From Pseudofrankia saprophytica (GTDB lineage Bacteria > Actinomycetota > Actinomycetes > Frankiales > Frankiaceae), in the NCBI RefSeq assembly GCF_000235425.2, contig NZ_KI912266.1, positions 3,787,671-3,851,670 of the forward strand: a DNA stretch of 64,000 nt, written 5' to 3'. The notes below the pieces were generated by a model, which was given only the letters and a program-made list of their open reading frames with translations, was not told the origin of the DNA and made no database searches. Shown in pieces: positions 1 through 64,000 of the stretch (positions are counted from its first letter, which is position 1; every line of letters starts with the position of its first letter). The position numbers were made by a program, and so were the translations under genes.

Positions 1-873
1 GCTCATGCCGTCTCCCTGTCGGCGAACGGCGTCGGAGCGAGCACCGAGGGGAACGACGGGCCTGGTGCGAACGGCACGCACGAGTTCGCGCGTCCTGGCC
101 CGGAGGATCCTGCCCCCAGCCAGGTGGCTGCCTGCGCCACCGTGGCGTTCCAGCAGGTCGTGTTCAGCTACCGGACCGGTCTGCCGTTCGTCCACCAGGG
201 CGTGACGTTCACCGTCCCCGCCGGCGGCATGACCGCCGTCGTCGGGCCGTCCGGAGCCGGCAAGTCCAGTCTGTTCGCCCTGTTGGAGCGGTTCTACGAC
301 GTGACGGCCGGCCGGGTTCTCGTCGACGGCCGGGACGTCCGTGACTGGCCGCTGACCGACCTGCGCCGGTCGATCGGCTACGTGGAGCAGGAAGCCCCGG
401 TCCTCGCCGGCACCCTGCGGGAGAACCTGACGCTCGGGCTTTCCGGCGTCGACGAGGAACACCTGTGGAACGTGGTCGGCCTCGCGCGGCTCGGCGACGT
501 CGTCCAGACCCTGCCGGGCGGCCTGGACGGCTGGATCGGCCATCGCGGCGGCACCCTGTCCGGCGGTCAGCGGCAGCGAGTCGCGATCGGGCGAGCCCTG
601 CTGCGCAGGCCGCGTCTGCTGCTGCTCGACGAGGCGACGTCGGCGCTGGACGCGGTCAACGAGGCCGCGCTGCGCGACGCGCTCGCGGCCGCGGCCGAGA
701 CGACGACGGTGCTGGTCGTCGCCCATCGGCTGTCGACCGTGGTCAACGCCCGCCAGATCGTCGTTCTGGAGGCGGGACAGGTGCGTGCCGTTGGCACCCA
801 CGCCGATCTGCTTTACTCCGACCCCATATACCAAGAACTCGCGACGAACCAACTTCTTCTGCCCGGCACCTGA
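1..873 (+). CDS. ABC exporter ATP-binding domain (5' end outside window)
   Basis: The frame is open from base 1, so the gene starts upstream of the window; a GTG at 124 exists but would cut off only a non-conserved linker. The visible part is the nucleotide-binding domain of a fused (MsbA/MdlB-like) ABC exporter. It has Walker [10 protein letters not shown], a Q-loop region ([17 protein letters not shown]), the signature LSGGQRQR, Walker [12 protein letters not shown] and H-loop AHRLST. The order, spacing and xENLTLG-type motif after the Q-loop are those of exporters, not importers. The transmembrane domain should lie left of the window. Substrate cannot be told. The protein ends 51 bases before a 44-bp palindrome that could terminate its transcript. 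Confidence 0.93.
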
Positions 874-923
874 CGCCGGACGGCGTTGACCCTAGGACCG
901 GAACAGGTCCTTCGCCTACCAGG

Positions 924-967
924 AGGTCGGCGAGCAGACCAACAGCTGTTGGTCTGCTCGCCGACCT
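924..967. promoter_or_regulatory. 44-bp perfect palindrome before the lipoprotein gene
   Basis: The arms at 924-945 and 946-967 are exact reverse complements with no spacer. The palindrome ends 9 bases before the ATG at 977 and touches the ribosome-binding GGAG at 968-971. In RNA it would form a very stable hairpin. It could end the ABC transcript, act as an operator, or mask translation of the gene at 977. There is no T-run, so a classical intrinsic terminator is not proven. Confidence 0.7.
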
Positions 968-976
968 GGAGTTCAC

Positions 977-2269
977 ATGCATCGGCGACTGTTATTGTCC
1001 TTATCCCAGCTTCGCCGGCCCACGGCCCGACGATGGGGCCGAGTCACGGCCGCGGCGATGGCCACCATCTGTGTGGCCGCGGGCTGCTCGGGCTCGTCCG
1101 ACGCGGCGCGCCAAGCAGAAACATGCGACACACCCGGAGTTTCGGCCGGGGAGGTGCGTCTGGGGCTCATCTACCCGGATTCCGGGCTCATCGGTGACGT
1201 CCTGCGGGCCGCGCGCAGTGGCGTCGATGCCCGATTAAAACTGGCGAACGCCGAGGGTGGCGTGAACGGCCGACGCGTCAGCTACGACTGGCAGAACGAC
1301 GAGGCCAGCGTGAGTGCCAACAAGGTGGCCACCGCCAAGCTGGTCAGTCAGGGCGTCTTCGGGTTCCTGGAGATGACGACGGCCGGCTCCGGCGGTGCGG
1401 AGCTGCTGCGATCGCAGGGTATCCCGGCGGCGGGCCTGCCGAGCGAGCGGGTCTGGGCCGATCCGGCCTACCCCAACATGTTCACCTTTCCGTCCGACCT
1501 GACGAGTGAGCACGCGACCGACATCATCGGACGTTATGTCAAAGCGCAGGGCGGGACCAGGGCGATCATCGTCAGGAACGACACCGAGGAGTCGTCCCGG
1601 GGCTATGGCTCGTTGCTCGAACGCAGCGTTACCTCGGTGGGCATCCCGGCCCGCGTGATCTCGTTCAGCTCCGTCATCTCGAGTCCCGAGCAGCTCGCGG
1701 CCCAGATCCGCGCCGACGGCGCCGACGCCGTCCTCATCGCCATGGGCGGGGATGACATCGAGCGGGTCACCGCCGCGGCTCATTCCGCCAGCAGCGCCAT
1801 CAAGACCGTCATCGCGGTCAGTGGATACGGCCCGGATACGATCGAACGGTATGGCCGCACTGTCGCCGGGCTCGCGATCTTCGCCGCCATCACGCCGTTC
1901 GAGGCCGACATCCCAGCGCAGAAGACGTATCTGGGCGCGATGGCCCAGTACTCGCCGGAGTTCCAGCCGCCCAACGACGCCGTCGCCTACTCCAGCTACA
2001 TCGTCACCGACCTGTTTCTGCGCGGGCTGGCCGCCGCCGGGCCATGTCCCACCCGGGAGGCGTTCGTCAAGGGGCTGCGGGCGGTCAAGGACTACGACGC
2101 GGACGGTCTGCTCGCCGGGCCGGTCGACTTCAGCCGCAGCCTGGACCAGCAGGACAGCTGCTTCACGTTCGTCCGGGTGAACTCCGCCGGTACCGGCTAC
2201 GAGATCGTCCAGAACGAAGCCCCGGGCTCCAACCCGCTGCGGTGGTGCGGGAAGCCGCTCGCAAGCTGA
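977..2269 (+). CDS. Branched-chain-type ABC solute-binding lipoprotein
   Basis: A 430-residue extracytoplasmic solute-binding protein of the Leu/Ile/Val-binding (Peripla_BP_6, type I fold) family. The N-terminus is Arg-rich, followed by a hydrophobic stretch and a lipobox (CVAAGC, Cys at about residue 38), so it should be a lipoprotein facing outside the membrane. The mature part opens with GEVRLGLIYPDSG and contains the family's GVNGRRVSYDWQNDE region. No permease or ATPase genes of an importer are adjacent, so it is an orphan receptor. It is a clear paralogue of the protein at 45161-46447 (shared ARSGVDARL, VWADPAYPNMF-like and YDADGLLAG-like segments). The ATG at 977 is supported by GGAG at 968-971. 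Ligand unknown. Confidence 0.9.
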   Translation: MHRRLLLSLSQLRRPTARRWGRVTAAAMATICVAAGCSGSSDAARQAETCDTPGVSAGEVRLGLIYPDSGLIGDVLRAARSGVDARLKLANAEGGVNGRRVSYDWQNDEASVSANKVATAKLVSQGVFGFLEMTTAGSGGAELLRSQGIPAAGLPSERVWADPAYPNMFTFPSDLTSEHATDIIGRYVKAQGGTRAIIVRNDTEESSRGYGSLLERSVTSVGIPARVISFSSVISSPEQLAAQIRADGADAVLIAMGGDDIERVTAAAHSASSAIKTVIAVSGYGPDTIERYGRTVAGLAIFAAITPFEADIPAQKTYLGAMAQYSPEFQPPNDAVAYSSYIVTDLFLRGLAAAGPCPTREAFVKGLRAVKDYDADGLLAGPVDFSRSLDQQDSCFTFVRVNSAGTGYEIVQNEAPGSNPLRWCGKPLAS

Positions 2270-2298
2270 CCGCCGGGCCGGGAGTCGCCGAAGACCCG

Positions 2299-3222
2299 TC
2301 ACCGCCCCGCGGACAGCCGGTCGACGAAGCGGCCAAGGATGTCCAGCGCGGTCGCCGACTCGGGGAGGTCGGGCGCGACGCTCGGCCAGGTGTGTGGCAC
2401 GCCCGGGAGGACGACGGTCTCCGTCGGCACCCCGGCCCGCGCGAGCGCCGCCGTCATCGCGACCGTGTCGTCGAGCAGGACCTCGTCAGTGCTCGCGAAC
2501 AGCAACGTCGGCGGGAACGAGACGACGTCGGCGAGGAGCGGGGACGCCAGCGGGTCGTCCGGGCCATGCCCCTGGAGGTACTGCTCGGCGGCCTGCCTGG
2601 CGGACGCGAGGGAGAACAGCCGGTCGGTCGCCGACCGTGAGTGGTAGCTGGCCGCGGAGCACCGCAGGTCCAGCCAGGCGGACAGGAGGACGAGCCCGCG
2701 CGGGACGGGGACCTCGGCCCGGGCACAGGCGACGACGAGCGCGGCCGCCAGCCCGCCGCCGGCGGAGTCGCCCACGACGATCGGTGGCACGCCCGACTCG
2801 GCGAGGACCTGCTCATAGACCATCGCCGTGTCGTGCGCCGCCGCCGGATAGGGGTGTTCCGGCGCGAGCCGGTAGTCGACGACGACCACGCGGGCGCGGG
2901 CGGCCCGGGCCAGGCGGGCGGCGAAGGGCGTGAACTGGGCCGCCGAGCCCAGCCGGTAGCCGCCTCCATGGAGGTACACGAGGACGTCGCGGGGCTCCGG
3001 CGGCGTGCACACCACGCATGGCACGCCGGCGTATCGGGCGTCCCGGACGACGACGTCGGGCGCCGGGGCCGGCAGGGCCAGCGCGCCGACGGCCGCGCGG
3101 CGGGCGGCGAGGTCGGCCGGCGTCCGTATGGTCGACGGGCGTAGCGGTGGGAGCGGCCAGCCGGCGGCGGAGGCGGTGCGTTCTGCCGCTGTGGGGCCGT
3201 GGTTGGAATCGGTGGCCGTCAT
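2299..3222 (-). CDS. Alpha/beta hydrolase, HSL-type esterase
   Basis: A 307-residue carboxylesterase/lipase of the hormone-sensitive-lipase family (alpha/beta hydrolase fold 3). Visible hallmarks are the oxyanion motif HGGGY (about residue 85), VVVDYRLAPEHPYPAA, the nucleophile elbow GDSAGGG, the acid in STDEVLLDD and the histidine in GVPHTW. It should hydrolyse short-chain esters in the cytoplasm, as no signal peptide is seen. The ATG at 3222 has AGGAAGG upstream (minus strand). It is divergent from the IclR gene, and the only obvious dyad between them (3303-3318) recurs in front of the SDR operon at 7160. It may therefore belong to the same regulon, for example opening an ester or lactone. 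Confidence 0.92.
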   Translation of the reverse strand: MTATDSNHGPTAAERTASAAGWPLPPLRPSTIRTPADLAARRAAVGALALPAPAPDVVVRDARYAGVPCVVCTPPEPRDVLVYLHGGGYRLGSAAQFTPFAARLARAARARVVVVDYRLAPEHPYPAAAHDTAMVYEQVLAESGVPPIVVGDSAGGGLAAALVVACARAEVPVPRGLVLLSAWLDLRCSAASYHSRSATDRLFSLASARQAAEQYLQGHGPDDPLASPLLADVVSFPPTLLFASTDEVLLDDTVAMTAALARAGVPTETVVLPGVPHTWPSVAPDLPESATALDILGRFVDRLSAGR

Positions 3223-3233
3223 GGAGGTCAGCC

Positions 3234-3267
3234 TTCCTACGCCTTCTGTGTTCCTACGCCTTCTGCG
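3234..3267. repeat. Two 17-bp tandem units in the esterase leader
   Basis: Units at 3234-3250 and 3251-3267 are identical at 16 of 17 positions. They lie just upstream of the esterase start on the minus strand and include its ribosome-binding region. No function is evident. Confidence 0.7.
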
Positions 3268-3302
3268 TTATCTGTGTGGCCGTCGGAAAGGTGAGGCCCA
3301 TC

Positions 3303-3318
3303 GCGAAACATCTTTCGC
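3303..3318. promoter_or_regulatory. Candidate IclR operator, site 1
   Basis: GCGAAACATCTTTCGC is a 16-bp dyad with a single mismatched pair, located between the divergent esterase and IclR genes. Its core matches the perfect dyad at 7160-7177 in front of the SDR operon. IclR regulators usually sit next to, and bind, such sites. Assignment to this IclR protein is inferred from the shared motif. Confidence 0.6.
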
Positions 3319-3396
3319 TCACGTGAAACGTGCATCGTCGTTGGGATAACGTGTCCGGCGACGCGGCCCGCGCTTCGGGGGTCCGGGGAGGATGCG

Positions 3397-4218
3397 ATGG
3401 CGAGACCGGCACCCGCCGTCGAGAAGGCGTTGAAGATCATCGATCTGCTCGTGACGCACCGGGGTGAGCAGTTCACGATCTCCGACCTCGCCCGGCGCAC
3501 GGGCAGCAGCCTCGGCTCCGCCCACGCGGTCCTCGCCGTTCTCGAGCAGACCGGCTACCTGAGCCGGCATCCGACTCGGAAGACCTACGGGCTCGGCCCG
3601 GCCCTGGTGAGTGCGGGCATGGCGGCGTTGGAGCAGCACCCGGCGATCCGGGCCGCGGCCGACCAGATCCCCAAGCTCGCCGCGGAGCTCAACGCCGACG
3701 TGGTCGTGACGGCCGCGACGCCGGCGGAGATCGTGTTCGTCGCCGTGGGCGGTCCGGGCTCCCGGTACGGCCCCGGCTTCAGGGAGGGTGAGCGGGTGCC
3801 GCTCGTCCCGCCGCTCGGCCTGGTGTTCATGGCGTGGGCGCATCCTCTCGAGGTGGAGGCCTGGCTGGGGCGTGCCCGGGTCGCGCCCGAACCGGACCGG
3901 GTCAGGCTCGCGCTGGCCGCCGTGCGCGAGCGGGGATACGCGCTGGGGCTGGCGCTGGGGGGTGGCCGCGACCGAGCGCAGGAGTCGGCCTCTCTGCGGG
4001 ACGACTACGACCTCCCGACCGTCGAGGCCACCCGGAGCTACGACCTGGGCATGGCGTCGGCGCCGGTGTTCGACGCCGACGGCCGGGTGCTCGTCGCGAT
4101 CACCGCGTCAGGCTTCTCGCCCGGCCTGGCCGGGCGGGAGGTCCTCGACATCGGGGAGCGCGTCCGGGCCTGCGCCACCGTCGTCACGAAGCAGACGCGC
4201 GGGCGGCTTCCCCTCTGA
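3397..4218 (+). CDS. IclR-family transcriptional regulator
   Basis: A 273-residue regulator. Residues 5-65 form the winged helix-turn-helix (VEKALKIIDLLV, FTISDLARRTGSSLGSAHAVLAVLEQ) and the remainder is the IclR effector-binding domain with the usual C-terminal SGFSPGLAGREV segment. The N-terminus MARPAPAVEKALKIID is typical of the family. The start at 3397 has GGGGAGG upstream. It is divergent from the esterase and convergent with the luciferase-like gene. The shared dyads at 3303 and 7160 suggest it controls both, probably responding to an aromatic or terpenoid-type intermediate, although the effector cannot be read from sequence. Confidence 0.93.
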   Translation: MARPAPAVEKALKIIDLLVTHRGEQFTISDLARRTGSSLGSAHAVLAVLEQTGYLSRHPTRKTYGLGPALVSAGMAALEQHPAIRAAADQIPKLAAELNADVVVTAATPAEIVFVAVGGPGSRYGPGFREGERVPLVPPLGLVFMAWAHPLEVEAWLGRARVAPEPDRVRLALAAVRERGYALGLALGGGRDRAQESASLRDDYDLPTVEATRSYDLGMASAPVFDADGRVLVAITASGFSPGLAGREVLDIGERVRACATVVTKQTRGRLPL

Positions 4219-4259
4219 AGGTCCACTGAGGTTCGGGTCAGGCTTCCTCCAAGAGCGTG

Positions 4260-5414
4260 TCAGGCACCCTTGAAGAGGGCCTCGTAGTCGACGCGGTGCC
4301 CGCGCCTCTCCAGCTCCGGGATGACCTTCGTGCCGAGAAGCTCCAGGCCGCGCATCACCTTCTCGTGCGGCAGCGTGCCGAACTGCGTGTAGCACAGCAG
4401 CTGGTCGACGCCCGCCTCCTCGTACCGGAGGATCTTCTCGAGGCATTCCTCGGGAGTCCCCACGATGATCATGTCCTGCTCGGTGTACTTCCTGATGTCG
4501 ACGTCGCCCCGGATGGTGGGCTCGAGCAGCGGAAAGACCTTGGCCTTCTCCGGCTCGGGCAGGTGCGCGAGCTCCCATTCGAGGGTGAACTCGGCGAGGT
4601 TCTGGTACCACCACCGCACGGAGTCCCAGAGGCCGTAACGCTCGGCGTCGTCCAGGTCGTCGGTGCAGTGGACGAGGGTGTAGGCGCCCACCCGGTCGTT
4701 CCTGAACTTCGGCAGCGGCGTGTCGCCGTCGGCCTGGCCCCGGTGGTAGGTGGCGATGTGCTCGGCCATCTTCTCGACCGGCTGCATGAGCGCGAACGAG
4801 AGCAGCCCGAGGCCGAGCTTTCCAGCGTTGTAGGCGGACTGCTCGCTGGCCGCGGCGAGCCAGGCGGGCGGGTGCGGGTCCTGATATGGGCGAGGCGTGA
4901 TGAAGCGCTCCGGGAAGTCGATGGACGGCGACTTCCACGCCAGCCGCTCGTTCGTCCAGGCGGCGATGACGAACTCGAACGCCTCCCGCCACATCTGGCG
5001 GGAACGGTCGTCGGCCGGGACGCCGAAGGCGAGCTGCTCGTTGGGCGTCGAGCGGCCGGAACCCCATTCCACCCGGCCGCCGCTGAGCACGTCGACGGTG
5101 GCGACCTTCTCGGCCACCCGCACCGGATGCTGGAACCCCGATGGCAGCAGCACGACCCCGAAACCCAGCCGGATGTTCTCGGTGACCTGGGACAGCGCGC
5201 CGAGGATCGTCTCGTTGCACGGGGACGCCGACCGTCCCTGCCGGAAGTGGTGCTCCACCACCCACGCGGTCTGGAAGCCGAGCCTGTCGGCGAAGGTGAT
5301 CTCCTCGATCGCCTCGCGGTACGTCTGTTGCTCGGCGCGCTTCTGGCCTAAGGGGAACGGCTCCGGGTACGGGCCGATCTTCGGCTGGAACTCGTAGAGC
5401 AGGTCGAGCTTCAC
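4260..5414 (-). CDS. LLM-class flavin-dependent oxidoreductase
   Basis: A 384-residue luciferase-like monooxygenase (TIM barrel, FMNH2- or F420-using family). It opens with KLDLLYEFQPKIGP and contains FQTAWVVEHHF, LGFGVVLLPSGFQHPVRVAEK and LSGGRVEWGSGRS, all usual for limonene-monooxygenase/alkanal-monooxygenase-like proteins. The GTG at 5414 is chosen because AAAGGAG lies 7-8 bases upstream and because the family sequence begins there. An upstream in-frame extension to 5534 overlaps the next gene and has no family similarity. It is the last gene of a three-gene operon with two SDRs (29-nt gap). Probable role: oxygenation or reduction step in the degradative pathway. Substrate unknown. Confidence 0.92.
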   Translation of the reverse strand: MKLDLLYEFQPKIGPYPEPFPLGQKRAEQQTYREAIEEITFADRLGFQTAWVVEHHFRQGRSASPCNETILGALSQVTENIRLGFGVVLLPSGFQHPVRVAEKVATVDVLSGGRVEWGSGRSTPNEQLAFGVPADDRSRQMWREAFEFVIAAWTNERLAWKSPSIDFPERFITPRPYQDPHPPAWLAAASEQSAYNAGKLGLGLLSFALMQPVEKMAEHIATYHRGQADGDTPLPKFRNDRVGAYTLVHCTDDLDDAERYGLWDSVRWWYQNLAEFTLEWELAHLPEPEKAKVFPLLEPTIRGDVDIRKYTEQDMIIVGTPEECLEKILRYEEAGVDQLLCYTQFGTLPHEKVMRGLELLGTKVIPELERRGHRVDYEALFKGA

Positions 5415-5443
5415 CTGGGCTCCTTTCGAATCCGTTTCGCCCG

Positions 5444-6256
5444 TCACCAGGGCATGGAGGTGCCCCCGTTGGGCCGCATGATCTGGCCGGTGACGAACCG
5501 CGCGGCGTCCGACGCGAGATACAGCGCCGCCCACCCGATGTCCTCCGGCGTCCCGATCAGGCCCAGGGGCGAGATGTCCCGCATCGGCTTGAGGACCGCG
5601 GCGCGTCTGTCCTCGTCGACGGAGCCGTCGGGGCGGGTGTAGTGGCGCCGCGTCATGCTCGTCTCGATCAGGCCGGGCGCGATCGCGTTCACCCGCACCC
5701 CGTCGCGGCCGAGCTCGACGGCCAGCGTCTTGGTGAGCTGCACGATGCCGGCCTTGGAGATGCCATAGGCCGCCAGACCCGGCGCGGCCGCGTCGACGGC
5801 GCCGGAGGCCATGTTGATGATGCTGCCGCCGCCGGCCAAGGCCATCGCCCGGCCCGCCTCCTGGCAGCCGAACAGCACGCCCTTCAGGTTGACCGCCAGC
5901 ACGTGGTCGAACTCGGCCTCGTCGAGATCGAGCACCGGGACGTCGATGATGATCCCGGCGTTGTTGCAGATCACGTCAAGGCGGCCGTACTCGGACACCG
6001 CGGCGGAGACGAGCTCGGCGACGTCCTCGCGGTGGCTGACGTCCACGGTCGCCGCCTTCGCGACGCCGCCGGCGTCCCGGATCAACCCGGCCGTGTCCTC
6101 CGCCGCCGAGGCGGAGATGTCCGCGCACACCACGGCGGCGCCCGCCGTCGCGAACACCCGCGCGACCCCGCGCCCGATGCCGCTGCCGGCGCCGGTCACG
6201 ATCGCGGACCGGCCCGTCAGATCGGTCAGGGCCGCCAGCCGAGGCTCGCCGGTCAT
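5444..6256 (-). CDS. Short-chain dehydrogenase/reductase
   Basis: A 270-residue classical SDR. The NAD(P) motif TGAGSGIG is at about residues 19-26, NNAGI follows the Rossmann core, and the catalytic triad is Ser in INMASGA and Tyr/Lys in YGISK. It ends with GTPEDIGWAALYLASD and VTGQIMRPNGG. Asp after strand beta-2 (CADIS) suggests NAD preference. The ATG at 6256 overlaps the stop of the preceding SDR (ATGA), giving translational coupling. It works with the neighbouring SDR and the LLM oxidoreductase in one transcript, presumably oxidising a hydroxyl intermediate. Confidence 0.93.
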   Translation of the reverse strand: MTGEPRLAALTDLTGRSAIVTGAGSGIGRGVARVFATAGAAVVCADISASAAEDTAGLIRDAGGVAKAATVDVSHREDVAELVSAAVSEYGRLDVICNNAGIIIDVPVLDLDEAEFDHVLAVNLKGVLFGCQEAGRAMALAGGGSIINMASGAVDAAAPGLAAYGISKAGIVQLTKTLAVELGRDGVRVNAIAPGLIETSMTRRHYTRPDGSVDEDRRAAVLKPMRDISPLGLIGTPEDIGWAALYLASDAARFVTGQIMRPNGGTSMPW

Positions 6257-7095
6257 GAGGACTGTCCGGTGGCGTCCAGGTAGTCCCCTTCGGAGAACTG
6301 CCTGGACTGGTCGGGATTGAGTCCCCACAACGAGTGGATGCTGGCGCCTCCGTCGACGACCAGCGTCTGCCCGGTGATGCGCTCGGCCAGGGTGGAGGAC
6401 AGGAACAGCACCGCGTTTGCGATGTCGTGCGCTCGGGGCGCGGCGAGTGGGTTGATCCCGTTCACCGCGTACTCGCCTGGCGGCTGGTCCTCGTTGCCGC
6501 TGCCCACGTTGCCGGGGGCGACTGCATTGACCCGGATGCCGTATCGGCCCAACTCGTCGGCGAAGGTCTTCGCCAGCGAGATCACCCCGGCCTTGGCCGC
6601 GCCGTAGGGTGCGTGGTAGCCGGCGGCGGTGATGCCGTCGACCGACGCGAGCGCGACGATCGAGCCGCCCGTTCCCTGTTCGATCATCTGTCGGCCGACG
6701 GTCTGGAACAGGTAGAACACCTGCGACAGGTTCTCCCGGATGGTGGCGTCCCAGACCTGCGGCGTGAACCGCTCCGCGCCGTTCCAGGTGGCCCGGCCGA
6801 TGATGTCGACGCAGACGTCCACTCCGCCGCCGAGCCCGCGTACCGCCTCGCCGACCGCGCGCTCGACCTCGGCGGGCACCGTCATGTCGGCGACGACCGG
6901 AAAGGCCTTTCCACCTGCCGCCGCGATCTCCTTGACGATTCCGTTCGCCCGGCCCTCGTCGATGTCGACGCACGCGACCGTCGCCCCGGCCTCGGCGAGC
7001 CTCAGCGCGGTGAAACGCCCGTGCCCGGCGCGCTCCGGGATGTAGCCGGCCCCCGACACGATGGCGCGTCTTCCGGTCAACCCGAGGTCGATCAT
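6253..7095 (-). CDS. Short-chain dehydrogenase/reductase, first gene of operon
   Basis: A 280-residue SDR with an atypical glycine motif (VSGAGYIPERAGHGR), the sequence DVCVDIIGRATWN where classical members have NNAG, catalytic Ser in ALASVDG and Tyr/Lys in YGAAK, and a C-terminal TGQTLVVDGGAS. The ATG at 7095 is preferred over the GTG at 7101 because AGGAG at 7103-7107 leaves a workable gap only to the ATG. It heads the SDR-SDR-LLM operon. The palindrome at 7160-7177 lies about 65 bases upstream and probably controls it. The missing NNAG Asn environment points to a divergent subfamily. Confidence 0.9.
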   Translation of the reverse strand: MIDLGLTGRRAIVSGAGYIPERAGHGRFTALRLAEAGATVACVDIDEGRANGIVKEIAAAGGKAFPVVADMTVPAEVERAVGEAVRGLGGGVDVCVDIIGRATWNGAERFTPQVWDATIRENLSQVFYLFQTVGRQMIEQGTGGSIVALASVDGITAAGYHAPYGAAKAGVISLAKTFADELGRYGIRVNAVAPGNVGSGNEDQPPGEYAVNGINPLAAPRAHDIANAVLFLSSTLAERITGQTLVVDGGASIHSLWGLNPDQSRQFSEGDYLDATGQSS

Positions 7096-7159
7096 TCGCA
7101 CACTCCTTCGCCCGCGGTCCAGATCGGGAGGCGGATAGCGTCAGCCAGATTTTCGCTAT

Positions 7160-7177
7160 AACGAAAGATCTTTCGTT
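7160..7177. promoter_or_regulatory. Candidate IclR operator, site 2
   Basis: AACGAAAGATCTTTCGTT is a perfect 18-bp palindrome upstream of the SDR operon. Outside it lie ATAACG (7158-7163) and CGTTAT (7183-7188), so the dyad may be larger. The inner CGAAA-N4-TTTCG core is shared with 3303-3318 near the iclR gene. Confidence 0.65.
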
Positions 7178-7223
7178 CATTACGTTATGAGACTCACGCC
7201 ACACCTGTCAACAGGCGTGCGCG

Positions 7224-7257
7224 ATGAGGCCCACCCCCGCGAGGGGATGGGCCTCAT
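7224..7257 (-). terminator. Hairpin terminator after the PPOX gene
   Basis: A 10-bp perfect stem (ATGAGGCCCA, 7224-7233, pairing with 7248-7257) is extended by CCCC/GGGG inside. It lies 29 bases past the stop of the leftward PPOX gene and before the SDR operon promoter region, so it probably separates the two transcripts. Confidence 0.65.
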
Positions 7258-7285
7258 GGGTCCGGGCTTTGGAACCCTGGCGCCG

Positions 7286-7717
7286 TCAGCCGAGGCTGGT
7301 GCCGTACACGTGGTCGACGGTCATCGTCATGAGCACCCTGCGGTCGGCCACCATCACCGAGCGGTATTCGTCCCAGTCCGGGTGCTCGCCGGCGGCGAGG
7401 CGGTAGTAGTCGACCAGGGCCTGGACCTCGGGACCGCCCGGGTCGGTTCCCGGCCCGATGAGCGTTGCGGTGCCTTCGGCGGTCGCCCACGCCCGGCCGT
7501 CGGGACTGGTGACTTCCAATGTGGCGCGCGGATCCCGACGCAGGTTCGCCGTCTTGGCACGGCCCTCGGTCATCGACACGTGGATGACGCCGGACCCCTG
7601 GTCGTAGAACGGCAGGACCGGGGAAAGCTGCGGACGGCCATCCGACTTGATCGTCGCGAGGACGCCGAGCCGGCTTTCCGCGAGCAGCGCGTGTGGGTCG
7701 AACGACGTGGTGGTCAT
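7286..7717 (-). CDS. PPOX-class F420-dependent-type oxidoreductase
   Basis: A 143-residue split-barrel flavin/F420-binding protein. Typical features are LLAESRLGVLATIKSDGRPQLSPV, the IHVSMTEGRAKTANLRRDPRATLEV segment that lines the cofactor site, and a closing VLMTMTVDHVYG. The length fits actinobacterial PPOX-family F420 enzymes. The ATG at 7717 begins the conserved part; an upstream ATG at 7750 in frame is possible but neither has a strong ribosome-binding site. Role: small-molecule redox in the cytoplasm. It lies just upstream of, and in the same direction as, the SDR/LLM operon but is separated by a hairpin. Confidence 0.88.
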   Translation of the reverse strand: MTTTSFDPHALLAESRLGVLATIKSDGRPQLSPVLPFYDQGSGVIHVSMTEGRAKTANLRRDPRATLEVTSPDGRAWATAEGTATLIGPGTDPGGPEVQALVDYYRLAAGEHPDWDEYRSVMVADRRVLMTMTVDHVYGTSLG

Positions 7718-7876
7718 GCCCGGTAGAAGGAGCGCCGCCGCGACGCGCATTCCGCCCGGCGGGACTCGCCACCTATGCCGATCGTGGTTTCTGCCTCCGG
7801 CGGTCGTCACCGAAATTCGCCGACCGGTTCGCGACCGCGGAAGGCACGAATCGCGATCGGGCCGCGGGCGCGGGCG

Positions 7877-8923
7877 TCAGGTGCCGCTGGCCTCCTGTTG
7901 CTTCGTCCGGCGCAGCGGTCGGCGGGGGAAGCCGCGGGTGTCGCGGGGCGGGGCGTACGGCTCGGTGTCGGCCGGGAGACCGCCGGCCATCGCCCGCTCG
8001 CGGGCCAGTTCCGCGTCGAACTCGAGCCCGAGCAGGATCGCGAGATTGGTCAGCCACAGCCAGACCAGGAAGATGATGATCCCGGCGAGGGTGCCGTAGG
8101 TCTTGTTGTACGAGCCGAAGTTGGCCACGTAGAACGCGAAGGCGCCGGAGGCAACCATCCAGATCACCAGCGCGAGCACGCTGCCGGGCGTCAGCCAGCG
8201 GAAACCCTGGTGCCGAACGTTCGGCGCCGCCCAGTACAGGATCGCGATCATCAGGATGACGAGGACGACGAGAACGGGCCACTTCGCGTACGACCAGACC
8301 TCGACCGTGGTTTGGCCGATGCCCAGCGCCGTCCCGGCCTGACGGGCGACGCCGCCGCTGAACACCACGATCACGGCGCTCAGCGCGAGCAGCACCATCA
8401 GCGCGACGGTCACCGCGATCCGCAGCGGCGCGATCTTCCAGACCGGCCGGCCCTCCGGCATGTCGTACACGGCGTTGGCCGCGCGGATGAACGCGGCCAC
8501 GTACCCGGACGCCGACCAGAGGGCCCCGGCCAGGCCCACGATCGCCAGCACACTGCCCGTGCCGCCGCTGTCGCGGATGCCGTTCACCGCGTTGCTCACC
8601 ACGTCCCGCGCGGAACCCGGCGTCAGGTCCTGGAGGTTCTCCAGGATCGTCGCCGTCGCGGACCTGCCGATCACGCCCAGCAGCGAGACCAGCACCAGCA
8701 GGGCGGGGAAGATCGCCTGGATGGAGTAGTACGTCAGGGCCGCCGCCCGGTCGGACAACGCGTCGTCATTGAACTCGGCGATCGTCCTGCGCAGCACCGC
8801 CCACCACGACCGCGGCCGCAGGTCGCGCAGCCGGTCGGGCTCGGCCTCCCGGACGGCCTCGTCCGGCCCCGTGCCCACCGCGAGCTCCGTAGGCTGGCGG
8901 CGCTTCCGCCTGATCGACACCAT
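7877..8923 (-). CDS. YihY/BrkB-family inner membrane protein
   Basis: A 348-residue integral membrane protein with about six hydrophobic segments. The family hallmarks are RAAALTYYSIQAIFPALLVLVSLLG near residue 60 and WGAAS/LWSASGYVAAFIRAANAVYD. The C-terminal GTLAGIIIFLVWLWLTNLAILLG and LGLEFDAELARER are also usual. The N-terminal 45 residues and last 35 residues are charged and cytoplasmic. The biochemical function of the family is not settled; a transport role has been proposed and the older ribonuclease BN label is not supported. It stands alone, divergent from the next membrane protein gene. Confidence 0.93.
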   Translation of the reverse strand: MVSIRRKRRQPTELAVGTGPDEAVREAEPDRLRDLRPRSWWAVLRRTIAEFNDDALSDRAAALTYYSIQAIFPALLVLVSLLGVIGRSATATILENLQDLTPGSARDVVSNAVNGIRDSGGTGSVLAIVGLAGALWSASGYVAAFIRAANAVYDMPEGRPVWKIAPLRIAVTVALMVLLALSAVIVVFSGGVARQAGTALGIGQTTVEVWSYAKWPVLVVLVILMIAILYWAAPNVRHQGFRWLTPGSVLALVIWMVASGAFAFYVANFGSYNKTYGTLAGIIIFLVWLWLTNLAILLGLEFDAELARERAMAGGLPADTEPYAPPRDTRGFPRRPLRRTKQQEASGT

Positions 8924-9050
8924 GCCGCGGCATCTACCCCGGCACCGCCGCGATAACGCGCCTGGTCGGGGCCAGGCACCAATGGGCGCACACCGGATGG
9001 CATCGTTGGCCGGGATCTCGGATTGGCACGTTCCTGGGTCGGCTGGCTTC

Positions 9051-9108
9051 CGGGTTGGCCAATTCCCGGGCTGGCGGGTCCCGGGCTGGCCAGTGACTCC
9101 GGGCTGGC
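9051..9108. repeat. Degenerate CGGGYTGGC repeats
   Basis: CGGGTTGGC at 9051 and CGGGCTGGC at 9067, 9082 and 9100 recur every 15-18 bases in the spacer between the divergent YihY and membrane-protein genes. No function is evident. Confidence 0.55.
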
Positions 9109-9167
9109 AGGCGAACCCAGCGGTTCACCGGTGGAAAGACAGCGCGGGAAAGGCGGGAAAGGGAGCC

Positions 9168-9863
9168 ATGGCAGCCACAAGAAACGAGTCGAGCCGACGC
9201 GGGGAGGCGCGCCTGCCGGCCGCGGTGGCGACCGCCGTCGCGATCGCCATCTACGCGCTGCTCCCGGGCCAGCTCGTCCTCGGGCAGCGGCTGATCATCC
9301 CGGTGCTGGAGGCGGTCCTGCTGGCCAGCCTCGTCGCCGTCAACCCGCGCCGGATGACCAGGCAGACCCGCTGGTCACGAGTGGTCTCGCTGGGCCTGGT
9401 CGGCGTGATCGCGCTGACCAACCTCACCTCGCTCGGGATGCTCATCCGGGACCTCGTCGACGCGGACGTCCGCGACGGCCGTCCGCTGCTGCTCGGCGCC
9501 CTGCAGATCTGGCTGACCAACATCATCGTCTTCGGGCTCGCGTTCTGGGAGCTCGACCGGGGCGGTCCGGTGGCGCGGACCCAGACCGACCGGTCGGCGC
9601 TGCCGCCGGCGGACTTCCGCTTCTCCCAGGACGAGGACCATGACACCGTCGGCGAGGTGGCGCGCGGTTCCAGTCGGGCCTCCGGCTGGGTGCCGAGCTT
9701 CATCGACTACCTGTATGTCTCGACCACCAACTCGACCGCGTTCAGCCCCACCGACACCATGCCGCTGTCGAGCCGGGCCAAGATCCTCATGGCCGTCGAG
9801 TCGATCTCCGCGCTCCTGACCTCCGTCCTGATCATCGCCCGCGGCGTCAGCATCCTGCAATGA
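9168..9863 (+). CDS. Membrane protein with ion-channel-like C-terminal pore segment
   Basis: A 231-residue protein with about four hydrophobic segments (residues 15-35, 40-58, 75-95, 110-125) and a C-terminal pair around SFIDYLYVSTTNSTAFSPTD and MAVESISALLTSVLIIARG. The latter layout (pore-like loop, then an aliphatic helix ending in ARG) resembles two-helix potassium-channel modules found in actinobacterial proteins of unknown function. A TVGYG filter is absent, so conductance is not proven. The ATG at 9168 follows GGGAG. The longer in-frame extension to 8769 overlaps the YihY gene and is not credible. It stands alone near mscL, which fits an envelope-stress neighbourhood. Confidence 0.75.
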   Translation: MAATRNESSRRGEARLPAAVATAVAIAIYALLPGQLVLGQRLIIPVLEAVLLASLVAVNPRRMTRQTRWSRVVSLGLVGVIALTNLTSLGMLIRDLVDADVRDGRPLLLGALQIWLTNIIVFGLAFWELDRGGPVARTQTDRSALPPADFRFSQDEDHDTVGEVARGSSRASGWVPSFIDYLYVSTTNSTAFSPTDTMPLSSRAKILMAVESISALLTSVLIIARGVSILQ

Positions 9864-9948
9864 CGGTGACATCCCGCCATGACGGCGACGGAGCGAGCGG
9901 CTGGAGTCGGCCACTCCGTCGCTTGGCTACCTCGACGAGGCTCAGGTT

Positions 9949-9986
9949 GCTGAGGCTCAGTCGCTGGTCGCTGAGGCTCAGTCGCT
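9949..9986. repeat. Direct repeat at the 3' end of mscL
   Basis: A 17-bp unit (GCTGAGGCTCAGTCGCT) occurs at 9949-9965 and 9970-9986 with a shorter relative at 9937. The second copy overlaps the mscL stop codon, so the C-terminal residues APSSD come from the repeat. Confidence 0.6.
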
Positions 9987-10559
9987 CGACGGCGCCCGGT
10001 CGCTCGAGGGCGGCGCGACGGCGCTGGCGGTCCCGCGGTCGGCCGAGGTCTGGACGGGCAGCTGATCCCCGTTGGTATTCGCGGCCAGCAGATCGCGGAT
10101 CTCGGTCAGGAGGCGTGCCTCGTCGCTGATGGAGGGAGCCTCCGGCTCGTCGAGCTCGCCCCGCCGGCGCAGTTCATTGATCTTGGCCAACGGGAAGACG
10201 ACGACGAAGTAGATCACCGCCGCGACGCTCAGAAAGGTGATCAGGTCGTTGATGAACGTGCCGTAGTGGAAGACGCTCCGATGCACGCGGAAGGTCAGGT
10301 TGGAGAAGTCCGGCTTTCCGAAGATCGCGGCGATCAGCGGCGTGAAGATGTTCTTGACCAGGGACTGGACCAGCGCCGTGAAGGCGGTGCCGACGACGAC
10401 GGCGACGGCGAGGTCGACGACGTTGCCCCGGGTGATGAACTGCCGGAACCCCACCAGCGGAGACCGGACGGCCTTGGCCGCCACCACCGCGTCGTCGAGT
10501 ACCTGGCGCCGGCCCGGCATCCTCGCCCAACCCCAGCCCGGCAATCTCGCCCAACGCAT
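9978..10559 (-). CDS. mscL: Large-conductance mechanosensitive channel MscL
   Basis: The core FITRGNVVDLAVAVVVGTAF is the MscL signature for the first transmembrane helix; a second helix follows (FLSVAAVIYFVVVFPLAKINELRRR) and then a charged C-terminal tail. MscL opens as a tension-gated pore that releases solutes on osmotic down-shock. This protein is 193 residues, longer than E. coli MscL (136), mainly through an approximately 40-residue N-terminal extension and a Ser/Ala-rich tail. ATG 10559 follows GGAGGG and GGAAGG. A start at 10628 with GAGGTG is also possible. Confidence 0.92.
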   Translation of the reverse strand: MRWARLPGWGWARMPGRRQVLDDAVVAAKAVRSPLVGFRQFITRGNVVDLAVAVVVGTAFTALVQSLVKNIFTPLIAAIFGKPDFSNLTFRVHRSVFHYGTFINDLITFLSVAAVIYFVVVFPLAKINELRRRGELDEPEAPSISDEARLLTEIRDLLAANTNGDQLPVQTSADRGTASAVAPPSSDRAPSSD

Positions 10560-10721
10560 AGCCTTCCATCCCTCCGCCGCTCGCTGATCGCTGGACGACT
10601 CATATCCACCTGAACGCCTTTCATTCACCTCGACCGCACGCGACCCGCTGTCGGCCGCCTGTGTTGGACGGGCGAACGACGCGCCGCACGTGTCGAGTGG
10701 AGGGGTGGGTTCGGGCGCGCG

Positions 10722-11321
10722 TCAGCGAACGGCGTCGGTGCTCGGGACGAGACCCTCGAGCGCGAGTGCCAGCAGTCGGCCGATCGTGATCCGGCCGGGG
10801 ACGGCCGCCGACGTTTGTTCATGTGCCCAGGCGAGGCCGCTGACGAGGGTGAAAAGCTCGAGGGCGTCGAGATCGGGCCGGACCCTTCCGGCCTGCTGCG
10901 CACGGGCGAGGAGGGTCGCGCCGTTTTCCCGCATGGCCTCGCAGGCCGCGTGGAGCTCGGTCGACGTGTCCCGCAGGGTCTGCATGAGCGCGGTGGTGAG
11001 CCCCCGATAGGCGCCCGTGAACTCGACGAACTCCAGCAGCCAGGCGGTGAGCGCGGCACCGGGCTCCGCCGCGGCCGACAGCTCACCGGCCCGTGCCGTG
11101 AGGCGGTCGAACTGGTCGTGGAGCACGGCCTCCAGGAGGGCCTCCCGCGAGGGGAAGTGCCGGTAGAACGTGCCGATCCCGACGCCGGCCTGCCGGGCGA
11201 TCTCCTCCAGGGACGCCCCGGTGCCGTGTTCGGCGAACGCGAGGCGCGCCCGCGCCAGCAGCCGTTCGTAGTTGGCCTGGGCATCGGCACGCCTGGGCCG
11301 CGCTCCGGTAGCGCCGCTCAA
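10722..11321 (-). CDS. TetR-family regulator (divergent from LLM gene)
   Basis: A TetR/AcrR repressor of about 199 residues. The N-terminal helix-turn-helix is ANYERLLARARLAFAEHG then SLEEIARQAGVGIGTFYRHF, followed by a ligand-binding domain of the actinobacterial SCO1712-type. The TTG at 11321 is chosen because GGGGAGG lies eight bases upstream and the family sequence starts there; a longer in-frame start at 11390 has no ribosome-binding site. It is divergent from the F420-type oxidoreductase at 11469 with a large inverted repeat (11396-11442) between, so it likely represses that gene and itself. Confidence 0.9.
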   Translation of the reverse strand: MSGATGARPRRADAQANYERLLARARLAFAEHGTGASLEEIARQAGVGIGTFYRHFPSREALLEAVLHDQFDRLTARAGELSAAAEPGAALTAWLLEFVEFTGAYRGLTTALMQTLRDTSTELHAACEAMRENGATLLARAQQAGRVRPDLDALELFTLVSGLAWAHEQTSAAVPGRITIGRLLALALEGLVPSTDAVR

Positions 11322-11395
11322 CGCATCTACCTCCCCGGTCCTCCGGTCCGCCCTGGCAGACAGGCCGAGGCTACCTTCCACCCCGCCCACCCAAA

Positions 11396-11442
11396 CGGAG
11401 GTGGCCTCCTCTAAGCTTCCCGCCAGGAGGAGGCGGCCTCCG
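11396..11442. promoter_or_regulatory. Inverted repeat between tetR and LLM genes
   Basis: Arms 11396-11411 and 11427-11442 match at 14 of 16 positions around a 15-nt centre that includes AAGCTT. It lies between the divergent genes and is the best candidate TetR operator there, although it could also form a hairpin in the oxidoreductase leader. Confidence 0.55.
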
Positions 11443-11468
11443 ATTAGCTGGCGGGGAAGGGAGCAGCG

Positions 11469-12374
11469 GTGGTGGTGTCAGAGACCCGGCGGCGGCTGGG
11501 CAGGTTCGGGGTGTGGGTTGCCCCGTTCACCCTGCTTGGCACTTCGGCGGCGGTGCAGCGCACGCAGTTCGCTCGGATCGAGCGCCTGGGATACGGCTCC
11601 CTGTGGAGCGGGGAGACGCCGCCGGTCGCGCCCGTCAGCGGGCGGGAGGCTTTCGCGCAACACGGGCTGATGCTCGCGGCGACCGAACGCATCGTCGTCG
11701 GCACCGGCATCGCGAACATCAGCGTCCGAGCGGCCACCGCGATGCACACCGGTGCCGCGACCCTGGCCGAGGCTTATCCCGGCCGATTCACGCTTGGCCT
11801 GGGCGGTCAGTCCGGGGAACGGCCGCTCACCCACCTGCGGGCCTATCTCGACTCGATGGACGAGACCGCGCGGCGCCTGACCCAACTTCCGGCCCCGGTA
11901 TATCCCCGCGTGCTCGCCGCGCTCGGCCCGCGCGCACACCAGCTGGCCCGCGAGCGCGCGGACGGTGTTCATCCGTTCCTGCAACCCGTGGCGCACACGG
12001 CGGCCGCTCGCGCGGCGGTGGGGCCGGACCTGCTGGTCATCCCGCACCAAGGGGTCCTGCTCGAAACCGACGGTGAGACGGCCCGGGCGCGACTGCGGGC
12101 AATCCTGGACCTCGGTGCCGGCGCTCCCGAGTCCCCTTACACCAGGAACTACCGGAGGCTCGGCTACAGCGAGTCGGATGTGGCCGGACGCCGCAGCGAC
12201 CGGCTGATCGACGACGTTCTCGCCTGGGGCGACGAGGCCGCTGTCGCCACCCGGCTGACCGCCCATCTCGAGGCCGGCGCGGACCACGTGCTCATAAGCC
12301 CGTTCGCCGGCGACCTCGCCGCGGCGGTCGACCAACTGGAACGGCTCGCCCCGCTGTTGTTCGGCGCCGCCTGA
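11469..12374 (+). CDS. LLM-class F420-dependent oxidoreductase
   Basis: A 301-residue luciferase-like protein of the actinobacterial F420-dependent type (TIGR03620-like). It begins GRFGVWVAPFTLLG and contains IERLGYGSLWSGE, ATERIVVGTGIANISVRAA, LAEAYPGRFTLGLGGQSG and LAALGPRAHQLARERADGVHPFL. The family uses F420H2 to reduce activated double bonds or oxidise alcohols; the substrate is unknown. Three GTG codons in a row begin the frame at 11469, preceded by GGGAAGGGAG. It is regulated, most likely, by the divergent TetR. Confidence 0.92.
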   Translation: MVVSETRRRLGRFGVWVAPFTLLGTSAAVQRTQFARIERLGYGSLWSGETPPVAPVSGREAFAQHGLMLAATERIVVGTGIANISVRAATAMHTGAATLAEAYPGRFTLGLGGQSGERPLTHLRAYLDSMDETARRLTQLPAPVYPRVLAALGPRAHQLARERADGVHPFLQPVAHTAAARAAVGPDLLVIPHQGVLLETDGETARARLRAILDLGAGAPESPYTRNYRRLGYSESDVAGRRSDRLIDDVLAWGDEAAVATRLTAHLEAGADHVLISPFAGDLAAAVDQLERLAPLLFGAA

Positions 12375-12468
12375 CGGTCCACACCCGTCGACGACATTCG
12401 GTCCGGCCCGGGTTGAAGCACACCGGCGCCGCTTCACCATGCCCCGGCAGCCCGGCTGACTCCGCGGA

Positions 12469-12897
12469 TCAGGTCCGGTACGGCTGGGCCGTGTCGAGAA
12501 AGAACGTGTCGATCCGCTGGACCGCCGCGCTGAACTCGTCGAGGTCCACCGGCTTCTTCACGTAGGCGTTGGCGTGGTTCTGGTATGCGCTTGTGACATC
12601 GCCGGGGGAGGCCGAGGTGGTGAGCACCACGACGGGGATCGCCTGCAGCCGCGGGTCGGCCTTCATTTGCGCTAGGAACTCCCGCCCGTTCATCCGCGGC
12701 ATGTTCAGATCAAGCACGATCAGATCGGGATGATCGTTGTTGTTGGACTGATTCAGCTGGTCAAGAGCGTCGGCGCCGTCACAGGCTCGACGAACCTCCC
12801 GCACCATCCCGCGCTCCTCCAGCGCCTCCTCGATCAGAAGCGCATCCGCCTCGTCATCCTCAACGAGCAGCACCCGGTACGGCCGTGACGCGATCAC
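12469..12897 (-). CDS. Stand-alone response regulator (Rcp1-like receiver)
   Basis: A single CheY-like receiver domain of 142 residues without an output domain. The acidic pair is in VLLVEDDEAD, the phospho-acceptor Asp is in LIVLDLNMPRMNG, the Thr/Ser is in VVVLTTSAS and the conserved Lys is in YVKKPVDLDEF. The NMPRMNGREFL form is typical of receivers paired with bacteriophytochromes and hybrid kinases (Rcp family). GTG 12897 is chosen for GGAG six bases upstream; the ORF could start at 12936. No histidine kinase is in the neighbourhood, so its partner is elsewhere in the genome. Confidence 0.92.
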   Translation of the reverse strand: MIASRPYRVLLVEDDEADALLIEEALEERGMVREVRRACDGADALDQLNQSNNNDHPDLIVLDLNMPRMNGREFLAQMKADPRLQAIPVVVLTTSASPGDVTSAYQNHANAYVKKPVDLDEFSAAVQRIDTFFLDTAQPYRT

Positions 12898-13162
12898 GTT
12901 GGCTCCGAAAGCTACGAGAACAAGAACCGTCAACAAAATCCAGGGAAGAACCGTCTACCCGCCCCTGAGGTACCCATGCCCTAGCGACCCGCAACCTGTG
13001 GCTCGCGTCATAGGCATCGTCCGAACGTGGCCCCATGCCGGCGGCGCGACCGCCCTCGGCGTCGGCGAGGCGCCCGCGCGCGGCGGCAGGCGAATGTGGT
13101 TCCTCCGCGCCGGCGAAGGGGTGGCGAGGGGCTGGCGATGATCGGGCCGGTCCGGTGCCGCG

Positions 13163-13879
13163 TCAGCGGAGGGAGCGCGCCTCGCGGATGCCGGCGACGA
13201 CGATGTCGAGGCCCAGGCGGTAGTAGTCGGGCGGGCTCGCGCAGTTGGTGAGGGCGTCGGCCGCGGCGACGACGTTCGGGTAGCGCCGGGGTGAGAGCGC
13301 GGCGAGGCGGGCTCGCTTCGCTCTGATCTCGTCGTCGCGGGCCTCGGGGTCCCAGATACGGGGGGCGCCGGGCTCGGCGGTGACCAGTGTGATCGCCGAG
13401 GTGACGGCCATCGTCCCGAGCTCGGCCGCCTGCTCGACGGAGAAGCCGGCCGAACGTAGCAGCGCCAGTCCACGTTCGGCGAGCTCAAGTCCCGGCGGCG
13501 ACGACATGATTCTCGGCCGGACCAGACTGGCGACGGCCGGATGCGCGCGTACCGCCTCGGTGAGGGCTCCCAGCAGGCCGCGCAGCTGTTCGTCCCAGGG
13601 GGCGTCCGACGGTGCCGGCAGCGCGACGTCGGCGAGCATCCGCTCGGCGATGCCGTCGAGCAGTTCGTCCTTGTCGCGGAAGTGCCGGTAGAGCGCCATC
13701 GGCGTGACGTGGTGCTCCTGCGCGAGCCGGCGGATGGTCACCGCGTCGAGCCCCTCGACGTCCGCGAGGGCGATCGCCTGGGCGACGACCAGGTCTCTCG
13801 TCAGCGGCTCCCGGTCTCGCGCAGCCGTCCGCGCGGACCGGGGTGCCCCCGCCACGTCTCCGGTCTTCGCTGCCGCCAC
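13163..13879 (-). CDS. TetR-family regulator of the adjacent exporter
   Basis: A 238-residue TetR with HTH residues 28-70 (RDLVVAQAIALADVEG, VTIRRLAQEHHVTPMALYRHF) and a TetR_C-type ligand domain like that of tetracycline or antibiotic-efflux repressors. GTG 13879 has no clear Shine-Dalgarno, so translation may be leaderless. It is divergent from the DHA2-type exporter at 13996 and the 116-bp gap is packed with dyads (13888-13944), the usual repressor/pump arrangement. The protein should release DNA when it binds a pump substrate. Confidence 0.92.
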   Translation of the reverse strand: MAAAKTGDVAGAPRSARTAARDREPLTRDLVVAQAIALADVEGLDAVTIRRLAQEHHVTPMALYRHFRDKDELLDGIAERMLADVALPAPSDAPWDEQLRGLLGALTEAVRAHPAVASLVRPRIMSSPPGLELAERGLALLRSAGFSVEQAAELGTMAVTSAITLVTAEPGAPRIWDPEARDDEIRAKRARLAALSPRRYPNVVAAADALTNCASPPDYYRLGLDIVVAGIREARSLR

Positions 13880-13887
13880 GTTGACAA

Positions 13888-13944
13888 GTGTACGGCGTAG
13901 ATCTAGCCTGACGCCAGGTCTACAACGTAGACATACGCCGTATG
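13888..13944. promoter_or_regulatory. Cluster of dyads between tetR and exporter
   Basis: GTCTACAACGTAGAC (13918-13932) is a perfect dyad. GTGTACGGCGTAGAT (13888-13902) is a degenerate version centred exactly 30 bp away, and CATACGCCGTATG (13932-13944) is a third perfect dyad. The 30-bp spacing places two sites on the same helix face, as expected for two TetR dimers. Confidence 0.6.
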
Positions 13945-13995
13945 CGTCCGCCGTAAGCGGACGGCGTTACTCCGCCCGAGGAAGCCGAGGAAGCG

Positions 13996-15486
13996 ATGCG
14001 ACGCAGCCCCTGGGCCACGCTGGTCGTGCTGGCTCTCGCCCAGTTCGCCGTGGTGCTCGACGTGACGATCGTCAACGTGGCGCTGCCACACATCCAGGCG
14101 GACCTGGGCTTCTCCGCGTCCGGTCTGCAATGGGTGATCAACGCGTACACCCTGCTGTTCGGCGGGTTCCTGCTGCTCGGCGGGCGTGCGGCCGACCTGC
14201 TCGGTCGCCGCCGGATGTTCGTCGCCGGCCTGGTCCTGTTCGGCGCGGCGTCGTTGGTCGCCGGCCTGGCGACCACGTCCGGCGTGCTGATCACCACCCG
14301 CGCCGCGCAGGGGCTGGGTGGGGCGCTGATGTCCCCGGCCGCGCTGTCGATCCTCACCGTCACCTTCCCGCGTGGCCGGGAGCGCAACATCGCGCTCGGG
14401 ATCTGGGGCGGCCTCGCCGGCCTCGGCGGTACCCTCGGCGTGGTGGCCGGCGGCGTGCTCGTCGACGCGCTGAGCTGGCGGTGGGTGTTCTTCGTGAACG
14501 TGCCCATCGTGGTGGCGCTGCTCGCGGTGGTCCGGACCTTCGTGGCCGAGAGCGTCGCCGAACCGCGCGAGGTGGCCAGCCCGGCCGGCCAGGCGAGCCA
14601 GGCCGGCACAGCGGGCCAGGCACCCACCGCGGGACGGCGCTCGTTCGACGCGGCCGGGGCCTTCATCGGCACCGCCGGGTTGCTCGCGGTCGTCTACGGT
14701 GTGGTGCGCGCCGAGCCACTCGGTTGGGGGTCGATCGAGGTCGCGGGCGCGCTCGCTGGCGGCGTGGCCCTGCTCGCGGCGTTCGTCCTGGTGGAGCTCC
14801 GGTCGGCCGCGCCGCTGGTGCCCCCGAGGCTGTTCCGGTCGCGGGCGCTCACCACGTCGAGCGTGGCGCTCGCTCTGAACGGCGGCGCGTTCCTGTCGAT
14901 GTTCTTCCTGACCGCGCTCTTCCTGCAGCAGGTGCGCGGCGACTCGGCGCTCGCCGCCGGCCTGCACTTCCTGCCGATGGGCTTCGCGGCCGTCGCGGCC
15001 GCCGCCGTCGCCTCGCAGCTCGTCACCCGGATCGGTACCCGGCCGGTCCAGGTCGGCGGCGCGGTCCTCAGCGTCGCCGGCCTGGTGACGCTGATGCAGG
15101 CGGACGCGGACGGGAGCTATCTGACCGCGCTGCTGCCCGGGCTGCTGCTGTTCGGTTTCGGCATCATCGGCGTCGGTGTGCCCGCGCAGATCGCCGCGGT
15201 CGTCGACATCGAGCCACGCGACGCGGGCGCGGCGTCCGGCGTCGTGACCACCTTCTATCAGATCGGCGGCGCGCTTGGCCTCGCCGTCGTGAGCACGCTC
15301 GCCAACTCCCGCACCGCCGCGGCGCTGACCGGCGGCGCGCCGGGCCAGGCCGCGCTGGTCGACGGGTTCCACCGGGGCCTGGCGGCGGCGGCCGTCCTCG
15401 CGGCCGCCGGCGTCATCACGGCGCTCGGCTCGCCGCGACTCGCGCCGGCGCCGGACCGGGCAGTGGAGGCGGCCGCGGTGGCCTGA
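13996..15486 (+). CDS. MFS drug exporter, DHA2 (EmrB/QacA) family
   Basis: A 496-residue major facilitator with 14 predicted helices. Motif D1 LDVTIVNVALPHIQADL is at the first helix, motif A-like GGRAADLLGRRRMF lies between helices 2 and 3, and motif C-like GGTLGVVAGGVLVD sits in helix 5. This is the proton-driven multidrug efflux family of actinomycetes. The central cytoplasmic loop holds an Ala/Gly-rich repeat (QASQAGTAGQAPTAG). ATG 13996 follows GAGGAAG. The divergent TetR at 13879 is probably its repressor. Confidence 0.95.
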   Translation: MRRSPWATLVVLALAQFAVVLDVTIVNVALPHIQADLGFSASGLQWVINAYTLLFGGFLLLGGRAADLLGRRRMFVAGLVLFGAASLVAGLATTSGVLITTRAAQGLGGALMSPAALSILTVTFPRGRERNIALGIWGGLAGLGGTLGVVAGGVLVDALSWRWVFFVNVPIVVALLAVVRTFVAESVAEPREVASPAGQASQAGTAGQAPTAGRRSFDAAGAFIGTAGLLAVVYGVVRAEPLGWGSIEVAGALAGGVALLAAFVLVELRSAAPLVPPRLFRSRALTTSSVALALNGGAFLSMFFLTALFLQQVRGDSALAAGLHFLPMGFAAVAAAAVASQLVTRIGTRPVQVGGAVLSVAGLVTLMQADADGSYLTALLPGLLLFGFGIIGVGVPAQIAAVVDIEPRDAGAASGVVTTFYQIGGALGLAVVSTLANSRTAAALTGGAPGQAALVDGFHRGLAAAAVLAAAGVITALGSPRLAPAPDRAVEAAAVA

Positions 15487-15533
15487 CCGTGCGCTCGTGC
15501 TCGATACGGGGAACGGCCGCTCCGCCAGGTCGA

Positions 15534-15992
15534 TCAGAGACGCACGAGGGTCGTGGTGGTCGCCGGTGGGAGGGTCGTGGTGGTTGAGGGCGGGACCGTC
15601 GTGGTTGATGGGGGGACCGTGGTGGTCGAGGGCGGGACCGTGGTGGTCGAGGGCGGGACCGTGGTCGTTGACGGCGGGACCGTCGTCGCCGAGGGCGGGA
15701 CCGTGGTCGTCGACGGCGGGACCGTCGTCGTTGATGGGGAGACCGTCGTGGTTGACGGCGGGACCGTGGTCGTCGTCGACGTGACCGGTGGCTTGGTCGT
15801 CGTCCGTGGCGGATGGGTGGTGTGCCGTGGCGGGGACCACGGGCCGCACCCCCTGCCAAAGGTGCTGATGACGGGAACGCCAAAACCAAGCGTGATCATC
15901 TGTTTGATAAAGGCCCGCCGCCCGGCGCCCTCGGGAGGTCCGCCTTCTTCTCCCACGCTGTCCGCCGAATCGTCCCGTGAACCGTCTTCCAT
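15534..15992 (-). CDS. Small secreted-type protein with nine Thr/Pro heptads
   Basis: A 152-residue protein in three parts. Residues 1-24 are acidic and Gly-rich. Residues 25-46 (RRAFIKQMITLGFGVPVIST, continuing FG) resemble the RRxFLKK-type segments at the head of small proteins often encoded beside PqqD-domain genes, and could act as a Tat-like or membrane-anchoring signal. Residues 51-77 are a Pro/Thr linker, residues 78-140 are nine PPSTTTV-type heptads, and LPPATTTTLVRL closes the protein. The low-complexity, Thr-rich tail is an ideal O-glycosylation target. The ATG at 15992 lies 8 nt after the stop of the PqqD-fused glycosyltransferase and has GGGGGA before it. I infer it is that enzyme's substrate; the function is not established. 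Confidence 0.75.
   Translation of the reverse strand: MEDGSRDDSADSVGEEGGPPEGAGRRAFIKQMITLGFGVPVISTFGRGCGPWSPPRHTTHPPRTTTKPPVTSTTTTVPPSTTTVSPSTTTVPPSTTTVPPSATTVPPSTTTVPPSTTTVPPSTTTVPPSTTTVPPSTTTTLPPATTTTLVRL
15590..15780. repeat. 21-bp tandem repeat encoding the heptads
   Basis: The heptads of the preceding entry are encoded by about nine 21-bp units with mostly synonymous differences. The length being a multiple of three means that unit gain or loss would change the tail length without breaking the frame. Confidence 0.85.
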
Positions 15993-16000
15993 GTTCCCCC

Positions 16001-17698
16001 CTACACGTCACCCGCGGACGCGACCAAGTTATCGCATCGCCGGGATGGAAACTCGGCCGTCACGAGAACGTCGATTTCGCGGAGCTGCCCGACGCAACTG
16101 GCCACCTCGGTGGAGGGAGGCGTGGCCAGCGCAAAGGCCTCCGCGAGAGACTCGGCGATCTGAGCGATGGTGCGGCGGCCGTCGCAAAGTTCCAGAATCA
16201 CCGAGGCCGTGTTGTTCAGGCGGTGCTCGCGCGGAGGGGAATCCTGCCGGACCAGGAAACCGTCCGCGAGCTGGACCAGCTCGATCCCCGGCGCCAGCAC
16301 GGGCCGGTCGTCGCCCGGGCCGCCCCACGAAAGGTCGACCGCGGTGAGAAATCCGTCGGCGACGCGTTCGCGGAGGTAACGGCCCACGTCGCCCCAGGCC
16401 GCGTGGAAATCTTTCCAGGTGGGCGCGTCGTGCGGGAGATCCGTGAGGACGCGCTCATAGGCCCGTTCCCGGACGACAACCGCGCTCGAGGTCCGTTCCG
16501 AGGCTTCACCAACCGGCGGGGAAGCCGGGAGCAGGCATACATCCCAGTCCAGGTCGCTGGCCGTCGCGAGCCGGTCCAGGCTGTCCTGGCGGGTCGGCGT
16601 GACCGGGCCGGCCGGGTCATCGAGTACGAGAACGTGCGCATATCCACGCCGGGCCGCCGCGGTGATGACGGCCCGCCAGCGGGCCACCCGCCGACGCTCC
16701 AGCTCCGCCGTGGGCTCGGCGTCCGCGTCCGCCGCGACCCGTTCCATGCGCCAGGCGACGTCGTCCGGATGTGCGTGCGCGGCGCAGGTCTCCTCGTCGC
16801 CCGCCACGCAGAAAATCGCGTCGAAGACGGCCAGCGGGTGCCTGGCCTGGGCACGTGCCTGCGCGAACACGGCGTCGGTGTCGATGTCCGGGCCGAGCAG
16901 CTCCCGGAAGTGCTCCTCGATCGGCGCGTGATCCCAGCCGACCTCCGACCAGGCCACCTGGTAGTTCCGGATCCGGTCCTCCCACCGGTTCGCGTATCCG
17001 GTCCCGGCCGGCCGGGAAAACCGGTGCAACCAGCCCAGCCCGGGATGGCAGAGCACCCTCGCGCCCCGCTGGCGGAACTTCTCGTGCAGATAACCCTCCT
17101 CCGCGCCGAAGCCACGCAGCCTGGGGTTGAGCCCGGGCCAGGCCGCCCGGCGGCAGGCGAAGAGACCGAGGCCCTGCATCGAGATCTCGAACGGCTCGCC
17201 GCCCGGGTCGTCGACCCGCGCGTCGCGGCCCCACTGGCCGAACATGCCGGTGCCCCAGGTCGGCTCCAGATGCGTCGCGGCCGGCTCGCTCAGGCTGTCG
17301 TAGAACAACGGGCCCTGCAGCAGGTCCCGGCTGTCGGGATGAGCGTCGAACCAGGTCACGAGCTGGGCGAGCGCGCCGGGCCGAAGCAGCACGTGGGAGT
17401 CAACGCAGCAGACGATGTCCGCATCGGTCTCGCGGAAGACCAGGTCACGCACAGCCGTGCCGCGGTATCCAGTGAACGGAACGTACCGATAACCCGGAAT
17501 CCATTCCCCCAGCGCCCGCAGCGCGGCCGAGGCGGTTCCCTCGGGGTGGTTGTCGACGACGACGAAGGAAAGCTCGGCGGGAACGTCGGACTGGTACAGC
17601 CGGATAGCCTGGATAGTGAACCAGACCCCGTCGAAGTCGTCGTAGGTCGCCATGCCCACGCATAGCCGTGGCAGCGCCCGCCCCCGTGGATCCGGCAC
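16001..17698 (-). CDS. Glycosyltransferase fused to a C-terminal PqqD-like domain
   Basis: A 565-residue protein with three apparent modules. Residues 10-250 are GT2-type (RLCVGMATYDDFDGVWFTIQ, VVVDNHPEG, DxH at CVDSH 98-102, GFGAEEGYLHEK 197-208). They resemble polypeptide GalNAc-transferase-like bacterial enzymes. Residues 285-455 look like a degenerate GT25-like module (ELERRRVARWRAVITAAARR, HVLVLDDPAG, DWDVCLLPA). Residues 471-550 match the PqqD fold (FLVRQDSP, HRLNNTASVILELCDGRRTI, QIAESLAEAF, then VGQLREIDVLV), the leader-binding element of RiPP enzymes. GTG 17698 is used, with a weak ribosome-binding site. It precedes the Thr-rich protein by 8 nt, pointing to a dedicated enzyme/substrate pair. 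Activity and sugar are unknown. Confidence 0.85.
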   Translation of the reverse strand: MPDPRGRALPRLCVGMATYDDFDGVWFTIQAIRLYQSDVPAELSFVVVDNHPEGTASAALRALGEWIPGYRYVPFTGYRGTAVRDLVFRETDADIVCCVDSHVLLRPGALAQLVTWFDAHPDSRDLLQGPLFYDSLSEPAATHLEPTWGTGMFGQWGRDARVDDPGGEPFEISMQGLGLFACRRAAWPGLNPRLRGFGAEEGYLHEKFRQRGARVLCHPGLGWLHRFSRPAGTGYANRWEDRIRNYQVAWSEVGWDHAPIEEHFRELLGPDIDTDAVFAQARAQARHPLAVFDAIFCVAGDEETCAAHAHPDDVAWRMERVAADADAEPTAELERRRVARWRAVITAAARRGYAHVLVLDDPAGPVTPTRQDSLDRLATASDLDWDVCLLPASPPVGEASERTSSAVVVRERAYERVLTDLPHDAPTWKDFHAAWGDVGRYLRERVADGFLTAVDLSWGGPGDDRPVLAPGIELVQLADGFLVRQDSPPREHRLNNTASVILELCDGRRTIAQIAESLAEAFALATPPSTEVASCVGQLREIDVLVTAEFPSRRCDNLVASAGDV

Positions 17699-17760
17699 GG
17701 TTCGAAGCTTACCGCCGAGTGGATTCTCAGCCGATCCGGATCGCGCGCGAAACCGGGCGC

Positions 17761-19071
17761 TCAGCTTTCGATGGGCGTGACGCCGACCGGCTTGTACGGG
17801 CCTGGGCGGCCCTTGTCGTCGAGGGTCGTGGTCAGCCAGCCGCGGACGCAGACCGCCGGCTCGCCGGTGATGGCCTTTCCGTTGCAGCGGAACCGCAGGC
17901 CGGCCGCACCGGGAAGGTCCTTCTCGGGCATCGCCCGGATCGCGGCGACGATCGAGGTGGGGGTGATGTCGCCGGAGATACCGTCGGTCGCCAGCTGGAA
18001 GGCGGTGACCTGGGTGAACATCGACAGACCGGGCACCCTGTCGGTGTCGATGTCCTTACTGCCGTACTCGGCCACGACCGCCTCGTACAGCTGGGTCGAG
18101 GGGCTGTCGATGCCGACCGGAGCCGTCGCGGGAACGACCAGGCCCTTCAGGAAGCCACCCGGTATGGCCGTGCGGGTCTTGTCCGACATGCAGTTCGGGT
18201 GCGGAAAGACCGTTCCCTTGAACCCGACCGCCTGCAGGCCGTTGAAGGCGCTGATGCAGAACGCGTCGTTGCCGATGACGTGGACGACGCCGGGATCACC
18301 GCGCGAGATCATGCTCTGGATCTGCGGCGTCATGTCCGCGGTGCCGGGGGGAACGGGGACGACGTCGAGGTCGATGCCAGCCCGCTGGTAGAGCGGCGGC
18401 GCGACGGTCCGCCAGATCGTCATCGTGATGGGCACGTCGATCGCGAGCGCGGTGACCTTCGACGCGCCGGTGTCCTTGGCCTGCTGCAGCGCGGCCTTCG
18501 CGGTGTAGGCGAGGTCGGTGAGGGCGAACGTCGAGTCGGTGTCCTTCAGCGTGTCCCCGGCGCCGTAGCTGAGCCAGATCGGAACGTGCGCCTCGTGCAG
18601 GGGCTTCCAGATGCTGTCGACCACCGAGGACGTGCCGACGAGGACGGCGGCCACGTCCTTCTCGACCATCTGGTTGCCGCAGTCGGTACCCGTCGCCGGG
18701 TCGGCCAGGGCCTTGCAGGTCACCAGCTCGATCGGGTGGCCGGAGATCCCGCCCTTGTGGGCGTTCAGGTAGGCGACGGTGGCCTTCGCCACGGCGGTCT
18801 CGATGGCGAGGTCCGAGACGGGGCCCTTGTCATCCGAGACCAGCCCGATCCGGACCGGGGCGCCCTTCGCGGGGTTCGACGGCCCCAGCAGCCCGGCGGC
18901 GGGCGAGCCCGTCGAGGACGCGCCCGAGCCACCGCCGTCGTCCCCGCACGCCGCCAGCACGGCCAGCAGGCTCGCGGCCAGGGCCGCGGTGCCTAAGCGG
19001 ACGCCGACCGACGCACGCCACGGCTGTCGGCGGCGGGCCATTGGGTTCGGCGGGATCTCTACCTTCGGCAT
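17761..19071 (-). CDS. ABC solute-binding lipoprotein, second subfamily
   Basis: A 436-residue type I solute-binding protein. A signal peptide (RLGTAALAASLLAVLAACG) ends in a lipobox with Cys at about 43, then a Ser/Gly-rich linker, then APVRIGLVSDDKGPVSDLA. It has the VGTSSVVDSIWKPLHEAHVP region of branched-chain/amide-type receptors. ATG 19071 follows AAGGAG with a long 11-base gap; ATG 19041 is an alternative. The protein is only distantly related to those at 977 and 45161. No permease genes are adjacent. It lies upstream of, and in line with, the PqqD-fused glycosyltransferase (62-nt gap), but a functional link is not evident. Confidence 0.9.
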   Translation of the reverse strand: MPKVEIPPNPMARRRQPWRASVGVRLGTAALAASLLAVLAACGDDGGGSGASSTGSPAAGLLGPSNPAKGAPVRIGLVSDDKGPVSDLAIETAVAKATVAYLNAHKGGISGHPIELVTCKALADPATGTDCGNQMVEKDVAAVLVGTSSVVDSIWKPLHEAHVPIWLSYGAGDTLKDTDSTFALTDLAYTAKAALQQAKDTGASKVTALAIDVPITMTIWRTVAPPLYQRAGIDLDVVPVPPGTADMTPQIQSMISRGDPGVVHVIGNDAFCISAFNGLQAVGFKGTVFPHPNCMSDKTRTAIPGGFLKGLVVPATAPVGIDSPSTQLYEAVVAEYGSKDIDTDRVPGLSMFTQVTAFQLATDGISGDITPTSIVAAIRAMPEKDLPGAAGLRFRCNGKAITGEPAVCVRGWLTTTLDDKGRPGPYKPVGVTPIES

Positions 19072-19235
19072 GCGTCGTCCATCTCCTTCAGACGGCGGGC
19101 ACTGCGTACCCTCCGGACCCTGGACACGGCGTTCAGCCCCAAGATTGATTCCGAAGTCGATATTGAGCTTGAGCCCTCGCGTGGTCAAGCCTCGCCGTCG
19201 GGCCCGGCAGGATGAGCCGGCTGAGGTCCTTGCCG

Positions 19236-20663
19236 TCAGATCGCCAGCGTCGGCGTGGAGGCCGTCCGGTGCGGCGCCGGGCCGTAGCCACGCCAGGCGG
19301 CGGCCAGGCGCCGGACGGCCTCGGCGAGGTCGTCCGGCGGCGCGAGGAAGTGCAGGCGCAGGTGGTCGTGGCTGCCTCCGCCCGCGTCGAGGCCCGTCCC
19401 GGGGAGCACCGCGACTCCGTGCCGCAGCGCAGTCTGGGCGAACGAGGTGCCGTCGCCGTGGGGGAGCCGGACCCACAGCGTCTGCCCGCCGGGCACCGCG
19501 GGCGCGTGCCAGTCGGGGAGGTGGCGGGCCAGCTCGGCGCGCAGGTGGTCGTGGCGGGCCTGGCGGCGGGCGGACTCGCGGCGTCCGAAGGTGTCGAGAC
19601 CGCCCAGCAGGTCGGCGGCGGCGAGCTGGGCGAGGACGTTGCCACCGAGGTCGTGCACCGCGCGCAGCCGACCGAGCCGGGCGACGAGCGGCGCCGGGGC
19701 GCGCACCCAGCCGACCCGCAGACCGCCCCACACGGCCTTGCTCAGCGACCCGACGGTGACCACCGCGTCGCCGTGGGCGGCGAGTGGCGGCGGCGGGTCG
19801 CCCGCGGCGGGGAAGCCGAGGTCGACGAGGGTCTCGTCGTCGATGAGGACGACACCCGCCGCGGTGGCGGTCCGGACGAGGCGCTCGCGCCGCAGCGCGG
19901 GCAGGACGGCGCCGGTGGGGTTGTGGAAGGAGGCGATCACGTAGGCGACGGCGGGGCGGTGCTCGGCGGCCGCCGCCGCGAACCCGTCCAGCCCGACCGG
20001 CAGCCCGCGCGCCACGGCGCCCTCCTCGCGGAACGCCTCCAGCGCGCCGTAGTAGGTCGGCGTCTCGACCAGGACCCGGTCGCCCGGCCGTAGCAGTGCC
20101 CGGGCCAGCAGCGACAGCGCCTGCTGCCCGCCGGTGGTGACGAGGACCTGGTCGGTCGCGGTCGGCACGCCGCGCCGTCGGTACCGCTCGGCGACGGCGT
20201 AGCGCAGCGCCGGGTGGCCCATCGGGTGGTATCCGATGTCGCCGGCGATGGCGGCGAGCCTCGGCACGGCCCGGGTGTACGCGTCGACCAGCTCGGCGGG
20301 CGGTGCGTCGGGCGCGGCGCACGCCAGCAGCAGCACGCCGTCCTTCGGTTCGAGCAGGTGCAGGAACCCCGGTGTCATCGTGGTCGCCCTGGGCAGGGCG
20401 CCCGGGTCCCCGGCGACGCGGGTGCCGCTGCCCCGGCGGCGGGTGATGCGGCCCTCGACGACGAGCTGGTCGTAGGCGGCGACGACCGTGCCGCGGCCGA
20501 CGGCGAGCGCCGACGCGAGCGCGCGGTCCGCGGGGAGCGGCGAGCCTGGCGGAAGGTCACCGTCGTCGATCAGCACCCGCAGCCGCGCCGCGAGCAGCAC
20601 GTACAGCGGACCCCGACCCGACGACCACCGGCCGAGCCGGTCCACCCACCCCATTGGCTCCAT
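19236..20663 (-). CDS. MocR/PdxR-type regulator (GntR HTH + aminotransferase domain)
   Basis: A 475-residue fusion. Residues 15-85 form a GntR winged helix (GPLYVLLAARLRVLIDDG, LASALAVGRGTVVAAYDQL) and residues 110-460 an aminotransferase-class-I domain with the PLP lysine in VGSLSKAVWGG and GLRVGW after it. Such proteins sense PLP or an amino-compound Schiff base and regulate vitamin B6, GABA or ectoine genes. The ATG at 20663 has no Shine-Dalgarno. It is divergent from the aminotransferase at 20719, the classic MocR/target arrangement, and the 55-bp gap holds direct and inverted ATTGG repeats. Confidence 0.93.
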   Translation of the reverse strand: MEPMGWVDRLGRWSSGRGPLYVLLAARLRVLIDDGDLPPGSPLPADRALASALAVGRGTVVAAYDQLVVEGRITRRRGSGTRVAGDPGALPRATTMTPGFLHLLEPKDGVLLLACAAPDAPPAELVDAYTRAVPRLAAIAGDIGYHPMGHPALRYAVAERYRRRGVPTATDQVLVTTGGQQALSLLARALLRPGDRVLVETPTYYGALEAFREEGAVARGLPVGLDGFAAAAAEHRPAVAYVIASFHNPTGAVLPALRRERLVRTATAAGVVLIDDETLVDLGFPAAGDPPPPLAAHGDAVVTVGSLSKAVWGGLRVGWVRAPAPLVARLGRLRAVHDLGGNVLAQLAAADLLGGLDTFGRRESARRQARHDHLRAELARHLPDWHAPAVPGGQTLWVRLPHGDGTSFAQTALRHGVAVLPGTGLDAGGGSHDHLRLHFLAPPDDLAEAVRRLAAAWRGYGPAPHRTASTPTLAI

Positions 20664-20691
20664 CGCCGAACCAATCTAGCGGGATTGGCTC
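20653..20691. promoter_or_regulatory. Candidate MocR operator
   Basis: ATTGGCTC occurs at 20653-20660 and 20684-20691 in direct orientation, 31 bp apart (three turns), and CCAATC (20671-20676) with GATTGG (20683-20688) forms an inverted pair. Direct repeats three turns apart are typical MocR sites. The first repeat overlaps the regulator's start codons, which allows autorepression. Confidence 0.6.
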
Positions 20692-20718
20692 TGCCCGGCG
20701 GCCGTCGCCGCTCGGACG

Positions 20719-21831
20719 ATGAATGCCATGACGACGTTCGCGCCCAGCGCCATGGCCGCCCTGATCGACCGCCCGGTGCGGTACGACCTCGGCGAGAGCA
20801 CCTGCCCGCCCCTGACCGTCGGCGAACTCGTCGACCCGGCCGGGTTGAAGGACGTGGTCCTCGGCTACGGCACCTCCCGCGGCGACGACGAGCTGCGCCG
20901 GCTGATCGCCGAGGACGCGGGGATCGACGCCGACGAGGTGCTGGTGACCGTCGGCGCGATCGAGGCGATGTTCCTCCTCGCTCAGGCTGTGTGCGGGCCG
21001 GGCGACCGGGCCGTCGTCGTCACCCCCTGCTTCCCGCCGGCGCGGAGCGTGCCGGAAGGCCTGGGCGCCCGGGTGGACGTCGTCCAGTCATCCTTCGACG
21101 ACGGCTACCGCCTCCCGCTCGACGCGCTTGCCGCCGCGCTCGACCCGTCGACCCGGCTGGTGTCGGTGGCATCGCCGCAGAACCCGTCCGGCGTCCGGCT
21201 CACCGACGAGGAGCTGCGGGCGCTGCTCGCCCTGACCGGGGACCGCGCGCCCGGCGCGGTCGTCCTCGTCGACGAGACCTACCACGCGTCCACCTACGGC
21301 GGTGCGCCCGTCCCGCCGTCCGCCGCCGCCCGCTCGCCGCGGGTCGTCACCTGCGCGTCGCTGTCGAAGGCGCACGGCGCGCCCGGCCTGCGGATCGGCT
21401 GGTTGACGACGACCGACGTCGAGCTGGCCGCGCGGCTGCGGGCGGCGCGGTTCGTCAGCACGATCGCCTGCCCGACGGTCGACGAGCTCCTCGCCGTCCA
21501 GCTGCTGCAGCACCGCGCCGAGGTCCTCGCGCCGCGCTCCGCGCGGCTGGAACAGGCGCTTGCCGAGCTGGCCGCCTGGGCGGCGGACCAGCCCGTCGAG
21601 CTGGTCCGGCCGGACGGGGGCGCCCTGTGCTGCCTTCGCCTGGCCGCCGACCGGTTCCCCGACGACGCGGTCGCCGGCTTCCATGCCCGGCTCGCCGCGC
21701 TCGACACCCGGGTCGCCCCCGGCTCGTGGTTCGGTGAGCCGGACCGGGTCTTCCGCGTCGGCTTCGGCCACCTGGCCGCGCCGGACTTCACCGCCGCCCT
21801 CGACCGCCTCGCCACCGCCCTGGCGGGCTGA
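20719..21831 (+). CDS. PLP-dependent aminotransferase, class I/II
   Basis: A 370-residue fold-type I aminotransferase. LGYGTSRGDDELRRLIAED, NPSGVRLT, VLVDETYHAS and the lysine in SLSKAHGAPGLRIGW are all present, and the C-terminal RVGFGH carries the carboxylate-binding Arg region. It catalyses amino-group transfer in the cytoplasm; the substrate is not predictable from sequence. ATG 20719 or 20728 could start it. It is divergently paired with the MocR regulator. Confidence 0.92.
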   Translation: MNAMTTFAPSAMAALIDRPVRYDLGESTCPPLTVGELVDPAGLKDVVLGYGTSRGDDELRRLIAEDAGIDADEVLVTVGAIEAMFLLAQAVCGPGDRAVVVTPCFPPARSVPEGLGARVDVVQSSFDDGYRLPLDALAAALDPSTRLVSVASPQNPSGVRLTDEELRALLALTGDRAPGAVVLVDETYHASTYGGAPVPPSAAARSPRVVTCASLSKAHGAPGLRIGWLTTTDVELAARLRAARFVSTIACPTVDELLAVQLLQHRAEVLAPRSARLEQALAELAAWAADQPVELVRPDGGALCCLRLAADRFPDDAVAGFHARLAALDTRVAPGSWFGEPDRVFRVGFGHLAAPDFTAALDRLATALAG

Positions 21832-21861
21832 CTCCCAAGGCGGCGTGGGCCAGGTCCGGGG

Positions 21862-24750
21862 TCAGCCCGTGTTGCGCAGGCCCGCGGCGATGCCGTTGAT
21901 GGTCAGCAGCAGTGCCCGGCGCAGGCGCGGGTCGATCTCGCCGGCCGGATCGGCCTGCGCGTCGGCGCGGGAGCGGGCGAGCAGGGATACCTGCAGGGCG
22001 TGCAGCGGGGCGAGGTACAGGTCGCGCACCTCCAGCGTCTGCTGGAGCACCGGCGTGTGCTCCAGCAGCGTCGACGTGCCGGTGACGGCGAGCACCTCGG
22101 TGACGGTCCGCTCGTGCTCGGCGCGGATCACCTCGAACAGGCCGGCCTGCTCGGGCGGGACGAGCGTGCCGACGTAGTCGGCCGCGATGCGCAGGTCGGT
22201 CTTCGCGAGCGTCATCGAGACGTTGGACAGGAACGTGCGGAAGAAGTGCCACGACCGGTACATCTCGGCGAGCGTTTCGCCCGCGCCCGCCGCCCGGGCG
22301 GCGGCCAGCCCGGTTCCGACCCCGAACCAGCCGGGCAGGATGATCCTCGACTGGGTCCAGCCGAACACCCACGGGATCGCACGCAGGTCGTCGAGGCCGC
22401 CGGCGCCGCCGGGCCGCCGCGACGGCCGGGAGCCGATGTTGAGGTTGCCAAGTTCGTCGACCGGCGTCGCCGCCAGGAAGAACGGCACCAGGGAAGGGTC
22501 GGCCACCAGGCTCCGGTAGGCGCCGCGCGCGGACTCGGCGACCGCCTCCATCGTCCGGTCCCACTCGGCCAGCACGTTCGCGGGCTGCCGGGACTCGCGG
22601 TGCAGGATCGACGCCTCCAGCACGGCGGCCAGCGCGATCTCCAGATTGTGCCGGGCCAGCTGGGGGAGCGTGTACTTGTCCGAGATCACCTCGCCCTGCT
22701 CGGTCACCTTGATCGGGCCGTCGAGGGTGCCGAACGGCTGGGCGAGGATCGCCTCGCCGGTCGGCCCGCCGCCGCGGCCGACGGAGCCGCCGCGGCCGTG
22801 GAACAGCCGCAGCACGACGCCGTGCCGGCGGGCGACGTCGCGCAGCTCCCGCTGCGCCCGGTGGATCTCCCACTGGGACGCGGTGATGCCGGCGTCCTTG
22901 GACGAGTCGGAGTAGCCGAGCATGATCTCCTGGAGGTTGCCGCGCGCGGCGACCACCGCCCGGTAGGACGGATCGGCGAGCATCCCGTCGAGCAGGCGCC
23001 CGGCGGCGCGCAGCTCGGCGACCGTCTCGAACAGCGGCACGAACCCGATCCGCGCCCGCGCGCTCACGCCGTCCGGGGCGGTGCCCGGGCCGATCTCGAC
23101 GAGGCCGGCCTCCCGGGCGAGCACGACGACGGCGAGGATGTCGTCGACGTCGCGGGTCATCGACACGATGTAGCTCTCGATGACGTCCCCGCCGAACCGG
23201 TCCAGCGCGACGCGGATCGTGCTGAACAACTCCAGCACGCCCGCGCCCGTCGGGTCGGCCAGGACGGGCGCCGCCAGGACGTACGCCGCCGCGCCGGACA
23301 GCGGCCGGCGTCCCGCCAGCTCGCGCGACAGCAGCGCGATCCGCTCGGCGCGGTCGAGCTCGGCGTACGGGCGCTCCAGCTCGCCCAGCCGATCGTAGAG
23401 CGCGCCCAGCGCGGCGTGGTGGCGCTCGGCGTGCTCGCGGATGTCGAGCGTCGCGAGCGACATCCCGACCGCCGCCGCCACCCGGATCGCGCGCCGCAGC
23501 GGCCCGTCGGCGACCAGCTCGCCCCGGTTCTGCGCCAGCGACCGGTGCATCATGGTCAGGTCGTCGAGCAGCTCGCGCGGGCTGAGGTAGTCGCGGCCGG
23601 GAGTGTGCGCCCCGCCGGTGGCCAGCCGGTCGCGGGTCGCCGTCAGCCGGGCGCGGATGTAGCTGCACTTCAACCGGTACGGCTCCGCGGCGTTGAGCCG
23701 GATGAACCGGTCGTACACCTCGGGATGGGCGGCCCGGTCGGCGTCGAGGCTGGCCAGCAGCTCGTCGCCGACCCCGACGACCAGCGTCGAGGCGGTCAGA
23801 TCCTTGATGAGACCGTCGACCGTGCCGAGCAGCACCCGGATACCGAACTCGTGCTGCAGCGTGAGCACGTCGAGGGTCACGGCCGGGGTGACGTTCGGGT
23901 TGCCGTCCCGGTCGCCGCCGGCCCACGAGCCGAACCGCAGCGGCCGCGCGGTGATGGGCAGCCCGGCCCCGACGGGGGACAGCGCCCCGTCCAGCTCCTC
24001 CAGCAGGTCGGGCAGCACGTCGGTGGCGATCGAGGTCAGGTAGTAGGCGGCGGAGCGGGCCTCATCGGTGGGCTTCGGGCGCTCCACCCGGATCTCGTCG
24101 GTCTGCCAGAGCACGTCGACCGCCTCGGCGAGCCGGCGGTCGACCACCGCGCGCCGGGACGGGTGCGCCCGGGGGTCGTCGGCGGCGTCGAGCAGCTCGG
24201 CGATCCCGCGCAGCACGTCGAGCACCGACCGGCGGCTCGCCTCGGTCGGGTGCGCGGTGAACACCGGGCGCAGCTCGAGCCGGTCCACCACCTGGGCGGG
24301 CAGCTCCGGGTCGAGCTGGCCCGCGGCCACCGCGGCGGCGATCCGGTCGCCCGTCTCCTCGAGCGCGCCGCGAGGGCGGTCGGCCAGCTCGCGGGCCCGG
24401 TGCAGCTGCTCGGTGATGTTGGCGAGCTGGAAGTACGCGGTGAACGCCCGCGCCAGCACGATCGCCGTCGGGTGGTCGACGTCGGCGAGCACCCGGTGCA
24501 GCTCGTCGCGATCGTCGTCGTCGCCGCGGGCGAGCGCGCGGACCCGTTCGACGAGCTCCAGCAGGTCGGCGCCCTCGTGCCGGGTCAGCGACTCGCCGAG
24601 CAGCTGGCCGAGGCGGCGCACGCCGGCGCGGACCCCGGCGTGCCGCACGTCCGAGGCCACCCCGCCGGCGAAGGTGCCGGCGTCCCGGCTCCCGGGATCG
24701 TTCCGGTCGCCGCCTGTCCCTGCCTCGCCGCGGTGGTCCCTGGCCGTCAC
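21862..24750 (-). CDS. ppc: Phosphoenolpyruvate carboxylase
   Basis: A 962-residue enzyme adding bicarbonate to PEP to give oxaloacetate, the anaplerotic step feeding the TCA cycle. Diagnostic motifs are present in order: VFTAHPTEASRRS with the catalytic His, GGDRDGNP, IVSMTRDVDDIL, IMLGYSDSSKDAGI with the Lys-containing loop, RLFHGRGGSVGRGGGP, and the C-terminal NGIAAGLRNTG. Length matches the bacterial enzyme plus an approximately 60-residue non-conserved N-terminus. GTG 24750 has GGAGG four bases away. A 939-residue open frame runs antisense to it and is only a GC-bias shadow. Confidence 0.97.
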   Translation of the reverse strand: MTARDHRGEAGTGGDRNDPGSRDAGTFAGGVASDVRHAGVRAGVRRLGQLLGESLTRHEGADLLELVERVRALARGDDDDRDELHRVLADVDHPTAIVLARAFTAYFQLANITEQLHRARELADRPRGALEETGDRIAAAVAAGQLDPELPAQVVDRLELRPVFTAHPTEASRRSVLDVLRGIAELLDAADDPRAHPSRRAVVDRRLAEAVDVLWQTDEIRVERPKPTDEARSAAYYLTSIATDVLPDLLEELDGALSPVGAGLPITARPLRFGSWAGGDRDGNPNVTPAVTLDVLTLQHEFGIRVLLGTVDGLIKDLTASTLVVGVGDELLASLDADRAAHPEVYDRFIRLNAAEPYRLKCSYIRARLTATRDRLATGGAHTPGRDYLSPRELLDDLTMMHRSLAQNRGELVADGPLRRAIRVAAAVGMSLATLDIREHAERHHAALGALYDRLGELERPYAELDRAERIALLSRELAGRRPLSGAAAYVLAAPVLADPTGAGVLELFSTIRVALDRFGGDVIESYIVSMTRDVDDILAVVVLAREAGLVEIGPGTAPDGVSARARIGFVPLFETVAELRAAGRLLDGMLADPSYRAVVAARGNLQEIMLGYSDSSKDAGITASQWEIHRAQRELRDVARRHGVVLRLFHGRGGSVGRGGGPTGEAILAQPFGTLDGPIKVTEQGEVISDKYTLPQLARHNLEIALAAVLEASILHRESRQPANVLAEWDRTMEAVAESARGAYRSLVADPSLVPFFLAATPVDELGNLNIGSRPSRRPGGAGGLDDLRAIPWVFGWTQSRIILPGWFGVGTGLAAARAAGAGETLAEMYRSWHFFRTFLSNVSMTLAKTDLRIAADYVGTLVPPEQAGLFEVIRAEHERTVTEVLAVTGTSTLLEHTPVLQQTLEVRDLYLAPLHALQVSLLARSRADAQADPAGEIDPRLRRALLLTINGIAAGLRNTG

Positions 24751-24794
24751 GCCGCCTCCGGTGGTCTCGGTCGTCCGCTCATTGCCTTACCAGC

Positions 24795-25712
24795 TCACTG
24801 CCATTTTCCCTGGACGTAGCGGGCGGGGCGTGCCAGCGACGAGGCACTGGTCTCGAAGGAGCGCTGGCTCGGGTTCTCGGCGGCGGTCCCCTCGCGGGCG
24901 CCGTCCGGGCCGACGGTGACCACCCGCCGCTCGTCGCCCACCTGGAGCTCGACCTCGACGCGCCAGCGGCAGTCGCAGGTCGCGGTCGTCACGGCGAGCA
25001 GGAACGAGCCGCTCGTGCCCGGGGCCAGCACGCTCGCCGGCCCGGCGGGCGCGGGCACGACCACGCGGGCTCCGGCGGCCGCCAGGACCAGGTCGAGGTC
25101 GATGCTGGTCACCGGCCCCGCCAGGCCGGGCGGCCCGGAGCAGGTGAGCAGGAGGCCCTGCCTGGGGTCCTTGGACAGGCCGTCGATGTGCGGGGTGAAC
25201 CCGACCACCTGGACGGTCTCGTCGGCGCCCGCCGTGAGGCCCAGCTGGACCGGCGTGGTGTCGGCCGGCACGGCGCCGAGCGACGCGGCCCAGGCGGCCC
25301 GGCCGTAGCAGTCGTCCCGGCCCCCCGGCGGCGCCGGCGGCACACCCGCGTCGTCGCCGAGCACATAGCTCGCGACGCGCGGGGTGCGAGCCGCGCCCAG
25401 CACCATCTGGTCCGAGTCGGTCTGGATCGTGACGGTGTACGGGGTGGCGCAGCCCCGGTGGAAGGTGTGGCAGGCCCAGCCGCGTGCCCGGTCGCCGGCC
25501 GGCGTGGCGGTGAGCGTGACCGTTCCCGCGGCCACCAGCACGACGGCCACGCCGGCGCCGGTCAGGATCCGGGCCCGCCGCCGCCCCCGGCCAGGCGGTG
25601 GCTCGGCTGCCCGCCGGCTGGCGACGGCATGCCTGCCGGCCCGGCCGGCCGACTCCTCGCCCAGGGTCGGTCCGTCCCCACCGGGCCCCCGCCGCTTGCG
25701 CCAACGCGCCAT
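24795..25712 (-). CDS. Hypothetical single-span membrane protein
   Basis: A 305-residue protein of unknown function. The first 48 residues are strongly basic (Arg-rich, cytoplasmic), one hydrophobic segment follows (ILTGAGVAVVLVAAGTVTL), and the rest is an extracytoplasmic domain with six cysteines, including a CDCRW pair, that may be disulphide-bonded. No catalytic motif is seen. It lies 44 bases upstream of ppc on the same strand and may share its transcript. Confidence 0.75.
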   Translation of the reverse strand: MARWRKRRGPGGDGPTLGEESAGRAGRHAVASRRAAEPPPGRGRRRARILTGAGVAVVLVAAGTVTLTATPAGDRARGWACHTFHRGCATPYTVTIQTDSDQMVLGAARTPRVASYVLGDDAGVPPAPPGGRDDCYGRAAWAASLGAVPADTTPVQLGLTAGADETVQVVGFTPHIDGLSKDPRQGLLLTCSGPPGLAGPVTSIDLDLVLAAAGARVVVPAPAGPASVLAPGTSGSFLLAVTTATCDCRWRVEVELQVGDERRVVTVGPDGAREGTAAENPSQRSFETSASSLARPARYVQGKWQ

Positions 25713-25960
25713 CCCGGTCCCGCTTCCCCGCCGTCAAATCAGGACAAAGGTCCACGACCAGCATGTCCGGGTGGCAGGCGTGCCCGCCGCCGGTTTCGCC
25801 GCCAAGTCACGCCGTTGGGCGAGTCCAGTCGAGATAGACGGACCGTTGGGGGAGTGGCCATTCCTCTGACGTCTCCTCATATCCGCGGGATTTCCACGAG
25901 GAGGCGGTGGCATATCCCGCGGAGGAGGGCGGCGCAGGACGACGTCGGTACGGGGTGACG

Positions 25961-26815
25961 TCAGCGCTTGACGAGCAGGTGGGGCGGCGGCGGGCCGAGA
26001 CGTCCACGGAGAAAGTCGAGAAGCCCGCGCAGGCGTCCTTCGAGATTCCAGTACGGGCCGCGCCTGGCCGGCACGACCACCCCCGACGAGAGGTGCCACA
26101 ACGCGACACAGAAACGAATGAACGCGTGGTAGCGGCCGGAGTGCTCCCGAACGAGCAGCAGGGTGTTGCGAAGCTGCAGGTAGTCGATGGCCGCGGAGGC
26201 CGAGCCGACGTACGGGTTCTTGACCATCGCGCCCCGCACGAGTCCGGACTCCCAGCCGGCCGCCTTCGCCCGCAGCGCGAGGTCGGCCTCCTCGCAGTAG
26301 GCGAAGTAGCGCTCGTCGAAGATCCCGACCTCGTCGAGGCAGGCGCGCCGGGCGAGCATCAACGTGCCGTGCGGGTGGCCGACCGTCTCCCAGCCGTCGT
26401 CGACGCTGGCGGGCACGAGGATCCCGCCGAAGTAGGGGTCGATGACCGGCGTCATCCCGTCGCCGACGTCGGCGCACGCCAACCCTGCTCGTGGCCGCTG
26501 CGCGAGCACGCCCAGCATGTGGCTCAGGCAGGTGGGCTCGGGAAGCGCGTCGTGCGGCGCGAGCACCACCCACTCGCCCGCGTCCTTGTCGGCGAGGAAC
26601 GCGCGGTAGCCCACGTTGGCCGCCGGGCCGAACCCCAGGTTGCCGCCGGCGAGCACGACCGCGACGTCGGCTGCCTCCACCGGAGGGACGACGACTGACC
26701 CGTTGTCGACGATCGTGATCGTGACAGGAATGTCCTGCGCGCGGAACGCGTCGATCGTGTCGACGAGTCTTTCCGGCTGGTCGCGGTGGACGATGACGAC
26801 CGAGAGAGGCTGCAC
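25961..26815 (-). CDS. Glycosyltransferase family 2 (rhamnosyltransferase-like)
   Basis: An approximately 284-residue GT-A glycosyltransferase. It starts PLSVVIVHRDQP, has VTITIVDNGS, GGNLGFGPAANVGYRAFL, the acidic site in VVLAPHDALP, MLARRACLDEVGIFDERYFAYCEEADLALRAKAAGW and a basic C-terminal region. The EEADL and NLGFG motifs are usual for rhamnosyl/cell-wall-sugar transferases. TTG 26818 and GTG 26815 are adjacent starts, neither with a clear ribosome-binding site. It is not linked to a polysaccharide cluster here. It lacks the PqqD domain of the enzyme at 16001. Confidence 0.9.
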   Translation of the reverse strand: MQPLSVVIVHRDQPERLVDTIDAFRAQDIPVTITIVDNGSVVVPPVEAADVAVVLAGGNLGFGPAANVGYRAFLADKDAGEWVVLAPHDALPEPTCLSHMLGVLAQRPRAGLACADVGDGMTPVIDPYFGGILVPASVDDGWETVGHPHGTLMLARRACLDEVGIFDERYFAYCEEADLALRAKAAGWESGLVRGAMVKNPYVGSASAAIDYLQLRNTLLLVREHSGRYHAFIRFCVALWHLSSGVVVPARRGPYWNLEGRLRGLLDFLRGRLGPPPPHLLVKR

Positions 26816-27003
26816 CAACCAGTGCTACACCAGTAGGCGGACGACGCGCGAAGTCTGGGCCGGCGATGTCGATCTCATGGGCCACCCGTCGACCGCGGTT
26901 GCGCGGACGCGTTCTCGGGTGACAGCCACCGGTCCGGGGCCGAGCTCCGCCGCCCGGCCCCGAGCTCCGCCGCCCGGCTCACCCGAGCTGGCTGCCCGGC
27001 CGT

Positions 27004-27384
27004 TCACGAGCGCCCACAGAATGAGTGAAGTGGACGTCCGGGCCGGCGGGGCGGCGCTGTGCAGGATGCCGTGCCCGCGCCCTTCAGCGGCGTCACCCGA
27101 GGCAGGCGGCCCGAGCGGGATCGAGACCCGGTGGCGGGGCCCTCCTCGATGAGTGCCTCGGCGACCAGCCCGGCGATCGTCTCCGCGGCCGCCGCGCTCT
27201 GCGCGTCACCGATCGCCAGGCCATGGAAGCGGAACAAGCAGTAGAACAGGTCCTCGCGGAAGCCCGACGCCTCCGGGTCGTGATGACCGCACACCACTCC
27301 CGGCCGACCCTCCGGCAAGGAGACGGCCAGCCGGCGAGCGGGCTCCGGGCGTTCCCCGCAGACCACGCATTTTCCAAAGATCAT
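27004..27384 (-). CDS. Small putative zinc-binding protein
   Basis: A 126-residue hypothetical protein. Residues 1-45 hold CVVCGE and VVCGHHD, a Cys-x2-Cys plus Cys-x-His-His arrangement that could bind zinc. A helical DAQSAAAAETIAGLVAEALIEE stretch follows and the tail is basic and non-conserved. ATG 27384 follows GGGGGT in an AT-rich spot; the frame is open further to 27459. Function not recognised. It is divergent from the SGNH hydrolase. Confidence 0.5.
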   Translation of the reverse strand: MIFGKCVVCGERPEPARRLAVSLPEGRPGVVCGHHDPEASGFREDLFYCLFRFHGLAIGDAQSAAAAETIAGLVAEALIEEGPATGSRSRSGRLPRVTPLKGAGTASCTAPPRRPGRPLHSFCGRS

Positions 27385-27562
27385 ATTCTTTTTACCCCCG
27401 TTGCGGCCCGTCAGTGCCACCGGGGCATCATGACATACGAGAACGGATGAGCTGGGCATTCAGGCGTATCGGCCACGGTGCGTGTCGGGAGACAGCCGTC
27501 GGGCGACGGTCCCCCGAGGGCGTCCGGCCGCGCCGTCGGCGCACCGGACGGAGGAGGCGACT

Positions 27563-28366
27563 GTGCGCTACGTCGCGATCGGGGACAGCTTCACCGAGGG
27601 CGTCGGCGACGAGCTGGACGACGGCGGTCCTCGCGGCTGGGCCGATCTCGTGGCGGCCGGGCTCGCCGCGCACCACCACCCGGCGCAGGTCTGGTACGCG
27701 AACCTCGCCATCCGCGGCCGGCTGCTCGAACCGATCGTCCACGGGCAGCTCGACGCCGCCCTCGCCCTCGACCCGGCTCCGACGATCCTGACGCTCAACG
27801 GCGGCGGAAACGACATGATGCGCCCCGGCGCCGACGTCGCCCGCCTGAGCGCCCTGACCGCCGAGGCCGTCGACCGGTGCCTGGAGGCGGGCGTCACGCC
27901 GGTCGTGCTCGCCGGCGCCGACCCGTCCAACCGGCTCCCCTTCGGCCGGACGCTGCACCGGCGCGCCGCCGAGCTGACCGACGCGGCCGCCGAGATCGCC
28001 CGCGCCCGCGGCGCGCTGTTCGTCAACGTCTTCGCCGACACGGAGATCCGCGAGGCGCGCTACTGGTCCGAGGACCGGCTTCATCTCAACTCGCTCGGTC
28101 ACCACCGGGCCGCGCGCCTCGTCCTGGCCGCCCTCGGCGTCGAGGTGCCCGAGTCGCTGCCGGCCGACGGCGCACTGACCCGATCCGGCCGTCTCGCCGA
28201 CGCCGGCTACTACTGGCGCCACGTCCGCCCCTGGGTGGCGCGACGCCTCACCGGCCGCTCCTCCGGCGACGGCCGGGACGCGAAGCACCAGGCGTGGGCC
28301 CTGGTGCCACCCCCGCCTCCGTCCTCGCCCCCGCTGACGGACGCCCCGGGGCCTGAGGCTGGCTGA
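27563..28366 (+). CDS. SGNH/GDSL-family hydrolase
   Basis: A 267-residue esterase/lipase-type enzyme. Block I is VAIGDSFTEG near the N-terminus (nucleophile Ser), block III is LNGGGNDMM, and block V is DRLHLNSLGHH with Asp and His of the triad. No signal peptide is present, so it should be cytoplasmic. GTG 27563 is supported by GGAGGAGG five bases upstream; the longer ORF from 27482 adds non-conserved residues. The C-terminus is Pro-rich and disordered. Substrate unknown. Confidence 0.92.
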   Translation: MRYVAIGDSFTEGVGDELDDGGPRGWADLVAAGLAAHHHPAQVWYANLAIRGRLLEPIVHGQLDAALALDPAPTILTLNGGGNDMMRPGADVARLSALTAEAVDRCLEAGVTPVVLAGADPSNRLPFGRTLHRRAAELTDAAAEIARARGALFVNVFADTEIREARYWSEDRLHLNSLGHHRAARLVLAALGVEVPESLPADGALTRSGRLADAGYYWRHVRPWVARRLTGRSSGDGRDAKHQAWALVPPPPPSSPPLTDAPGPEAG

Positions 28367-28601
28367 TCACCGCCTCGCCGGCCGTTCGTGGTCAAGGTGA
28401 GCTGCGAGAACGACCAAGCGTCTGCACGGGGCCGAGATCCGCGCGGGTCGCGAGGTGGGCCGATCTGGCGGGGTCGGGTGGATGTTCGGGTGGACCGGCT
28501 CGGCTGGCGATGCCCGTCCGAAGGGGACTTTCATCCTTTTTTATGGGCTCGCGTTCGGTTGGCGGTGCCAGCTCGGGGCACGCGTTTGGTAGAGCTGCGG
28601 C

Positions 28602-29855
28602 GTGCTCCGAGGTACGCCTTTGGGGGTAATGATGCCAAAAACGGCCTTCGGGCCGCCTGTGACGGTGCTGGAACCGGACAAAAGTGTGTCAGTCCTCCTT
28701 GACGTGGTTCGCCGCCATATGCACATGGACGTGGTGCTGCTCGGCATGTGGGAGGGCGATCTGCTCGTGATCCAGGTCGTCAGTGGAGATGGTGTCAGTT
28801 TCGGCTTAGCACCCGGCGTGACTCTCGATCTCGGCGAGGAGGTTCGCAGCGAGTCACAAACAGGGGACACCATTTCCGGAGACACCCGTTATGTCAGCGA
28901 CGCAATATCGCGGATCGCTGAGGAGCTTGGAATCGGCTCTTACATCACGATACGCACGCTTGACGCCGATGGTCAGCCTTATGGGCTGCTCAGCTGCCTC
29001 GCCCACCAACCGCGCCCTCGACTACACGAACGCGATCGCGCATTCATGGTCCTCGCGGTTGAGTTCCTGCGCGACGAGGTCATCGACCTGAAGCGCGTGT
29101 GGGAGGCGAGAAGCCGAGTGTCGCGGGCGGTCTGCGCGGTCCTCGATGCCGGCGGTCCGACGGTCGTATTCCAGCCGATCGTCCGGTTGGCGACCGGCGC
29201 CGTGGTCGGGGTAGAGGCGCTGTCGCGTTTTCCCGTCCAGTGCGATGACCGGCCCTGCAACACCGAGGACTGGTTCGCCGCCGCCAAGGTGGTCGACCTG
29301 GGCACCAACCTGGAGATGGCCGCGATCCACCGAGCCCTACGGGTGCTGCCGGAGCTTCCCGCGGAGGTGACGCTCGCGGTCAACGCCTCTCCCAGCGTGG
29401 TTGTCGAGGGGCTGCCTGGGGTCGTCTGCTCCCTGCCCGATCGCGGCCGCCTCGTCGTGGAAATCACCGAACACGAGAACTGCGTCGCCTGCCCCGGCTT
29501 CCTAGCTGCGGTCGGGTGCCTACGTGATCACGGAGTGCGCATCGCCGTCGACGACACGGGTGCCGGATACTCCGGCCTGGATCAACTCCTACAACTGCGG
29601 CCAGACATCATCAAGGTCGACTACGTCATCATCCGCGGCATGGATCACGACCCGGCCCGCCGCACGATCGCCGTCGGTCTGGTCCGACTGACCGAGGAAA
29701 TCGGCGGAACGGTCATCGCAGAAGGCATCGAAACCACCGCCGAACGCAAAGCCGCGATCACAGCCGGCATCCCCTACGGCCAGGGCTACCTTCTCGGTAA
29801 GCCCACAGCCTCGGCATCGGCGGCCTGCGTCCCCTACGCAACCAGAACGTCGTAG
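28602..29855 (+). CDS. GAF-EAL c-di-GMP phosphodiesterase
   Basis: A 417-residue protein: a GAF-like sensor at about 25-165 and an EAL domain at about 185-405. The EAL set is complete: EALSRF, the metal/general-base residues in LAVNAS, VEITEHE, AVDDTGAGYSG, IIKVDYV and VIAEGIET, and QGYLLGKP. It should therefore hydrolyse c-di-GMP to pGpG. A GAF input suggests control by a small ligand or redox state. No GGDEF domain is present. GTG 28602 is taken; ATG 28629/28632 are alternatives. Two structured GC-poor patches precede it (28530-28545). It lies at the edge of the accessory zone. Confidence 0.92.
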   Translation: MLRGTPLGVMMPKTAFGPPVTVLEPDKSVSVLLDVVRRHMHMDVVLLGMWEGDLLVIQVVSGDGVSFGLAPGVTLDLGEEVRSESQTGDTISGDTRYVSDAISRIAEELGIGSYITIRTLDADGQPYGLLSCLAHQPRPRLHERDRAFMVLAVEFLRDEVIDLKRVWEARSRVSRAVCAVLDAGGPTVVFQPIVRLATGAVVGVEALSRFPVQCDDRPCNTEDWFAAAKVVDLGTNLEMAAIHRALRVLPELPAEVTLAVNASPSVVVEGLPGVVCSLPDRGRLVVEITEHENCVACPGFLAAVGCLRDHGVRIAVDDTGAGYSGLDQLLQLRPDIIKVDYVIIRGMDHDPARRTIAVGLVRLTEEIGGTVIAEGIETTAERKAAITAGIPYGQGYLLGKPTASASAACVPYATRTS

Positions 29856-29865
29856 CGTGCGCCTG

Positions 29866-30153
29866 TCAGGTCAGTGAGCGAACATTCGCAACGTCGTACT
29901 CGGCCACAGATGCCGCGAGCATGGCGGCGCCCTGCTCCTCGCTCGGGCCGCTGCCGCGGAAGGCCTGGACGGCTTCCAGAGTCTCCCAACGCTCGAAGAT
30001 GTTGATCCGTGTCGCGTCGATCAGGTCGGCGCTCAGGGCGTAGTCAAGACAGCCCGGCGCCTGTCGTGCCTGCTCGATGGCGTCGACGCAGCCGGCGAGG
30101 TAGTGCTCTCGCTCGGCAGGGTCGACGAAGATCTGTCCCGCGACGATCACCAT
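29866..30153 (-). CDS. Antibiotic-biosynthesis-monooxygenase (ABM) domain protein
   Basis: A 95-residue ferredoxin-like-fold dimer protein of the ABM/YgiN type: MVIVAGQIFVDPAEREHYLAG, then APGCLDYALSADLIDATRINIFERWE with the usual FERWET edge strand. Such proteins are cofactor-free quinone monooxygenases or unknown small enzymes. ATG 30153 follows GAGGGGA. Its start abuts the dead recombinase on the other strand. Confidence 0.85.
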   Translation of the reverse strand: MVIVAGQIFVDPAEREHYLAGCVDAIEQARQAPGCLDYALSADLIDATRINIFERWETLEAVQAFRGSGPSEEQGAAMLAASVAEYDVANVRSLT

Positions 30154-30235
30154 GAAGTCCCCTCTCAAGCCCCGATGCTTCGACCGGCGTACAGAACAGA
30201 CTGCCCACGGCGCCGTGGCTCATCGCCGGGCGCCG

Positions 30236-30730
30236 AACCGGCCGGGTACTCGGCCTATCTGGCTGTATCTGCGGTTGTCGCGGTATCACCGTGATGGGCG
30301 GGATGCGATCGAGCGGCAGCGGATCGACCTGACGCGCAAGCTCGACGTCGCGGGCTGTTGGACGATCATCGGTGAGTACGTCGACAACGACTCCGGCAGC
30401 GCCTCGGCCGCCCGCAACCGCAAAGGCTGGCACGCGCTGAACACGGCGATCGACGCCGACCAGGCCACCGCGGTCGGGTTCTGGAGGCTGGACCGAACCA
30501 ACCGGATCACGGCGCGGTCTATCGAGTGAATCGCGCATTGCCAGGCGCAGCGGGTGATGTTGGTGTCGCATCAGGATTCGTCAAAGGAGTTGAACACGGC
30601 AACGGCCAGGGCGAAGCTGCTTTCTGGGATCAAGGCGTTGTTGGCCGAGGTCGAGACCGACACGATGGGTGAGCGGCAGCGCAGTGCGAAGCGGCACACC
30701 GCCGGACGTCTCGCATATAGGAAGGCATGC
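30236..30730 (+). pseudogene. Serine recombinase remnant
   Basis: The frame reads WLYLRLSRYHRDGRDAIERQ, with the catalytic-Ser motif YxRxS, then YVDNDSGSASAARNRKGW and VGFWRLDRTNRITARSIE, the serine-recombinase catalytic domain. An in-frame TGA at 30527-30529 interrupts it. The same frame resumes with MLVSHQDSSKELNTATARAK and ETDTMGERQRSAKRHTAGRL, which matches the end of that domain, then is lost at about 30730. The large recombinase and zinc-ribbon domains are missing. It marks a former integrative element beside the TIR-WD40 gene. Confidence 0.85.
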
Positions 30731-30838
30731 CATGACTACTCGGTACGTCCGCCATGGCCGTACCGTCTTGTCGTGGCTGGCGGTGGCGTGGGTTTAGACC
30801 AGGTCACATGTTCGCGAGACGGCGCGCTCGATTTCAGA

Positions 30839-32347
30839 TCAGTACATCTGCCAGAGCAGCGCCGTGCGGTCCCCGCCGCCGGTGGCGAGGATGTGTCCGT
30901 CGGCCGTGAACGCCACCGAATACACGGCGCCGGTGTGGCTGGCGGGGGGTTGGCCGATCTGCCGGGGGCGGGTGGGATCAGCCACGTCCCACAGCCGCAC
31001 CGTGCCGTCCCCACTGCCGGTGGCGAGGGCGTGTCCGTCGGCCGTGAACGCCACCGAATACACGGCGCCGGTGTGGCTGGCGGGGGGTTGGCCGATCCGC
31101 CGGGGGCGGGTGGCATCAGCCACGTCCCACAACTGCACCGTGCCGTCCCAGCTGCCGGTGGCGAGGGCGTGTCCGTCGGTCGCGAACGCCACCGACCGCA
31201 CGCCGCTGATGAAGCCAGTCAGGGGTTGGCCGATCTGCCGGGGGCGGGTGGAGTCAGCCACGTCCCACAGCCGCACTGTGCCATCCTCGCTGCCCGTGGC
31301 GAGCGTGTTTCCGTCGGCCGTGAACGCCACCGAATACACAGCGCTGGCGTGGCCGCTCAGGGGTTGGCCGATCTGCCGGGGGCGGATGGAGTCAGCCACG
31401 TCCCACAGCCGCACTGTGCCATCCTCGCTGCCGGTGGCGAGCGTGTTTCCGTCGGCCGTGAACGCCACCGACCGCACACCATTGGGGTGGCCAGTCAGGG
31501 GTTGGCCGATCTGCCGGGGGCGGGTGGGATCAGCCACGTCCCACAGCCGCACCGTGCCGTCCCCACTGCCGGTGGCGAGGGCGTGTCCGTCGGCCGCGAA
31601 CGCCACCGAATACACAGCGCGGGTGTGGCTGGCGAGGGGTTGGCCGATCTGCCGGGGGCGGGTGGGATCAGCCACGTCCCACAGCCGCACCGTGCCGTCC
31701 CCACTGCCGGTGGCGAGGGCGTGTCCGTCAGCCGCGAACGCCACCGACCATACGACGCCGGTGTGGCCAGTGAGAGGTTGGCGGACCCGCCTGGGCATGG
31801 CCAGTGGCTGGGCGGGCGCCTGCGGGGTAGGAGGGGGAAACGCGGGTTCGTCGATGGGTGGAGCATCCCGTGCGGGCACGGGGAAGGCGGGGGCAGCAGC
31901 GGGTTTGACTCGGCCGGCGATGGTCCCGCGGATCTGGTCGAGCAAGTAGCCGCGGGCATCGTCGGCGGACCGGTCGAACAGGTCGATGGACACGACTGCG
32001 CCGAGAAGACCCGGGCGACGGCAGTCCTCGACACGGATCGGGAGGAGTTTGCGGGCGAAACCATTGGGGTCAGCGGCCTGCACGGCCTGCCATTCCTGGC
32101 GGCCGTAGACCGAATTAAGGTAGGCGGCGGACAGGATCGCAATGGTCCGTTCCGAGTGTTGAACGCCTTCGTCCATGCGGAACTGCCAGTTCGTGCCAGC
32201 AACGAAGTCCCATGCCTGGATCAGGACTCGGTACCCGGCGTCCTCCAACTGCCAGGCCACCCACTCAGCCCAGGCCTGGTTATCGCGAGTATAGGAGACG
32301 AAAAAGTCCCACCCCTGCGACGTCAGCACGGCCCGCATGTCCCCCAT
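30839..32347 (-). CDS. TIR domain fused to seven WD40 repeats
   Basis: A 502-residue protein. Residues 10-150 form a TIR domain (GWDFFVSYTRDNQAWAEWVA, VLIQAWDFVAGTNW, and the likely NADase Glu in SVYGRQEW). Residues 150-190 are a Pro-rich linker. Residues 190-502 are seven WD40 blades built on a 46-residue unit with the core GDGTVRLWDV. Bacterial TIR proteins can cleave NAD+ or make cyclic ADP-ribose signals in antiphage defence, and WD40 propellers act as recognition platforms. The blades are nearly identical at DNA level (138-bp period), implying recent amplification. ATG 32347 is taken. A second TIR gene with a near-identical N-terminus begins at 63660. Confidence 0.93.
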   Translation of the reverse strand: MGDMRAVLTSQGWDFFVSYTRDNQAWAEWVAWQLEDAGYRVLIQAWDFVAGTNWQFRMDEGVQHSERTIAILSAAYLNSVYGRQEWQAVQAADPNGFARKLLPIRVEDCRRPGLLGAVVSIDLFDRSADDARGYLLDQIRGTIAGRVKPAAAPAFPVPARDAPPIDEPAFPPPTPQAPAQPLAMPRRVRQPLTGHTGVVWSVAFAADGHALATGSGDGTVRLWDVADPTRPRQIGQPLASHTRAVYSVAFAADGHALATGSGDGTVRLWDVADPTRPRQIGQPLTGHPNGVRSVAFTADGNTLATGSEDGTVRLWDVADSIRPRQIGQPLSGHASAVYSVAFTADGNTLATGSEDGTVRLWDVADSTRPRQIGQPLTGFISGVRSVAFATDGHALATGSWDGTVQLWDVADATRPRRIGQPPASHTGAVYSVAFTADGHALATGSGDGTVRLWDVADPTRPRQIGQPPASHTGAVYSVAFTADGHILATGGGDRTALLWQMY

Positions 32348-32831
32348 GGACCGATCTTCGCATTTACACCCGCACCGACGCCGAGCGGCCTGCGTCGGTG
32401 GGAGAACGAGCGATGACCATCACGCGAGTAGGGGGCAGTGGCAACGCCTAACCTGCATGTACCCGCTCGCTTGCTGATGCAAGCGGTCGGTCGGCGTGCA
32501 CGAGTCTAGCTGTCGTCCGGCTGGCAAAGGTGGAGGCTGCGCGCCCGACCTGGTCGGTCGCGCAGCCGTGCCTGGACGGTCGACAGCGGCCTTGCCCTTC
32601 ACAGCTCGGACGGAGCGGGGCTCCTCCGGCGGGCAGGCAAACTCCGCTTTGCCCCAGGGTTCTCGGCCAGGCAGGACCCGTCGACGTGGAGTCGTGTCGG
32701 TGGCAGGCGGCTGTACTCGGCGCCGACTTGCTCCGGTCCGCCAACGGCCAGTCTCCTGCTGTACCGATACGTTCCGTGTCTTCCCTGTTGAAAACTGGTC
32801 CATGGTGGATCCCTGTCGCAGCCACCCTGTG
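32348..32831. other. 484-bp spacer, no convincing gene
   Basis: Short open frames on both strands lack codon or family support. A hairpin with a 7-bp stem (CGCTTGC/GCAAGCG, 32468-32485) may terminate the leftward pentapeptide transcript. Otherwise nothing recognisable. Confidence 0.5.
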
Positions 32832-33962
32832 TCACCACCACGCCGGCCGCGTTACCCCCGACGGCAGGCGCGTCTCCGCGTCTCCGACCGCTACGTCCAC
32901 CTGCTCCTGCGTGAGGTTCACTACGCGGCTCAGGTCCACCCCGTGCAGCTGGGCGCCGGTCAGGTTGGCCCGATATGGCTGGGCATCGGTCAGATTCGCC
33001 CCATGCAACCGGGCGCCGGTGAGGTTCGCCCCGTGTAGCACGGCGCTGTACAGGACCGCCTCGTGCAGTTGGCCGTTGGTCAGGTTCGCCTCGTTCAGCT
33101 CGGCGGTACTCAGGTCCGCCCTTTCCAGCCGGGCGCTGGTCAGGTTCGCCCCGTGCAGCCGGGCGAAGGACAGGTCCGCCTGGTACAGATCGGCGTTGGT
33201 CAGGTTCGCCCCGTGCAGCCGGGCGCCGGTCAGGTTCGCGTAGAACAGCCGGGCATCCCTGAAATCGGCCTGACGTAGGTCGACGTCGCGCAGGTCACCG
33301 GAGGCGAGGTCGAGGCCCGTCAGGCTGGCGGGGCCGGTGAGGTCGGCGCCAGCGAGGTCCGCGCGGGGGATGCCGTCGCGGTAGGGCAGGCGTGCGAGGA
33401 CCTGGACTGCGGCGCGCATGTCGGCACCAGAACGCTCCGCCGGGCTGGCACCGGGCGAGGACGGGCGCAGTGCCGGGTCGCTGCTGCGGGTCCGCACGAA
33501 CGCCGAGAGCACCTCCACCACGGTCCGCTGGTCGCCCGGCGAGTCCACCGCGATCCGTTCCAGCGCGTAGATCCCCCCAAGCCGGATCCCGAGGTTGTCC
33601 GGCTCGTTGAGCAACTTCACCGCCTCCACGTACAACTCGCGCACGTGGGTGTTCGCGGTCGCGGCCCGTTCGCGAACATCGGCGGCCTCGTTCGCCCGCT
33701 TGGTTTCGGCGTTGGCCTGCCGCGTCTCGTCCAGCGCGATCAGCGCGCCCGCCACCGCAGTAAGCGCCGCAGCCGCGGTCAACAGGCCGCCCTGCAACGC
33801 GGCCCGAGCCTGAACAGCGCCATCGGAGCCGCCCGGGTACATCCGGACCGGCAAATGCCAGATCGCGACCACCGCGCCGATCGCACCCAACCCCGCAAGA
33901 CCGGCGATCGTCAGCAGCCAGCGGCGGCCAGAACGCCTCGCTGCTCCCCCGTTGTCGGTCAT
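32832..33962 (-). CDS. Membrane-anchored pentapeptide-repeat protein
   Basis: A 376-residue protein. Two hydrophobic helices lie near the N-terminus (LLTIAGLAGLGAIGAVVAIW and GGLLTAAAALTAVAGALIAL), then a coiled, charged stretch (ETRQANAETKRANEAADVRE), then the motif LGGIYALERIAVDSPGDQRTVVEVL. The C-terminal 150 residues are A(D/N)LXX pentapeptides forming a right-handed beta-helix. This architecture is common in Frankia and Streptomyces; the role is unknown and may be a signalling or defence scaffold. ATG 33962 begins the recognisable part; a start at 34037 is possible. Confidence 0.88.
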   Translation of the reverse strand: MTDNGGAARRSGRRWLLTIAGLAGLGAIGAVVAIWHLPVRMYPGGSDGAVQARAALQGGLLTAAAALTAVAGALIALDETRQANAETKRANEAADVRERAATANTHVRELYVEAVKLLNEPDNLGIRLGGIYALERIAVDSPGDQRTVVEVLSAFVRTRSSDPALRPSSPGASPAERSGADMRAAVQVLARLPYRDGIPRADLAGADLTGPASLTGLDLASGDLRDVDLRQADFRDARLFYANLTGARLHGANLTNADLYQADLSFARLHGANLTSARLERADLSTAELNEANLTNGQLHEAVLYSAVLHGANLTGARLHGANLTDAQPYRANLTGAQLHGVDLSRVVNLTQEQVDVAVGDAETRLPSGVTRPAWW

Positions 33963-34012
33963 GGGGAGGGTTGTACCGCTGCGCCGCTGACCGGTGGCGC
34001 GTAACGGCAAAG

Positions 34013-34225
34013 TCAAGCAGGATCGGCCGTCAGGCATCAGGTGGGACCGAGATGTAAAGCATCACATGGGATCGGACAGGGTAAGTGAAGATCGCCATCG
34101 CAGAAAAACTCTACGGGTTCAAGCAGGATCGGCCGTCAGGCATCAGGTGGGACCGAGATGTAAAGCATCACATGGGATCGGACAGGGGTAAGTGAAGATC
34201 GCCATCGCAGAAAAACTCTACGGGT
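34013..34225. repeat. 106/107-bp tandem duplication
   Basis: 34013-34118 and 34119-34225 are identical except for one extra G in the second copy. A few bases of a third unit follow (34226-34230). It lies upstream of the pentapeptide gene, contains no gene, and each copy carries a less GC-rich segment (GCAGAAAAACTCTACGGG). It could be a duplicated attachment or regulatory site, or simple slippage. Confidence 0.9.
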
Positions 34226-34230
34226 TCAAG

Positions 34231-34400
34231 GCGCCCCTTCGGGGCGCGCGCCGCGCTGCGCCGCACGCGACGCGCGGGCGGGTCCCGTCAGCCCCGCTGC
34301 GACCCCGGGGCCCCGCCTCGCTTCGCTCGGCACCCCGGGCGCGTCGGGTCTGCCACCCGCCCGCGCGCGTCGGAGCGGCGGCGCGTCGCTGAGAACCGGA
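34231..34400. other. GC-rich hairpin-rich segment
   Basis: It begins with a perfect hairpin GCGCCCC-TTC-GGGGCGC (34231-34247) and continues as a run of overlapping GC palindromes. No coding frame is credible. It resembles the extragenic palindromic DNA common in large actinomycete genomes. Confidence 0.5.
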
Positions 34401-34557
34401 AGGGCCACCGTCGAATCCATCGGTAGGCCGTCCGAGGCCCGCTGAGCGCTGCCAGGGTCAGGGCGCTGCCGAGCGTTGTAGTAGAGAGGTGCTTCCGGCA
34501 GCGTCCTCGGCTTGGCCCCGGATGTTGCGCTTGGCTGGAGGGGACGGGGATCGTTCG

Positions 34558-34977
34558 ATGTGGTGGCCGGTGCTCGACGAGGCTGCCCGTGCGCAGTGGG
34601 ACTACGTCCCGTACGAGCGTGTTGGCCCGCTGCGCTTTGGTATGAGCTTCGAGGAAACAGTCGCCGTGATGAGGCCGCGTGGGTTCACCAGCCAATCCCT
34701 CGGCATCGTGGGCAAGAGCCCCGGTGGAATTCGCCGCGGCATCGAGTGGCCGGTGTCATATACGGCTTCGAGTAGTGACTTGAGTAATTTCGGTTCCTCG
34801 CTCTGGCACGCAAGAACGCAATCGCCCTGGGATCGTCTTGGCGATCGCGGAGTCAACCCCGCCTGGAGCCCGGCCCGGGCCCGGTCGGGGCGCCGCCCGG
34901 GCGCTCGGGCGGCCGGGTGTTCATCCTGTCCGACGTCAGAGTCACGACCAGCGCCGTTTCGCGCCCCTGACGTCTGA
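34558..34977 (+). pseudogene. Hypothetical protein cut off by the dispersed repeat
   Basis: From ATG 34558 the frame reads WDYVPYERVGPLRFGMSFEE and TVAVMRPRGFTSQSLG, a pattern seen at the N-terminus of small actinobacterial proteins of unknown function. After about residue 75 (base 34779) it runs into the structured repeat and ends at a chance stop at 34977. The native 3' part is missing. Confidence 0.6.
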
Positions 34978-35155
34978 CGCGACGCCCGGGATCCCCCGGG
35001 CGCCTGCCCCGACGCTCCGCTGCGCACGTCCATCCACCCATGGGCTGTGGCGGGCGTGAAGCCGGGATCCGCCCCACAACCCATGACCAGATCCGATGCG
35101 AGACCTGAGTAATTAGGGTTCCTCGCTCTGGCTCTGACGATCCCACCCGATCACG
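34803..35155. repeat. Dispersed structured repeat, copy 1
   Basis: About 350 bp align in the same orientation with 60571-60946. Identity is very high over several blocks, including GGCGATCGCGGAGTCAACCC, CCAGCGCCGTTTCGCGCCC and the end block ACCTGAGTAATTAGGGTTCC. Both copies can form the hairpins CGTCAGA/TCTGACG and CATGGG.TGTGG/CC.CA.CCCATG. It has no coding frame shared by the copies. A 27-nt relative of its right end also precedes it at 34776-34802. Confidence 0.88.
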
Positions 35156-35180
35156 AGCCTAGCCATGATCGGGTGGGATC
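35139..35180. terminator. Strong inverted repeat at the end of repeat copy 1
   Basis: GATCCCACCCGATCA (35139-35153) pairs perfectly with 35166-35180 around a 12-nt loop. It lies past the end of the leftward operon at 35335, so it could terminate that transcript or belong to the repeat boundary. Confidence 0.6.
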
Positions 35181-35334
35181 TTCGGTGCCGTTCGGTTGAC
35201 CGGTCAGGAGGTCTTCTCTTGAGCGTGCTCGATCTTCGCTGGTCGGGCGTGCACGCCCGTTTGCCTACCCATTCGGTGATCTTTGAGGAATGGATCGTGC
35301 AAGCGCAACCCCCGGAGGGCGGAACGGCCGTCCG

Positions 35335-35709
35335 CTACGTGCTGGCCATCCGGGTGACGGAGCCGCGGATGCGGTCCAGCGTCAGGTCCTCCAGGCAGCC
35401 GCGCAGCCGGCGGCGGGTGTCGGCGGGCAGCGACGGGTGGACCACCGCCTGGTAGGAGCCGTCGGCCTGGCGGACCGGGGTGGACGTGTCCGACCACTCG
35501 AGCGTCCCGACGCACGTCTCCCACAGTGTCGTCGCGGCCAGGTCGGAACCGTGGGTGAACCGCTTCCCCTGGACCGTGAACACCACCGTCGTCGTGGCCG
35601 CCGTGCCCGAGCCGCCGTGGTACTCGGTCGCCTCCTCCAGCGCGTGCACGCCGAACAGCACGCCACCGAGCACGACCAGCAGGATGACGACGTTGCGTGC
35701 GGTCTTCAT
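35335..35709 (-). CDS. Small exported/anchored hypothetical protein
   Basis: A 124-residue protein with an N-terminal hydrophobic segment (KTARNVVILLVVLGGVLFGV) and an extracytoplasmic domain with two cysteines (TCVGTLEW, RGCLEDL) that could form a disulphide. No family recognised. It is the last gene of the operon with the PEP-utilising enzyme (34-nt gap to the next gene upstream). Confidence 0.8.
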   Translation of the reverse strand: MKTARNVVILLVVLGGVLFGVHALEEATEYHGGSGTAATTTVVFTVQGKRFTHGSDLAATTLWETCVGTLEWSDTSTPVRQADGSYQAVVHPSLPADTRRRLRGCLEDLTLDRIRGSVTRMAST

Positions 35710-35743
35710 CGCGAGGCTGGCCAGCGGAGGGCCGCGTCCCCGG

Positions 35744-36262
35744 TCATCGGGGGGACGCCGGGTGGCGCAGCAGCCGCAGGGGGTCAGTGCTGTCGTCCAG
35801 CAGGCCGCCGGGCGGCGGGCCGAGCCGGGACATCCGCGTGGCCAGGTGCGGGTCGGAGCTGTTGCGGGCGGTCGCCCGGCCGATCCGTTCGACCAGCCAG
35901 GCCGCGCCGGACAGGGCCAGTCCCGTCCCCATCAGGATGGGGATGAACACCGGGGCCGATGAACCCGAACCGCTCTGGCGCAGCCAGGCGAAGACCGCCG
36001 ACGGCTCGTCCGGCGCCTCGCGCAGGTGCGCGGCGATGCGGGAGCGGCGGGCGGGGTGGTCGGCCGAGGTCTCCACCGCCCGGGTCAGCCTGGTCAGCCG
36101 GGACGAGACGACCAGTCCGACCAGCGCCACCTCCACCGCCAGGAAGATCAGCCCGCTGACCAGCGCCCGGTTCCACTCCCAGCGGTACAGGTAGACGAAG
36201 AAGTACAGCCCGGAGCCGAGCAGGGTCACCCCGCCGATCCCGAGGACGAACAGCCGTCTCAT
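35744..36262 (-). CDS. Small membrane protein of the PEP-enzyme operon
   Basis: A 172-residue protein with two N-terminal helices (LFVLGIGGVTLLGSGLYFFV; ALVSGLIFLAVEVALVGLVV) and a third hydrophobic stretch (PVFIPILMGTGLALSGAAWL), linked by a charged cytoplasmic loop. Its ATG at 36262 overlaps the stop of the PEP-utilising enzyme (ATGA), so the two are translated together. Function unknown; it could tether or regulate the enzyme at the membrane. Confidence 0.85.
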   Translation of the reverse strand: MRRLFVLGIGGVTLLGSGLYFFVYLYRWEWNRALVSGLIFLAVEVALVGLVVSSRLTRLTRAVETSADHPARRSRIAAHLREAPDEPSAVFAWLRQSGSGSSAPVFIPILMGTGLALSGAAWLVERIGRATARNSSDPHLATRMSRLGPPPGGLLDDSTDPLRLLRHPASPR

Positions 36263-38403
36263 GATCCTCCCCCGACTCGGCCGGCCCGCTCGGTCCGGGT
36301 CCCGCCGGCCCGGGCCTTCTCCGTCTTCTGCCCGGAGCCGTTGGCCGACGGCTGGTCCGCCCCGGTCGCGGCCGCTTCGTCCTCCTCCAGCCGGCTGACC
36401 GTCCCGTCGCCCCCGTCGATGACGAGCACCTCGCCCTCGGCCAGGTCGTCGAGCCCGTCCGGGAACCCGACGACGGTGGGCACCCGGTACTCGCGGGCCA
36501 GGATCGCCAGGTGGCTCAGCGGGCTGCCGGTGCGCGAGACCAGCCCGGCCAGGTCCGGCAGCACGGCGGCGAGCGTCGGGTCCAGGTTCTCGACCAGCAG
36601 GATCATGCCGGCGGCGCCCTCCCAGGCGCGGGTCAGCGGGGCCTGGGCCCGGCCGGAGCTGACGCCCCGCGGGCCGGCGCCGGAGCGGCCGTCGGCGACC
36701 AGGCTGCCGTCCGGGGCGAGCCGGAACGCCGCGGGCAGCGCCGGTACGAGGGGCTCCTTCGGCCTGGCCGGCACCGCGACCGCGACGTTGTGCGAGACGG
36801 TGAGGGTCATCAACGCGTCCAGGGTCAGGTGGCGGACGTCGTCGGCGTGGTGCAGCTGGCCGCGCCGCGCCATCCGCCGCCCAAGCTCCATCGCGACCAG
36901 GGCGGAGAGCTCCTGCAGCCAGCGCGTGCGCAGCCGCAGCGTCTCCCGGGCCAGCGCCATCGGATCGTCGCCCTCGCCAGTGGGGGTGCCCACGTAGGCG
37001 GGGGTCGGCGGAAGCCGGCGACTGCCGCCGACGCGCGGCGGGATCAGGGCCAGTGCCTCCGGGAAGCGGGTGATGATCTCCTCGTCGGCGAGGCCGTCCT
37101 CCCGGGCCAGCGACACGGTCGCCACCGCGACGGCGGCGCCGGTGGTGGAGCTGGCGCGGGCGTTGAGGAACAGGCCGGCCAGGATCTCGTGGGCGTGCAC
37201 GCCCATCAGCGTCGAGCGGGTGTTGCGCAGCAGCACCGGCAGCTGGTGGTCGGCCAGCGTGGCCAGGGGCCGCACCTCCCGCAGGGCGTCGTCGACGTCG
37301 GTGGCCAGGTCCGCCACGATGGCCGGCATCGCCACCCGCAGCCGGCCGATGCGCCAGGCCGCCCGCAGCCGCCGGTAGCCGGGCCGGGGGTCGAACGGCG
37401 TCCACCAGCGCCGGCGGCGCAGCACTCCGAGCGCCTCCAGGTCGACCGCGACCCGGCCCTGGATGTCGAGCACGTAGGGCTGCTTGGGCGGGCGGCGGCC
37501 CAGGGTGCCGGACAGTCGCAGCGCCTCCTCCAGGCCCTCCTCCAACGGAGGAACCCACAGGTCCAGCTCCAGGCGGGACAGCGGCTCCGGGAACGTCTCG
37601 GCGACCGGCCCCGGGCCGAAGACGTGGCTGCGCCGGGCGGGTACGGCGCTGGCGGTGACCGGCCGGCTCTGCAGCAGCCGCAGCGTGCCGTCCGGCTCGA
37701 TCAGCCACTCCATGTCCTGCGGCCCGCCGAACAGCCGGCGGGTGCGCCAGGCGAGCCGGGCCAGCCGGAACCGGTCGTGGGCGTGCAGCGCGGCCGGGAC
37801 CGGCCCGTCCACCGACCTCAGCCGGCCGAACCGCGACAGCACGACGCTCGTGCCGCTGACCTCGCCGCTGACGATCAGCTCGGGCAGGCCGTCGGTCATC
37901 GAGACCAGCAGCCGGGAGCGGTCACCGGTCAGCGGGTCCAGGCCGAACATCACCCCGCCCAGGCGGGCCTGCGCCATCGGCTGGACGAGGACGGCCATGC
38001 CGGCGGCCTCGGGCCCGATCCGGGCCGAGCCCACCACCTCGCCGACCGCCTTGACGAAGGCGTCCCACCCGGTCACGTGCAGCACGGACAGGAACTGCCC
38101 GGCCATCGAGGAGGTCTCGGAGTCCTCGGCTACCGAGGAGGAGCGGACCGCGAGCGGGTGGGCGCCGCCGTCGGTGAGCCGCTCCCAGTACCGGCGCGCC
38201 TCGTCGTCGTCGGCCAGGGCGGCGGCGATCCCCGGGCCGTCGAGACCGGCGCTGGCCCGGGTGGTGACGACGAACCCGGGGATGACGGGCAGCCCGGCGC
38301 CGGCCGAGACGGCGAGGTTGGCTGCCTTGGCCCCGACCAGCTCGACACCGGTCGCGGCCGGGTCATCCAGCCAGACGAGGCGAGGTCCGCCGCCGTCCGC
38401 CAT
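36259..38403 (-). CDS. PEP-synthase/rifampin-phosphotransferase-like enzyme
   Basis: A 714-residue protein. Residues 1-260 are the PPDK_N ATP-grasp domain (VGAKAANLA, LPVIPGFVVTT, LAVRSSSVAEDSETSSMAGQ, and the closing PDGTLRLLQSRPVTA). Residues about 265-590 are a divergent helical middle. Residues 590-680 are the swivelling phospho-His domain (GLVSRTGSPLSHLAILAREY with the catalytic His, VPTVVGFPDG). The PEP/pyruvate-binding barrel of PEP synthase is absent. This is the layout of rifampin phosphotransferases, where the middle region binds the acceptor, though at 714 residues it is shorter than those (about 860). Acceptor unknown. It heads a three-gene operon with two small membrane proteins. 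Confidence 0.88.
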   Translation of the reverse strand: MADGGGPRLVWLDDPAATGVELVGAKAANLAVSAGAGLPVIPGFVVTTRASAGLDGPGIAAALADDDEARRYWERLTDGGAHPLAVRSSSVAEDSETSSMAGQFLSVLHVTGWDAFVKAVGEVVGSARIGPEAAGMAVLVQPMAQARLGGVMFGLDPLTGDRSRLLVSMTDGLPELIVSGEVSGTSVVLSRFGRLRSVDGPVPAALHAHDRFRLARLAWRTRRLFGGPQDMEWLIEPDGTLRLLQSRPVTASAVPARRSHVFGPGPVAETFPEPLSRLELDLWVPPLEEGLEEALRLSGTLGRRPPKQPYVLDIQGRVAVDLEALGVLRRRRWWTPFDPRPGYRRLRAAWRIGRLRVAMPAIVADLATDVDDALREVRPLATLADHQLPVLLRNTRSTLMGVHAHEILAGLFLNARASSTTGAAVAVATVSLAREDGLADEEIITRFPEALALIPPRVGGSRRLPPTPAYVGTPTGEGDDPMALARETLRLRTRWLQELSALVAMELGRRMARRGQLHHADDVRHLTLDALMTLTVSHNVAVAVPARPKEPLVPALPAAFRLAPDGSLVADGRSGAGPRGVSSGRAQAPLTRAWEGAAGMILLVENLDPTLAAVLPDLAGLVSRTGSPLSHLAILAREYRVPTVVGFPDGLDDLAEGEVLVIDGGDGTVSRLEEDEAAATGADQPSANGSGQKTEKARAGGTRTERAGRVGGGS

Positions 38404-38536
38404 GGGCCGCCTCCGCGAAACATGTGAAGTCGATGAAAACGACCATACCGATCGCGGACGACACGGGAAGGTGATGAGGCGTTCACCACTCGTTCAGCCT
38501 GAAGACCCCTGCTTTGGCCGGTCGGAACCTGGCAGG

Positions 38537-39280
38537 TCAGCGGGTCAGGGCCCGGTCCACGCGGCCTCGGCGGCTCCGGCAGGGCGATCCGGCGTGGGCG
38601 CGGTTGAACAGCCGGTCGACCGCGACCAGCAACAGCGCGTCGATCAGCAGCCCGGCCAGCACGTCCGACGGCCAGTGCACGCCGAGATAGACCCGGCTGG
38701 CACCGATGATCACCACCAGCGCGCAGGACATCGCGACGCTGGCCCGCCAGATCCAGCGGGAGGAGACATACAGCGAGATCACGATGGGCACCATCGCCCA
38801 GAGCGCGGCGGCGGCCATCACATGCCCGCAGGGGAACGACGGGCCGTTGCCGGCGACCATCCGGGAGATGTCCGGCCTGGGCCGGTCGACCAGGAGCTTC
38901 ATGGTGTGCTCGACGAGCGGGCGGGCGGCGGTCACCGTCCAGATCGTGTAGCCGACGGTTCGGCACCGCGCCCAGGCGGCCAGGCCGAGCAGCGGACCCA
39001 GCGTGTACACGACCTTCGACGAGCCGATGAAGGACGCCCGCCGGAACAGCCAGTTCAGGGCGGGGGAGCGGTGGTCGATCACCCACTGCTCGATGGGGTG
39101 GTCGAAGCCACGGACCAGCACCGGGTTGGCCCAGTGGGCGGTGATCGCCAGGGCGGCCACGATACCGGCGAGCGAGGCGACGCGCCGCCAGTCGGTGACC
39201 ATCAACGGCGCGGCCGAGGTCGGCACGTGGGGAGGATGAACAACGAGGGGGTGGGCTGCGTCAGCCGTTGTCACGGTCAT
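38537..39280 (-). CDS. PAP2-family phosphatase
   Basis: A 247-residue membrane phosphatase with the three PAP2 signatures: KLLVDRPRP, SFPCGH and SRVYLGVHWPSD. It has about six hydrophobic segments. It removes phosphate from lipid phosphates such as undecaprenyl pyrophosphate, phosphatidate or phosphatidylglycerol phosphate on the outer face. ATG 39280 is preferred to the longer frame at 39349. It lies 133 bp upstream of the PEP-utilising operon on the same strand. Confidence 0.93.
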   Translation of the reverse strand: MTVTTADAAHPLVVHPPHVPTSAAPLMVTDWRRVASLAGIVAALAITAHWANPVLVRGFDHPIEQWVIDHRSPALNWLFRRASFIGSSKVVYTLGPLLGLAAWARCRTVGYTIWTVTAARPLVEHTMKLLVDRPRPDISRMVAGNGPSFPCGHVMAAAALWAMVPIVISLYVSSRWIWRASVAMSCALVVIIGASRVYLGVHWPSDVLAGLLIDALLLVAVDRLFNRAHAGSPCRSRRGRVDRALTR

Positions 39281-39376
39281 CCCGCTCCACACTAACGGCC
39301 CATCAATGCCCCACTGGATCCGGTCTGGTCCCCTTTCCTCCCCCTCCACCCCAACGGGTGGTGGGGCGCGCGGCGG

Positions 39377-40797
39377 TCAGCCGGAGTCGCGTTGGAGGAG
39401 CAGGACGCCGGACGGGGTGCCGCCGCCGGTGGACACGACGGCGGTCCGCGCGTCGGCGACCTGGCGTTCGCCCGCGTCGTGGCGCAGCTGGGCGACCGCC
39501 TCGTAGAGGAAGCCGAAGCCGTGGGTGCGGCCCTCGGAGAGCTGCCCGCCGTGCGGGTTGAGCGGAAGCTCGCCGTCGAGGGCGATGCGCCGGCCCTTGT
39601 CGATCCAGTCCTGGGCCTCGCCGAGCCCGCAGAAGCCGAGGGCCTCCAGCCAGGACACCGCGTTGAAGGTGAAGCCGTCGTAGAGCAGGGCGACGTCGAC
39701 GTCGGCGGGGCGCAGGCTGGTCCTGGTCCACAGGTGCGCGGCCTGGCCGAGGACCTGGGGCTCGTGGGTGATCGTCCCCTGGTCCCAGGAGACGCGCTCG
39801 AGGATCTGGGTGCCGACGGCCTCGACGCGGATCGCCGGCCGGGGCCGGTCGGGCGCGGTCTCCGCGGCCGAGACGATGATCGCGATCGACCCGTCGCAGG
39901 GCACGTCGCAGTCGTACAGGCCGAACGGCGAGCTGATCATCCGGGCGGACAGGTAGTCGTCCATCGTCATCGGGTCCCGGTAGATCGCCGCCGGGTTGCG
40001 GGCCGCGTTCGCCCGTCCGTTCAGCGCGATCGCGCCGAGCAGCTCCCGGGTCGCGCCGTAGCGGTGCAGGTACTGGTTGGCGTTCATGCCGATCCAGTTC
40101 GCCGCCGACATCGCCCCGAACGGCGCCCGGTACTCGAACATCCCGGAGACCCGGCCACCGCCCTCGCCACCACCGCCTCCGCCGCGCTGCAGGGCGGCGA
40201 AGGTGGAGGCCCAGACCGTCCGGAAGCAGAGCACGTGCCGGCACAGCCCGTTCGCGACCGCCATCATCGCGGCGATCACGGCACCGCCCGGGCCGGGGAT
40301 GTCCATGCCGCCGTTGATCCAGGTCGGCTGCAGGCGCAGCGCCTCCTCGACGGCGGTGACGCCGCCCTCGCTCATCCCACCAAGGGCGCCGTCCCCGCCC
40401 GGATAGGTGGACAGCCCGTCGATGTCGGCGAGCGTCAGGCCGGCGTCCGCGACGGCCGCGAGGCACGCGTCGACCGTGAGCGAGAGCGGGTCGACCATGA
40501 GCCGCCGGCCGAGCGCGGAGCGCCCGATGCCGGACAGCACCGTCCGGTGCTCGAACCGCTCCTCGCTCACCGGCGGCCGGGGCACCGGCCGGCTGGGCGC
40601 CGGGACGCGGTCGACCGGGTCGGTGCCGCCGGCCGGCTCGAACAGCGGCAGCCACACGTCCTCGTGCCGCTCGAACCGGACGGCGACCTCCTGGCCCACG
40701 TGCACGTCGTCCGGCGGGCAGCCGACGATGTTCGTGGTGAGGCGGACGTCGGTCTGCTCCGCCAGCGCGACGACGGCGACGACGTAGGGCTTCCTAA
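39377..40797 (-). pseudogene. OB-fold/thiolase fusion lacking its 5' end
   Basis: The frame begins at the IS junction with PYVVAVVALAEQ and NIVGCPPDDVHVGQEVAVRFE, the OB-fold half of a DUF35 domain. It continues into an SCP-x-type thiolase domain (RTVLSGIGRSALGRRL, ACLAAVADAGLTLADIDGLS, DVALLYDGFTFN, GFGFLYEAVAQLRHDAGERQ). Such proteins act on acyl-CoA thioesters, for example steroid side-chain aldol cleavage with a partner. The N-terminal zinc ribbon and start codon are missing. The IS110 element abuts the break and no counterpart lies on its far side. A GTG near 40570 could still start the thiolase half. Confidence 0.82.
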
Positions 40798-42250
40798 TGC
40801 GTCTGTCAAGCGGCGACGGCTGCGTTGGGTGCCTGGTAGGGGGTCCGGTTGCGGATGATCGCGTGCAGGACGTTGACGCGTCGGCGGGCGAGCGCGAGGA
40901 CGGCCTGGTGGTGGGTCTTGCCCTCGTCTCGTTTCCGCCGGTAGTAGGCCTTGCTGGTGGGGTCACAGCTGACGGCGACGAACGCGGACTGGTAGAAGAC
41001 GCGTTTGAGTGCCTTGTCGCCGGCGGTGGGTCGGCGCAGGTAGCGGACCCTGCCGGACTGGCGCAGGACGGGAGCGAGGCCTGCTGCGGCGGCGAGCTGG
41101 TCGCCGCTGGGGAACCGGCCGATGCCTCCGGTGACGGCGAGGAACTCGGCGGTCAGGGTGGCCCCCATGCCGGGCAGGCTGCGGATGAGGGCCGCGTCAG
41201 GGTGGCGGTCGAGGACCGCGGCGATGTTCTTGTCGATCTGGGTGAGCTGGTCGCGGCCGGCGAGCATCTCGCGGGCCAGGCCGCGGGCGAGATCGGCCGC
41301 GACGGCTTCGCCGGGCACGGTGACGTGCTGGGCCTGGGCGGCGGCGAGCGCGGCTTCGGCGAGCGCGGCCAGGTCGCTGTCGCGGACGTGGTGCAGTTTG
41401 CGCAGATGGGCCAGCAGGCCGCGCCGGCCGGCCCGGCGGATCTCGCCTGGGGTGACGTAGCGGGTCAGCAGCCACATCCCGGTCTTGGTCGTCACGTCGA
41501 CGATCTGTTCGAGTCCGGGGTGGATCGAGCTGAGCAGATCCCGCAGCCGGGCGGCCCGGCGGGTCTGGTCGGTGACGATCTCACCGCGTCGGCTGGTCAG
41601 CAGCCGCAGCTCGATGTCGTCGTCCCGCATCCGTTCGACGACACGCAGGTCGTCGCGCATCCGCACCTGGTCGGCGATGACCCGGGCGTCCTTCGGGTCG
41701 CTCTTGTGCTCTCCACCCACCGTGCCCCGGCGGGCCCGGTTGACCGCCAGACCCGGCACGTGCACCACAGCCAGGCCGGCGTCGAGCAGCATCGCCTCCA
41801 GCAACGACGCGATCCCGCCGAGCAGGTCGATCCCGACCCGGGCCGGGCCATGCTCGGCCTCGGCGACTCGGATCTGCCCGATCAGCTCCGCGATGTCGGC
41901 CGGGGTGTTCTCCACCCCCCGGCTGGTCAGCACCGCGCCGGTCTCAGCGACCTTGATCTCGGCCCAGTGCAGTTGCTTGGCGACGTCGACACCCACCGCT
42001 ATCGCCACGTCCGGTCTCCTTTCGCCGTCCCGGTCCGCGTGCGGCCTCTTCCCGCCGGCCCTGCCCTACATAGCGATCGATCGCAGTTCCCAATCAGCGG
42101 TCAGGAAGAAGCGGCGAGACAGGGGGCCAAGCCACCGTGGCCATCAAGGGCAGCCGACATGAAAGCCATCCCTGCCTCGCTCGCACACCCCCGATCCTGC
42201 CGCCCCTCACAGGCGACCCTGCAGACCGGGCGCACTCAGGAAGGTAGGGC
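40798..42250 (-). mobile_element. IS110-family insertion sequence
   Basis: The transposase gene plus its noncoding upstream end. The left limit is set by where the disrupted thiolase frame stops (about 40797). The right limit is uncertain; I place it just before the GC-poor promoter region of the next gene. IS110 elements lack terminal inverted repeats, and members of this group encode a bridge RNA in the noncoding end upstream of the transposase, here expected in about 42009-42250. Confidence 0.75.
40806..42008 (-). CDS. IS110-family transposase (DEDD + Tnp_20)
   Basis: A 400-residue recombinase. The RuvC-like DEDD half opens with VGVDVAKQLHWAEIKV and has RVGIDLLGG and HKSDPKDARVIAD. The C-terminal Tnp_20 half has RSLPGMGATLTAEFLAVTG, FPSGDQLAAAAGLAP and the terminal KTHHQAVLALARRRVNVLHAI. 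All DEDD positions and the Ser-containing C-terminal motif are present and the frame is intact, so the element may be active. The family inserts by bridge-RNA-guided recombination without duplicating target DNA. Confidence 0.95.
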   Translation of the reverse strand: MAIAVGVDVAKQLHWAEIKVAETGAVLTSRGVENTPADIAELIGQIRVAEAEHGPARVGIDLLGGIASLLEAMLLDAGLAVVHVPGLAVNRARRGTVGGEHKSDPKDARVIADQVRMRDDLRVVERMRDDDIELRLLTSRRGEIVTDQTRRAARLRDLLSSIHPGLEQIVDVTTKTGMWLLTRYVTPGEIRRAGRRGLLAHLRKLHHVRDSDLAALAEAALAAAQAQHVTVPGEAVAADLARGLAREMLAGRDQLTQIDKNIAAVLDRHPDAALIRSLPGMGATLTAEFLAVTGGIGRFPSGDQLAAAAGLAPVLRQSGRVRYLRRPTAGDKALKRVFYQSAFVAVSCDPTSKAYYRRKRDEGKTHHQAVLALARRRVNVLHAIIRNRTPYQAPNAAVAA

Positions 42251-42310
42251 GGCGTGACCGCTCCGATCCGCGGTGGCGCGGTCACCCGGGGCTGGCGCCT
42301 GGACCGTCGC

Positions 42311-42346
42311 TTGACGTCCCTGTCGACGAACGAAAATATCTATACT
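42311..42346 (+). promoter_or_regulatory. Candidate promoter of the monooxygenase gene
   Basis: TTGACG (42311-42316), 17 bases, then AAATAT (42334-42339), with TATACT just after, in an unusually AT-rich patch upstream of the GTG at 42383. This fits a vegetative sigma factor promoter. Confidence 0.4.
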
Positions 42347-42382
42347 TATCTTGGCATCGACGAGATCGGCAGGGGCGTGGCA

Positions 42383-44047
42383 GTGAGCGACGTGGATGCG
42401 GTGGCGGCCCGGGATCTTCCGCGGGAGAGTGCCGGAGCCGAGCCGTATGACGCCGTCGTGGTGGGCGCGGGTTTCTCGGGGTTGTACCTGCTCCACAAGC
42501 TGCGCGAGCTCGGGCTTCGGGTCCGGGTGCTCGAGGCGGCGGACGAGGTCGGCGGGACCTGGCTGTTCAACCGCTACCCGGGCGCGCGCTGCGACATCGA
42601 GAGCATCGAGTACTCCTACAGCTTCTCGCCCGAGATCGAGCAGGAGTGGACCTGGACGGAGCTGTTACCTGGTCAGCAGGAGATCGAGGCCTATCTGAAC
42701 TTCGTGGCCGACCGGCTCGACCTGCGCCGCGACATCCAGTTCGAGACGCGGGTCGCCGCGATGACGTTCGACGAGGACGACGCGTCGTGGCTGGTGGAGA
42801 CGGCGGCCGGCGAGCGGTTCGTCGCCCCGTTCGTGGTCGCCGCGACCGGCATCCTCTCCGCGCCGCTCGACCCGGGCATCCCCGGGCTGGACACCTTCGC
42901 CGGCACCACGCTGTTCAGCAACCGGTACCCGCGAGAGGGGTTCGACCTCGCCGGCAGGCGGGTGGCGATCATCGGCACCGGGTCGACCGGCGTGCAGGCG
43001 GTACCGGTCGTCGCCGAGCAGGCCGACCACCTCTACGTGTTCCAGCGGTCGGCCGCCTACACGCTGCCCTCGCCGGCGCGCTCCTACGAGCCGGGTGAGC
43101 TGGCGGGGTTGAAGGCGAGATACGACGAGATCCGGGCCGCGCAGCTGACCGCGCACGTGGGAGCGGCCCGGCTGAGCGCCTTCTCGGTGCTCGTCAACAT
43201 GCGCGAGTTCCCGTCGCTGCTGGCCGCGTCGCGCGAGGAACAGCTGCGGGCGATCGAGGAGCGCGGCGTCACCGGCGCGCTGTACTGGAGCGACGTCATG
43301 TTCGACCCCGAGGCGGGGAAGCTGGCGACGGCTCTGTACGGCGAGGCGGTCGCGCGCATCGTCCGGGATCCGGAGACCGCGGCGTCGCTGACGCCGACCT
43401 ACCCGTTCGGCTGCAAGCGGCCGATCATCGACCAGGGCTACTACGAGACGTTCAACCGCGAGAACGTGACGCTGGTCGACCTGCGCAAGGGCGCGATCCA
43501 GGAGATCACTCCCTCCGGGATCCGCACCGAACAGGGCCTTTACGAGGTGGACGTCATCCTGTTCGCCACCGGATTCGACGCCCTCACCGGCGCGCTCACC
43601 CGCATCGACGTCCGCGGGCGGGGCGGCGCGCTGCTCCGCGATTTCTGGAGGACGGAAGGCCCGTTCTCCTACCTCGGCCTGCAGGTGGCCGGATTCCCGA
43701 ACCTGTTCCTGATCCAGGGGCCGGGCAGCCCGTCGGCCGCCTCGAACTTCGTCGCCGCGATGGAGCACCACGTCGAGTGGATCGCCGACGCCATCTCGGC
43801 CGTGCGGGCGGGCGGCTACCGGACGATGGAGGCACTTCCCTCGGCACAGACCGAGTGGATCGACGGCATCACCTCCCTGGTGGCCGGCAGCGTGGTCGTC
43901 CACCCGGACTGCAACTCCTGGTACAACGGCGCCAACGTGCCGGGCAAGAAGCGGATGTACACGACCTACCCCCTCGGGCTGCCCGAGTACCGGCGCCGCC
44001 TCGGCGAGATCGCCGCCGACGGCTACGCCGGCTTCAAGCTGTCCTAG
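42383..44047 (+). CDS. Flavin monooxygenase, Baeyer-Villiger type
   Basis: A 554-residue FAD/NADPH enzyme. The FAD motif is VVVGAGFSGLYLLHKLRE (residues 25-42), followed by GGTWLFNRYPGARCDIES, characteristic of class I BVMOs, and the NADPH motif IIGTGSTGVQ (197-205). The fingerprint FxGxxxHxxxW is altered to FAGTTLFSNRYP (172-183), with Phe for His and Tyr for Trp. GTG 42383 has AGGGGCG upstream; the longer frame to 42254 is noncoding. It is followed by a zinc alcohol dehydrogenase 73 bp downstream, which could supply its ketone. Substrate unknown. Confidence 0.92.
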   Translation: MSDVDAVAARDLPRESAGAEPYDAVVVGAGFSGLYLLHKLRELGLRVRVLEAADEVGGTWLFNRYPGARCDIESIEYSYSFSPEIEQEWTWTELLPGQQEIEAYLNFVADRLDLRRDIQFETRVAAMTFDEDDASWLVETAAGERFVAPFVVAATGILSAPLDPGIPGLDTFAGTTLFSNRYPREGFDLAGRRVAIIGTGSTGVQAVPVVAEQADHLYVFQRSAAYTLPSPARSYEPGELAGLKARYDEIRAAQLTAHVGAARLSAFSVLVNMREFPSLLAASREEQLRAIEERGVTGALYWSDVMFDPEAGKLATALYGEAVARIVRDPETAASLTPTYPFGCKRPIIDQGYYETFNRENVTLVDLRKGAIQEITPSGIRTEQGLYEVDVILFATGFDALTGALTRIDVRGRGGALLRDFWRTEGPFSYLGLQVAGFPNLFLIQGPGSPSAASNFVAAMEHHVEWIADAISAVRAGGYRTMEALPSAQTEWIDGITSLVAGSVVVHPDCNSWYNGANVPGKKRMYTTYPLGLPEYRRRLGEIAADGYAGFKLS

Positions 44048-44120
44048 GGACAGGCACACCTAGTCGTAATCAGGCGACCGCCCGGCGATGGCTGGGCGGT
44101 CGGGGCACAGTGGAGGTCTC

Positions 44121-45101
44121 ATGCGCGCGGCCGTCGTCGCTTCCGGTGGGCAGTACGAGATCGCCGAGGTGGCCGACCCGTCGCCCGGCCCCGGCGAGTT
44201 ACTGGTGCGGGTCACGGCCTGCGGGTTCTGCGGCTCGGACCTCAAGGCGCGCGCCGCCATGCCCGTGGGCACGATCATGGGGCACGAGTTCGGTGGAGAG
44301 GTCGTCGGGCTCGGGCCGGACACGGAGGGCTGGCTGGCGGGGACCCAGGTGGCGGTGCTGCCGGCGCTGTCGTGCGGGCAGTGCGAGTGGTGCGCCTCGG
44401 GCCATGTGATCCACTGCGCGAAGGTGCGGCTGGTCGGGCTCGGCGGCACCGGTGGCGGGTTCGCCGAGCTGGCAGTGGTGACCGCGGCGGCGGCGTTCCC
44501 GCTGACCCCGCGGATCGACCCGGTGCACAGCGCGCTGGTGGAGCCGTTCGCGGTGGGTCTGCACACCGCGCGGACCGGGCGCATCGAGGCGGGCGACGAC
44601 GTGCTCGTCGTCGGCGCCGGCACGGTCGGCCTGACCACCATCGCCTGGGCCCGGGCGCGTGGGGCCCGCCGGATCACCGCCGTCGACCCGGCTGCCTCGC
44701 GGCGGTCGGCAGCGGAGTCGTTCGGGGCCACCGACGTCCTCACCACCGTCGAGGAGACCCAGGCCAGCGGCTACGACGTCGTGGCCGAGTGCGCGGGCAA
44801 AGCCGGGCTGCTCGACGCCTTCGTGACCGCGGTACGGCCGAGGGGCCGGATCGTCCTGGCGGGCGTGACCATCGACGCGACCTCGTTCCAGTCCTGGGCG
44901 GCGCTGATGAAGGAGGTGTCCATCGGCTTCGCCGTCTACTACACGCCCGAGGAGTTCCGGACGGTCATCGCGGCGTTCACCAGCGGCCTGATCGACCCGG
45001 CGCCGCTGCTCGCGAAGCGGGTCGAACTCGGCCAGGTGAACGAGGCGTTCGACGACCTCGCCCAGGTCGCCGCCAGCGGAAAGATCCTCGTCCAGCCCTG
45101 A
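44121..45101 (+). CDS. Zinc-dependent alcohol dehydrogenase (MDR)
   Basis: A 326-residue medium-chain dehydrogenase. Catalytic zinc ligands are in ACGFCGSD and IMGHEFGGE; the structural-zinc cysteines are in SCGQCEWCASGHVIHC. The NAD(P) motif is VVGAGTVGLTTIAWARARGA. ATG 44121 follows GGAGG. It should oxidise a secondary alcohol in line with the monooxygenase upstream. The catalytic GHE motif is kept, so activity is expected. Confidence 0.92.
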   Translation: MRAAVVASGGQYEIAEVADPSPGPGELLVRVTACGFCGSDLKARAAMPVGTIMGHEFGGEVVGLGPDTEGWLAGTQVAVLPALSCGQCEWCASGHVIHCAKVRLVGLGGTGGGFAELAVVTAAAAFPLTPRIDPVHSALVEPFAVGLHTARTGRIEAGDDVLVVGAGTVGLTTIAWARARGARRITAVDPAASRRSAAESFGATDVLTTVEETQASGYDVVAECAGKAGLLDAFVTAVRPRGRIVLAGVTIDATSFQSWAALMKEVSIGFAVYYTPEEFRTVIAAFTSGLIDPAPLLAKRVELGQVNEAFDDLAQVAASGKILVQP

Positions 45102-45160
45102 ATCAGGCGCGCCTCACGCCTCGCGCCGCGCTCGGTTTCGGCGCGACGCGAGGCGGGGGC

Positions 45161-46447
45161 TCAGGAGCTGTCGCCGCACCACCGCGTCTCGGACGACCCG
45201 ACTTCGGGGACGATGTCGAACGAGGTCCCGGTGCCGTTGACGCGCATGAAGATCAGACAGTTGATCGTCTGCTTGGTCTTGGTGAAGTCCACCTTGCCCG
45301 CGAGCATTCCGTCGGCGTCGTAGTTCCGCAGCCCGCGCAGGGCGTTGATGAACGCCACCCTGGTCGGGCACCCGCCCGCGGCCTTCAGCCCCTGCACGAG
45401 AATGTCGGCGGCGATATAGGTCCCGTATGCCACGTCCTGGGAAGGCGTCCGGAGCTCGGGCGCGTACTTGGCGGCGGCGGCCATGTAGGTCCGCTGTGCG
45501 GGAAGATTCGCCTCGAACGGCATCAGGGTCGAAAAACTCGTGAGGCCGGCCACCGAGGCACCGTACTTCTGGAGCGTCTCGGCGCTGTAGCCGGTGATGC
45601 CGATGATCGCCTTGAAGTGGATACCCGCGGCCTTGGCCGCGGCGACGATCGCGGGAATGTCGGCGGGGCCGAGGTCCAGCACCAGGACGTCCGCGCTCGT
45701 CTCACGGAGCCGGTCGACGAACTGCGCGGGAGTCATCAGCGCCGCGTTGTACGCGACCGTTGTCGCCGGGATCTGGGCCGTGCCGAGGCTCTGCTCCAGG
45801 GGAGAGGTGAACCCCTGGTCGGCGGGTGCGTCCGTCCTGACGATGACGGCCCGATTCCCGCCCTGCGCGCGGGCATATCGTCCGAGGACGTCCGAGACCG
45901 GCCCACCGGTGACAAGAGACGGATAGGAAAACATGTTCGTATATGCCGGATCGGCCCAGACGTTCTCGATGGGCAGCCCCACGGCGGGAATCTGGTGGGA
46001 CCGGAGGTAGTCGGCGCCGCCGTCGCCGTTCAACGACGCCTCGAAGAGCGCGAAGACCTTGCTGGACTCGACGAGGCTCCGTACGGCGTTGTCGTTGCCC
46101 ACCGTGTTGGCATCGTCGCTTTGCCAGTCGTAGACGATCTTTCGCCCATTGATGCCACCGGCGGCGTTCGCCACGCCCAGACGGGCGTCGACGCCGCTGC
46201 GGGCGGCCTGAAGTGCGGCTCCGATGGTCCCGCCATCCGGGTAGACCAGGCCGATCCGGATCTCGTGCGCAGAGACGCCCGGTGAGTCGCAGGCCGCTGA
46301 GGGCGTCGAGGATGGTGCGGCGCCAGAGCAGCCGGTGGCGGCCAGCGCGGCCAGGACGGCCGCCGAGATGGCGGTGAGTTTCGTGTATCGGCGTTGGTGC
46401 ACGTGGCTGCATAAGTATTGGGTGCCGCGGTGCAAGGGTGTCACCAA
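45161..46447 (-). CDS. Branched-chain-type solute-binding lipoprotein (paralogue of 977)
   Basis: A 428-residue type I solute-binding protein with a lipobox (LAATGC) and the mature start CDSPGVSAHEIRIGLVYPDGG. It parallels the protein at 977-2269 along its whole length: ARSGVDARLGVANA, GGINGRKIVYDWQSDDANT, NVWADPAYTNMF and YDADGMLAGKVDF. The TTG/GTG pair at 46447/46444 is preferred because AGGAGG lies 8-11 bases upstream; GTG 46402 lacks one. No permease genes nearby. Ligand unknown. Confidence 0.9.
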   Translation of the reverse strand: MVTPLHRGTQYLCSHVHQRRYTKLTAISAAVLAALAATGCSGAAPSSTPSAACDSPGVSAHEIRIGLVYPDGGTIGAALQAARSGVDARLGVANAAGGINGRKIVYDWQSDDANTVGNDNAVRSLVESSKVFALFEASLNGDGGADYLRSHQIPAVGLPIENVWADPAYTNMFSYPSLVTGGPVSDVLGRYARAQGGNRAVIVRTDAPADQGFTSPLEQSLGTAQIPATTVAYNAALMTPAQFVDRLRETSADVLVLDLGPADIPAIVAAAKAAGIHFKAIIGITGYSAETLQKYGASVAGLTSFSTLMPFEANLPAQRTYMAAAAKYAPELRTPSQDVAYGTYIAADILVQGLKAAGGCPTRVAFINALRGLRNYDADGMLAGKVDFTKTKQTINCLIFMRVNGTGTSFDIVPEVGSSETRWCGDSS

Positions 46448-46668
46448 GTGCCTGCCTCCTCGGGTTGTCGGGCCCAGCCCTCCGGTCAGGCGAAAACCGC
46501 GCCGTCACGGAGTTTGGATGTTGGCCGAGCCAGATGTTCGGGAAGATATCGCATCCGCGAGGAGGCGCCCACGCCGGTGATGTCGCGCTTGTTCTCGTGT
46601 TGATGACTGCCGATCGATTGACGGCGGTACGACATCACCCAGCGTGAATAGCGGCCGGCGCCAGATTT

Positions 46669-47736
46669 TTAGACCCGGGACAAAACCCGGTGCAGGCCCT
46701 GGCTGACCAGGTTGTCGTAGGGAAAGGTGTCGGGCATGAATCCCATGTCGACGATCAGCTTTCCCATCCGAACCATGATCACCGTGAATCGGAGCCCGGC
46801 GAACACCTCGAAGTAGTCGAGGTTGTCGGTGGAGCGCCCGGTGGCCGAACGCCAGAGCGCGGCGGTCTCCTCGCGCGACGGGAAGCCCGGTAGGCGGCGC
46901 AGGCCGAGGCCCGCCCCCGTGGTCAGCGTCTCGTCGGCGAAGATCCACCAGCCCAGATCGAGGAGCGGGTCGCCGACGGTCGCCATCTCCCAGTCGAGAA
47001 CCGCGGCGACCTCGAAGTCCTGATAAATGAGGTTGCTGAGCCGGGCGTCGCCCCAGCACAGCGCTGGCCCGCCGGCAGGCGCCGACGGCTGGTTACGCCT
47101 CAGCCAGGCGAGTGCGTCCCTGGCCAGCTCGAACGGCTTGTCCTCCTCGGCCCAGGCGAGAAATCGTTCGTAGCGATCGATCTCGGCGGCCAGCGGGTCG
47201 TCGGGCGTCGGGAGCAGACCCGAGGGAAGGCTCAGGTCGGCCAGCGGCGTCGTGTGGACACCCGCCAGGGCGCGCACACCGCTGACCCAGGCGCGATGCT
47301 GCTGCTCGGGTGTCGCCTCGGCCAGCCACCCGGTCGACGCGTACGGCGGGGTGTCGCTGGGGATCTGGCCTGCCACCCGGTCCATGATCCAGAATGGCGC
47401 GCCGAACCAGGCCGTGTCCGGCTCGAACCAGTGCATGCGAGCCATCGGGACGCTGGAGGCGGCGGCCAGGGCGCGCATCACGTGGAACTGCAACGCGAAC
47501 GTGTCGTCGGGGAACACCACGTAGCTCGTCGGCGCGATGCGGGCCACCAGGTGGTGCTGTTCGGGTCCGGCGGGGCCGGACCACGTCGCGTCGAAGAGGA
47601 CCGTCTCGTTGGACGCGCCGGTGCCCGCCGGGATGGTCGGGTTCCCGACCTCGACGTCCACCAGTCCGCGGACGTCGGTGAGCCAGGTGCGGAGGCTGCT
47701 GGCGGTCTTGGATGGGTCGCGTAACTGAAAATCCAT
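46669..47736 (-). CDS. APH-fold phosphotransferase
   Basis: A 355-residue aminoglycoside-phosphotransferase-fold protein of the type found with acyl-CoA dehydrogenases in actinobacteria (ACAD10-like). The catalytic loop is LCWGDARLSNLIY, with Trp in place of the usual His before GD, and the metal motif is AAVLDWEMATVGDPLLDLGWW. The upstream part has LVARIAPT and VMRALAAASSVPM. The physiological acceptor may be a hydroxyacyl compound; antibiotic resistance is not implied. ATG 47736 follows GAGGT. Confidence 0.9.
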   Translation of the reverse strand: MDFQLRDPSKTASSLRTWLTDVRGLVDVEVGNPTIPAGTGASNETVLFDATWSGPAGPEQHHLVARIAPTSYVVFPDDTFALQFHVMRALAAASSVPMARMHWFEPDTAWFGAPFWIMDRVAGQIPSDTPPYASTGWLAEATPEQQHRAWVSGVRALAGVHTTPLADLSLPSGLLPTPDDPLAAEIDRYERFLAWAEEDKPFELARDALAWLRRNQPSAPAGGPALCWGDARLSNLIYQDFEVAAVLDWEMATVGDPLLDLGWWIFADETLTTGAGLGLRRLPGFPSREETAALWRSATGRSTDNLDYFEVFAGLRFTVIMVRMGKLIVDMGFMPDTFPYDNLVSQGLHRVLSRV

Positions 47737-48083
47737 GAGCTGACCTCACATTGGCGCGGCCGGAATAACGCTGTATGCATCACTGGTGGGCGTCGCTCGC
47801 CCGGGGCAGGCACGGGAGATCCCGGAACGGGCCGGTACCGCCGCTGTGTTCGCGGGGCCCGCATGCGCCCGGGAGGGTCGGCGAATTCCGTGGGTAAAGC
47901 CTCGATTGGCCTGTGGCGAAAGCGACAGTATCAGTAGTCGATGCGCCATCAGCGGCCGGTGGGCCGCGAGAGCCTCGGACGTCTGGAGTTTGACGACGCG
48001 CGACGGGCACGTGCGCGGCCGGCGCCCGCCCGTCCGGCCTCCCGGCGAACCCGCGCGGGACGGGTCCCGTCGCGCCCCGGGGC
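47737..48083. other. 347-bp spacer, no gene seen
   Basis: Both flanking genes run leftwards. The region carries the promoter side of the phosphotransferase, with TAACGC at 47766 that is also found upstream of the next TetR gene (48891). No credible coding frame. Confidence 0.45.
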
Positions 48084-48872
48084 TCAGGCAGACGTGGAGC
48101 CCGATGCCCTCGCCAGGCGGCGCAGGATCGAGCGCCCGTCGCCCGAGAGCTCGAGGCGCTTGTCCACCCGCTCGTGCCATTCCCGCGGGCGGTGGGCGCC
48201 GAGGCCGTTCAGGCAGAACAGGGAAAGGTCGATCAGGTCGGGTGCTCGGACCCCGTACTCGTTGCCCGCCGTCATCGAGGTGAGGAACGACGTCCGCGTC
48301 GACACGAGGAAGTAGGTCGCCGGCTCGACGTCGAGGGCGGTCAGCGCGGCGTCGGCGGTGGCGGCCTCGATCAGCTCGCGGTACAGCGACGTCACCGGCG
48401 CCTGGGAACGGGCGATGAGGTCGGGTTCGGCCTGGCCGAGCTGGAGGCGCAGGTGGACGAGCCCGCGGTCGACGCCGGCCTTGTTGTGCATCGCGGGCAG
48501 GTGCGCCGCGGCGAGGATGGCGCCGGCCAGCCGTTCGAGCGGGTCGTCCAGATCGGCGATCGCGGCGCGGATGATCCGCGCGTAGGTGCGCATCGCCTCC
48601 TCGAACACGGCGAGAAGCAGGTCATCCTTGCTCGCGAAGTACTGGTAGAGCGTCCGCAGCGACTGCCCGGCCTCGTCGGCCACGTCCTGGACCGTCAGCG
48701 ACTCGCCGTTCGAACGCTCCAGCACCTTCGCCGCCGCCCGGATGAACCGGTCCCCGCGGTCGATCGAACGCTTCTGCGCGCCCTGCAGCGACCGTGTGAC
48801 GACCCGCCGATGCCAGTCCGCCTCGGTGTCGTCGCCGCTCCGGGCGCGCTCGCTCACAGCTTCCCCGCTCAT
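48084..48872 (-). CDS. TetR-family regulator
   Basis: A 262-residue TetR. HTH residues are about 42-90 (RFIRAAAKVLERSNGESLTV, QDVADEAGQSLRTLYQYFAS), followed by a long ligand domain. It has a charged 35-residue N-terminal extension. ATG 48872. It lies upstream of the APH-fold kinase on the same strand. TAAC/GTTA elements at 48891-48910 just before its start could be its site. Confidence 0.9.
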   Translation of the reverse strand: MSGEAVSERARSGDDTEADWHRRVVTRSLQGAQKRSIDRGDRFIRAAAKVLERSNGESLTVQDVADEAGQSLRTLYQYFASKDDLLLAVFEEAMRTYARIIRAAIADLDDPLERLAGAILAAAHLPAMHNKAGVDRGLVHLRLQLGQAEPDLIARSQAPVTSLYRELIEAATADAALTALDVEPATYFLVSTRTSFLTSMTAGNEYGVRAPDLIDLSLFCLNGLGAHRPREWHERVDKRLELSGDGRSILRRLARASGSTSA

Positions 48873-48956
48873 TGCATTCAGGCTACCGGATAACGCAAGT
48901 GACGCTGTTAGCCGGCGTCCGGATCTGGCCCGCGGGCGTCATCGACTCGCGACGAC

Positions 48957-49607
48957 TCAGGCCGAGGCGTCCGGGAGGGCGCCGCGGGGGTAGAGCGCCG
49001 AGGTCAGCAGTGCCGTCTCGGCGGCGCGCCACCGCCGTCGGTCGTTCTCGTCGTCGAAGTCGAGCCGTAGCGCGTGCTCCAGATGCGGCCGGAGCAGCAC
49101 CGGCGCGAACCCCAGCAGGGCCAACATCGCGGCCGTCACCCGGACGTCGGCCGACGGCCGGGCTATGCCGAGCGCCTCGCGCTGGCTCAACCCGGCCACC
49201 GAGGCCTCGACCGCCCGGGTGAACCATTCCAGGCCGTTCTCGGTGCCATCGAGCAACATCCGGCGCAGGTAGGCGCCGAGCAGCGGCGCCTCGATGGTCA
49301 TCCGCTCGAACCGAAGCTGGCGGCGGCGGTGCGCCTCAGCCGGACCCACCGTGGAGTCGGTATCCCGCGTCACCTCGCCGAGGACGTCGGCCACCCAGGC
49401 CGCGACCTCGTCGACGACGCCCTGCTTCGAGCCGAAGTGATGGAGGACGAGGCTGGGCGAGACGTCCGCCCGGCGGGCGATGGCACGCACCGTCGCCGCG
49501 TCGACGCCATCCTGCGCGATCAACGCGAAGGCCGCGTTGCGGATGCGCGCCTTGGCGGTGAGGTCGTCCGGCCGCACCGGTGTCCCATCCTCTGATCCGC
49601 GTTCCAC
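48957..49607 (-). CDS. TetR-family regulator of the 49848 operon
   Basis: A 216-residue TetR. The HTH is AKARIRNAAFALIAQDGV, ATVRAIARRADVSPSLVLHHF at residues 18-58, followed by a TetR ligand domain. GTG 49607 has GGAG about ten bases upstream. It is divergent from the DapB-like/PanC-like/SDR/ALDH operon, and a dyad (49734-49749) lies between. It is therefore the likely local regulator of that pathway. Confidence 0.9.
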   Translation of the reverse strand: MERGSEDGTPVRPDDLTAKARIRNAAFALIAQDGVDAATVRAIARRADVSPSLVLHHFGSKQGVVDEVAAWVADVLGEVTRDTDSTVGPAEAHRRRQLRFERMTIEAPLLGAYLRRMLLDGTENGLEWFTRAVEASVAGLSQREALGIARPSADVRVTAAMLALLGFAPVLLRPHLEHALRLDFDDENDRRRWRAAETALLTSALYPRGALPDASA

Positions 49608-49733
49608 TGGCCGCCGCTCCTCTCTCCTGCGCTTCCGTCTACCGCGCTTCCGCGCTGCCTACTGCGCTTCCGCCCTGCTGCTCCGCTACCTCTTCGTTCC
49701 GTCTCCCTTCCGAACTTCCGCGACTGTACAGAT

Positions 49734-49749
49734 GTTCAGCTTCCTGAAC
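49734..49749. promoter_or_regulatory. Candidate TetR operator GTTCAG-N4-CTGAAC
   Basis: A perfect 6-bp dyad (49734-49739 with 49744-49749) between the divergent TetR gene and the operon at 49848. Three GCGCTTCCG repeats lie on the TetR side (49630-49674). Confidence 0.5.
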
Positions 49750-49847
49750 GCCGATTGACCAGCCGGAGACGCCTGATGACGATTGGCCGGCCGCGCCCCG
49801 CCGGATGGACGTGACACCAGACGGACGTGACGAAGGGGAGGAGCGAG

Positions 49848-50939
49848 ATGGGCATTCGGGTTGTCGTCTGCTACACGGGGGGCGTCGGGTCGCAGGCGAT
49901 CAGGCTGCTGGCCGGTGAGCCCGGCCTGGAACTCGTCGGCGTCCTCGTCCACCACGAGGAGAAGGAAGGGCGCGACGTCGGCGAGCTGGTCGGGATCGGG
50001 CCGGTCGGGCTGGCGGCGACCCGGGACGTCGACGCGCTGGTCGCGCTGCGCGCGGACTGCGTGCTCTGGCACTCGCTGACCTGGGAGCCGGAGGTCATCG
50101 CGCGGTTCCTGGCCGCCGGGACCAACGTCTACTCGAGCATGGGTGGCTGGTGGCCGCCCTTCATCCCCGCCGAGCGCGAGATCCTCGACCGGGCGTGCGC
50201 CGAGGGCGGCTCGTCGTTCCTCGCCGGCGGCAACATCCCAGGGCTGGTCAGCGACGTGCTGCCGCTGTTCGTCTCCGGCTACACCGGCCAGGTCGAGAAG
50301 ATCCGCTGCTGGCAGAGCGACTACGTGCCGCACTACCCGGGCGCCCAGCAGCTCCAGGGGGCGCTGGGCATGGGCCTGCCTGTTCCGGAGGACCAGTCGC
50401 CCACCGAGGCGGACCAGGGCTGGATCTGGGGGATCCGCCAGTCGGCGGAGATCGTCGCCGCGGGTCTCGGATTCGAGCTGACCGACGTGCGGGTGACCAG
50501 GAAGGAGTACGCGGCGGCACTCGAGGACGCCGTGCTGCACCCCAGCGGGCTGGAGGTGAAGAAGGGCACGATCGCCGGCGCCCGCTGGACGTTCACCGCG
50601 TACACCGGCGCGGACGGCGACGTGCCGTTCTACGAGGTCGTCAACGAGCAGACGGTCGGCCTGGGCCTGGCGCCCGGTTGGCGGGTGAGCGAGGACGAGC
50701 CCAACTGGAAGGTCGAGATCAGCGGGGTCCCGACCATCACCTGCGTGTTCGACCTGGCCTTCGACCCGGACCTGGAGCCGGTCTCGGCACTCAACGCCGC
50801 CCGCGCCGTCAACGTCATCCCGATCCTCGTCGCCGCCGAGCCGGGGACGAAGACCGTCCTCGACGTGCCGGCGCCGCGCGCCGTCACCCTCGCGCACCGC
50901 GCCACGTCGGTGGCGAAGCCGGCGGCGACGCGCCCGTGA
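49848..50939 (+). CDS. DapB-like/diaminopentanoate-dehydrogenase-like oxidoreductase
   Basis: A 363-residue NAD(P)-dependent dehydrogenase. The Rossmann start IRVVVCYTGGVGSQAIRLLA and ELVGVLVHHEEKEGRDVGEL match the dihydrodipicolinate-reductase-like amine dehydrogenase family (2,4-diaminopentanoate dehydrogenase type). Further on are VLWHSLTWEPE, NVYSSMGGWWPP and GGNIPGLVSDVLPL. Such enzymes interconvert amines and ketones or reduce related acids; the substrate here is unknown. ATG 49848 follows GGGGAGGAG. It is the first gene of an operon with PanC-like, SDR and ALDH genes. Confidence 0.85.
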   Translation: MGIRVVVCYTGGVGSQAIRLLAGEPGLELVGVLVHHEEKEGRDVGELVGIGPVGLAATRDVDALVALRADCVLWHSLTWEPEVIARFLAAGTNVYSSMGGWWPPFIPAEREILDRACAEGGSSFLAGGNIPGLVSDVLPLFVSGYTGQVEKIRCWQSDYVPHYPGAQQLQGALGMGLPVPEDQSPTEADQGWIWGIRQSAEIVAAGLGFELTDVRVTRKEYAAALEDAVLHPSGLEVKKGTIAGARWTFTAYTGADGDVPFYEVVNEQTVGLGLAPGWRVSEDEPNWKVEISGVPTITCVFDLAFDPDLEPVSALNAARAVNVIPILVAAEPGTKTVLDVPAPRAVTLAHRATSVAKPAATRP

Positions 50940-51010
50940 GCGCGGCGACAGGCATGACAGGCACGGCGAGCGCGACGGGCTCCGCGAGCGCGACAGGCCG
51001 TGCGGCATGA
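50936..51010 (+). CDS. Possible 24-codon coupling ORF
   Basis: GTG 50936 overlaps the stop of the dehydrogenase (GTGA) and its TGA at 51008 overlaps the ATG of the PanC-like gene (ATGA). It encodes a Ser/Ala/Thr/Gly-only peptide (TASATGSASATG) closely similar to the first residues of the PanC-like protein in another frame. It may serve only to carry ribosomes across the gap. Confidence 0.25.
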   Translation: MSAATGMTGTASATGSASATGRAA

Positions 51011-51984
51011 CGGGCTCGGCCAGCGCGACGGGCTCGGCGATGCGGACGCTGCACGACTACCGGGAAACCCGGGCACTGCTGGACGCCCACCGGGCCGCGG
51101 GCCGGACCGTCGGCATGGTCGGCACCAGCGGCGCCATCCACGAGGGCCACCTGTCCCTGGTGGAACGCGCCCGGCGCGAGAACGACGTAGTGGCCCTCTT
51201 CTACGCGGGCGTGGTGCAGCTCGATTGGACGCCGGTGTCGGCGCAGGTCTATGAGCGCGACATCGACCGAGACAAGGAACTACTGGCGGCCGCCGGCGTC
51301 GATCTCTTCCTGGTGATGCGACGCGACGACCTGTACGGGCGGCGTCCAGTCACCTTCCTCAGCCAGCCGGAGCTCGTGCCTGACCTGCCCGGCCTGCTCC
51401 GGCCCGATCACGCGAGCATTCTCGCGACGATGGTGTTCACGATGCTGAACATCGCCGGCCCGTGCAGGAACTACTCCGGCGAGAAGGACTGGCAGCAGCT
51501 CGTCCTGTTCAGGCGGGCGGCCGAGGACCTGCTGGCGCCGTCCACGGTCGTGGGCTGTCCGACGGTGCGCGAGCCGGACGGCGTCGCGAGGTCGAGCCGA
51601 AACGTGCGGCTCACCCCGTCCCAACGCGCCGCCGCCCCGGTCATCCACCGCGCGCTCAGCGAGGCCGCCGAGCTGGTCCGCGCAGGGGAGCGCGACGCGA
51701 AGGTGGTCACGGGTCTGGTCGCCGACCGGATCGGCGAGGTCGCCCCCGTGGACTACGCGCACGCCGTCGAGGCGGACACGCTGCGCCCGCTCGACGTCCT
51801 CGCGGGCGACGTCCGGCTGCTCGTCTCGGCCACCTTCGGCGACACCCCGCTGGTCGACAACATCGGCGTCACCGTCCCGGGAAAGGCCGCCCCGGTTCCG
51901 GCCGGCGACGGCACGGGCCCGGTTCCAGCCTCGGCTCCAGCCCCGACCCCGACCGGCAACGACACGACGAAAGGCGCGGAATGA
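51007..51984 (+). CDS. PanC-like (pantothenate-synthetase family) ligase
   Basis: A 325-residue adenylate-forming ligase of the pantoate-beta-alanine ligase family. ATP-site residues are kept: SGAIHEGHLSLV (HxGH), SGEKDWQQL and TVREPDGVARSSRN. The acceptor-pocket segment FVNPxQF of true PanC is YAGVVQLDW here (Asn to Gly), RPGHFxGV is RPDHASIL, and the Phe before GEKD is Ser. It is therefore probably not housekeeping PanC but a ligase joining another acid and amine. A Pro/Ala/Thr-rich tail of about 35 residues follows. ATG 51007 or 51040 may start it. The stop overlaps the next gene (ATGA). Confidence 0.85.
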   Translation: MTGSASATGSAMRTLHDYRETRALLDAHRAAGRTVGMVGTSGAIHEGHLSLVERARRENDVVALFYAGVVQLDWTPVSAQVYERDIDRDKELLAAAGVDLFLVMRRDDLYGRRPVTFLSQPELVPDLPGLLRPDHASILATMVFTMLNIAGPCRNYSGEKDWQQLVLFRRAAEDLLAPSTVVGCPTVREPDGVARSSRNVRLTPSQRAAAPVIHRALSEAAELVRAGERDAKVVTGLVADRIGEVAPVDYAHAVEADTLRPLDVLAGDVRLLVSATFGDTPLVDNIGVTVPGKAAPVPAGDGTGPVPASAPAPTPTGNDTTKGAE

Positions 51985-52802
51985 GGCTGCGAGGAAAGGT
52001 CGCGCTGGTCACCGGCGGCACCGCCGGGATCGGCGCCGGCGTCGTCAGGATGTTCGCCGAGCAGGGCGCGTCGGTCGCCTTCACCGGCCGCAACCCGACC
52101 CGAGGCAAGGAGCTCGAGGCCACGCTGCGCGCGGGCGACCTCGCCGTCACCTACGTCGAGGCCGACAGCTCCGCCGAGCAGGACGTCGCCCGCGCGGTGG
52201 AAACCACCGTCGAGACCTACGGCCCGATCACCGCTCTCGTCAACAGCGCGGCCGCCACCGACGTGACGGCGAGCGGCCGCGACAACCACGTCGACGAGAT
52301 CTCGACCGAGGACTGGGACTACATCGTCCGCACGGCGCTCAACGGCACGATGTGGGCCTGCAAGTACGCCATCCCGCACATGCGGGCCGCGGGCGGCGGC
52401 TCGATCGTCAACATCTCGGCGTCGTCCAGCCTGCGCTCGCTGCGCTCCCGGCCCGCCTACCAGGCGGCGAAGGGCGGCGTGAACGTGCTGACCCGCCAGC
52501 TCGCCGCCGACTACGGCGCCGCCGACATCCGTGCCAACGCGATCATCGTCGGATTCATCTACACCGGCGAGGAGGGCATGCGCAGGCTGCTCGCCGACGA
52601 GGAGTACATGCAGGTCATCCGCGGCATGCTGGTACTCCCGCGGCTGGGCGAGCCGGCCGACATCGCCGCCGCCGCCGTGTACCTGGCCTCCGACGAGTCC
52701 AAGTACGTCACCGGCACCCAGATCACCGTCGACGGTGGAGCCACCGGCTTCCAACCCACCTTGCAGCGCTTTACCCCCAACGCCGCCACCAGCGCCGGCT
52801 GA
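51981..52802 (+). CDS. Short-chain dehydrogenase/reductase in PanC-like operon
   Basis: A 273-residue SDR. The cofactor motif is TGGTAGIG, FTGRNPTR favours NADP, NSAAAT stands where NNAG is usual, the catalytic Ser is in NISASSS and the Tyr/Lys in YQAAKGG, and the end is VTGTQITVDGG. The start overlaps the stop of the PanC-like gene and the ALDH gene follows 31 bp later, so it is within one operon. It likely converts a hydroxy compound to a ketone or aldehyde for the pathway. Confidence 0.93.
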   Translation: MRLRGKVALVTGGTAGIGAGVVRMFAEQGASVAFTGRNPTRGKELEATLRAGDLAVTYVEADSSAEQDVARAVETTVETYGPITALVNSAAATDVTASGRDNHVDEISTEDWDYIVRTALNGTMWACKYAIPHMRAAGGGSIVNISASSSLRSLRSRPAYQAAKGGVNVLTRQLAADYGAADIRANAIIVGFIYTGEEGMRRLLADEEYMQVIRGMLVLPRLGEPADIAAAAVYLASDESKYVTGTQITVDGGATGFQPTLQRFTPNAATSAG

Positions 52803-52833
52803 GGCCGGCGATCCACCTGCCGAGGAGCAACGC

Positions 52834-54324
52834 ATGTCGACACCCGTGATCACCCCGTCCGGCCTGTTCGTCGAGGAGCGGCTGCTCATCGGCGGCCAGT
52901 TACGCCCGGCGACCGGCGGTCGGACCTACGAGAACGTCAACCCGGCGACCGAGCAGGTCGTCGGGGTCGCGGCCGACGCGACGGCCGAGGACATGCGGGC
53001 CGCGATCGCCGCCGCCCGGGCCGCATTCGACGAGGGCACCTGGGCGCGCGACGTCGAGCTGCGGGTCCGCTGCCTGCGCCAGCTGCACACCGCGTTGCTG
53101 CGACACGAGCCCGAGCTGCGGGAGACGATCCGCGCGGAGGTCGGCGCGACGAACGTCAGCCTGGACGTGCCGCTGTTCGCCCGCGCCCTGGACAACCTCA
53201 CCTACGCCGCGGACCTCGCCGAGGGCTACGAGTTCGTCCGTGACCTGGGCATCGGCGAGTCGATGGGCCGGATGAGCCGGCGCCACCAGTACCGCGAGCC
53301 GGTCGGGGTGGTCGCGGCTATCACGCCGTGGAACGCGCCGATGCAGGTCAACCTGGCGAAGGCGGCGTTCGCGCTGGCCGCCGGATGCACCGTCATCCTC
53401 AAGCCCGCGCCGGACACCCCGTGGAGCGCCACGGCGCTGGGCCGGCTCGCGGCCGAGGAGACGGACCTACCCCCGGGCGTGCTCAACGTCGTGCCGACGT
53501 CCGACAACGCGGTCGCCCAGCTCCTGGCCGAGGACCCGCGGGTCGACCTGATCAGCTTCACCGGGTCGACGGCGGTCGGGCGGCACCTGATGGCCGTCGC
53601 CGCGGGCACGGTCAAGAAGGTCTTCCTGGAACTCGGCGGCAAGTCCGCCTGGATCCAGTGCGACGACGCCGACATCGACACGAACGCGCTGATGATCGCC
53701 TACCAGTCGCTGGCGCAGGCCGGGCAGGGATGCTCGATCAACACCCGGTTGCTGGTCCAGCGCTCCCGCTACGAGGAAACGATCGCCAAGGTCGCGGACG
53801 CGTTCCGTTCCATCCCCTACGGCGACCCGGCCGACCCGAACACCTACATGGGCCCGCTGATCAACGCCAGGCAGCGCGCGCGGGTGCTCGACTACATCGA
53901 GCTCGGCAAGGCCGAGGGCGCCCGCCTCGTCCTCGGTGGCGGCCGACCGGCCCACCTGGAGCGCGGCTACTACGTCGAACCGACGATCTTCGCCGACGTC
54001 GACCCGGACTCCCGGATCGCGCAGGAGGAGATCTTCGGCCCGGTTCTGGTCATCATCCCGTTCGACACCGACGAGGAGGCGGTCCGGATCGCCAACTCGA
54101 CCATCTTCGGCCTCGCCGGCACGGTCGAGAGCGCGGACGCCGCGCGGGCCCGCGCGATCGCCGAGAAGATCCGCTCGGGCGTCGTGAACGTCAACGGCGG
54201 CATGTACTTCAGCTGCGAGGTGCCGTTCGGCGGCTACAAGCAGAGCGGCGTCGGCCGTGAGATGGGCACCCTCGGCTTCGAGGAGTACACCGAAGTAAAG
54301 ATCATCAGCGAGGGCGTCGCCTAA
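52834..54324 (+). CDS. NAD(P)-dependent aldehyde dehydrogenase
   Basis: A 496-residue ALDH-superfamily enzyme. ITPWNAPMQVNLAKAAFALA, GCTVILKPAPDTPWSA, FTGSTAVGR, the general-base Glu in FLELGGKS, the nucleophile Cys in AGQGCSINTR and the end EVPFGGYKQSGVGREMG are all intact. It oxidises an aldehyde to the acid, or to a thioester if CoA is used. ATG 52834 follows GAGGAG. Last gene of the TetR-flanked operon. Confidence 0.95.
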   Translation: MSTPVITPSGLFVEERLLIGGQLRPATGGRTYENVNPATEQVVGVAADATAEDMRAAIAAARAAFDEGTWARDVELRVRCLRQLHTALLRHEPELRETIRAEVGATNVSLDVPLFARALDNLTYAADLAEGYEFVRDLGIGESMGRMSRRHQYREPVGVVAAITPWNAPMQVNLAKAAFALAAGCTVILKPAPDTPWSATALGRLAAEETDLPPGVLNVVPTSDNAVAQLLAEDPRVDLISFTGSTAVGRHLMAVAAGTVKKVFLELGGKSAWIQCDDADIDTNALMIAYQSLAQAGQGCSINTRLLVQRSRYEETIAKVADAFRSIPYGDPADPNTYMGPLINARQRARVLDYIELGKAEGARLVLGGGRPAHLERGYYVEPTIFADVDPDSRIAQEEIFGPVLVIIPFDTDEEAVRIANSTIFGLAGTVESADAARARAIAEKIRSGVVNVNGGMYFSCEVPFGGYKQSGVGREMGTLGFEEYTEVKIISEGVA

Positions 54325-54343
54325 CGCGCCGGCGCCGGCGCCG

Positions 54344-55093
54344 TCACTGGCCCGACCACCGGGGCGGGCGGCGCTCGAAGAAGGCGCCGATGCCCTCGGC
54401 GAGGTCCGCGGTCTCCAGCAGCCGGGCGTGGGCGGCGTCGCTGCGCGCCCAGCTGGCGGTCTCGTCGGGGGAGACCTCATGGTGGGCGACGTCCAGCGCG
54501 GCGCGGACGGCCAGGGGCGCGTTCGCGATGACCCGTTCGGCCAGCGCCAGCGCGCCGTCGAGGGCGGCGCCCGGCTCGGTGACGAGGTTGACGAAGCCGA
54601 GCCGTTCGGCGCGGTCGGCGGTGAGGTTGTCGCCGGTGGCGAGCAACTCGTAGGCGACGTTGCGCGGGAGCACCCGGGTGATCCGGAACGCGCCGCCGAA
54701 GTCCGGCATCAGCCCGCGCTTGACCTCGGGCAGCCCGAACTGGGCGGTGCGGGCGGCGACCACCAGGTCGCAGCAGAGCACGAGCTCGACGCCGCCGCCG
54801 AGCGCCAGGCCCTCGACCGCGGCGATCAGCGGCTTGGCCCGCCGCCGGTGGATGAGCCCGACCAGGCCGCCGCGCTCCGTCGGCTCGCCCGGCCCGCTGG
54901 CGAGGTCGGCGCCGGCGGAGAACACCCGCGTTCCGCCGGTCAGGATGCCGCACCACAGCTCGGGGTCGTCCTCCAGGGTGTTCATCGCCTCGTCGATGCC
55001 GGCGGTGACGGCCGCGTTGAGCGCGTTGCGCTTCTCCTCCCGGTCGATCCGGATGACGAGAACCCGGCCGTGCCGGCTGGTCACCACGCTCAC
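54344..55093 (-). CDS. Enoyl-CoA hydratase/isomerase (crotonase family)
   Basis: A 249-residue crotonase. REEKRNALN, the oxyanion-hole segment FSAGADL, GLALGGGVELVLCCDLVVAA with the first catalytic Glu position, and FGLPEVKRGLMPDFGGAFRI with the second are all present. It hydrates or isomerises enoyl-CoA. GTG 55093. It is convergent with the ALDH operon (19-bp gap), so it is separately transcribed, but it fits a CoA-dependent degradation pathway. Confidence 0.93.
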   Translation of the reverse strand: MSVVTSRHGRVLVIRIDREEKRNALNAAVTAGIDEAMNTLEDDPELWCGILTGGTRVFSAGADLASGPGEPTERGGLVGLIHRRRAKPLIAAVEGLALGGGVELVLCCDLVVAARTAQFGLPEVKRGLMPDFGGAFRITRVLPRNVAYELLATGDNLTADRAERLGFVNLVTEPGAALDGALALAERVIANAPLAVRAALDVAHHEVSPDETASWARSDAAHARLLETADLAEGIGAFFERRPPRWSGQ

Positions 55094-55131
55094 CGCGCTA
55101 CCCCCACCTCTCCATAACCGTGCTCCCAGCC

Positions 55132-55206
55132 ACCGCGATCTCGGCTACCGCGATCTCGGTCACCGTGCGTCTGGTCACCGTGCGTCCGGCGACCGCGCGG
55201 ACGACC
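55132..55206. repeat. Five 15-bp tandem units
   Basis: Units start at 55132, 55147, 55162, 55177 and 55192, each beginning ACCG; units 1-2 (ACCGCGATCTCGG) and 3-4 (ACCGTGCGTC) form two near-identical pairs. They fill most of the gap between the PPOX stop and the hydratase start. Confidence 0.75.
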
Positions 55207-55207
55207 G

Positions 55208-55693
55208 TCAGAAGCTGATCTTGCGGTGGTCCCAGGAGGCGACCTTCTCTGGCGTGAGGCGCAGCCAGGCGTGCCGGCCGTCGTGGTACATCGACCCGTC
55301 CGGATTGGCGATGTACTTGGCGGCGAACAGCCGCTCGGGCGTCGCCAGCTCGGGGACGTCGGTCTCGCCGGTGCGGGGCGCCTCGCCCACCGGCTCGAAG
55401 CGGCCGCGCAGTTCCACGCCATGCAGCTCGCCGAAGTCGCCGCCGGCGTCCACGACGACCGCGGCGCGCGGGTCACGGAGCAGGTCGGCCCACCGCTGGC
55501 TGCGCACGATCGAGTAGAGCCACAGTGAGCCGCCGTCCCAGACGAACCACAGCGGGCTGACGTGCGGCGGCCCGCCGGCGGTGAGGGTCGCCACCCGGCA
55601 CACCCGCTGCTCGGTCAGCAGCGCGTCGACCTCGTCGCCGCTCAGGGAGATCCTGCGTCCCCGCCGCTGGGTGTCGATCAGTTCGGACCGCAT
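55208..55693 (-). CDS. Pyridoxamine-phosphate-oxidase-fold (PPOX) protein
   Basis: A 161-residue split-barrel protein: EQRVCRVATLTAGGPPHVSPLWFVWDGGSLWLYS, then RSQRWADLLRDPRAAVVVDAG, and the C-terminal WLRLTPEKVASWDHRK. It likely binds FMN, F420 or haem-type cofactors; the reaction is unknown. ATG 55693. It lies upstream of the enoyl-CoA hydratase on the same strand and may be co-transcribed. Confidence 0.88.
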   Translation of the reverse strand: MRSELIDTQRRGRRISLSGDEVDALLTEQRVCRVATLTAGGPPHVSPLWFVWDGGSLWLYSIVRSQRWADLLRDPRAAVVVDAGGDFGELHGVELRGRFEPVGEAPRTGETDVPELATPERLFAAKYIANPDGSMYHDGRHAWLRLTPEKVASWDHRKISF

Positions 55694-55786
55694 GGTTGCC
55701 TCGCTCCTCGGACTCCGGTGGACACGTCGGGACGCGGTGCTGGCCGGCCGACGACGCGTGGCCGCTCGAAACGTATCGATTTATGA

Positions 55787-55797
55787 GACAGTCTGTC
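55787..55797. promoter_or_regulatory. Dyad GACAGTCTGTC
   Basis: A perfect 11-bp dyad in an AT-richer stretch (ATCGATTTATGAGACAG) upstream of the PPOX gene and about 190 bp before the antitoxin gene. Related in sequence to the GAGAC/GTCTC site at 57899. Candidate regulator site; the protein is unknown. Confidence 0.4.
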
Positions 55798-55988
55798 GCG
55801 CGGTCCGCCGCGGTGCGCGCGGCGAGACGGGCCCGCCGGTCCTCGCGGATCCCGAGGTCAGCGCGTCAAACGACGTCAGTTCGCCCTAAAATGTGCGTGG
55901 TCGGGCGTGGGGCCGCACCGAGGGCAACCCGGTCGTGCCTGCCCGAGCGGCCGCGTCTGCATGGTCACCGTCCGGGCGGGAGGGCGTG

Positions 55989-56582
55989 ATGGCGGAGAAC
56001 GTCGACGACGTCGCCGCCTACCTGCTGGAGGGTGTCGGCCCGATGCGGACCGCGCGGCTTCAGCTGCTCGTCTACTACGCGCAGGCCTGGCATCTCGCTG
56101 ACCACCGCGAGCGATTGTTCGAGGACGACATTGAGGCGTGGATGAGCGGGCCGGTGGTTCGCCGGCTGCACGACCAGCACCGCGGTCAGTACGAGGCGCC
56201 CGGATGGCCGGCCGGCGACCCGCGGCGGCTCGGCTCCCGGGGGCGGGCCGTGATCGAGCGGACCGCGCGGTCGTATGCCCCGCTCTCCGAGGGGGAGCTG
56301 TCCCGGACCGTCCGCACCGAGGCGCCGTGGCGGCTGGCCCGCAAGGGGCGTCTGGTCGTCCGGCGCTCCGCCAAGGTGATCGATCCGACGGTGATGGCCG
56401 ACTACTACGGCCGGCTTCGCACCTCTCCGGAGGTGGCGGTGTCCGTCGCCGTGGGCAGCGCGCGCCTCGAGGGCCACGAGTTCGGCCCGCAGGCCGTGGA
56501 CCGGTTGCGTGAGGCTGCCGCCGGGACACGCGCGGCGGACGACATCGTCGCGGAGACGATCCTCCGGTACGGCACGTCGTGA
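55989..56582 (+). CDS. Panacea-domain (SocA/DUF4065) antitoxin
   Basis: A 197-residue protein whose residues 8-70 match the Panacea/SocA domain (TARLQLLVYYAQAWHLADHR, LFEDDIEAWMSGPVVRRLHD). Panacea proteins are promiscuous antitoxins paired with many toxin folds. Its last codons overlap the Fic gene (GTGA), the usual toxin-antitoxin layout. Near the C-terminus, SARLEG (157-162) fits the (S/T)xxxE(G/N) motif by which Fic inhibitors block the ATP site. ATG 55989 is taken, as upstream codons are not conserved. Confidence 0.9.
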   Translation: MAENVDDVAAYLLEGVGPMRTARLQLLVYYAQAWHLADHRERLFEDDIEAWMSGPVVRRLHDQHRGQYEAPGWPAGDPRRLGSRGRAVIERTARSYAPLSEGELSRTVRTEAPWRLARKGRLVVRRSAKVIDPTVMADYYGRLRTSPEVAVSVAVGSARLEGHEFGPQAVDRLREAAAGTRAADDIVAETILRYGTS

Positions 56583-57184
56583 CGGCGGCCATGGATATGG
56601 ATGAGGACCCGTACTGCTGGCCGGGCACGACCTGCCTGCGCAACCTGCTCAACATCCGGGACTCCGAGGAGCTGAGCAAGGCGGAGCACGAGCTCGTCGG
56701 CATCCGCACGGCCGAGCTCACCGCGTCCGTCGTTCCGGGCGCGTACGACGTCGCCCACCTGCTCCGCTTCCACCGCCTGCTGTTCCGGGACGTCTACGAC
56801 TGGGCGGGCCAGCTGCGCACGGGCAACATCTCGAAGGGCGAGGTGTCGTTCTGCGACGCGCTGCAGGTCGCCGAACGGCTGGACGAGCTGTTCGGCAAGC
56901 TGGCCGTGCGCAGGTTCCTGGTCCCGCTGGAGTGGGACAACTTCGTCGTCGCCTTCGCCTCGGTCTACGGCGAGCTGAACGCCATCCACCCGTTCCGGGA
57001 GGGCAACGGGCGGACGCAGCGCGCGTTCCTTCGTCAGCTGGCGGCGCACGCGGGTTGGACGATCGCCTGGCAGTCGCTCGAACGACGCTCGAACGACAAG
57101 GCCTGTCGGGAGTACCTCAGGACCTCCAGGCCGCACGCGCTGATCAGGCTTCTCGCTCCGGCGATCGAGCCCCGGCTGGAATAG
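56579..57184 (+). CDS. Fic/Doc-family toxin (AMP-transferase type)
   Basis: A 201-residue Fic protein. The active-site motif HPFREGNGRTQR is at 137-148 with the catalytic His137 and a complete HxFx(D/E)GNGRxxR. The flap region is RTGNISKGEVSFCDA. Such enzymes transfer AMP from ATP to Tyr/Thr of targets such as gyrase or GTPases. No inhibitory helix is seen within the protein, so inhibition must come from the partner. GTG 56579 overlaps the antitoxin stop. Confidence 0.93.
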   Translation: MTAAMDMDEDPYCWPGTTCLRNLLNIRDSEELSKAEHELVGIRTAELTASVVPGAYDVAHLLRFHRLLFRDVYDWAGQLRTGNISKGEVSFCDALQVAERLDELFGKLAVRRFLVPLEWDNFVVAFASVYGELNAIHPFREGNGRTQRAFLRQLAAHAGWTIAWQSLERRSNDKACREYLRTSRPHALIRLLAPAIEPRLE

Positions 57185-57233
57185 CCACGCGGTACGAATA
57201 GCCACGCGGTACGCGGACGGAATGTGGATCACG

Positions 57234-57833
57234 TCAGGAGCTCATGCGGCGACCGTGGTTTCCTGATCCGTTGAACACCAGACGCACGACCAGGTCGGCG
57301 TCGTCCGCCATCGGCGGCGCCTGGCGGCTGAGCACGCGGTACAGCATCGAGCCGATGAGCACGCCCGCGATCGTCGGGACCGAGGCGTCCGGCGCGAGCT
57401 GACCGGCCTCCCGGGCGAGCTCGAGCCGGTCTCGCAGGAGCTGCTCGTGTGGCTGGGTGAAGCGGTCGTACAGGACGTCGGCGACCGCGCGGTCGTCGGC
57501 GGTCGCGGCGGTGAGGGCGAGGATGAAGCTCGTGCTCTCGGCCGTCGTCAGCCGCTGCGTCCAGGCGCGCAGCCAGCCGCGAAGGTCGGTCTCGATGTCG
57601 CCCGTGTCAGGCGGGGGGACGAGCGGTGGAGCCAGATCGCCCTCGAGCGCGGCGTCGGCGACGACGGCGCTCTTCGACGCCCACCAGCGGTAGATCGTCT
57701 GCTTGCCGACGCCAGCTCGGGCGGCGATGGCGTCGATCGTCAGCCGTTCATAGCCGCGTTCGAGCAACAGGTCGCGTGCGGCGCCTAGGATCGCGAGCCG
57801 CGACGTCTCGCTGCGTGGGCGCCCACCCGTCAT
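57234..57833 (-). CDS. TetR-family regulator of adjacent SDR
   Basis: A 199-residue TetR: GRPRSETSRLAILGAARDLL, ERLTIDAIAARAGVGKQTIYRWWASK at residues 4-55, then a TetR_C ligand domain. ATG 57833. It is divergent from the SDR at 57960 and the gap contains the dyad CGAGAC-N5-GTCTCG, so it probably represses both. Confidence 0.92.
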   Translation of the reverse strand: MTGGRPRSETSRLAILGAARDLLLERGYERLTIDAIAARAGVGKQTIYRWWASKSAVVADAALEGDLAPPLVPPPDTGDIETDLRGWLRAWTQRLTTAESTSFILALTAATADDRAVADVLYDRFTQPHEQLLRDRLELAREAGQLAPDASVPTIAGVLIGSMLYRVLSRQAPPMADDADLVVRLVFNGSGNHGRRMSS

Positions 57834-57898
57834 CCGACGAGTCTAGGAGTCCAGGAGAGGTGGAGGTCGGCAGGTCAGGCCCTATATAGTCCCTGTTC

Positions 57899-57915
57899 CG
57901 AGACAAATCGTCTCG
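57899..57915. promoter_or_regulatory. Candidate TetR operator CGAGAC-N5-GTCTCG
   Basis: A perfect dyad in the gap between tetR and the SDR gene. An extra half-site GTCTCG follows at 57927-57932, and a TATATA patch lies just left (57882). This is a typical TetR-family arrangement. Confidence 0.65.
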
Positions 57916-57959
57916 TAACACAATGCGTCTCGTGACTGAGCGCGCTGGGAGCTGAACGC

Positions 57960-58802
57960 ATGCCGAACGAGGTGCTTGTCGTGATCGGTACGGGCGGTAT
58001 GGGTGTCGCCATCAGCCGCCGCGTCGGCCCGGGCAAGACCGTGTTACTGGCCGACTACAACGAGACGGCGCTGGCCGAGGCCGCCGAGACCCTCCGCGAC
58101 GAGGGCCAGCAGGTGGTGTCCCAGGTCGTGGACGTGTCGTCCCCGGAGTCCGTCTACGCGCTCGCGCGGGCAGCCGCCGAGCTCGGCCCGGTGCGCCAGG
58201 TGGTCCACACCGCCGGGTTGTCTCCCGCGCAGGCGCCGATCGAGGCGATCCTGAAGGTCGACCTGTATGGCACGGCGCTCGTGCTCGACGCGTTCGGCGA
58301 GGTCATCACCGTCGGAGGTGCCGGCGTCGTCATCTCGAGCATGTCCGGTCACCTCGTTCCGCCGTCGGCACGCGAGGTCGAGGCGCAGCTCGCGGGCGCG
58401 CCGACCGAGGATCTGCTCGGCCTCCCGTCCACGGCGGTGGACGCCTTCCCGTCCGCCGGCTACGCCTACTCCTTCGCCAAGCGCGCCAACCAGCTGCGGG
58501 TGCGGGCGGCAAGCGTGTCCTGGGGCGCGCGGGGCGCTCGGGTCAACTCGATCAGCCCGGGGGTCATCTCCACCAAGATGGGCCAGCAGGAGCTCGCCGG
58601 CGAGTCCGGCGCCGGCATGCGTGCCATGGTCGCGGCGTCCGGCACCGGCCGGCTCGGCTCGGCGGACGACATCGCGGCGGCGACGGGTTTCCTCCTGTCG
58701 GACGCGGCCTCGTTCATCACCGGAATCGACCTGCTCGTCGACGGTGGCGCGGTCGCCGCGGTCTCGACCGGACAGGTGAATCTCACCCCGTCGGGACGCT
58801 GA
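57960..58802 (+). CDS. Short-chain dehydrogenase/reductase with atypical cofactor motif
   Basis: A 280-residue SDR-like protein. The glycine motif is IGTGGMGVAISRRVG rather than TGxxxGIG, and HTAGLSP replaces NNAG. The catalytic Ser is in ISSMSG, Tyr/Lys in YSFAKRAN, and the end is ITGIDLLVDGG. A 25-residue insert (EVEAQLAGAPTEDLLGL) precedes the Tyr. ATG 57960. Divergent TetR at 57833 is the likely regulator. Confidence 0.9.
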   Translation: MPNEVLVVIGTGGMGVAISRRVGPGKTVLLADYNETALAEAAETLRDEGQQVVSQVVDVSSPESVYALARAAAELGPVRQVVHTAGLSPAQAPIEAILKVDLYGTALVLDAFGEVITVGGAGVVISSMSGHLVPPSAREVEAQLAGAPTEDLLGLPSTAVDAFPSAGYAYSFAKRANQLRVRAASVSWGARGARVNSISPGVISTKMGQQELAGESGAGMRAMVAASGTGRLGSADDIAAATGFLLSDAASFITGIDLLVDGGAVAAVSTGQVNLTPSGR

Positions 58803-58911
58803 GCGTCCGACGCCGGCCACGGCCCTCGAACGCCCGACGCCCGACGTCGGCTGCGGCCTCAGGACGCCCGCGATACGCCTGGGTTCCGCCCGATCTGGGG
58901 CGGCTTCCCTG

Positions 58912-59406
58912 CTATTCCTCGGACGGGGCCGAGGTGGAGCGCGCGTGCGTGGCGCGTCCGGTGCGTTCGGGGGTCTGCTCGACGAGGGTGGCGGTGGCGC
59001 GGTCGAGCAGGTCGCAGAACTGCTGGTGCTCCGCCGGAGTGAACCGATCGGTGAGGGCGCGTTCCAGCACGATCACCTCCTGGTAGGCACGGTCGAGGAG
59101 GTCGTGGCCGGCGTCGGTGAGCGTCGCGATGAGGACCTTCGCGTGCACGGGTGACGGCCGACGACCGATGAGCCCCTTGTTCTGGAGGCCGGTCAGCACG
59201 CTGGCCATGCTCTGTTGCGTCACCCCGCACGCCCGTGCCAGCTGCGCTCCCGACATGGCCTCCTCGCGCGACAGGGCCAGCAGCACCGTGTACTGAGGCA
59301 TGGTCAGCCCGTATCGGCGCAGCACCGCTTCGTGGTGACCGGTCAGAGCCTGCTCGGCGCGGCGGATGCGGCTGCACAAATATTCCTCGACCGGCGCTTC
59401 GGTCAT
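58912..59406 (-). CDS. MarR-family regulator
   Basis: A 164-residue winged-helix regulator: LTMPQYTVLLALSREEAMSG, AQLARACGVTQQSMASVLTGL and the wing LIGRRPSPVHAKVLIATLTDAGH. No Cys cluster for oxidant sensing is apparent beyond two single cysteines. ATG 59406 follows AGAGG. It is divergent from the quinone-oxidoreductase gene, with two identical-type operators between, so autorepression and control of that gene are likely. Confidence 0.93.
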   Translation of the reverse strand: MTEAPVEEYLCSRIRRAEQALTGHHEAVLRRYGLTMPQYTVLLALSREEAMSGAQLARACGVTQQSMASVLTGLQNKGLIGRRPSPVHAKVLIATLTDAGHDLLDRAYQEVIVLERALTDRFTPAEHQQFCDLLDRATATLVEQTPERTGRATHARSTSAPSEE

Positions 59407-59422
59407 GTCACAAACCTCTTAG

Positions 59423-59476
59423 TTGACTCAGATGCCTGATACGGATTGGGTTCCAAGTGTCAGGATACTGAGTTGA
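59423..59476. promoter_or_regulatory. Two MarR operators TCAG-N4-CTGA
   Basis: TCAGATGCCTGA (59428-59439) and TCAGGATACTGA (59460-59471) are dyads 32 bp apart. Each sits inside one arm of a larger inverted repeat (59423-59442 against 59457-59476). One site lies before each divergent start. Confidence 0.7.
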
Positions 59477-59493
59477 GACAGGGGCTTGATGTG

Positions 59494-60441
59494 ATGAAGG
59501 CCGTCGCGCTGGACGTCGATGACCGCTTCCGGGTCGTCGAGGTGGCGGAACCCGTGCCCGGTCCCGGTGAGGTCGCGATCCGGGTCGCCTACGCGGGAGT
59601 GCAGTACGGCGACGTGCTCGTGCGCGCGGGTCATTTCCCCGTCCCGCGCCCGTTCGTGCCGGGTTTCGAGGCAGCGGGTGAGATCGTCGCGGTGGGGGAG
59701 GGCGTGGCGGACGCGCGACTGGGCGAACGGGTCACCGCGCTGCTCGGGGGCGGAGGCTACGCCGAGATCGTGACCGCGCCCGCCGTGCTGGCGATCAACG
59801 CCGAGCGAGTCGGCCCACGTGAGGCGGCCGGGTTCGGATGGGTCACGCCGACCGCCTACGACGTGATCAACTCCGTCGCCTCCGTTCGGCGCGGGGACAG
59901 CGTGCTGATCCACGCCGCCGCCGGCGGAGTCGGCTCGCAGGCCGCGCAGTTCGCCGCCGTGGCGGGCGCGGCCCGCATCGTCGGGGTGGTCGGCAACGTC
60001 GACCAGGTCGACTACGCCCACCGGTTCGGCTACCACCAGGTGCTGGTACGCGAGGATTTTCCCGACGCCCTGGGCGGGGAGACGTTCGACGCCATCCTGG
60101 ACCCGATCGGCGGCCCTGCCCGTGTCGCGAGCCTGGAGCGGCTGGCCCCGCATGGCCGGATCGTGGCCTACGGCAACATCGCCACCTTCGAACCGGTCAC
60201 CGTGTCGGCCAACGACCTGCTGGCCCGGGGGCAGTCCCTGATGACGTACAACAGCAACCTCGCCAGCCAGACCAGCCCGACGAAGCTGGCCGACAGCGCC
60301 ACCCGCGCCATGAGCCTGGTAGCGGACGGGTCGGTCCGCATCGACGTCACCGCGGAATACGACCTGGGCGACGTCGAGACCGCGATCGCGGATCTGGCGG
60401 GCGGAGCCACCCGTGGCAAGAGCATCGTCCGCGTCGGGTAA
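59494..60441 (+). CDS. Zinc-free quinone-oxidoreductase-type MDR
   Basis: A 315-residue NADPH:quinone-reductase-like medium-chain dehydrogenase: VQYGDVLVRAGHFPV, PFVPGFEAAGEIVAVGEGV, VLIHAAAGGVGSQAAQFAAVAGA (NADPH site) and GGATRGKSIVRVG at the end. Zinc ligands are absent. It reduces quinones or enoyl/alkenal compounds. ATG 59494 has AGGGGC upstream. Divergent MarR with operators suggests induction by an electrophile or aromatic compound. Confidence 0.93.
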   Translation: MKAVALDVDDRFRVVEVAEPVPGPGEVAIRVAYAGVQYGDVLVRAGHFPVPRPFVPGFEAAGEIVAVGEGVADARLGERVTALLGGGGYAEIVTAPAVLAINAERVGPREAAGFGWVTPTAYDVINSVASVRRGDSVLIHAAAGGVGSQAAQFAAVAGAARIVGVVGNVDQVDYAHRFGYHQVLVREDFPDALGGETFDAILDPIGGPARVASLERLAPHGRIVAYGNIATFEPVTVSANDLLARGQSLMTYNSNLASQTSPTKLADSATRAMSLVADGSVRIDVTAEYDLGDVETAIADLAGGATRGKSIVRVG

Positions 60442-60570
60442 ATGCCCGCACGCGGCGGTCGGGCCGGGTGCTCGACGCCGTCGGGCGGTCGGCCGGGCCG
60501 CGGGCGGCGACAATTCCACGAGACCACCAGTAACGCGACCGAGTCATGATCCGGTGGGATGTTTGGCGTC

Positions 60571-60946
60571 CTGGCACGCAAGAACGCAATCACCGTGGAA
60601 TTGCCTTGGCGATCGCGGAGTCAACCCCGCTTGGAGCCCGGCCCGGGCTCGGTCGGGGCGCCGTCCGGGCGCTCGTGCGGCCGCGTGCTCGTCCTGTCCG
60701 ACGTCAGAGTCACAACCAGCGCCGTTTCGCGCCCATGACGTCTGACCCGACGCCGGGATCCTGCTGGCGCCCGCCGCGACGCGGGTTAGAAGCGACCGGC
60801 CGCCGCTGCGCGCTGCCCGCCCATCCATCCATGGGCTGTGGCGGGCGGGAAGCCGGGATCCGCCCCACAACCCATGACCGGATCCGATGCGAGACCTGAG
60901 TAATTAGGGTTCCTCGCTCTGTCCCTGGCGATCCCGCCCGATCATG
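60571..60946. repeat. Dispersed structured repeat, copy 2
   Basis: Same orientation and conserved blocks as 34803-35155, starting CTGGCACGCAAGAACGCAAT and ending in ACCTGAGTAATTAGGGTTCC plus the GATCCC.CCCGATCA stem arm. A 20-25 bp insertion near 60781-60810 accounts for the greater length. It fills most of the 608-bp spacer between the oxidoreductase and YdcF genes; the rest of the spacer shows nothing else. Confidence 0.88.
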
Positions 60947-61049
60947 ATTCTGGTTGCGAAGGATGGTGTCGCCAGTGTCCGGGCGGATCGGCTGATCGAT
61001 TACCCGGCGAGTGCTGGCGCGTCGTCGAGGTAGTCGGGCCGAAGCCGGA

Positions 61050-61706
61050 TCAGGCGATCAGGCGGGTCGTGTAGCCGGCTGCGACGAGGGCGCGGTAGGC
61101 CTCGTGAACCTCGTGCGGAACGGGCTGAGATATGGCGTAGCCACGTTCTGCGTAGATCCAGATCCGTTGGGTGTCGCCGACCAGCATCGATACCACCCGA
61201 CCGACGTCCCCGATGCTGGCTATGTAGTCGTCCAGGGCGAGCGGCTGGGAGGCGCAGAGAACTTCGACGTCCGGCCAGAGCCTGCGGCAGGTGGCGTAGG
61301 CCCGGCGCTGTTGGTAGGGCCGGGAGATCAACATCACGGACTGCGGCTCGATGCCCCGGGCGCGCAGCAGGTCGTGGGAGCGGGTGATGTTCTCGCCGGT
61401 GTTGCGGGCGGTCGGCTCGACCAGAACGGCCGAGTCCGGGACACCGAGAACAAGAGTGTGCTCACGGTAGTGGACCGCCTCGCCCCGTGGGAAGGCGCCG
61501 ATGGTCGTGGGGGCGTTCGCCCCGGTGAACACGATGAGCGGGAACAGGCCACGCTCGTGCAGGTCGGCGGTGTAGGTCGCCACGCCAAGGTCGTGGCTAC
61601 CGAGGCCGATGCCCACATCCACGGTCCGCAGCTCGTGCCGCAGGTTGTGGTAGGTCCAGAGCACTTCCACTGGTCCACGGATCGCGGGCGCCAGCGTCGG
61701 GGTCAT
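61050..61706 (-). CDS. YdcF/SanA-like (DUF218) protein
   Basis: A 218-residue DUF218 protein: VDVGIGLGSHDLGVATYTADL, LIVFTGANAP, EPTARNTGENITRSHDLLRARG and VMLISRPYQQRRAYATCRRL match the family's core, which binds nucleotides or acts in envelope metabolism. There is no membrane segment, unlike ElyC/SanA. ATG 61706 overlaps the stop of the UTRA gene (ATGA), so the two form an operon. This pairing suggests a sugar- or nucleotide-linked role. Confidence 0.88.
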   Translation of the reverse strand: MTPTLAPAIRGPVEVLWTYHNLRHELRTVDVGIGLGSHDLGVATYTADLHERGLFPLIVFTGANAPTTIGAFPRGEAVHYREHTLVLGVPDSAVLVEPTARNTGENITRSHDLLRARGIEPQSVMLISRPYQQRRAYATCRRLWPDVEVLCASQPLALDDYIASIGDVGRVVSMLVGDTQRIWIYAERGYAISQPVPHEVHEAYRALVAAGYTTRLIA

Positions 61707-62215
61707 CGGCGCGCTCCCGAGTCGGGCACGTCGAACTCGTATGACCAGGCGAACCGGGACGCGGCGTGAATACCGATGGCGTATTCGACGACAACTCCGT
61801 CCGCGGTGGACGTCGTCCGGTGCAGCTCGACCACGGGTTCGCCGGGCGGCAGCTCAAGCGTCGTGACCTCTTCTGGCGTGGGCATCCTCGCGTGGAGATC
61901 TTCTACCATCCGGGCGATCTCGAGGCCTCGTTCATACAGGACCCGGAACCCACCGCCTGGTCCAGCCGGTCCGGCGGTCGTGTCGACCAGGCGCGTCCCC
62001 TTTACGTGCTCAGGTCGGTAGTAGCTGGTGAGCGTGTGGGTGGGTTCGCCCTGCTCGCGCACTATTCGGGCGCGCTCGTACACATGGGCGCCTGACGGTA
62101 GGCCGAGGGTGGCGGCGACTCTGTCGGGCGCTGGAATCCGGTTCACCGTCTGCGTCTGGTCGGAGGGCTCCCACGATCGCCCGGAGGCCTCGCGAGCAGC
62201 CGCGAAGGCCACCAC
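61703..62215 (-). CDS. GntR-type UTRA effector domain without HTH
   Basis: A 170-residue protein that is the ligand-binding half of a HutC/GntR regulator: AATLGLPSGAHVYERARIVR, THTLTSYYRPEHVKGTRLVD, EDLHARMPTPEE and EPVVELHRTTSTADGVVVEY. The frame stays open upstream to about 62290 with LRRLGIDRYDKAKWRDADVV, the usual linker after the DNA-binding domain, and then stops. The winged helix is absent in all frames up to 62458. The operators at 62300-62345 abut the linker, as if the HTH-coding part were deleted. The start is a GTG at 62215 or upstream. Confidence 0.82.
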   Translation of the reverse strand: MVAFAAAREASGRSWEPSDQTQTVNRIPAPDRVAATLGLPSGAHVYERARIVREQGEPTHTLTSYYRPEHVKGTRLVDTTAGPAGPGGGFRVLYERGLEIARMVEDLHARMPTPEEVTTLELPPGEPVVELHRTTSTADGVVVEYAIGIHAASRFAWSYEFDVPDSGARR

Positions 62216-62299
62216 GTCCGCGTCACGCCATTTCGCCTTGTCGTATCGATCGATGCCGAGCCGGCGCAGGGGCGGCCGAGGCCGGCCCGAGTCTAAATG

Positions 62300-62345
62300 C
62301 TTCCTAGGAAGGTTGTGTCACCGCTGGGGAACCTTCCTAGGAAGG
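62300..62345. promoter_or_regulatory. Two GntR-type operators CTTCCTAGGAAG
   Basis: Perfect palindromes CTTCCTAGGAAG (62300-62311) and CCTTCCTAGGAAGG (62332-62345), centres 33 bp apart. CCTAGG-centred sites are typical of GntR/HutC-type autoregulation in actinomycetes. They sit directly before the HTH-less regulator gene. Confidence 0.7.
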
Positions 62346-62458
62346 ACTGGACGGTCGGTGTTCGGACACGCAGCCAAGCGTTTTGATCCGATCTATGTCG
62401 GCGTCGACCGCTGCTGACCTGGCTACCCGCATCTGCCACGACGCGGGAGAGACCGATC

Positions 62459-62872
62459 GTGGAGAATGAGGGCATGTCGGCCGACGGAGACGACGACATG
62501 CGAGGCCCCGATTACCCACGTCGATCGTGGGGAGCGCCCGAGTACTCACTGCGGGACGTGGACTGGTGGCCGTTCTTGTGGGCTGCGGCCCTCGGCGCCT
62601 GCCTGGTCGTGGTCGTGTTTCTCGTGCTCTACGTACCGCTGGCGGGGAGGCCCGACGACCCCGCCGTGTGGGGACCGCAGTCAGACGACGTGCTGGTGTT
62701 CGGGGCGGCTGTGCTGGGGCTGCCGGTAGTGGCTGGCGCCGTGTTGTCCACCATGCTGGTCCGGGTCTTTGCACCGGTCCGCAGGCTCCCGCCGTTCGTG
62801 CAGGCGTGCGCGGGGCTGGTCGCCGAGGTTGCCCTCGTCGCGCTGTTGAGGTTCGTGGCCTCCGGCCACTGA
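62459..62872 (+). CDS. Small membrane protein, unknown function
   Basis: A 137-residue protein with an acidic N-terminus and three hydrophobic segments (FLWAAALGACLVVVVFLVLYV; VLVFGAAVLGLPVVAGAVLS; FVQACAGLVAEVALVALLRF). No family recognised. GTG 62459 has GGAGAG upstream; ATG 62474 is an alternative. Confidence 0.7.
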   Translation: MENEGMSADGDDDMRGPDYPRRSWGAPEYSLRDVDWWPFLWAAALGACLVVVVFLVLYVPLAGRPDDPAVWGPQSDDVLVFGAAVLGLPVVAGAVLSTMLVRVFAPVRRLPPFVQACAGLVAEVALVALLRFVASGH

Positions 62873-63659
62873 ACGTCCGCCTCGCCGACTCGGAACCTGG
62901 TGATCACGAGGACATGGTTGGTGTAGCCGATGATCAGCGCCATATACGCCATATACGCCATATAGGAGTCGAGGGTGGCGTGAGCGTCTGCCGACAGGTA
63001 GGGCAGGCTGTGCGGTCCCGCGTCGGTGGGCAGCGGCCCGGGAGTCATGTCTGTGACCTACTTTCCAGCGTGGCGGGGTCCAGCAGATGGACGTTGGAAG
63101 CGCCGCACCAGATCTGGGACTCGCGTTCAACGCCGGTGTCGCCGGGCGTGGTCAGCGCGTCGGCCAGGTCATGCACCGGGCACGGCGGCCGGACCGGGAC
63201 CGCCGCGGTGTCGCCGACGCCGGCCAGGAACTGTTGAAAGACCAGGGGGACCGCCGTCCTGCCGCCCGGCCGCGACGCGAAGTGGTCGACCAGGAACGGC
63301 GCCGGCAGCATCGAGACCGCCCCGGCCAGGTCGCGCGGGGTGGCGCGGGGTGGCGCCCGAAATCTCAGCCAGGAAAATCGCGCAGCGAACACGTCTCCGT
63401 CTTATGATTCTTACCTCGCAAAGAATGCGCCTCGCTGGATTCTTGGCCGGTACGGCGACAGCCGCCAGGACTAGGGCTGCCGCGACGTCCAGGCTCCTAG
63501 CCCGCGCCGAGACGACAGCGGAAGCGAGCCATAGGCCGCTCCCGGACTGCTTGCTTCAGCTAGCACAGGTTCAACCCGCGCTTAAGACCGCTACGGGCGG
63601 ACGCCGTACGCCGTCGGGATGCCACCACGTGGTTGCGGGCTGATGGGACACTGGTCGTG
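62873..63659. other. Gene-poor 787-bp stretch
   Basis: No frame has convincing family similarity. A minus-strand frame at 63045-63392 (for example [20 protein letters not shown]) is the most protein-like and may be a decayed gene. A 9-bp repeat (CATATACGC twice, then CATATAG) lies at 62941-62965. The last 250 bases include a less GC-rich segment before the TIR gene. Confidence 0.45.
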
Positions 63660-64000
63660 TGATCGACAGAGGGGGCCGAGGCGCAGTCGAAGGCAGTTCC
63701 GAGGGCTGGGACTTCTTCGTCTCCTACACGGCAGTTGATCAGACGTGGGCGGAGTGGATCTCCTGGCAGTTGGAAGCAGCGGGCTACCGCGTCCTCGTCC
63801 AGGCATGGGACTTCGTCGCGGGGACGAACTGGCAGATCCGGATGCAGCAGGGCATGGAAGGTGCCCGACGCACCGTCGCCGTGCTGTCCACCGCCTACCT
63901 GTCCTCGGTCTACGGCCAGAATGAGTGGCAGGCCGCGCACGCGGCGGATCCCCATGGCTTCGCGCGTAAGCTGCTGCCCGTACGGGTCGAGGACTGCCGA
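63660..64000 (+). CDS. TIR-domain protein (3' end outside window)
   Basis: From GTG 63660 the open frame encodes GWDFFVSYTAVDQTWAEWIS, AGYRVLVQAWDFVAGTNWQI, RMQQGMEGARRTVAVLST, AYLSSVYGQNEWQ with the likely NADase Glu, and ARKLLPVRVEDCR, and runs off the window. It is a TIR domain very similar along its visible length to residues 10-110 of the TIR-WD40 protein at 30839. A WD40, NB-ARC or TPR C-terminal part would be expected beyond the edge. No strong ribosome-binding site is visible. Confidence 0.9.

Follow-up and report, generated by a model that had tools for sequence, protein, structure and literature searches.

The window analyzed in our study is a stretch of 64,000 nucleotides of the genome of the soil actinobacterium Pseudofrankia saprophytica (GCF_000235425.2, contig NZ_KI912266.1, positions 3,787,671-3,851,670 of the forward strand). 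On its minus strand, an open reading frame of 565 aa with a GTG start (16001-17698) encodes a glycosyltransferase (GT) fused to a PqqD domain, for which two genomes of the same genus carry orthologs of 79% identity. The gene of a Thr/Pro-rich protein of 152 aa, the partner and proposed acceptor (15534-15992, minus strand), identified from its open reading frame and its orthologs, starts eight bases past the GT stop codon. A G-rich, ribosome-binding-like GGGGGGA (15995-16001, minus strand) overlaps this stop codon and precedes all three orthologous partner starts. An antisense ORF of 264 aa that overlaps the two genes is, in our view, probably spurious. A mobile element was rejected as an explanation of the locus, since a search of 72,556 plasmid records with the GT protein gave no match at E 1e-20.

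The first part of the GT is a GT2-type catalytic domain (residues 8-291; 16826-17677, minus strand), recognized by Pfam, with Glycos_transf_2 over its cut-off at residues 16-122, and by Foldseek. In a fold search with this domain, 29 polypeptide GalNAc-transferase (GalNAc-T) entries occupy ranks 1-29 (VIA Z 23.0 to 19.0), with alignments that span GT residues 7-292 at an rmsd of 2.9-3.6 and 12-17% identity; chondroitin polymerase, with a VIA Z of 18.7, ties with the lowest of the GalNAc-T rows at 19.0. The kinship is one of fold, because a profile search of PDB sequences with the GT2 core recovered no GalNAc-T and returned a single weak GT2 match (6h1j, E 2.4e-4). The modelled GT-A domain is thus closest by fold to the polypeptide GalNAc-transferase type, and the resemblance suggested by the original prediction is borne out by structure and not by sequence. 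An Asp-Ser-His triplet at residues 100-102 (17393-17401, minus strand) forms a DxH motif whose D100 and H102 are invariant in 16 of 16 aligned homologs, and which we take to be the metal motif of GalNAc-Ts. These enzymes usually end in a C-terminal ricin-type lectin domain, for which the window GT gives no Pfam match at E up to 1; in its place lie a GT25-like domain and a RiPP recognition element (RRE). An identity with MftF, the mycofactocin glycosyltransferase (TIGR03965), was discarded: at E up to 5, NCBIfam does not report this family for the window GT. The full-length model was built from 16 sequences, with PqqD-only rows excluded from the alignment used for folding, and has a mean pLDDT of 73.6 with low values in its RRE portion.

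The middle of the protein (residues 292-435; 16394-16825, minus strand) had been described as GT25-like. Glyco_transf_25 passes the Pfam cut-off at the equivalent position of three homologs (L014, L088 and L087), which upholds the likeness, but the window protein itself gives no GT25 match in Pfam at E up to 1. Its acidic motif reads LVLDDP, against LVLEDD in L002, L003, L005 and L014, and in the alignment it has lost the INLD..R segment; therefore, we regard its middle domain as GT25-like but degenerate.

The C-terminal domain (residues 466-547; 16058-16303, minus strand) is of the PqqD/RRE type, with PF05402 at residues 492-540 (29.2 bits, cut-off 23.4) and a profile match among solved chains to TbiB1 (E 2.4e-16). 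Modelled separately from the full-length GT, it reaches a pLDDT of 84, and Foldseek places in the lead the TfuB1-leader complex, PqqD, the PbtF RRE and the TbiB1-leader complex (best chains 6jx3_B, 5sxy, 8t19, 5v1u and 5v1v, only the first two at E < 0.001). A chance likeness to PqqD is ruled out since profile and fold agree, and the PqqD-like assignment on which the original prediction depended is sustained by all three lines: Pfam, the TbiB1 profile and RRE folds.

The partner was found to be as first described, with its 152 aa, its position eight bases downstream and its nine heptads, and two orthologs (L001 and L085) share its N-terminus. Its N-terminus is acidic and leads into a twin-arginine-like segment, after which come an FxVPxI motif and a tail of Thr/Pro repeats; of the 99 residues from 54 to 152, 41 are Thr, 25 are Pro and 11 are Ser. 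The nine PPSTTTV-like heptads stand in register at residues 78-140 (15573-15761, minus strand), six of them exact. A DNA tandem repeat misread as a gene was considered and dismissed, as the amino-acid composition of the tail stays while its codons drift: pS and pN are 0.52 and 0.19 between the window and L001 tails and 0.29 and 0.03 between L001 and L085, a contrast that the protein-guided alignment itself favours. The leader region is 58% identical among the orthologs and the repeats differ, which together with the neighboring RRE enzyme makes a RiPP-type layout, that is, a ribosomal precursor with a conserved leader and varying repeats. No surface anchor was identified in the partner; a lipoprotein anchor at the conserved Cys49 was rejected by eye under the lipobox rule, the preceding residues forming no usual lipobox, and the proposed role as a mucin-like surface stalk is unproven.

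Two elements of the N-terminal region deserve attention. The first, RRAFIK at residues 25-30 (15903-15920, minus strand), is a twin-arginine-like motif kept as RRSFLK in L001 and L085, although the Tat model TIGR01409 (NCBIfam) matches none of the three orthologous partners. The second, F37-G-V-P-V-I-S-T-F-G46 (15855-15884, minus strand), places a candidate RRE recognition sequence, conserved as F-x-V-P-x-[VI]-x-T-[FL]-G across the three orthologs, in the gene adjoining that of an RRE-domain enzyme. Recognition motifs of the YxxP and WxxP types are described for RREs (PMC12710340). Judged by sequence, F37-x-x-P40-x-I42-x-x-x-G46, of the YxxP type, appears to be a better candidate than RRAFIK for the element that is gripped.

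The GT and the first 66 aa of the partner are both present in exactly the same three of 35 genomes of the order. More widely, the survey (1,882 genome searches, repeats counted) provided 29 homologous GT loci, at 21 of which a Thr-rich ORF lies within 3.5 kb of the GT, across four named phyla. Thr-rich ORFs number 30 near the GT and 3 far from it, over 180 and 98 kb respectively (one-sided binomial p 6e-4; the near count omits three ORFs inside the GT gene), and those with at least 11 Thr number 20 and 1 (p 1e-3); both comparisons still include ORFs judged by eye to be wrong-frame or fragments. Nine of the 33 near ORFs were dropped on these grounds, leaving 24 (L001 2802-3386; L010 5584-5970; L012 1-152, 253-744 and 1406-1882; L013 6029-6373; L085 5589-6029; L086 4290-4832; window 13920-14672). 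It should be considered that locus counts overstate independence because the loci are related; L080-L082 are near-identical, and two genomes contribute two loci each. A tree built from the 29 GT cores has weak resolution: support is good at 6 of its 26 inner branches, and L014, the nearest relative of the window GT outside the genus, is joined at only 80/52.

These distributions bear on the reading that the GT builds a cell-wall or exopolysaccharide and lies beside a Thr-rich gene by coincidence. The products of GT2 domains are mostly glycans, actinobacteria commonly have Thr-rich proteins, and eight of the 29 loci have no Thr-rich neighbour (L002, L006, L008 on a short contig, L080-L083 and L086). 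The identical distribution of GT and partner in three of 35 genomes, the Thr-rich neighbours spread over four named phyla (21 of the 29 loci) and the polypeptide transferases as closest folds all argue against it, and we judge such a coincidence very unlikely.

PqqD domains occur at 14 of the 29 loci, fused to the GT in seven, separate in five and fused to the Thr-rich protein in two (L005 and L014, where PqqD stands in front of a Tat/Thr-rich acceptor). The survey profile was made from 27 domains, including those of L003, L004, L010, L014 and L077, which therefore match it by construction, each having earlier passed the Pfam cut-off. Concerning the expectation that GT-PqqD fusions elsewhere should adjoin Thr-rich proteins, five of the six others do (L001, L085, L010, L088 and L089; not L006), and three of four do so outside the genus. 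Of the 24 Thr-rich proteins kept, 17 contain the pattern RR...[FYW]xxPx[VIL]; in the background, taken from all reading frames of the surveyed loci, 35 of 3099 RR sites do. A looser leader filter was used, a stricter one having missed the partners of the window, L001, L085, L077, L088 and L089. This leader motif is present at 12 of 14 PqqD loci and, among the remaining loci, at 4 of 14 (p 0.006 in a Fisher test that treats related loci as independent; the table omits L008, which lies on a 3.5-kb contig, and scores L002, where the contig ends within PqqD, as PqqD-less). The two PqqD loci without the motif are the two in which PqqD stands in cis. TIGR01409 is over its cut-off in five of the 17 leader-type proteins scanned (L087, L014, L005, L004 and L077). 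In L010 the precursor matches StsA below threshold (13.9 bits against a cut-off of 42, E 0.039), and the WxxP of StsA is described as bound by an RRE (PMC12710340). RRAFIK, the segment first singled out, reads as a Tat motif and not as the part that PqqD grips.

Five loci (L009, L011, L013, L079 and L084) have a Thr-rich neighbour and neither leader motif nor PqqD, with no match to PqqD in the whole genomes behind L009 and L011; therefore, the RRE is not always needed. By eye, the L084 and L079 neighbours look secreted and barrel-like. It could accordingly be argued that the GT recognises Thr-rich tails unaided, being acceptor-specific rather than leader-guided, and that the RRE is vestigial or merely a tether or chaperone: the PqqD-less GTs of L084 and L079 adjoin leaderless proteins with a Thr-rich C-terminal tail, and that of L013 adjoins a poly-Thr/Pro protein. 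We find this unlikely, as PqqD has been retained or re-joined in three arrangements associated with the leader motif, and the motif keeps its F and P in the three orthologs while the repeats drift. Much more improbable, in our view hardly to be expected, is that the partner is a RiPP-like precursor modified mainly by other means, such as HprK-related phosphorylation, with the GT secondary. HprK relatives phosphorylate lasso precursors, and the N-terminus of the L003 GT carries an HprK-related domain (TIGR04352, 87.8 bits, below the cut-off of 200), but neither NCBIfam nor Pfam shows such a domain in the window GT, and the scanned neighbours are MFS and GntR-aminotransferase genes, not kinases.

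We consider it probable that the GT and its partner constitute a leader-guided O-glycosylation pair, for which we infer binding, glycosylation and export, and the original reading in this sense is supported. Bound as a beta strand to the RRE in the cytoplasm, in the manner of YxxP leaders on lasso RREs, FxVPxIxxxG would keep the Thr/Pro tail in place at the active site of the GT, where a nucleotide sugar would be transferred onto many of its threonines. The modified partner would then be passed on to Tat for export as a mucin-like glycoprotein; release to Tat is placed after modification because the recognition site sits within the export signal. In other lineages the same parts are reshuffled, and the RRE is found at the N-terminus of the GT, as a separate protein or joined to the acceptor.

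A broader and tentative proposal, which we regard as possible though doubtful, is that these loci are modular bacterial mucin-makers in which the RRE reads an aromatic-x-x-Pro within a Tat-type signal and acts both as dock and as checkpoint, in at least three ways of fusion. Docking might make the GalNAc-transferase-like enzyme processive on the Thr/Pro tail, and the RRE might keep the export signal masked as long as the tail is unglycosylated, with fusions to the GT N-terminus, the GT C-terminus and the acceptor in Actinomycetota, Chloroflexota and Pseudomonadota.

The known role of RREs is to guide the chemistry of small peptides; in this pair their grip appears to direct the dense glycosylation of an exported repeat protein, carried out by an enzyme for which the initiators of animal mucin glycosylation are the nearest solved folds. 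If leader-guided glycosylation is true, it would provide a genetically simple, two-gene bacterial route to mucin-like glycoproteins, a single signal that couples modification to export, and, for glycoengineering, a glycosyltransferase that is naturally directed by a leader. The occurrence of related pairings in distant bacteria points to a new way of making such glycoproteins, and with the three fusion arrangements the idea of guidance can be tested directly on short peptides.

Regarding known systems, RRE-glycosyltransferase fusions exist and have been flagged by RRE-Finder (PMC7470986; PMC12710340), and in the 2025 work (PMC12710340) the glycosyltransferase of the published fusions is PF00535. 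They share with the window protein the joining of an RRE to a glycosyltransferase, whereas the main-text passages on them give no Thr-rich, Tat-type substrate; among the matches listed in our literature searches (PqqD/RRE, glycosyltransferase, Thr-rich, Tat), the pairing with a Thr-rich partner is unreported. The lasso B1 proteins TbiB1 and TfuB1 have the RRE fold in common with the window domain, and the YxxP (lasso) or WxxP (StsC) leader motif resembles the FxVPxI of the partner; unlike lasso B1 and StsC, the window enzyme is a glycosyltransferase, and its proposed target a long Thr/Pro repeat tail rather than a short core. The HPr-rel-A/SynChlorMet cassettes (TIGR04352, TIGR04353 and TIGR04248) resemble these loci in the HprK-related domain of L003 and in PqqD-family proteins near Tat-like precursors in L004, L005, L014 and L077, but every match is below cut-off and the window pair is without an HprK-related part. 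With the animal and Toxoplasma GalNAc-transferases (GT27), the window GT shares the closest solved fold, the invariant DxH and, in its proposed partner, a Thr/Pro-rich acceptor, but it is only 12-17% identical over the domain and has an RRE in place of the lectin domain. Finally, the streptococcal serine-rich-repeat glycoproteins are O-glycosylated in the cytoplasm by GtfA/GtfB and then exported by accessory Sec; that system uses another GT family, no RRE and accessory Sec instead of a Tat-like signal, but it resembles the one proposed here in that cytoplasmic O-glycosylation of a repeat protein precedes its dedicated export.

The glycosyltransferase-PqqD fusion gene (17698-16001, minus strand; 565 residues) is followed by that of its proposed acceptor, the Thr/Pro-rich partner (15992-15534, minus strand; 152 residues), whose start lies 8 bases past the glycosyltransferase stop codon. 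An antisense ORF of 264 aa (15553-16347, plus strand) runs over both genes and is considered spurious, probably a side effect of encoding Thr/Pro repeats in high-G+C DNA. Among the 35 genomes of the order of Pseudofrankia saprophytica, whose own genome comprises 9.98 Mb in 2 contigs, the glycosyltransferase was identified in three, and the first 66 residues of the partner occur in exactly those three; class-wide, the glycosyltransferase core was found in 3 of 393 genomes, the identical three. Elsewhere it is rare and scattered: in sets of genomes built around those of four homologs it occurs in 1/385, 8/297, 2/42, 2/298, and 4/369, the central genome being counted each time.

Pfam places Glycos_transf_2 at residues 16-122, above cut-off, and an AlphaFold2 model (alignment of 16 homologs; mean pLDDT 73.6) has a GT-A domain at approximately residues 8-291. 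The likeness of this domain to polypeptide GalNAc-transferases, noted in the original prediction, holds by fold and not by sequence profile, since the profile of the core did not retrieve these enzymes. In VIA-align 2 they fill ranks 1-29 over residues 7-292, with Z falling from 23.0 to 19.0 and an rmsd of 2.9-3.6, followed by chondroitin polymerase (Z 18.7, tied with the last GalNAc-transferase) and RmlT (17.9). The top Foldseek matches in the PDB include Toxoplasma and animal polypeptide GalNAc-transferases, as well as the collagen galactosyltransferase COLGALT1 and 9u7i, named there simply 'a glycosyltransferase', both with alignments of great length and poor fit (rmsd 22-24). D100 and H102 of a DxH motif, DxH being the metal motif of GalNAc-transferases, are invariant in 16/16 homologs, as is H225. 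The GT25-like middle domain aligns with the GT25 domains of homologs, which exceed the Pfam cut-off in three loci (L014, L088, and L087); in the window protein Pfam matched no GT25, and the acidic motif is lost in the alignment.

The PqqD-like nature of the C-terminus was confirmed: Pfam places PqqD at residues 492-540, above cut-off, the profile of the domain retrieved TbiB1 (E 2.4e-16), and its separate model (28 sequences, mean pLDDT 84) matches the folds of TfuB1 with leader, PqqD, the PbtF RRE, and TbiB1 with leader.

Residues 78-140 of the partner form nine heptads in register, six of them exactly PPSTTTV. Its orthologs in Frankia sp. AgB1.9, a close relative (L001), and at L085 keep the N-terminus (GRRSFLKQMVALGFSVPTVNTLG) and differ in repeat unit (TTTLAP/TTTLVP). 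Between the window and L001 tails, synonymous exceed non-synonymous differences (pS 0.52, pN 0.19), an excess that protein-guided alignment favours. The three orthologous proteins carry a twin-arginine-like element (RRAFIK/RRSFLK), of which the Tat profile falls short in all three; after RRAFIK comes F37-x-x-P40-x-I42-x-x-x-G46, a candidate RRE recognition motif of the YxxP/WxxP type, types given for RRE recognition in a passage of PMC12710340.

We compared 29 loci (the window, L001-L014, and L077-L090), which are not independent: the cores of L080-L082 are near-identical, and L003 and L077 share one genome, as do L089 and L090. The PqqD profile identified the domain in 14 of them: C-terminal to the glycosyltransferase (window, L001, L085), N-terminal (L006, L010, L088), within a longer one (L089), as a stand-alone protein (L003, L004, L077, L078, L087), or fused ahead of a Tat/Thr-rich protein (L005, L014). 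The last are single polypeptides of PqqD, twin-arginine signal, and Thr-rich tail (L005:4120-5013(+) and L014:5203-5754(-)), joining recognition domain to presumed substrate beside GT2-GT25 genes. At L002 the contig edge cuts an N-terminal PqqD, whose end remains by eye. L087 also encodes a second, distinct GT2 (2012-3127(+)), which scores 62 bits for Glycos_transf_2 and ends in a PqqD-like domain of 19.3 bits, short of Pfam's cut-off (23.4). Its gene immediately precedes those of two Thr-rich leader proteins; it is perhaps a glycan-extending enzyme sharing the same leader. An NTP_transf_5 family protein (L003:7320-8351(-), 97.4 bits) adjoins the HprK-GT, with a look-alike at L004.

Thr-rich ORFs (at least 9 Thr per 30 residues) number 30 within 3.5 kb of the glycosyltransferase (21 loci, 180 kb) against 3 farther away (98 kb; p 6e-4), omitting three inside the glycosyltransferase gene; of the 33 near ORFs including those, 9 were discarded by eye as wrong-frame or fragments, leaving 24 from 21/29 loci. 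The leader motif, RR then [FYW]xxPx[VIL], occurs in 17 of these 24 proteins (14 loci), against a background of 35/3099 RR sites. By locus, it is present in 12/14 with PqqD versus 4/14 others (Fisher p 0.006, loci taken as independent and L008 omitted). Those four are L002, with its own cut PqqD, L007, and L012, whose genomes hold PqqD elsewhere, and L090, which shares its genome with L089.

The seven proteins lacking the motif belong to L005 and L014, with PqqD in cis, and to L009, L011, L013, L079, and L084, with no PqqD at the locus; none was matched in the genomes of L009 and L011 either. Its absence from L005 and L014 is as expected if tethering to the acceptor spares docking in trans, two cases being too few for proof. 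The main rival, that affinity for Thr-rich acceptors is a common property of these glycosyltransferases and RRE guidance an addition or loss, is suggested by the PqqD-less L079 and L084, which adjoin Thr-rich tails on other proteins. These proteins (L084:5145-6164(-), without Pfam match; L079:9463-10314(+)) and L083:8995-9864(-) look both secreted and barrel-like by eye and end in Thr/Ser-rich tails, that of L083 being weak; each lies beside a GT2 gene whose locus has no PqqD. Another protein of that look (IGR[FL]EVRYSDFNKK), tail-less, adjoins the glycosyltransferases of L009, L080, and L082. L013:4239-5540(+) of Rhizocola hellebori (434 aa) combines extended poly-Thr/Pro stretches with hydrophobic segments towards its C-terminus and ends at the start of the glycosyltransferase ORF; neither PqqD nor leader was found at that locus. 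Eight of the 29 loci had no Thr-rich neighbour (L002, L006, L008, L080-L083, L086), and L002 and L006 present the leader motif without such a tail, in Beggiatoaceae peptides of 65 and 58 aa (L002:2844-3041(+), L006:5468-5644(+); RREA[ML]KK...YTAPAVI), almost tail-less, near glycosyltransferases with N-terminal PqqD.

The simplest account of the observed architecture, fold, co-occurrence, and motif enrichment is that the window pair consists of an acceptor and an O-glycosyltransferase guided to it by a leader: the RRE would bind the partner's leader, the glycosyltransferase would transfer sugar to its Thr residues, and the product may be exported via Tat. In open-access articles, at the level of abstract openings and main-text passages, we recognised no description of a Tat-type Thr-rich substrate. 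The RRE-glycosyltransferase fusion as such is not new, because such fusions are already mentioned in passages of RRE-Finder (PMC7470986) and the 2025 update (PMC12710340).
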